Below are positions 1-19,743 of a DNA stretch of 19,743 nucleotides, one piece after another. The notes beneath the pieces were generated by a model. That model was not told the origin of the DNA, made no database searches, and saw only the letters and a list, made by a program, of their open reading frames with translations. The position numbers and the translations under genes are program-made. Numbering within the stretch: position 1 is the first letter of the stretch; every line of letters begins with the position of its first letter. The DNA is from Chloroflexota bacterium (GTDB lineage: Bacteria; Chloroflexota; Dehalococcoidia; Lucifugimonadales; UBA826), in contig PBDP01000004.1 of assembly GCA_002718095.1 (NCBI GenBank), positions 283,015 to 302,757 of the forward strand. The letters run 5' to 3'.

Positions 1-315
1 AAGCGTAGTTTTGTTTCTCAAACTTGTTTCAGATAGCTGTATTGCTCTTGAAGCTATGCCTGGTGCTATTTGAGTACTATGGAAAGTTCCCGGATTTGGC
101 ATTCCTTCCCCTGGAAGACTATTCCCTGACAAAGCCATAGTGATTGAATTTAAATTAAACCCCAATGTCGCAACTAGATGAGCTGCAACATCTTTGTTGG
201 CCCACATATGGCACCTGCTGGGTGCATCCCATTCAAAACTTGAGAATTCTTCAAGCTTCCCTATCGTATTGGAAGATATTTTATTGATTGCTGATAAGAT
301 GTCTTCAGGATTCAT
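1..315 (-). CDS. DinB / mycothiol-dependent maleylpyruvate isomerase-like protein, 3' end missing
   Basis: Only the first 105 codons are present; the frame runs open off the left edge. The start is the ATG at 313-315, which overlaps the end of the upstream dehydrogenase by 11 bases (the TGA stop lies at 305-307), so translational coupling is likely. The protein has a four-helix-bundle-like start with WDAPSRC at residues 29-35 and W38, then DVAAHL at 42-47. This is the N-terminal signature of the TIGR03083-type family (mycothiol-dependent maleylpyruvate isomerase and DinB-fold relatives), where the His of DVxAHL (here H46) is a metal ligand. The other metal ligands would lie beyond the window. 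Family members catalyse thiol-dependent isomerisation or transfer, and most have no known substrate. The dehydrogenase partner suggests a role in small-molecule catabolism, but that is inference. Confidence 0.72.
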   Translation of the reverse strand, partial: MNPEDILSAINKISSNTIGKLEEFSSFEWDAPSRCHMWANKDVAAHLVATLGFNLNSITMALSGNSLPGEGMPNPGTFHSTQIAPGIASRAIQLSETSLRNKTTL

Positions 316-1177
316 CAAATATAATTCTTTTAGCCATATTATCTGGGACAGCTTTTTCTAAGTATGTAAACATTTCCTCTGTAAAGAAAGGTAATCCAAC
401 TGAAGCATTTATTCCACCATCTACAGATATGATTTCTCCATTAATAAAACTAGAGGCATCAGATGATAGTAATAATAAGACACCATTTAATTCTTCTGGT
501 TTTCCAATCCTACCCATTGGTGAACTTGAACTAATGTGCTCCTTGAAAACGGATTTTCGTACCCAAGCCATTGTCATTTGACTTGGAAACCATCCAGGAG
601 CTATTGCGTTAACGCGAATTCCTCGATCTCCCCAGTTCGCAGCTAAACTTTTAGTCAGCGTAGCAACTGCTCCTTTTGTTGCTTGATATGCTGCTGGCAT
701 ACCTCTCATACCATTTAGTCCGGCGACAGATGAGAGATTAATAATAGATCCACCTAGCCCGTCTGATAACATTCTTTGTCCTGCTTCTCTACAGCAATAC
801 CACAACCCTAGTAAATTTACTTGAACACTTTGCTCAAACATTTCATCTGTTATTTTTTCAGGTACCGCTCCCGATTCAGTAATTTGGCCTGCATTGTTTA
901 CTAAAATGTCGACTCGACCAAATTTTTCTTCGGCTATATTAAACATATTGGCTACATCGCTAGAATTGGTCACATCACAAGCTACTGCAATTGTTTGTAG
1001 CCCTTTTTCAGATAAATCAGAAGATAATTTTTCTAGTCTTTCTATTCTCCGAGCAGCGAGTACAACATTGGCATTTCTTTCAGACAAAAATTTTGCAAAT
1101 GTGCTTCCTAGTCCAGATGAAGCTCCAGTTACTATGATAGTTTTATTGCTAATATCGAAAATTGGGTCGTATGACAT
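305..1177 (-). CDS. Short-chain dehydrogenase/reductase (SDR), classical type
   Basis: A 290-residue NAD(P)-dependent oxidoreductase with a complete classical SDR core. The cofactor-binding TGASSGLG lies at about residues 17-24, followed by AARR after beta-2, DVTN for the adenine ring, NNAG near residue 95, the catalytic Ser in INLSS, and the YQATK catalytic Tyr-Lys pair. The segment RVNAIAPGW, then a C-terminal INGEIISVDGG, match the FabG/gluconate 5-dehydrogenase-like branch. The roughly 40-residue tail after the last core strand makes it longer than the usual 250. The start ATG at 1177 has an AGGA motif about seven bases upstream. It is the first gene of a minus-strand pair with the DinB-like gene and is divergent from the plsY operon. 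The substrate cannot be read from sequence; an alcohol, sugar or 3-oxoacyl group are all possible. Confidence 0.9.
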   Translation of the reverse strand: MSYDPIFDISNKTIIVTGASSGLGSTFAKFLSERNANVVLAARRIERLEKLSSDLSEKGLQTIAVACDVTNSSDVANMFNIAEEKFGRVDILVNNAGQITESGAVPEKITDEMFEQSVQVNLLGLWYCCREAGQRMLSDGLGGSIINLSSVAGLNGMRGMPAAYQATKGAVATLTKSLAANWGDRGIRVNAIAPGWFPSQMTMAWVRKSVFKEHISSSSPMGRIGKPEELNGVLLLLSSDASSFINGEIISVDGGINASVGLPFFTEEMFTYLEKAVPDNMAKRIIFDES

Positions 1178-1297
1178 TTGTATTCCTAGTTTATTCTTGA
1201 TTAATTATTATGATAGTGAGTATTTTTTTATCTATGATACTATGGGACAAGTTTAATTTTGATTATTCTTATGTTCTTTTGTTTTAGTGGAGATATT
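1178..1297. promoter_or_regulatory. Divergent intergenic region between SDR and plsY-like operon
   Basis: This is the largest non-coding gap in the window if the plsY-like gene starts at its TTG at 1298. It must carry both promoters. The heptamer TATGATA occurs twice (1209-1215 and 1233-1239), 24 bases apart, and either could serve as part of a -10 element. No convincing -35 partner is visible on either strand, so exact promoters are not called. Confidence 0.35.
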
Positions 1298-1298
1298 T
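1288..1298 (+). promoter_or_regulatory. Ribosome-binding site selecting a TTG start for plsY-like gene
   Basis: The sequence GTGGAG lies five bases before the TTG at 1298. The alternative in-frame starts at 1259 (TTG) and 1271 (ATG) are preceded only by T/A-rich sequence, so this motif decides the start. Confidence 0.6.
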
Positions 1299-1939
1299 TG
1301 TCAGATCTAATTTTTTGGTTCATAGTGTCATTCATTAGTGGATCAATTCCTTATTCATTAATTATATCCTCTTTAATAATAAAAAAAGATGTTAGAGATG
1401 TCGGAGATGGAAATCCAGGGGCTACAAATGCTTGGATTATTGGGGGATGGCAAATCGGGACAATAGCGATGATATTAGATATTTCTAAATCTGCGATTCC
1501 TGTTTCTTTAGCAATAAGAGAATTTTCATCGATTTCTGGATTTAATTCACTAGCTATATCTCTTATTGCATTAGCTCCTATACTAGGACACGCTTGGTCT
1601 CCCTTACTAAAATTTAAAGGGGGTAAAGCGTTAGCTTCCTCTTGGGGATCTTGGATAGCTCTTACAGGTGGAATTGCATTTCCTTTAGCAATGATGTTTC
1701 TTGCACCTTTACATGCGGTACAAAAAAATCATGCTGTTACTGTCACATTATCTATATTAGGATTGCTTGTTGCTTCATATTATTTCATTATGGTATTTGC
1801 AATTCCTGTTTCTGGATTAGCAATAGTGCTGTTTGGAATATTGAATTTATTGGTCGTTATCTATAAACATAGGAAAGAATATAGTGAAGGGATTCTTTTC
1901 AGAGGTTGGATTAGAAATGTATCCAATTTATTTGGATGA
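1298..1939 (+). CDS. plsY: Glycerol-3-phosphate acyltransferase, PlsY family
   Basis: An integral membrane acyltransferase of the PlsY (YgiH) family. PlsY acylates position 1 of glycerol 3-phosphate using acyl phosphate, the first committed step of phospholipid synthesis. Visible signatures are GSIPYSL near the N-terminus, DVGDGNPGATNAW (compare the family's VGSGNxGATN), a membrane segment holding LDISKSAIPV, and ILGHAWSPLLKFKGGKALA, which matches the third conserved motif with GGK. About five hydrophobic segments are present. I prefer the TTG at 1298: GGAG lies five bases upstream and the product (213 residues) starts like known PlsY proteins. An upstream TTG (1259) or ATG (1271) in the same frame has no ribosome-binding site. 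The stop overlaps the next gene's ATG in an ATGA, so the glycosyltransferase is coupled. It could be a divergent paralogue rather than the only plsY. Confidence 0.85.
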   Translation: MSDLIFWFIVSFISGSIPYSLIISSLIIKKDVRDVGDGNPGATNAWIIGGWQIGTIAMILDISKSAIPVSLAIREFSSISGFNSLAISLIALAPILGHAWSPLLKFKGGKALASSWGSWIALTGGIAFPLAMMFLAPLHAVQKNHAVTVTLSILGLLVASYYFIMVFAIPVSGLAIVLFGILNLLVVIYKHRKEYSEGILFRGWIRNVSNLFG

Positions 1940-3096
1940 CTTATTTAATAACTCTTCAATATTATGTTGTTTTAATATTAGGGCTTATTTCAGTCTGTAT
2001 TGCAATTTCTAATAGTTTTTTTTTAAAGAAGCTTATCGTTAAAAAAACTAGATTAAATAAAGACATTATTATTTCAGTGTTAATTCCCGCTAGGAATGAA
2101 GAAGATAAAATTTCCCAATGTCTCGATTCATTAATATCTCAAACTTATGCCAATTTGGAAATAATAGTTCTGGACGATAATTCAAATGATGAGACAGCTG
2201 GTATCGTTTCGCGATTTGTGGAAGATGATAAAAGAGTCAAATTGATTCACGGAGAAGAATTACCACTAGGTTGGGGAGGGAAAAATTGGGCTTGCCATCA
2301 GCTATATAACTCAGCGAATGGAGAGTATATACTTTTTTTGGATGCTGACACTATATTCCAAAAGGATACTATAGCCTCAGCAATACATGAATCTGTTAGT
2401 AATAATATAGATTTATTGACCCTTATTCCAAAGAGGCCGCCTAAGAGCATTGTTGAATTAGCCATGTTCCCATTTATGAATTGGGCTATTTTTTCATGGT
2501 TACCAATAAAGATTGCTCATAATTTCAATAACTCTTATTTATCTGCAACATTTGGACAATTTATGTTATTTAAAAAAGAATCTTATTCTCATATTGGTGG
2601 ACATGAAGAGGTTCGAGATAATGCAATTGATGATTTTCAATTAGGGAGATTCATTAAAAAATCTGGGTTAAAGTGGATGTTATTAGATGGGACTGAAATG
2701 GTCGAATCCATGCCATATAAAAATACGATTGATGCTTTAAACGGAATATCTAGAAGTGTTTTTCCGGCATTGAATTATAGTATTAGTGTGTTATTCATTT
2801 TTTCTATTTTGTTAGTCTGCCTTACGTTTATTCCATTGATGACAGTGGGTTACGGGCTGATAGGGGTAGTGGGCAATGGAGAATATTGGACGATTTCAGT
2901 TTTATCGTTGTTTATTTTTTTGATATCATGGACTTTGTCTTGCAGGAGATTTCATTACTCATTGTTTTTAATTCCATTTTTCCCAATTTGTGTAGGAGTT
3001 ATGATAATAGTTGCATATCATTCAATGCTATCTACCATTTTTAAAACTACTATTTGGAAAGAAAGAAATATATCAAGTAAAAAATTAAGGTTTTAA
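1936..3096 (+). CDS. Membrane-anchored family 2 glycosyltransferase (HpnB/CrtQ-like)
   Basis: A 386-residue GT-A fold glycosyltransferase. An N-terminal membrane helix (about residues 8-32) precedes the catalytic domain, which opens with VLIPARNEE at 48-56. It continues with IIVLDDNSND (D80, D81), the sugar-acceptor loop LGWGGKNWAC at 111-120, and LDADT at 135-139, the metal-binding DxD. Near residues 230-245 QLGRFIKKSG corresponds to the QxxRW-type region. Three or four hydrophobic segments follow residue 285. The GWxGKxWA loop is typical of enzymes acting on lipid acceptors, such as hopanoid-associated HpnB and carotenoid glycosyltransferase CrtQ; the actual acceptor here is unknown. The ATG overlaps the plsY stop (ATGA) and the next gene begins three bases after the stop, so the operon is tight. 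With PlsY upstream, a glycolipid product is a reasonable inference. Confidence 0.85.
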   Translation: MTYLITLQYYVVLILGLISVCIAISNSFFLKKLIVKKTRLNKDIIISVLIPARNEEDKISQCLDSLISQTYANLEIIVLDDNSNDETAGIVSRFVEDDKRVKLIHGEELPLGWGGKNWACHQLYNSANGEYILFLDADTIFQKDTIASAIHESVSNNIDLLTLIPKRPPKSIVELAMFPFMNWAIFSWLPIKIAHNFNNSYLSATFGQFMLFKKESYSHIGGHEEVRDNAIDDFQLGRFIKKSGLKWMLLDGTEMVESMPYKNTIDALNGISRSVFPALNYSISVLFIFSILLVCLTFIPLMTVGYGLIGVVGNGEYWTISVLSLFIFLISWTLSCRRFHYSLFLIPFFPICVGVMIIVAYHSMLSTIFKTTIWKERNISSKKLRF

Positions 3097-3099
3097 TCT

Positions 3100-4140
3100 A
3101 TGTGTGCAGAAGAATTTATTGTAATTGGAGAAAATATACACACAACTCGTGTATTTATGAGGTCTGGAAAACGTATTGGATATGATGAAGATGGCTTAGA
3201 ATCAGTTTTATACAAAAACAGCGATGGAATTAATTCATTTTTGTGTATCCCTGAAGATTTTAAATCAACAAAAGTTTACCAAGAAGGTAGAGTAAAACAT
3301 TTCATGGTTGCAGTATCGTCAGGGATGTCTGAGTCATCCAAATATCAATCTCAAGGTAAAGACTATATTGCATCTGAGATTCGTAGGCAAGAAAATGTAG
3401 GATCTGATTTTTTAGATCTAAATATTGACGAGATTTCGCCTAATATTGAGATTCAAAAATCATCGATGAAATGGTTAGTTTCATTTTATTCTACTATTGC
3501 TAAGAAGCCACCTAGTATAGATTCTTCTAGCCCAGATATTATAAAGGTTGGCTTGGAGGAATATGCTCGTACAGGATCTTTACAAGGAACTCCTATGATT
3601 AATTCAGCTTCTCTAGAAAGGGTTGAAGTTTTAGATATCGCTGAGTACTACAACGCAAATGTTGTGGTGACATCAGCAGGAAATGCAGCTATGCCGTCTA
3701 CTGCCTTAGAAAGGATTGAAAATGCTGCTAGAATGATTGAATTTTGTAAAGAAAGAAGGATTGCATATCAAAGAATATATGTAGACCCACTTGTGTTTCC
3801 AATATCAGTAGATCAATCTTATGGGAATGATTACCTAGAAGCTGTAAATGGTATAAGGAAGGAGTTTGGAGAAGATATTTACATAACTGGTGGGCTAAGT
3901 AATGTTTCATTTGGGCTACCGGCTAGAAGAATTATAAATGACACTTTTATTAGATTAGCAATAGATGCAGGTGTTAATTCTGGCATCTTAAACCCAATCG
4001 AAAGCAAGCTTGAACGTATAAGAAATGTAGACGAATCGAGAGAAGACGTTAAGTTAGCAAAAGCTATTCTAGTTGGAGAAGACGAGTTTTGTGTGAATTT
4101 CATTCAGGCTTTTAGAGATGGGAAGTTCCACAACTACTAA
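3100..4140 (+). CDS. Pterin-binding (DHPS-like) methyltetrahydrofolate methyltransferase family protein
   Basis: A 346-residue protein with the TIM-barrel pterin-binding fold shared by dihydropteroate synthase, the MetH folate domain and AcsE-type methyltransferases. It starts with IGENIHTTR, an early-strand motif of this group, and has FLDLNIDE at about 106-113 (the first acidic pterin contacts), PMINSASLE at about 167-175 (the Asn-Ser of the family), a long helix-loop ending IYVDPLVFPI, then YITGGLSNVSFGLPARR at about 265-281. GLSNVSFGLP is a hallmark of methyltetrahydrofolate-corrinoid methyltransferases rather than folate-synthesis DHPS. It has no attached cobalamin domain and no corrinoid protein or reductive activator is encoded nearby, so the methyl acceptor is unknown. 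An AAGG lies nine bases before the ATG. It is the third gene of the plsY-glycosyltransferase operon, and its stop overlaps the convergent CoA-transferase by four bases. Confidence 0.85.
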   Translation: MCAEEFIVIGENIHTTRVFMRSGKRIGYDEDGLESVLYKNSDGINSFLCIPEDFKSTKVYQEGRVKHFMVAVSSGMSESSKYQSQGKDYIASEIRRQENVGSDFLDLNIDEISPNIEIQKSSMKWLVSFYSTIAKKPPSIDSSSPDIIKVGLEEYARTGSLQGTPMINSASLERVEVLDIAEYYNANVVVTSAGNAAMPSTALERIENAARMIEFCKERRIAYQRIYVDPLVFPISVDQSYGNDYLEAVNGIRKEFGEDIYITGGLSNVSFGLPARRIINDTFIRLAIDAGVNSGILNPIESKLERIRNVDESREDVKLAKAILVGEDEFCVNFIQAFRDGKFHNY

Positions 4141-5336
4141 GTCATCCCTTGGATTACATTAGATTCAACTAATTCGTTAATTTCTATTTTGGACATTCCT
4201 AGAATATTTTCCATGACATCAAATGTATGCTCTCCTAATCTTGGAGGATGAATCCCTGGTTCTGAAGGAGTTCTACTCATATGTTGCAAGGGGCTTCCTA
4301 TCACTTTTAAGTTTTGGATGTCTGGATGATTTATCGACCATATGCTATTCCGAGCTTCAGTTTGAGGGTCTTTAAGTACGGTGCCAATATCATTTATAGG
4401 GGTTATTGTTATTCCTGCGGATTGAAGCTTATCAGTCCAATAATCGATTGTATTAGTTTTGAATACGCTATTTAGTTTTTCTTCAAGTACAATACGATTG
4501 CTTACTCTTTTGCTATTACTTTCAAATCTATCATCTTCAAGCAGTTCAGTTAGTCCTATGGTATTGCAAAGCCTTTGAAATTGATCATCATTATTAGCAG
4601 CTGCTATGAAATTACCGTTTGAAGCTTCAAAATCTTGATATGGAGCCACTTGAGGATGAGCATTACCAATTCTAGTTGCTGATACCCCAGTAGCTAAGTA
4701 ATTTTGTGCTAGGTAGCCCATAGAAGCTATTCCAACATCAAATAATGAAACATCTATGTGTTGCCCTAATCCACTGGTATTTCTTTCGTTTAAAGCTCCC
4801 AATATTCCTATGGTAGCATTTAAGCCCGTTAATATGTCTATCCAAGCTACACCGACTTTTGTTGGCCTCCCGTCTGGTTCACCTGTGACACTCATGATTC
4901 CTGTCATTCCTTGTAATGCTGCATCGTAGCCTGGTTCTGAAGACCTTGGTCCTGTTTGACCAAATCCTGTAACAGACGCATAAATCAGTTTAGGGTTTAT
5001 TTCTGATAACGATTTATAATCAAGTCCAAATTTTGCTAAATTGCCCACTTTAAAATTTTCTACTAAAATATCGGCTTTTTTCGCTAAATCTTTGATAATA
5101 TTTTGACCTTTTTCGGACTTTAAATTAATTATTAGGCTTTTCTTACCTCTATTTGCTGATAGGTAATAAGAACTTTCTTTATTCAAAAAAGGGGGTCCCC
5201 ATTGGCGAGTATCATCTCCCCAAGGCGATTCAACCTTCCAGATTTCTGCTCCTAAATCTGATAATATTTGTGTTGAATATGGACCTGCTAATATTCTAGA
5301 TAAATCTAAAACTTTGATATTTCTTAATGCACCCAT
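4137..5336 (-). CDS. Class III (CaiB/BaiF family) CoA-transferase
   Basis: A 399-residue family III CoA-transferase, of the expected length (about 400), which moves CoA between carboxylic acids through an aspartyl-CoA intermediate. The N-terminus IKVLDLSRILAGPY is the family signature, followed by LGAEIWKVESPWGDD, ANRGKKSLIINLK for CoA binding, ILVENFKVG, and ASVTGFGQTGP. GVAWIDILTGL at about 163-173 holds the Asp (in WxD) expected to be the catalytic carboxylate. The C-terminal HPPRLGEHT is also typical. The start ATG at 5336 has AAAGGA about seven bases upstream. It is the third gene of a minus-strand operon after an ABC ATPase and permease, 18 bases behind the permease. Donor and acceptor acids are not predictable; formyl-CoA, carnitine, benzylsuccinate and mesaconate enzymes all share this fold. 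Confidence 0.93.
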   Translation of the reverse strand: MGALRNIKVLDLSRILAGPYSTQILSDLGAEIWKVESPWGDDTRQWGPPFLNKESSYYLSANRGKKSLIINLKSEKGQNIIKDLAKKADILVENFKVGNLAKFGLDYKSLSEINPKLIYASVTGFGQTGPRSSEPGYDAALQGMTGIMSVTGEPDGRPTKVGVAWIDILTGLNATIGILGALNERNTSGLGQHIDVSLFDVGIASMGYLAQNYLATGVSATRIGNAHPQVAPYQDFEASNGNFIAAANNDDQFQRLCNTIGLTELLEDDRFESNSKRVSNRIVLEEKLNSVFKTNTIDYWTDKLQSAGITITPINDIGTVLKDPQTEARNSIWSINHPDIQNLKVIGSPLQHMSRTPSEPGIHPPRLGEHTFDVMENILGMSKIEINELVESNVIQGMT

Positions 5337-5354
5337 AGAAATTCCTTTGATAAA

Positions 5355-6131
5355 TTATGTTCGAGGTTCCCAAGAGAAAAATTTGGTTGATATTAATAAT
5401 CCAGCTATTAGCCATGCTGATATTATTCCTAGATTAATTATATTAAACATAATACCAGTATTAAATGGATTGAACGCCTCTTGCAACTCTAAAGAAAACG
5501 GCCTTACAGGAAAACATTGAGCAAACATATTTAACCACATTGGAGCATTGTCAGTTGGCACAAATACGTCAGAAATAAATAACAATGGAAGTATTGATGC
5601 ATTAACTATTGCCGGAGCAGCATCAGCACTTGGGATTAAAGATATTATTGCAACTCCTAAGCAACTAAATGTGGCAGCACCTAGCAATAAAGTTAGTATG
5701 TATGCAGGCATAGCATTTCCAGATGGCATTGGAACATCAAATATAAATGAACCGGTACTTGTGACTACCAATACAAGTAGAGCAGAGATTAGGGTACTAT
5801 GACATATCTTACCTAATATGAAGGATATAATAGGTAAAGGGGTACCCTTGATTCTTTTTAGTACTCCTCCGTCTCGGGCTATAGATAATTGCATTGCTAC
5901 ACCAGTATATGAAGATCCCACTACAGCAAATACTGTGATCATAGGAATGTATACACTTGCTAAAGAAACGATTCCGCCGTCAATTTCAATTTCTCGGTCA
6001 CTAAAGACAATACTAAATATAAATAAAAATAGTAGAGGAAATGCAAATGTAAAAAATGCTGCAACAGGGTTTCTTCTGAAGGCCTTGTTTTCATATAATA
6101 TTTGACGTAGCGCTAGTTTTAAGATTCTCAT
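5355..6131 (-). CDS. ABC-2 type transporter permease
   Basis: A 258-residue integral membrane protein of the ABC-2 permease family (DrrB/NodJ/YadH-like). A short cytoplasmic N-terminus ILKLALRQILYENKAFRRNP precedes about six hydrophobic segments: roughly 25-44, 58-80, 105-132, 140-165, 172-192 and 228-250. The loop ISDVFVPTDNAPMWL after the fifth segment corresponds to the conserved ABC-2 signature region before the last helix, and PVRPFSLELQEAF follows. The family pairs with a separate ATPase and usually exports drugs, polysaccharides or lipids. Its ATG overlaps the ATPase stop in an ATGA, so the two are co-translated. The CoA-transferase follows after 18 bases. The substrate is unknown. Confidence 0.9.
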   Translation of the reverse strand: MRILKLALRQILYENKAFRRNPVAAFFTFAFPLLFLFIFSIVFSDREIEIDGGIVSLASVYIPMITVFAVVGSSYTGVAMQLSIARDGGVLKRIKGTPLPIISFILGKICHSTLISALLVLVVTSTGSFIFDVPMPSGNAMPAYILTLLLGAATFSCLGVAIISLIPSADAAPAIVNASILPLLFISDVFVPTDNAPMWLNMFAQCFPVRPFSLELQEAFNPFNTGIMFNIINLGIISAWLIAGLLISTKFFSWEPRT

Positions 6132-7036
6132 GGTGTTTTAGACTCTTTTATGGATTCAAGAAATATTTCTTCTAAAGACTGAGCTTGCACGGATAAATTT
6201 TGTAGATCAATATTTTCATTTAAGGCCCATAAAGTTAACGTTGATAATGTTTGGGTTGGCATATTGGATTGTATTGTTATCTTCTTGTTTGTGATTGAGC
6301 AAATTTCTCTTATATTTTCTGGTATCATATCCAGATTGCCATTGTAATCAAATTTTATGGTTGAATTTTTAGAATTACGCAGTTCATCCATCGTCCCTAT
6401 TTTGCCTATGAATCCGTTATTCATTAATGCAAATCTGTCAGCTAGAACTTCAGCTTCTTCCATATAGTGTGTGGTTAAAAGTATAGTTTTTCCGAGATTT
6501 TTTAATTCAGAAATCATATCCCATGCATCACGCCTAGCTGAAGGGTCAAATCCTGTTGTCGGCTCATCCAAAAATAATAACTCGGGATCACCTATTAATC
6601 CTATAGCCACGTCTAAACGTCGTTTTTGACCACCAGATAATTTTCTATATCTATAATTTCTAAATGAATCTAATCCTGTTATCGATATGAGTTCTGAGAT
6701 ATTTCGAGGGTTTTTATAAAAACCTGCAAATTGAGTCATTATTTCTTCAACTTTAAGATATGGATCTAGGTTTGTTTCTTGTAAAACAATCCCTATGCTT
6801 TCTCGGAATTCAGGAGCGTTTAACTTCGGGTCATATCCTAGAACAGAAACCTCTCCAGATGTTCTGTCTCTGTGACCTTCTAAGATTTCCACAGTTGTTG
6901 TTTTGCCTGCCCCATTTGGTCCCAATAGAGCAAATATTTCGCCCTTTCCTACTTCAAAACTTATTCCGTTAACGGCTTTATGTTCTGGGTAATATTTTTT
7001 TAAGTTTGTTACTTTTATAGCTATATCAGAATTCAT
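6128..7036 (-). CDS. ABC transporter ATP-binding protein (DrrA/NatA-like)
   Basis: A 302-residue ABC ATPase with all motifs in order. The Walker A GPNGAGKTT is at about 39-47, the Q-loop is VLQETNL, and the signature LSGGQKRRLDVA is at about 133-144. The Walker B LLFLDEPTTGFD follows, then the H-loop LLTTHYMEEAE. The roughly 80-residue C-terminal extension ending in SLEEIFLESI is typical of DrrA/CcmA-type exporter ATPases. It works as a dimer with the ABC-2 permease encoded immediately after it (4-base ATGA overlap). The ATG at 7036 has no clear ribosome-binding site and no better start lies downstream before the first ATPase strand. It is the first gene of the operon and is divergent from a serine hydrolase across a 98-base gap carrying repeats and a TATAAT box. 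Confidence 0.94.
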   Translation of the reverse strand: MNSDIAIKVTNLKKYYPEHKAVNGISFEVGKGEIFALLGPNGAGKTTTVEILEGHRDRTSGEVSVLGYDPKLNAPEFRESIGIVLQETNLDPYLKVEEIMTQFAGFYKNPRNISELISITGLDSFRNYRYRKLSGGQKRRLDVAIGLIGDPELLFLDEPTTGFDPSARRDAWDMISELKNLGKTILLTTHYMEEAEVLADRFALMNNGFIGKIGTMDELRNSKNSTIKFDYNGNLDMIPENIREICSITNKKITIQSNMPTQTLSTLTLWALNENIDLQNLSVQAQSLEEIFLESIKESKTP

Positions 7037-7050
7037 TTATGAAATCGTTT

Positions 7051-7102
7051 ATTTTATTTGCACCTAATTTGCACCTATGTTTATTATAAGGTCAAATAAA
7101 AT
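7051..7102. repeat. Inverted repeat in the divergent promoter region
   Basis: ATTTTATTTG (7051-7060) is exactly repeated in inverted form as CAAATAAAAT (7093-7102). Allowing one bulged C at 7061, the pairing extends inward through ACCT (7062-7065) and AGGT (7089-7092), giving 14 paired bases with a 23-base centre. It lies wholly between the ABC ATPase and serine hydrolase starts. It could be a DNA-binding site for a dimeric regulator or a hairpin in either leader. Confidence 0.55.
7056..7077. repeat. Perfect 11-bp tandem direct repeat, candidate operator
   Basis: ATTTGCACCTA occurs twice with no gap (7056-7066 and 7067-7077), a spacing of about one helical turn. A third, inverted partial copy (AGGTCAAAT, 7089-7097) lies 11 bases further on. 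On the minus strand the pair falls just downstream of a TATAAT box, where a repressor would block the ABC operon. Confidence 0.5.
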
Positions 7103-7112
7103 TATCGTGTAA
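7083..7112 (-). promoter_or_regulatory. Candidate promoter of the ABC transporter / CoA-transferase operon
   Basis: A perfect TATAAT reads on the minus strand at 7088-7083, with TTACAC (three or fewer matches to TTGACA) at 7112-7107 and an 18-base spacer. Transcription would begin near 7076, inside the tandem repeat, giving a leader of about 40 bases. On the plus strand TTGCAC (7058-7063), an 18-base spacer and TATTAT (7082-7087) could similarly serve the serine hydrolase, so the two promoters would overlap. Confidence 0.4.
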
Positions 7113-7134
7113 TAAGGATTTATTAACAAGTACT

Positions 7135-8349
7135 ATGATTAACAATGACTTAGCAGGTATTTCTATCTCAAGACTTCATGAGATGGATGATTTTTTAAAT
7201 AAGACTTATATTGAATCTAAAAAACTTACAGGTTTGATGACAACTGTTTATAGAAAAGGGGAATTAGTGCATTCTTCTCCTATGGGATTTAAAGATAGAG
7301 ATCATAATACGGACTTAGATAAAGATGCGATATTTCGTATTTATTCAATGACAAAACCAATAACCTCTATTGCTTTGATGATGTTGTATGAGAAAGGTTT
7401 ATTCCAACTTGATGATCCGGTTTATAAATATATACCTGAATTTAAATCATTAGAGGTGTATGTGTCGGGGAAAGATCCTGATTTCATAACTAAGCCAGTT
7501 GATAGACCTATGAATATTCATGATTTATTAACTCATCAATCTGGATTCACTTATGATTTTATGCAAACTACAGAAATAGATTTTGCTTATGAAAAAAGAA
7601 AAATTATGAGAAATAAAAATAAATCTTTAGAACATTTCGTTAAAGAATTATCTGATTTACCGCTACAATTTTCTCCAGGTAGTAGATGGAATTATTCTGT
7701 TTCCGTTGATGTATGTGGTTATTTGATTCAGGTTCTTTCAGGATATAGTCTGGATGATTTCTTTAAAAAATATATATTTGACCCACTGGGTATGAAAGAT
7801 ACTGATTTTTATGTTCCCTCAGAGAAGATAGGTAGATTAGCTTCTAATTATTTGTATACAGGCTCTGATATTCCTAGTTTAATAACTTCTAAAGAGGAAG
7901 GCGATATTACTCAAAAACCTAAACTCCTTAGTGGTGGTGGTGGATTAATGTCTACTACCGATGATTATTTACAATTTTGCAAGATGATACTGAATAATGG
8001 TAATTTGGAAGGGCATCAATTTGTTAGTAGAAAGACTATTGGTTTAATGACATCTAATCATCTATCGGGCGGGTCTGATTTGTCACAGATGGCGTTTAGT
8101 AGATGGAGTGAATCAAAATTTGATGGCACAGGATTCGGATTAGGGTTTTCTGTAATTACTGATCCTGTTAGAGCCCGAACGTTATCTTCAAAAGGTGAAA
8201 TAGCTTGGGGAGGGCTAGCTAGTACCGCATTTTGGATAGACCCTTTAGAAGATTTGATAGTTATATTTATGACTCAGTTGATACCGTCCACTACATATGA
8301 TATCAGGCGTCAACTTAGATCATTTGTATATGGTGCTATATTAGACTGA
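7135..8349 (+). CDS. Beta-lactamase-fold serine hydrolase (class C / family VIII esterase-like)
   Basis: A 404-residue serine hydrolase of the beta-lactamase/penicillin-binding superfamily. The nucleophile motif SMTK is at residues 71-74 (IYSMTKPITS), giving S71 and K74. The second motif is Tyr-containing, WNYSVSVDV with Y187, where classic class C enzymes have YxN. The third motif WGGLASTAFWIDP near residue 360 matches the WGG-type box of family VIII esterases such as EstB. Family members of this shape hydrolyse esters, amides or peptides, and true beta-lactam resistance is uncommon. There is no obvious N-terminal signal peptide, so it is probably cytoplasmic. The ribosome-binding site is weak: AAGGA lies about 18 bases from the ATG. 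The HpcH-type aldolase follows after 22 bases, so the two are likely co-transcribed. Confidence 0.9.
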   Translation: MINNDLAGISISRLHEMDDFLNKTYIESKKLTGLMTTVYRKGELVHSSPMGFKDRDHNTDLDKDAIFRIYSMTKPITSIALMMLYEKGLFQLDDPVYKYIPEFKSLEVYVSGKDPDFITKPVDRPMNIHDLLTHQSGFTYDFMQTTEIDFAYEKRKIMRNKNKSLEHFVKELSDLPLQFSPGSRWNYSVSVDVCGYLIQVLSGYSLDDFFKKYIFDPLGMKDTDFYVPSEKIGRLASNYLYTGSDIPSLITSKEEGDITQKPKLLSGGGGLMSTTDDYLQFCKMILNNGNLEGHQFVSRKTIGLMTSNHLSGGSDLSQMAFSRWSESKFDGTGFGLGFSVITDPVRARTLSSKGEIAWGGLASTAFWIDPLEDLIVIFMTQLIPSTTYDIRRQLRSFVYGAILD

Positions 8350-8371
8350 CTTTATCCAAGGAGTAATTAAA

Positions 8372-9154
8372 ATGTATCCAAGTAATATTAAACAACGTAT
8401 TCAAAATCAAGAACTTTTATTGAGTTCTCAAATGTTTACGAGAGAATGGCATACTGCTGCTGCTATTTTTGCAACAGGACCAGATTGGGTTTGGATCGAT
8501 CAAGAACATAGTCCTTTTGGAACAGAGTCTATAGGTCCTATTTGTGTTATGGCTCGTCAAGCTGGTGTTGCAGGTGTAATAAGAGTTCCATGGAATTCTC
8601 CTGGAGATATAAAAAAGGCGTATGACTCAGGAGCTGTTGGGGTTATGGTTCCTCAAGTGGATAATCCCAATGAAGCTAAAAACGCAATTAGATATTCCAA
8701 ATATCCTCCTGTTGGGGAAAGAGGGATATCTCCTTGGTTTGCTCCTGCATTAGGAGTACCCATGGAAGATGTAATTGAGAAAGCTAATGATGAAACAATA
8801 TTAATTTTACAAATGGAAAGTCTGGAAGCATATGAATCTCTTGATGAAACATTGGAATTAGTTGATTTTGAAGTACTACTTGTAGGTCCCCAAGATTTAT
8901 CAGCATCTTTAGGAGTGCCCGGGCAAAAGTCTCACCCTAAAGTTGAAAAGATAATGAGAGATGTTGCTGAAAAAATGGCAAAAAAAGGTAAAAATAAATC
9001 TTTAGCGACTACATTTAAAACATATGAAGAATCGAAACGATGGATTCAAGAAGGATATCGGATGATGGACCTTGGAAGTGTTTTAGTAATGGGTACCGAT
9101 AGGGTGAAAGAGATATACGCAGAATTCAGAGAAGAATTTCCTAATAAAATATAA
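8372..9154 (+). CDS. HpcH/HpaI family aldolase
   Basis: A 260-residue class II (metal-dependent) pyruvate aldolase of the HpcH/HpaI family, related to 4-hydroxy-2-oxoheptanedioate and 2-keto-3-deoxy-L-rhamnonate aldolases. Diagnostic stretches are WVWIDQEHSPFG at about 36-47 (the acid-base His), GVIRVPWNSP (the pyruvate-binding Arg), GAVGVMVPQVDNPNEA, GERGISPWF, LQMES (the metal-ligand Glu) and LLVGPQDLSASLGVPG (the metal-ligand Asp). The length and the order are normal. AAGGAG lies eight bases before the ATG. It follows the serine hydrolase by 22 bases and converges on msrA with a five-base gap. The enzyme normally cleaves 2-keto acids to pyruvate plus an aldehyde. A carbon-chain catabolic role is likely, but the natural substrate is not predictable. 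Confidence 0.93.
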   Translation: MYPSNIKQRIQNQELLLSSQMFTREWHTAAAIFATGPDWVWIDQEHSPFGTESIGPICVMARQAGVAGVIRVPWNSPGDIKKAYDSGAVGVMVPQVDNPNEAKNAIRYSKYPPVGERGISPWFAPALGVPMEDVIEKANDETILILQMESLEAYESLDETLELVDFEVLLVGPQDLSASLGVPGQKSHPKVEKIMRDVAEKMAKKGKNKSLATTFKTYEESKRWIQEGYRMMDLGSVLVMGTDRVKEIYAEFREEFPNKI

Positions 9155-9159
9155 ATTGC

Positions 9160-9720
9160 CTAATGATCTGAATGAGGGTCATGCTTCATTAATTCTGAAT
9201 GCATATCTCGTAACTTTGCTATTTTTGGAGTAATTAAAATTTGACAATAAGGCTCATAGCCATTTTTTTTATAGAATGACTGGTGATATGGTTCCGCTTC
9301 GTAGAATGTAGACATTTCAGAGATTTCAGTGACAATAGGTGAGGGGAATATTTTTTCTTTTTCTAGCCCCTTAATTATTATTTCGGCGATTTCCTTTTGT
9401 TTGGATGTGTGGTAAAAAATTGCAGATCTATAGTGTGTACCTATGTCTGGTCCTTGTCTATTTAAAGTTGTAGGGTCATGATAAGCAAAAAATATTTCCA
9501 ATATTGTTGGGTAATCTATAATGTGTGAATCAAATGTTACTTGGATAGATTCTGCATGTCCGGTTGTTCCTGAACATACTTCCATGTATGTAGGGTTTTC
9601 TGTATGGCCTCCAGAGTACCCGGAAACAACAGATACAACCCCTTCAATTAACTCAAAAACAGCCTCAACACACCAAAAGCATCCACCTGCTAGAGTTATT
9701 GTTTCAATATTTTTGTTCAT
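9160..9720 (-). CDS. msrA: Peptide methionine sulfoxide reductase MsrA
   Basis: A 186-residue MsrA that reduces the S-epimer of methionine sulfoxide in proteins and free methionine. The catalytic GGCFWCVEA is at about residues 12-20, with nucleophile C14 and a second Cys at 17. The canonical stretches GVVSVVSGYSGG, PTYMEVCSGTTGHAE, the YHDPTTLNRQGPDIGTHYRS block and YCQ near the C-terminus are all present. The ATG directly abuts the glnS stop (TGA then ATG), and AAGGCGG lies four bases upstream. It is the third gene of an orn-glnS-msrA operon. It has no fused MsrB domain and no signal peptide, so it is cytoplasmic. Confidence 0.97.
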   Translation of the reverse strand: MNKNIETITLAGGCFWCVEAVFELIEGVVSVVSGYSGGHTENPTYMEVCSGTTGHAESIQVTFDSHIIDYPTILEIFFAYHDPTTLNRQGPDIGTHYRSAIFYHTSKQKEIAEIIIKGLEKEKIFPSPIVTEISEMSTFYEAEPYHQSFYKKNGYEPYCQILITPKIAKLRDMHSELMKHDPHSDH

Positions 9721-11397
9721 TCATCCGCCTTTATTTGCCTTAGACCAAGAGTCTCTTAATGAAACAGTTCTATTAAAAACCAACGTATTTGAATTAGAAG
9801 ATTTATTATCTAAACAGAAATATCCTAGTCTTTCAAATTGATATTTAATTGTGCTGTCTGATTCTTTTAGTGAAGGCTCTAATTGAGCATTTTTTTTGAT
9901 TTCTAAAGAATGAGGATTTAATACGTTTTCTAAATTTGAATCATCAGATATGTCAGGGTTGGGATCAGAGCAAAGTCTGTCGTATAAGCGAACTTCGGAT
10001 TGTATAGAATGCTTGCTGCTGACCCAATGGATAGTTCCTTTTGGTTTCCTGTTGTCTGGTGCTGATCCTCCTTTTGTTTTCGGGTCGTATGTACATATCA
10101 ACTCTACAGGCTCACCTGTGAGCTCATCTTTTATGACCTCTTTGCATTTTATGAAATATGCATATCTTAGTCTAACTTCTTCTCCAATAGATAAGCGTTT
10201 GAATTTCTTACTAGGATTTTCCATAAAGTCTTCTTTTTCTATGTACAATTCTTTAGAAAATGGGATTTCTCTTGTTCCAAACGATTCGTCTTGAGGGTTA
10301 TTTTGAGCGATTAAATATTCGGTCTGATCTTGCGGATAATTTTCAATAGTTACTTTTAACGGGTTTATCACTGCCATCCGTCGCTCGGCTTTTTTATTTA
10401 AATCTTCTCGTACGCAATGTTCTAATAATGCTATATCAACAACGTTCTCTCTTTTTGTAATTCCTACTCTTCTACAAAAATCTTTGATTGAATCTGATGT
10501 GAACCCGAGTCTTCGCATACCAGATATAGTTGGCATTCGGGGGTCGTCCCATCCATCAACGTATTTCATTTCCACTAATTTAAGAAGATTTCTTTTGCTT
10601 AAAATTGTGTGGCTCATCAAAACTTTACCGAATTCTATTTGCCTAGATGGGAATACGTTCAATTCATTAATAAACCAATCATATAAGGGTCTATGATCTA
10701 CGTATTCCATGGTACATAGTGAGTGAGTCACTTTTTCAATAGAATCAGATAATCCGTGGGCAAAATCATACATTGGATAAATACTCCAATCTTCCCCAGT
10801 TTGGTGATGTTGAGTTTTAATGATTCTGTACATAACAGGATCTCGCATATTCATATTTGGTGATCCCATGTCTATTTTAGCTCTTAATACGTGAGCTCCT
10901 TCTTCATATTCTCCTTTTTTCATACGTTCTAATAAGTCTATATTTTCATCAATGCTTCTATTCCTGTATGGGCTATTTTTACCGGGTTCGGTGAGAGTTC
11001 CTCTATTTTCCCTGATCTCGTTTTGCGTTTGAGAATCAACATATGCTTTTTTAAGTTTTATTAAAGTGATTGCATGTGAATATAATTGTTGAAAGTAATT
11101 TGAAGCATAAAATTCGGTATCACCCCATTCGAATCCAAGCCATTGGATATCTTTTTTTATCGATTCTATAAATTCAGTGGTTTCTTTCACCGGATTTGTG
11201 TCGTCAAATCTTAGATTACATTTTGCGTATTCTATTTCTTTAGCGATTCCGAAATTCAGACATATTGATGTAGCATGCCCTATATGAAGATACCCATTTG
11301 GCTCTGGAGGGAACCTAGTTACTACCTCAGATAATCCTTTTTCAACATCTGATCTAATTATTTCGCGTATAAAGTCTTCAGTATTAGTTTCATTCAT
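9721..11397 (-). CDS. glnS: Glutaminyl-tRNA synthetase
   Basis: A 558-residue class I synthetase that charges tRNA-Gln with glutamine in the cytoplasm. Its motifs match the well-known E. coli enzyme (554 residues) along the whole length. PPEPNGYLHIGHA is present with HIGH at 38-41, then LRFDDTNPVKE, RGTLTEPGKNSPYR, YPMYDFAHGLSDS and the KMSKS-equivalent LSKRNL near residue 270. The C-terminal anticodon-binding barrels end with GYFCLDNK and VFNRTVSLRDSW. The start lacks a strong ribosome-binding site; an AAGGT is about 19 bases off, so coupling to orn 22 bases upstream is plausible. Bacterial glnS derives from eukaryotic-type GlnRS, and many bacteria instead use GluRS plus the GatCAB amidotransferase. 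Its presence implies direct Gln-tRNA formation here. A paralogous GluRS is excluded by the GlnRS-specific C-terminal domain. Confidence 0.97.
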   Translation of the reverse strand: MNETNTEDFIREIIRSDVEKGLSEVVTRFPPEPNGYLHIGHATSICLNFGIAKEIEYAKCNLRFDDTNPVKETTEFIESIKKDIQWLGFEWGDTEFYASNYFQQLYSHAITLIKLKKAYVDSQTQNEIRENRGTLTEPGKNSPYRNRSIDENIDLLERMKKGEYEEGAHVLRAKIDMGSPNMNMRDPVMYRIIKTQHHQTGEDWSIYPMYDFAHGLSDSIEKVTHSLCTMEYVDHRPLYDWFINELNVFPSRQIEFGKVLMSHTILSKRNLLKLVEMKYVDGWDDPRMPTISGMRRLGFTSDSIKDFCRRVGITKRENVVDIALLEHCVREDLNKKAERRMAVINPLKVTIENYPQDQTEYLIAQNNPQDESFGTREIPFSKELYIEKEDFMENPSKKFKRLSIGEEVRLRYAYFIKCKEVIKDELTGEPVELICTYDPKTKGGSAPDNRKPKGTIHWVSSKHSIQSEVRLYDRLCSDPNPDISDDSNLENVLNPHSLEIKKNAQLEPSLKESDSTIKYQFERLGYFCLDNKSSNSNTLVFNRTVSLRDSWSKANKGG

Positions 11398-11419
11398 TGT
11401 TATGTATTAATTATGACCT

Positions 11420-11980
11420 TTATATTTTAATAGAATTAGGTGCAAAAATATTTTCTCTATACCACCGTAATTCTTCGACACTTTCTTTTATATCATCCAT
11501 TGCTAAATGAGAACATTTTTTTTGAGGTGGTATTTTATCGGGATACCATCTTGTGACTAATTCCTTAATTGTTGATACGTCTATCATCCTGTAATGTAAA
11601 AAGGCATCTAATTTAGGCATTTCCTTTCTAATAAATCGCCTGTCTGTCCCTATTGAATTTCCACATATTGGAGAGGCTCCCTTGAGGATAAATTTTTTCA
11701 AGAATTTGAGGGTCATTTTTTCAGCTTCTGATATGCTTATCGATGAATCTTTTACTCTTTCTATTAATCCTGATTTAGTATGTTGTTCTTTTGACCATGC
11801 ATTTATTTTAGATAATTCTTTTGATGTTCTTTTGATGGCTATTGTTGGACCTATTGCTAATGCCTCTAAATTAGAATCAGTCACTAAAGAGGCAATTTCA
11901 ATGATTACGTGTTTTTCTTCATCTAACCCAGTCATCTCTAAATCTATCCAGACAAGATTTTTATTTTTATCATTTTCCAA
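11420..11980 (-). CDS. orn: Oligoribonuclease (3'-5' exoribonuclease), TTG start
   Basis: A DEDDh-family exonuclease that degrades 2-5 nt RNA fragments to mononucleotides; it also cleaves pGpG in c-di-GMP turnover in species that use it. The first active-site pair is in WIDLEMTGLD (D13 and E15), then CGNSIGTDRRFIRKEMP with the second Asp, YRMIDVST, and CSHLAMDDIKESVEELRWY with the catalytic His and last Asp. I place the start at the TTG of 11980-11978, not at an upstream in-frame ATG at 12037. AGGAG lies exactly six bases before this TTG. The resulting 186-residue protein also begins like known Orn proteins (E. coli 181 residues), and this start removes an overlap with the divergent phosphatase gene. 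It heads the orn-glnS-msrA operon. Confidence 0.94.
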   Translation of the reverse strand: MENDKNKNLVWIDLEMTGLDEEKHVIIEIASLVTDSNLEALAIGPTIAIKRTSKELSKINAWSKEQHTKSGLIERVKDSSISISEAEKMTLKFLKKFILKGASPICGNSIGTDRRFIRKEMPKLDAFLHYRMIDVSTIKELVTRWYPDKIPPQKKCSHLAMDDIKESVEELRWYRENIFAPNSIKI

Positions 11981-11986
11981 TGGTAA

Positions 11987-11991
11987 CTCCT
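11987..11991 (-). promoter_or_regulatory. Ribosome-binding site deciding the orn TTG start
   Basis: The minus strand reads GTGAGGAGTTACCATTG. The AGGAG is six bases from the TTG, which is ideal spacing. The upstream ATG at 12037 has no such motif. Confidence 0.7.
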
Positions 11992-12022
11992 CACAATACT
12001 CTTTATATGGTATCTTAACTTT

Positions 12023-12646
12023 ATGACTGTTAAACAAAATAAACTAGATAAAGAAAGACTATTTTTAACTCCTTTCTCCTATTGGGTAGAGGGCAATATA
12101 CTTGCTGCAGGTGAATATCCTGGCAATCAATATTCTTTTAATCCTGCTACTACGTTAGCTACATTAGCGCATCAATTTGTGGCGATGAAAAGATATGGGT
12201 TAGGTGTAAACAATTTTGCGTCTTGGAAAATTTCTAAATTGTTGGATGCAGGTATAACCACCTTTATTGATTTAACTATGGATGGGGAAAGACCTAGATA
12301 TGAGCCTATGTTGCATAGAGAACGGAGACGTAGGGGGAAAAGAACTGAATATTATAGATTTCCTATTATTGATAGAAACATCCCAGAAACGCATGTCATG
12401 AATAATATTTTAGATTTGATTGATCAGAAAATTTCTGATGGAGAATCTGTGTACGTTCACTGTTTTAGAGGTTTGGGAAGGACAGGTATTGTAGTTGCAT
12501 GTTATTTAATTAGGAAGGGAATACCTAATGAAGAAGCATTAAAGTATATTCCTAATTTGCGTAAGGGAGTTGCAGGAGACTTCAGGGCTTCTCCAGAAAC
12601 AGATATACAGCGACAATTTGTACTAAATTGGAATGATAAAGATTAA
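12023..12646 (+). CDS. Dual-specificity / tyrosine-phosphatase-like protein
   Basis: A 207-residue Cys-dependent phosphatase. The P-loop VHCFRGLGRTG holds C147 and R153 (CX5R, with the RTG typical of the family), and FPIIDRNIPE contains D117, the likely general acid. It resembles the atypical dual-specificity group that includes plant and bacterial phosphatases acting on proteins, phosphoinositides or small phosphorylated metabolites; the substrate is unknown. An N-terminal stretch of about 60 residues (WVEGNILAAGEYPG) is the usual first strand of such folds. The ATG has no ribosome-binding site. A TATCTT box lies six bases upstream of it, so a leaderless transcript is possible. It diverges from orn across only 42 bases, and its TAA overlaps the convergent amidohydrolase stop by three to four bases. 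Confidence 0.86.
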   Translation: MTVKQNKLDKERLFLTPFSYWVEGNILAAGEYPGNQYSFNPATTLATLAHQFVAMKRYGLGVNNFASWKISKLLDAGITTFIDLTMDGERPRYEPMLHRERRRRGKRTEYYRFPIIDRNIPETHVMNNILDLIDQKISDGESVYVHCFRGLGRTGIVVACYLIRKGIPNEEALKYIPNLRKGVAGDFRASPETDIQRQFVLNWNDKD

Positions 12647-14229
12647 GGGATAGCTTTACCTGAGTTTGAACTTTTTAATTTTCCTTTTTCGATAGCAATT
12701 TTTCCATTAACGATAACGTAATGTATTCCACTAGGGTATTGCTTTGGATTCTCATATGTTGCGTTATCTATCACAGTATCTGAGTCAAATATAACTATGT
12801 CCGCAAAATAACCTTCTTTTATTGCCCCTCTTTTATTTAATTTAAATCTTTTAGCAGGATTTTCGGTGATTCTTTGAATCGTTTCGCTTAATTGCATGTA
12901 ATTATATTTTCTTTGGAATCGACCTATTATTCTTGGGAAAGTTCCGTATGCTCTTGGGTGTGGATAACTTCCTAGAGGAATGGAATCACTCCCTACCATA
13001 TAGTCTTTTCGTGAAAGTAATTTAACAATATCGAGATTTATTTGATCCCATGTTTTTTCATCAGGTGGCATGGCCCAGTATCCTATCTGACATTTTGTTT
13101 CAAGTAATAAATTGCATAGAGCCATCCCAACGGTTTCTCCTCTTTTCTTTGCTATATTAACAAGAGAGTCCCCTTCTAATTCAGGGAATTTTGGGATGTA
13201 AGATAGGATCACTTCACCTATGGGACCTGTGGGGGTTTTAAAATCATTATCTAAGTAATCTGCAAGTTCTATCTTTTTTGATTTGTCAGATAATAAACCT
13301 ATAACGCCTGGGATCCCGTTTTCATGTGCATAACTGGGTAAGAAACTCAAAGGAAAAGTACTACCGGTTGGATAAGGATATAGTTCCAGTGTGATATCTA
13401 GCCCTTCACGTATTCCTTCATCTATGAGATGCATTTTAGCTTCTATGTTGCCAGCGGTGTTTTTGTCAGTACGGTAATGAGAAAAATGTATTTTTACTCC
13501 GCTTTTGCGAGCTATTTCTATCGCTTCTTTCACCCATCCTCCACCAAAAGCTCGCTCGACATTTTTATCTCTAAGATGAGTTACATATACCCCATCTTTT
13601 TCTTTAACTATTTTGCATAATTCTATGAGTTCTTGTGTATCACTCCAAGCGTTTGGGAAATATGACATTCCGGTTGCCATTCCAACAGCCCCTTGATCCA
13701 TACTTTCCTTCACAAGATTCTTAGCTGTTTCTAGTGCATTGCCAGTTAATGGAAGGTCTTTGAATCCAACGCTTTCTAACCTAATCGCTCCATGAGGAAC
13801 ACAATAAGCAGTATTGATTGAAACTTTACTATCGTAATGAGATCTAAATTTTTCAACTGACGACATGTCTATATTTTTAGGAGGATTACCTAATAAACCA
13901 GACAAATATTCGCTATTTAACCTGTAATTTTTTGGAGATAAAGGAGCATAGGATAAGCCGTCTTGACCTAGTATTTCAGTTGTGACACCTTGCCTTAAAG
14001 AATGTTCATGTGCTGGATCATTTAGAATCTTAGAATCAGAATGAGTATGAGTATCGATAAATCCTGGCGATAAGGCTAATCCAGATCCATCAATCACATA
14101 TGTATCTGATAACTCTTTCAAGTTACCTATACTTAATATCTTGCCATTTTGAATTAATATATCTGACTGAAAAGGATGGGCGCCTGTACCGTCGTATATG
14201 GTACTGTTTTTTATTAAGATTTTCTCCAT
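12643..14229 (-). CDS. N-acyl-D-amino-acid deacylase family amidohydrolase
   Basis: A 528-residue amidohydrolase with N- and C-terminal beta-sandwich parts around a metal-dependent TIM barrel. The GFIDTHTHSDS segment gives H61 and H63 of the HxH metal site. VYVTHLRDK, HFSHYRT, LYPYPTGST and MVGSDSIPLGSYPHPRAYGTFPR carry further expected ligands and substrate contacts; the last block is diagnostic of the D-aminoacylase group. The C-terminal PAKRFKLNKRGAIKEGYFADIVIFD closes the small domain. In classical D-aminoacylase the loop after GVTT contains a metal-ligand Cys, but here it reads GQDG with Asp at residue 90, so the metal site or substrate may differ. AAGGA lies six bases before the ATG. 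The preceding MFS gene ends 11 bases upstream, so a transport and hydrolysis pair is likely. Related deacylases use N-acyl-D-amino acids, and dihydropyrimidinase-like amides are the alternative. Confidence 0.9.
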   Translation of the reverse strand: MEKILIKNSTIYDGTGAHPFQSDILIQNGKILSIGNLKELSDTYVIDGSGLALSPGFIDTHTHSDSKILNDPAHEHSLRQGVTTEILGQDGLSYAPLSPKNYRLNSEYLSGLLGNPPKNIDMSSVEKFRSHYDSKVSINTAYCVPHGAIRLESVGFKDLPLTGNALETAKNLVKESMDQGAVGMATGMSYFPNAWSDTQELIELCKIVKEKDGVYVTHLRDKNVERAFGGGWVKEAIEIARKSGVKIHFSHYRTDKNTAGNIEAKMHLIDEGIREGLDITLELYPYPTGSTFPLSFLPSYAHENGIPGVIGLLSDKSKKIELADYLDNDFKTPTGPIGEVILSYIPKFPELEGDSLVNIAKKRGETVGMALCNLLLETKCQIGYWAMPPDEKTWDQINLDIVKLLSRKDYMVGSDSIPLGSYPHPRAYGTFPRIIGRFQRKYNYMQLSETIQRITENPAKRFKLNKRGAIKEGYFADIVIFDSDTVIDNATYENPKQYPSGIHYVIVNGKIAIEKGKLKSSNSGKAIP

Positions 14230-14240
14230 ATCTAATCCTT

Positions 14241-15539
14241 TTAATTTAGTCTTTTATATTTATGGATTATTAAAGTAGATGATAAAAATATTAATCCGGT
14301 TAAAGCTATGAAGGTGGTCGTAATTAATACCGTATTATAACTCCAGGTTTCAGCAATCCATCCTGCTATTCCAGGACCAGATGCTGAACCTAAAATGAAT
14401 CCTATTCCAACCATAGAAGACAATATGCCAAAATTAATTCTACCTATTAATTGAGCAGTTAATAGTGGCTGCAATATACTGACCATTCCGTATGGTCCTC
14501 CTTGTAGAATTATAAAAATAGTTATTAGAACTAGGGAAGTATCATTTATAAATAGCATAAAACTAGATAAAGCCAACATGGTTAAGCATATGCTGCATAT
14601 AAGGGATATTGGGATGTCTTTTTTTGTGATAAATTCAATCAGAAAAAAGATCAGTCTTGCGGTAACTTGCATTGGCCCTATTAAAGAAGCAAATAGGAGT
14701 ACTTGATTTGAAGTTAAGTTTTGACTGTTTAGCAAAGGGAAGATTTGACTTACTATCATGCTTTGGTTTGCATGAAACGCCGCAAATGTCATTAATAGCC
14801 CCCAGAAAATAGGGTTTTTTAATATTGGGAACAAGCTTTTTTTAATTGAATCTATTTTGACGGATTCTTTTTGAGTGCTTGGCAAATTTGTTGGGTATAT
14901 GGAATACCACATTAACGGGGCAACAAATAAACATAAAACTATTGAGATAATATAGGTACTAATATTCAGTCCATATAAATCTGATAATTTTGTGGATACT
15001 GGATAACATATTGTGCTAGCAAACCCAGCAAATAGAGTTATCATGACTATTGGGTTTTTCGCATTTTCTTTATATCTACTAGTTATATAAGAGAAACATG
15101 CTTGATATAGACATCCGGATAAACAAAATCCTATTAAAAACCAAATAAGATAGAATTGCCAAAGATGGGTTATGGATGGGATTAGTGATATTAGTAAAGA
15201 TCCTAAGACTATAGATGATGGCATGAGCGCTCTAGCTAACCCTTTATCTATCAGTCTTCCTGAAATTAATCCTCCGGTTCCTGATGCTATTAACGCAATA
15301 GAGAAGCCAATCGATATTTCACTTATACTCCAATTGAAATTTTCAGTCCATTTCAAAATGGATGCAGGGAATATATAAAATAAACCTGCCCATGTTAGCG
15401 TTTCGGCAATTGATAGCCCCCACATTTTGTGGTCACTCCATATGGGATATCCTGTATTTGATTTATTATTTTTTTGGCTAGGTATCATATACTTTTGCAT
15501 TATATGGGATTTATGAAATAAGTCATATATACTCATCAT
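14241..15539 (-). CDS. MFS transporter (monocarboxylate/oxalate-formate-like)
   Basis: A major facilitator with about 12 hydrophobic segments. Its N-terminal half carries the MCT-type stretch WSISEISIGFSIALIASGTGGLISGRLIDKG, which includes the G-x-x-x-D-(R/K)-x-G motif A version after helix 2. The second half starts at about residue 240 after the cytoplasmic loop PSTQKESVKIDSIKK. It resembles carriers for small organic anions. The annotated start at 15539 is the most upstream possible; M14 (15500) or M18 (15488) would also fit, since the hydrophobic region only begins at about residue 40 and none has a strong ribosome-binding site. It is co-directional with the amidohydrolase 11 bases downstream, so it likely imports that enzyme's substrate or related amides (inference). 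It diverges from an SDR across 44 bases. Confidence 0.9.
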   Translation of the reverse strand: MMSIYDLFHKSHIMQKYMIPSQKNNKSNTGYPIWSDHKMWGLSIAETLTWAGLFYIFPASILKWTENFNWSISEISIGFSIALIASGTGGLISGRLIDKGLARALMPSSIVLGSLLISLIPSITHLWQFYLIWFLIGFCLSGCLYQACFSYITSRYKENAKNPIVMITLFAGFASTICYPVSTKLSDLYGLNISTYIISIVLCLFVAPLMWYSIYPTNLPSTQKESVKIDSIKKSLFPILKNPIFWGLLMTFAAFHANQSMIVSQIFPLLNSQNLTSNQVLLFASLIGPMQVTARLIFFLIEFITKKDIPISLICSICLTMLALSSFMLFINDTSLVLITIFIILQGGPYGMVSILQPLLTAQLIGRINFGILSSMVGIGFILGSASGPGIAGWIAETWSYNTVLITTTFIALTGLIFLSSTLIIHKYKRLN

Positions 15540-15583
15540 AGATTATGTGAAAGGCAATTTTTATTTGGACATTGGAGGATTTT

Positions 15584-16345
15584 ATGAATTCCAAAGATAA
15601 AGTAGCTCTTATTACCGGGGCAGGTTCCGGGATAGGGCGCAGTGCAGCGATGCACCTTTTAAACGATGGGTATTCAGTAACATTAACAGGTAGGCGTTTA
15701 GAACCATTGAAAGAAACTGCTCAGCTATCTAACGCTGCTGAAGAGAAAATTTGTATTGTTCAGACTGATGTATCGGATTCAGATTCTATAGCTAAATTAT
15801 TTAAAACAGCGCAGGATAGATTTGGGAGATTAGATGTTTTATTCAATAATGCTGGAATAGGAGCTCCGCCATTAGTAAATTTAGAAGATTTGTCATTGGA
15901 AGATTGGAAAAAAGTTGTCGACGTGAATCTTACTGGTAGTTTTTTGTGTGCTCAAAATGCCATTAATATAATGAAGTCTCAGGAACCAATGGGGGGTAGA
16001 ATCATTAATAATGGTTCTATATCTGCATATGTGCCCCGACCATATTCGGTTGCATATACTGCTACAAAGCACGCTGTACTAGGTCTGACTAAATCAATAT
16101 CGTTAGATTGTAGGAAATATAACATTGCATGTAGTCAGATTGATATTGGGAATGCCTCCACTCCACTTACTAGAAGAATGGAAGAAGGGATTATTCAGCC
16201 AAACGGAACGAAAATGGTAGAACCCACATTTGATGTTGATCATGCTGGCAGCACTATATTGCATATGAGTAATTTACCTTTAGATACAAATATACAAACG
16301 GTGACTATTATGGCAACTAATATGCCGTATATTGCCAGAGGCTGA
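15584..16345 (+). CDS. Short-chain dehydrogenase/reductase (SDR), second copy
   Basis: A 253-residue classical SDR. The Rossmann TGAGSGIG is at residues 11-18, followed by TGRRLE after beta-2, DVSD, NNAGIG, the catalytic Ser in NNGSISAY, and YTATK as the Tyr-Lys pair. The C-terminal [11 protein letters not shown] and the QIDIGNAST block match a group of widespread but poorly characterised SDRs. The start is the ATG at 15584: GGAGG sits five bases upstream, whereas an in-frame TTG at 15572 would lie on the ribosome-binding site itself. It stands alone on its strand, divergent from the MFS gene and convergent with the ThDP enzyme gene (two bases between the stops). NAD(P)-dependent alcohol/ketone chemistry is certain at family level; the substrate is not. 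Confidence 0.92.
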
Positions 16346-16347
16346 TT

Positions 16348-18009
16348 TTATAGAGAGCCATCTATTGAGATATTTAGTAAGTAGGGTTTTCCTGATTTTA
16401 TAGCTTTGTCTAATGCTGGTTTTATTTGATTAGGACTAGTAATATCTTCACATTCTAATCCCATACCTTTAGCTATATTGCACATATTAATAGGTGTTTT
16501 GAAATCAGAATGAGGTAGCATTTCTCCTACAGGTTCTGTTTCTCCTAATAGCTCTGTTTGGTATATTTTGTAATTTACTTTTAATACTCGATACATTCCG
16601 TTATTACATATTATAAATACACAAGGTATATTATCGTTTGCTGCACTCCATAAACCTTGAATTGTCATCATAGCGCTGCCATCTCCGATAACTCCAATAA
16701 CAGGTCTGTCAGGGAACGCACATTTTGTCCCTATAGTTGCTCCAATTCCTCCTCCGATAGATTGCCCTCGGACGCCTCTAATATCATCCCGTTTTACGGA
16801 TTTGAAATTATTCCTAAAGTGAACTCTATTGCTGATCGAATCATCAACTATGATCGCGTTATCAGGTATAGATTGTGCTAATTCGTACATCATTCTTGCC
16901 GGGGGCATAGGGATGCTGTCCCACATTTCTTCTGTGCTCTTTTTGTATGATTTTTTTTGGCTTTCAGATTTTATGTTAATTTCAGTAATCCTATTTGTGA
17001 CATGTTTTTTGTCTAGGTTATTGGATAATGAATTTATAAGAGCTCTTAATCCTGTTTTGCAATTTGATACTATTCCTATATCAGTTGGTTCCGAACGGCC
17101 TACTTTATCGTATACAGGATCTATATGGATAAGCTTTGTGTTTTGATCAAGTATTACATCTCCCCAGTAAAAAAGTTCTTCAAAAGTTTCCATTCCCACT
17201 GTTAGGACAAGGTCATATTCTTTTAGATCTTCTCTGTGATTTTTATTTCTCAGAGAATGTACTCCCATATATTGAGGGTGTGTAGAAGGGAAAGACACTT
17301 CTGCACCACGGGACTGGTATACAGTAAACCCTACTAGTTCTGATAATTGGACAGCTTCATCTAGTGCATCATCATCGGAGACTCTATCTCCAACCATTAA
17401 TAAAGGATTTTCAGCTTGTTTTATAAGTTTTGCAGCTTCTTCAATAGCCTTAGGGTCGGGAGATACTAGATCATAAGTCTTTGTTGACGGTAAAATATTC
17501 ATATCTGCAATCCCTTCCAAAGCGTTTGCAGTAAACCCTACATAGACTGGGCCTTTTGGGTGGCTATTTGCTTCATTAAAAGCTCTTCTTAATACGCTAG
17601 GTATTTGATCCGGCAAATTCAATTCAACAGCCCATTTTGTTACAGGTCTAACTAATTCTGCTAAATCTGTTTTGTCTTCATTTATTTTCCTTGCATCATA
17701 ATTTGCTGATGTTATTACCATTGGTGTTCCGGTGTTTAAGGCATCTAACATTAAAGCTATACCGTTTGCTAATCCACTATCAACATGTAGGCTGACAAAA
17801 GAGGGTTTATTTGTTGATCTGGCATATGATTCTCCCATTCCTATCGCTACACTTTCTTGAAGTGCCATGATGTATTTGAATTCTGGATATTCTCCTAACA
17901 TATCAATGAAAGGGCCTTCACTTGTACCTGGATTGCCAAATATATATTCGACACCTTCAGCTTTTAGCATTTCTAATATGGCTTTTTTGCCGGGCATTAT
18001 TGAAGACAT
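16348..18009 (-). CDS. ThDP-dependent enzyme, benzoylformate decarboxylase-like
   Basis: A 553-residue three-domain thiamine diphosphate enzyme of the decarboxylase/acetolactate-synthase superfamily. The Pyr domain begins with FGNPGTSEGPF at 24-34 and LQESVAIGM with the cofactor-activating Glu at E52. SLHVDSGLANG carries H75. A central domain with GDRVSDDDAL follows, and the PP domain has IGDGSAMMTIQGLWSA with NNGMYRVL, the GDG...NN magnesium-ThDP motif. The N-terminal third closely tracks benzoylformate decarboxylase MdlC, where Ser26, Glu47 and His70 correspond to T29, E52 and H75 here. The second catalytic histidine of MdlC (His281) appears replaced by Leu in the METFEELFYWGD segment. A 2-keto acid decarboxylase, lyase or oxalyl-CoA/phosphonopyruvate-type reaction is likely, but MdlC itself is uncertain. 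AAGGA lies six bases before the ATG. It has a 29-base element upstream shared with the next gene. Confidence 0.88.
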   Translation of the reverse strand: MSSIMPGKKAILEMLKAEGVEYIFGNPGTSEGPFIDMLGEYPEFKYIMALQESVAIGMGESYARSTNKPSFVSLHVDSGLANGIALMLDALNTGTPMVITSANYDARKINEDKTDLAELVRPVTKWAVELNLPDQIPSVLRRAFNEANSHPKGPVYVGFTANALEGIADMNILPSTKTYDLVSPDPKAIEEAAKLIKQAENPLLMVGDRVSDDDALDEAVQLSELVGFTVYQSRGAEVSFPSTHPQYMGVHSLRNKNHREDLKEYDLVLTVGMETFEELFYWGDVILDQNTKLIHIDPVYDKVGRSEPTDIGIVSNCKTGLRALINSLSNNLDKKHVTNRITEINIKSESQKKSYKKSTEEMWDSIPMPPARMMYELAQSIPDNAIIVDDSISNRVHFRNNFKSVKRDDIRGVRGQSIGGGIGATIGTKCAFPDRPVIGVIGDGSAMMTIQGLWSAANDNIPCVFIICNNGMYRVLKVNYKIYQTELLGETEPVGEMLPHSDFKTPINMCNIAKGMGLECEDITSPNQIKPALDKAIKSGKPYLLNISIDGSL

Positions 18010-18047
18010 GAAAATTCCTTTTTCAAAACATGAGGTTGAGTTTAAAT

Positions 18048-18076
18048 AAGTTTTTAAATCCTAACACTAAAGTCAA
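18048..18076 (-). promoter_or_regulatory. Conserved upstream element, copy B (before ThDP enzyme)
   Basis: The minus strand starts with TTGAC and contains TA, TGTTAG, ATTT and AAAAC at fixed positions. It matches copy A at 18933-18961 in 23 of 29 positions. It ends 38 bases before the ATG, against 37 for copy A. A TGT plus TAGGAT could be an extended -10, but no firm -35 is visible. Confidence 0.5.
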
Positions 18077-18099
18077 GATATATATTCTTTTTATATATC
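18077..18099. repeat. 8-bp perfect inverted repeat at the end of the hydrolase gene
   Basis: GATATATA (18077-18084) and TATATATC (18092-18099) are exact inverted partners around a 7-base loop, overlapping the hydrolase stop codon by two bases and bordering element copy B. The stem is almost all A/T. No T-run follows on the minus strand, so it is not a convincing terminator; an operator or mRNA 3' hairpin are alternatives. Confidence 0.4.
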
Positions 18100-18895
18100 A
18101 AAGACTATTCAGGAAGTTGTTAATTATATGTGCACCTTTTTCAGGGTTTGTACACATCCACCAGTGGCCTTCACCGTCAATGATTCCCACTTGCGCTTGC
18201 GCCTGTTCAGCAGCTTTTCGTCCGAGTATCTCAGCAGAATATTCGTAAAAAGTTCTCATTTCTAGCATTCCGTGACTTCCAACCATTCCCCCAACATATG
18301 GATCATCAGTGGCTATTAAGGCTAGGCCAGGTTTCTCTGCAGCGCGAGCTAATCCCTTGAACATATTTCCGAGAGCTGGTTGGGCCGCTGAACGGTACAG
18401 AGAAAGTACGCATTGACCCATATCAATATTAACCCACGGGGCTATCTGTTCTGCAATTGATTTAGTCATTCCTAATGATTGAAAACGCTCAACCCAAGCT
18501 TCGTCAGTAGTATTTGCTCTTTCAGCAACCGCTTCTTCTCCAGCTCCTGGTGTCTGCCAGATCTGAGCGTTTTCATGCCAGACGTACTCAGGAGTGAAGA
18601 TACCAAGAATGTCACTAGCCCAGGAACGGATAAGCTCAGGACGTTCACAGGCAAGCCGTACAACATGACCCCCGCCCCAGTCGTGTCCAATCAAATCCAC
18701 TGGGCCTTCTATATTTTTTATTTCATTGATAAGCCAGTTTAGATAACCATCACTAGTTGCATCAAAATTATTTGGAAGAGGTGCTCCGAATCCTGGAGGA
18801 GTCAAAGTAATAATATCATCGGTGTTTAAATGAGGAATTAATTCATCCCATATTGCAGCAGTTTCTGGATTACCGTGAACTAGTACTAATGGCAT
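18098..18895 (-). CDS. Alpha/beta hydrolase with Asp nucleophile (epoxide hydrolase / dehalogenase-like)
   Basis: A 265-residue alpha/beta hydrolase. The oxyanion-hole HGNPET lies at residues 7-12, the nucleophile elbow IGHDWGGG has D72 in the G-x-Nuc-x-G position, and GHWW near the C-terminus supplies H244 as the general base. LIATDDPYVGG holds candidate acid residues. An Asp nucleophile is typical of epoxide hydrolases and haloalkane dehalogenases; here it could act on epoxides, halides or fluoroacetate-like substrates. No signal peptide is present, so it is cytoplasmic. The start ATG at 18895 has AAAGGAG at good spacing. Sampled 60-base rows of the coding sequence have 28-31 G+C (47-52%), against 11-24 in sampled neighbouring coding rows, hinting at transfer or strong codon selection. 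A conserved 29-base element sits 37 bases upstream. Confidence 0.9.
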   Translation of the reverse strand: MPLVLVHGNPETAAIWDELIPHLNTDDIITLTPPGFGAPLPNNFDATSDGYLNWLINEIKNIEGPVDLIGHDWGGGHVVRLACERPELIRSWASDILGIFTPEYVWHENAQIWQTPGAGEEAVAERANTTDEAWVERFQSLGMTKSIAEQIAPWVNIDMGQCVLSLYRSAAQPALGNMFKGLARAAEKPGLALIATDDPYVGGMVGSHGMLEMRTFYEYSAEILGRKAAEQAQAQVGIIDGEGHWWMCTNPEKGAHIINNFLNSL

Positions 18896-18932
18896 ATTTT
18901 TCTCCTTTCAGATTGTTTAAAATGTAATTCTG

Positions 18933-18961
18933 AGGTTTTAAAATACTAACATTACCGTCAA
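18933..18961 (-). promoter_or_regulatory. Conserved upstream element, copy A (before alpha/beta hydrolase)
   Basis: The minus strand begins TTGACGG and runs through TGTTAG and ATTTTAAAAC. It matches copy B (18048-18076) in 23 of 29 positions with no gaps, and lies 37 bases from the hydrolase ATG. It overlaps a hairpin at the end of the MFS gene. TGT with TAGTAT could be an extended -10 sequence, but a protein operator is equally possible. Confidence 0.5.
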
Positions 18962-18986
18962 TAAACTCACGGTTTATTTTAACGGT
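18954..18986. repeat. Inverted repeat spanning the MFS stop codon
   Basis: AATAAAC (18960-18966) pairs exactly with GTTTATT (18972-18978) around a five-base loop. A flanking ACCGT (18954-18958) pairs with ACGGT (18982-18986) past small bulges. On the minus strand it lies at the end of the exporter gene, but no T-run follows, so a terminator is only weakly supported. Confidence 0.4.
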
Positions 18987-19743
18987 CGCCGGTATAAAGA
19001 TATTATGGATCCTACTATGCATAATATTCCTATGTATAAAAATGCTCTATCCATTCCTAATATAAAAACGTTTAACAGATTAGGATCAGATGATTCTGTT
19101 ACTGATGAAAGATCAGGGTAAAACCCATTTGATTTCATTATTGTTGTAATTATTAATACAGATATTGGAATAGAAAGTAGGTTTCCTAAATTTCTCGTGA
19201 GATTAATTAGTCCAATAATAGATCCTCTTTGTGATTGTGTGACCACATTTAATATCGTGCTATTGCTTGGAGCATAGAAGCCTCCAACTCCAGACATTAC
19301 AGGTATAACTCCAATATATGGAAGCCATTCATTAGATTCTGAATTTAATGTAGATAATATAAATAGTCCTATTGATGTCCATAGTAAACAGCCAGCGCTA
19401 AACCATCTTGATCCGAATTTGTCTGAAAGTCTTCCTGTTATTGGGCTCATTATTCCCATTGCTATTCCTCCAGGAACTAATACTGTTCCAATTCGTTCAG
19501 TAGAGAATAGGAGAACATATTTAAGGTAAAAAGGTAATATGAACGGTACGGAAGACATAGCTATAAAAGCTGTTAACGTTGCAATTACAGATAATGTGAA
19601 CACTGGTATTTTAAATAGTTTTATATTTAATACTGGGTGATTTGCTCGCACTGATTTTATGATAAATAGGATTATTAATAGTATTGATACAGTTAATAAA
19701 GTTATTGATATTGCAGAATTTAATCCTGTCCTTGAGGCAATTG
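18974..19743 (-). CDS. MFS exporter, DHA2-type (EmrB/QacA-like), N-terminal part outside window
   Basis: The C-terminal 256 codons of an MFS transporter; the frame stays open to the right edge, so the start lies beyond the window. A GTG at 19651 inside it is not a likely start, because upstream in-frame residues continue a helix. After one helix (LLTVSILLIILFIIKS) comes the loop ANHPVLNIKLFKIPVFTLS, typical of 14-helix DHA2 exporters between helices 8 and 9. The stretches GIAMGIMSPITGRLSDKFGSRW (motif A repeat), PVMSGVGGFYAPSNSTIL, and the final helix with GILCIVGSIISL follow. Such proteins are usually H+-coupled drug or metabolite exporters. The alpha/beta hydrolase follows 78 bases later, with an inverted repeat at its stop. 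The substrate is unknown. Confidence 0.88.
   Translation of the reverse strand, partial: IASRTGLNSAISITLLTVSILLIILFIIKSVRANHPVLNIKLFKIPVFTLSVIATLTAFIAMSSVPFILPFYLKYVLLFSTERIGTVLVPGGIAMGIMSPITGRLSDKFGSRWFSAGCLLWTSIGLFILSTLNSESNEWLPYIGVIPVMSGVGGFYAPSNSTILNVVTQSQRGSIIGLINLTRNLGNLLSIPISVLIITTIMKSNGFYPDLSSVTESSDPNLLNVFILGMDRAFLYIGILCIVGSIISLYRRPLK

Follow-up and report, generated by a model that had tools for sequence, protein, structure and literature searches.

Two unusually similar promoter-like elements precede neighbouring hydrolase and ThDP enzyme genes in a Chloroflexota bacterium

The locus described here raises the question of why two neighbouring genes are preceded, at almost the same distance from their start codons, by nearly the same 29 bases. 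The window (the whole stretch of DNA that was analysed, 19,743 nucleotides; contig C4, positions 283015-302757) belongs to a genome of 1.44 Mb in 10 contigs that is 94.6% complete and has a G+C content of 34% in the sampled stretches, and its bacterium is probably a member of the marine SAR202 group. An MFS transporter, an alpha/beta hydrolase and a ThDP enzyme are encoded in this order in a row on the minus strand, with intergenic gaps of 78 bases (MFS-hydrolase) and 88 bases (hydrolase-ThDP). The ATG codons of the hydrolase (18895) and of the ThDP enzyme (18009) both follow a good ribosome-binding site, and the start residue of each protein agrees with its orthologues. The following features are referred to below.

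18974..19743, minus strand: MFS transporter gene, 3' part; the upstream gene of the tandem, which runs on beyond the window
18098..18895, minus strand: alpha/beta hydrolase gene, 265 aa; Pfam Abhydrolase_6; ATG start with the ribosome-binding site AAAGGAG
16348..18009, minus strand: ThDP enzyme gene, 553 aa; closest NCBIfam family benzoylformate decarboxylase, not reaching the cut-off
18961-18933, minus strand: 29-base element, copy 1, TTGACGGTAATGTTAGTATTTTAAAACCT, before the hydrolase; candidate -35 box TTGACG, 17-base spacer GTAATGTTAGTATTTTA, candidate weak -10 box AAACCT
18076-18048, minus strand: 29-base element, copy 2, TTGACTTTAGTGTTAGGATTTAAAAACTT, before the ThDP enzyme; candidate -35 box TTGACT, 17-base spacer TTAGTGTTAGGATTTAA, candidate weak -10 box AAACTT

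The two 29-mers had been reported at these coordinates in the initial annotation, and direct comparison confirmed that they align without gaps and are identical at 23 of 29 positions. The copies lie 885 bases apart and end 37 bases (copy 1) and 38 bases (copy 2) ahead of the ATG of their gene; these distances and the lengths of the two gaps had also been given correctly.

To judge how unusual this similarity is, 269 upstream regions were collected from stretches of this genome that total 618 kb (43% of its length), which yielded 36,046 pairs. The pair studied here was the only one to reach 23 of 29 identities in register within 3 bases, while 22 of 29 occurred in six pairs. When matches were weighted by base frequency, the pair ranked second, behind a mirror-image palindrome common to two divergent genes; the empirical per-pair frequency was 5.5e-5. 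Among the adjacent tandem pairs (approximately 66 in the sample, with the pair itself entered twice) it scored 23.1 versus 14.4 for the next distinct pair; adjacent regions are generally no more similar in sequence than distant ones (medians 7.2 and 7.3). None of 200 dinucleotide shuffles of the window matched the pair pattern, which was itself derived from the pair. The chance expectation amounts to approximately 0.4% for the sample and approximately 1% for the genome, with no correction for the large number of windows that were read. The similarity of the two copies is thus probably real.

The position of the elements suggested a comparison with the promoters of the same genome. A promoter model was fitted by expectation maximization (EM) to the 269 upstream regions, with the sigma-70 consensus as its starting point and the last 20 bases, which hold the ribosome-binding site, left out. 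The model converged on a -35 box TTGA(C)a, spacer lengths that peak at 17 (0.53) and a -10 box TAtaaT located mostly 30-50 bases before the ATG. A model-free count detected TAnnnT at spacer 17 in 6 of 27 TTGAC cases, compared with 0-3 at other spacings, and TTGAC itself is enriched upstream of genes (37 observed versus 22 expected), most commonly 60-69 bases before the ATG. In both copies the best fit of the model starts at the TTGAC of the element, namely TTGACG-17-AAACCT at 43 bases before the ATG for copy 1 and TTGACT-16/17-AAA(A)CT at 45/44 bases for copy 2. With a spacer of 17, the whole 29-mer is accounted for as -35 box, spacer and -10 box (6+17+6), i.e. TTGACn-N17-AAACnT. The TTGAC -35 box, the 17-base spacer and a -10 box with A at position 2 and T at position 6 are shared with promoters of the primary sigma factor (sigma-70/SigA), and the distance of 43-44 bases to the ATG fits the layout learned from this genome. 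Each -35 box agrees with TTGACA at 5 of 6 positions, whereas the -10 boxes are weak, with AAACCT and AAACTT matching TATAAT at 2 of 6 positions. Ranks of 57th and 95th of 269 in the model mark the two promoters as unremarkable, and neither was among the sites listed by a simple consensus scanner. We infer from this layout that both 29-mers serve as promoters of the primary (sigma-70/SigA-type) RNA polymerase, in which case the MFS-hydrolase-ThDP row would contain separate promoters for the hydrolase and for the ThDP enzyme.

The register of the -10 box is uncertain, and either AAACnT or an extended -10 box (TGnTAnnnT) may be used. The candidates for the latter are:

18943..18951, minus strand: alternative extended -10 box in copy 1, TGTTAGTAT; scored by the EM model below the TTGAC-17 reading
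18058..18066, minus strand: alternative extended -10 box in copy 2, TGTTAGGAT; read from the sequence

These boxes, TGTTAG(T/G)AT, match the -10 consensus at 4 of 6 positions, lie 53-54 bases before the ATG and come without a good -35 box. In the upstream regions of this genome, TGnTAnnnT peaks 30-59 bases before the ATG. Literature searches on promoters of SAR202 or Dehalococcoidia returned nothing useful, and little information on promoters seems to exist for this uncultured lineage; the -35/-10 model derived from the genome is a small useful by-product of the analysis.

A primary sigma factor does not demand that the spacers of two promoters resemble each other. The spacer of the element (TAnTGTTAGnATTT) is nevertheless identical at 13 of 17 positions between the copies, a degree of likeness in register that is reached by approximately 6e-5 of upstream pairs. 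As this goes beyond the needs of a promoter, it is proposed that the spacers either share a site of one regulator that overlaps both promoters or descend from one copied promoter. We hold with roughly even confidence that the elements are two primary-sigma promoters with alike spacers, most likely sharing a regulator site or a common origin. The initial annotation had suggested a shared promoter or operator that makes the two genes a co-regulated unit. The promoter half of this suggestion is upheld by the exact -35/17/-10 layout, the usual distance to the ATG and the unusual likeness of the pair, while for the operator and co-regulated unit, as for a common origin, the likeness of the spacers would be the entire case.

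Further copies of the element were searched for in the whole genome. With up to 3 mismatches to the 29-mer only the two known sites were found (reversed control: 0), so that a genome-wide motif or regulon was rejected. The 17-base core gave 136 matches across the genome with up to 3 mismatches, no excess over the 150 in the control, and with one mismatch it was not matched outside the pair. Within 100 kb surrounding the window, the runner-up site scored 38 versus 52, and TTGAC-N5-TGTTAG was confined to these two places in the 618 kb of the genome. Scattered single Ns were observed in genes of the assembly (X in the translations), for example at 302600-306300 of contig C4 and elsewhere. They are probably polymorphic positions and can mask exact pattern matches, so that an occasional site could be concealed. 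Among 97 relatives, a single match to the element was detected; it is located inside an ABC transporter ATPase gene and was taken as a coding chance hit.

Conservation ahead of orthologous genes, on which the initial annotation had staked its proposal beforehand, was absent, though only distant orthologues were compared. Among named relatives, the hydrolase is closest (77-80% identity) to proteins of the Dehalococcoidia/Chloroflexi metagenome assemblies UBA2979 and RS381, which places the bacterium in the Dehalococcoidia; the gene neighbours differ at these orthologues. The whole-genome search detected a full-length hydrolase orthologue in one relative only (G003, 64-65% identity), in which neither hydrolase copy is located on the contig carrying its best ThDP match. 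The nearest relatives of the ThDP enzyme among the genomes compared share approximately 72% identity over the full length. Upstream of five hydrolase relatives (L075-L078, L046) matches to the element were no better than in shuffles, and upstream of approximately 27 ThDP homologues they stayed at shuffle level, the G+C-rich L029 merely equalling its shuffle maximum. All of the about 30 upstream regions compared come from outside the own genus and therefore provide a weak test of recent function. A conserved footprint was rejected, as the element is missing before the hydrolase orthologues and ThDP homologues and the gene order around the hydrolase differs.

Repressors of the TetR or MarR type have operators placed between the -35 and -10 boxes, and a common sequence over the spacers of two adjacent promoters resembles this arrangement. 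Unlike such operators, the element has no significant dyad, no recognised regulator gene nearby and no further sites. The best dyad in the element, TnTTGAC-N6-GTTAGnA, was matched by 31.5% of shuffles, and a dyad operator was rejected because it did not rise above them. No regulator gene was recognised by inspection of open reading frames in the window and approximately 11 kb beyond or by family scans on four proteins. A shared regulator of both promoters is speculative. One such arrangement, which we consider rather unlikely, would be a lineage-specific regulator that is encoded elsewhere and binds only these two spacers, forming a catabolic unit of two promoters and one operator in this genus only. 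On the sequence evidence, co-regulation of the hydrolase and the ThDP enzyme is plausible. Should both elements be promoters and have a site in common, co-expression of the hydrolase with the ThDP decarboxylase-like enzyme would be probable and would hint at one pathway.

The likeness could also be a coincidence picked by eye between independent AT-rich promoter regions that serve the same sigma factor and have the -35 box and an AT-rich stretch in common, all further likeness being accidental. The six unrelated pairs with 22 of 29 identities in register place the observed value in the tail of a continuous distribution, neighbouring upstream regions are no more alike in general, and a third copy and conservation are both absent. 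Since the scan read very many windows, chance remains a live rival; against it stands the per-pair frequency (approximately 5e-5), which together with the adjacency of the genes leads to the expectation of approximately 0.4-1% for the sample or genome given above, and we regard coincidence as possible though somewhat unlikely. Two ordinary promoters that are unusually similar in sequence are most likely overall.

Alternatively, each copy could supply the 3' arm of a stem-loop that closes the gene before it, with a few T residues after the stem; the copies would then be a weak terminator or mRNA 3'-end structure that recurs behind two genes. Inverted repeats touching the previous stop codon at each copy had been noted in the initial annotation and were recovered here as hairpins that span or touch both stops:

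18943..18995, minus strand: imperfect hairpin at the MFS stop codon; its 3' arm enters copy 1; z about -2.0
18058..18113, minus strand: hairpin at the hydrolase stop codon; its 3' arm enters copy 2; z about -2.4 to -2.9

The folding energy is -14.3 kcal/mol at each of the two stop codons, which puts them in the most stable 4% of the 114 stop regions compared, and in both copies the stem stops within the element, immediately ahead of TTT. These hairpins resemble intrinsic terminators in having a stem close to the stop codon with TTT behind it, but the run comprises just 3 T, the two stems differ in sequence, the z values reach only -2.0 and -2.9 (the weaker one being attained by 7% of stop regions) and a search of Rfam gave no match. 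Across the 618 kb of the genome, hairpins were not enriched near stop codons relative to coding controls (mean z -0.23 versus -0.22), a sign that intrinsic terminators may be little used by this genome. A terminator would also leave the equal distance to the next ATG unexplained. We consider this explanation improbable and treat the hairpins as incidental or weak terminators. A dispersed or mobile small repeat of the REP or MITE kind would account for two nearby copies at a distance of 885 bases, but there are only two copies in 1.44 Mb, the likeness is limited to approximately 29 bases and the 97 relatives contain nothing similar apart from the one coding hit. Such a repeat is very improbable and was rejected on account of the two genomic sites.

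The locus otherwise represents ordinary bacterial gene regulation and, as the element is found nowhere else in the genome or as a non-coding match in relatives, it is of minor interest. Other candidate operators were observed in the course of the comparisons. In a related genus (g2; L016, L018, L019, L021), a palindrome-like stretch CGGCATATTAGCATGA...(A/G)ATTGCCG is located between two divergent ThDP-enzyme genes. This stretch is conserved in four aligned loci at approximately 90-45 bases before the ATG of the ThDP gene and makes a stronger operator candidate than the element of the window; it was not seen upstream of the ThDP gene of the window. At L100, a near-perfect palindrome, TCCATCACGGTCGCGCCACTGTAATTGAATT, is common to the upstream regions of divergent genes starting at 11013 and 11244 and is possibly an operator or a structured element.
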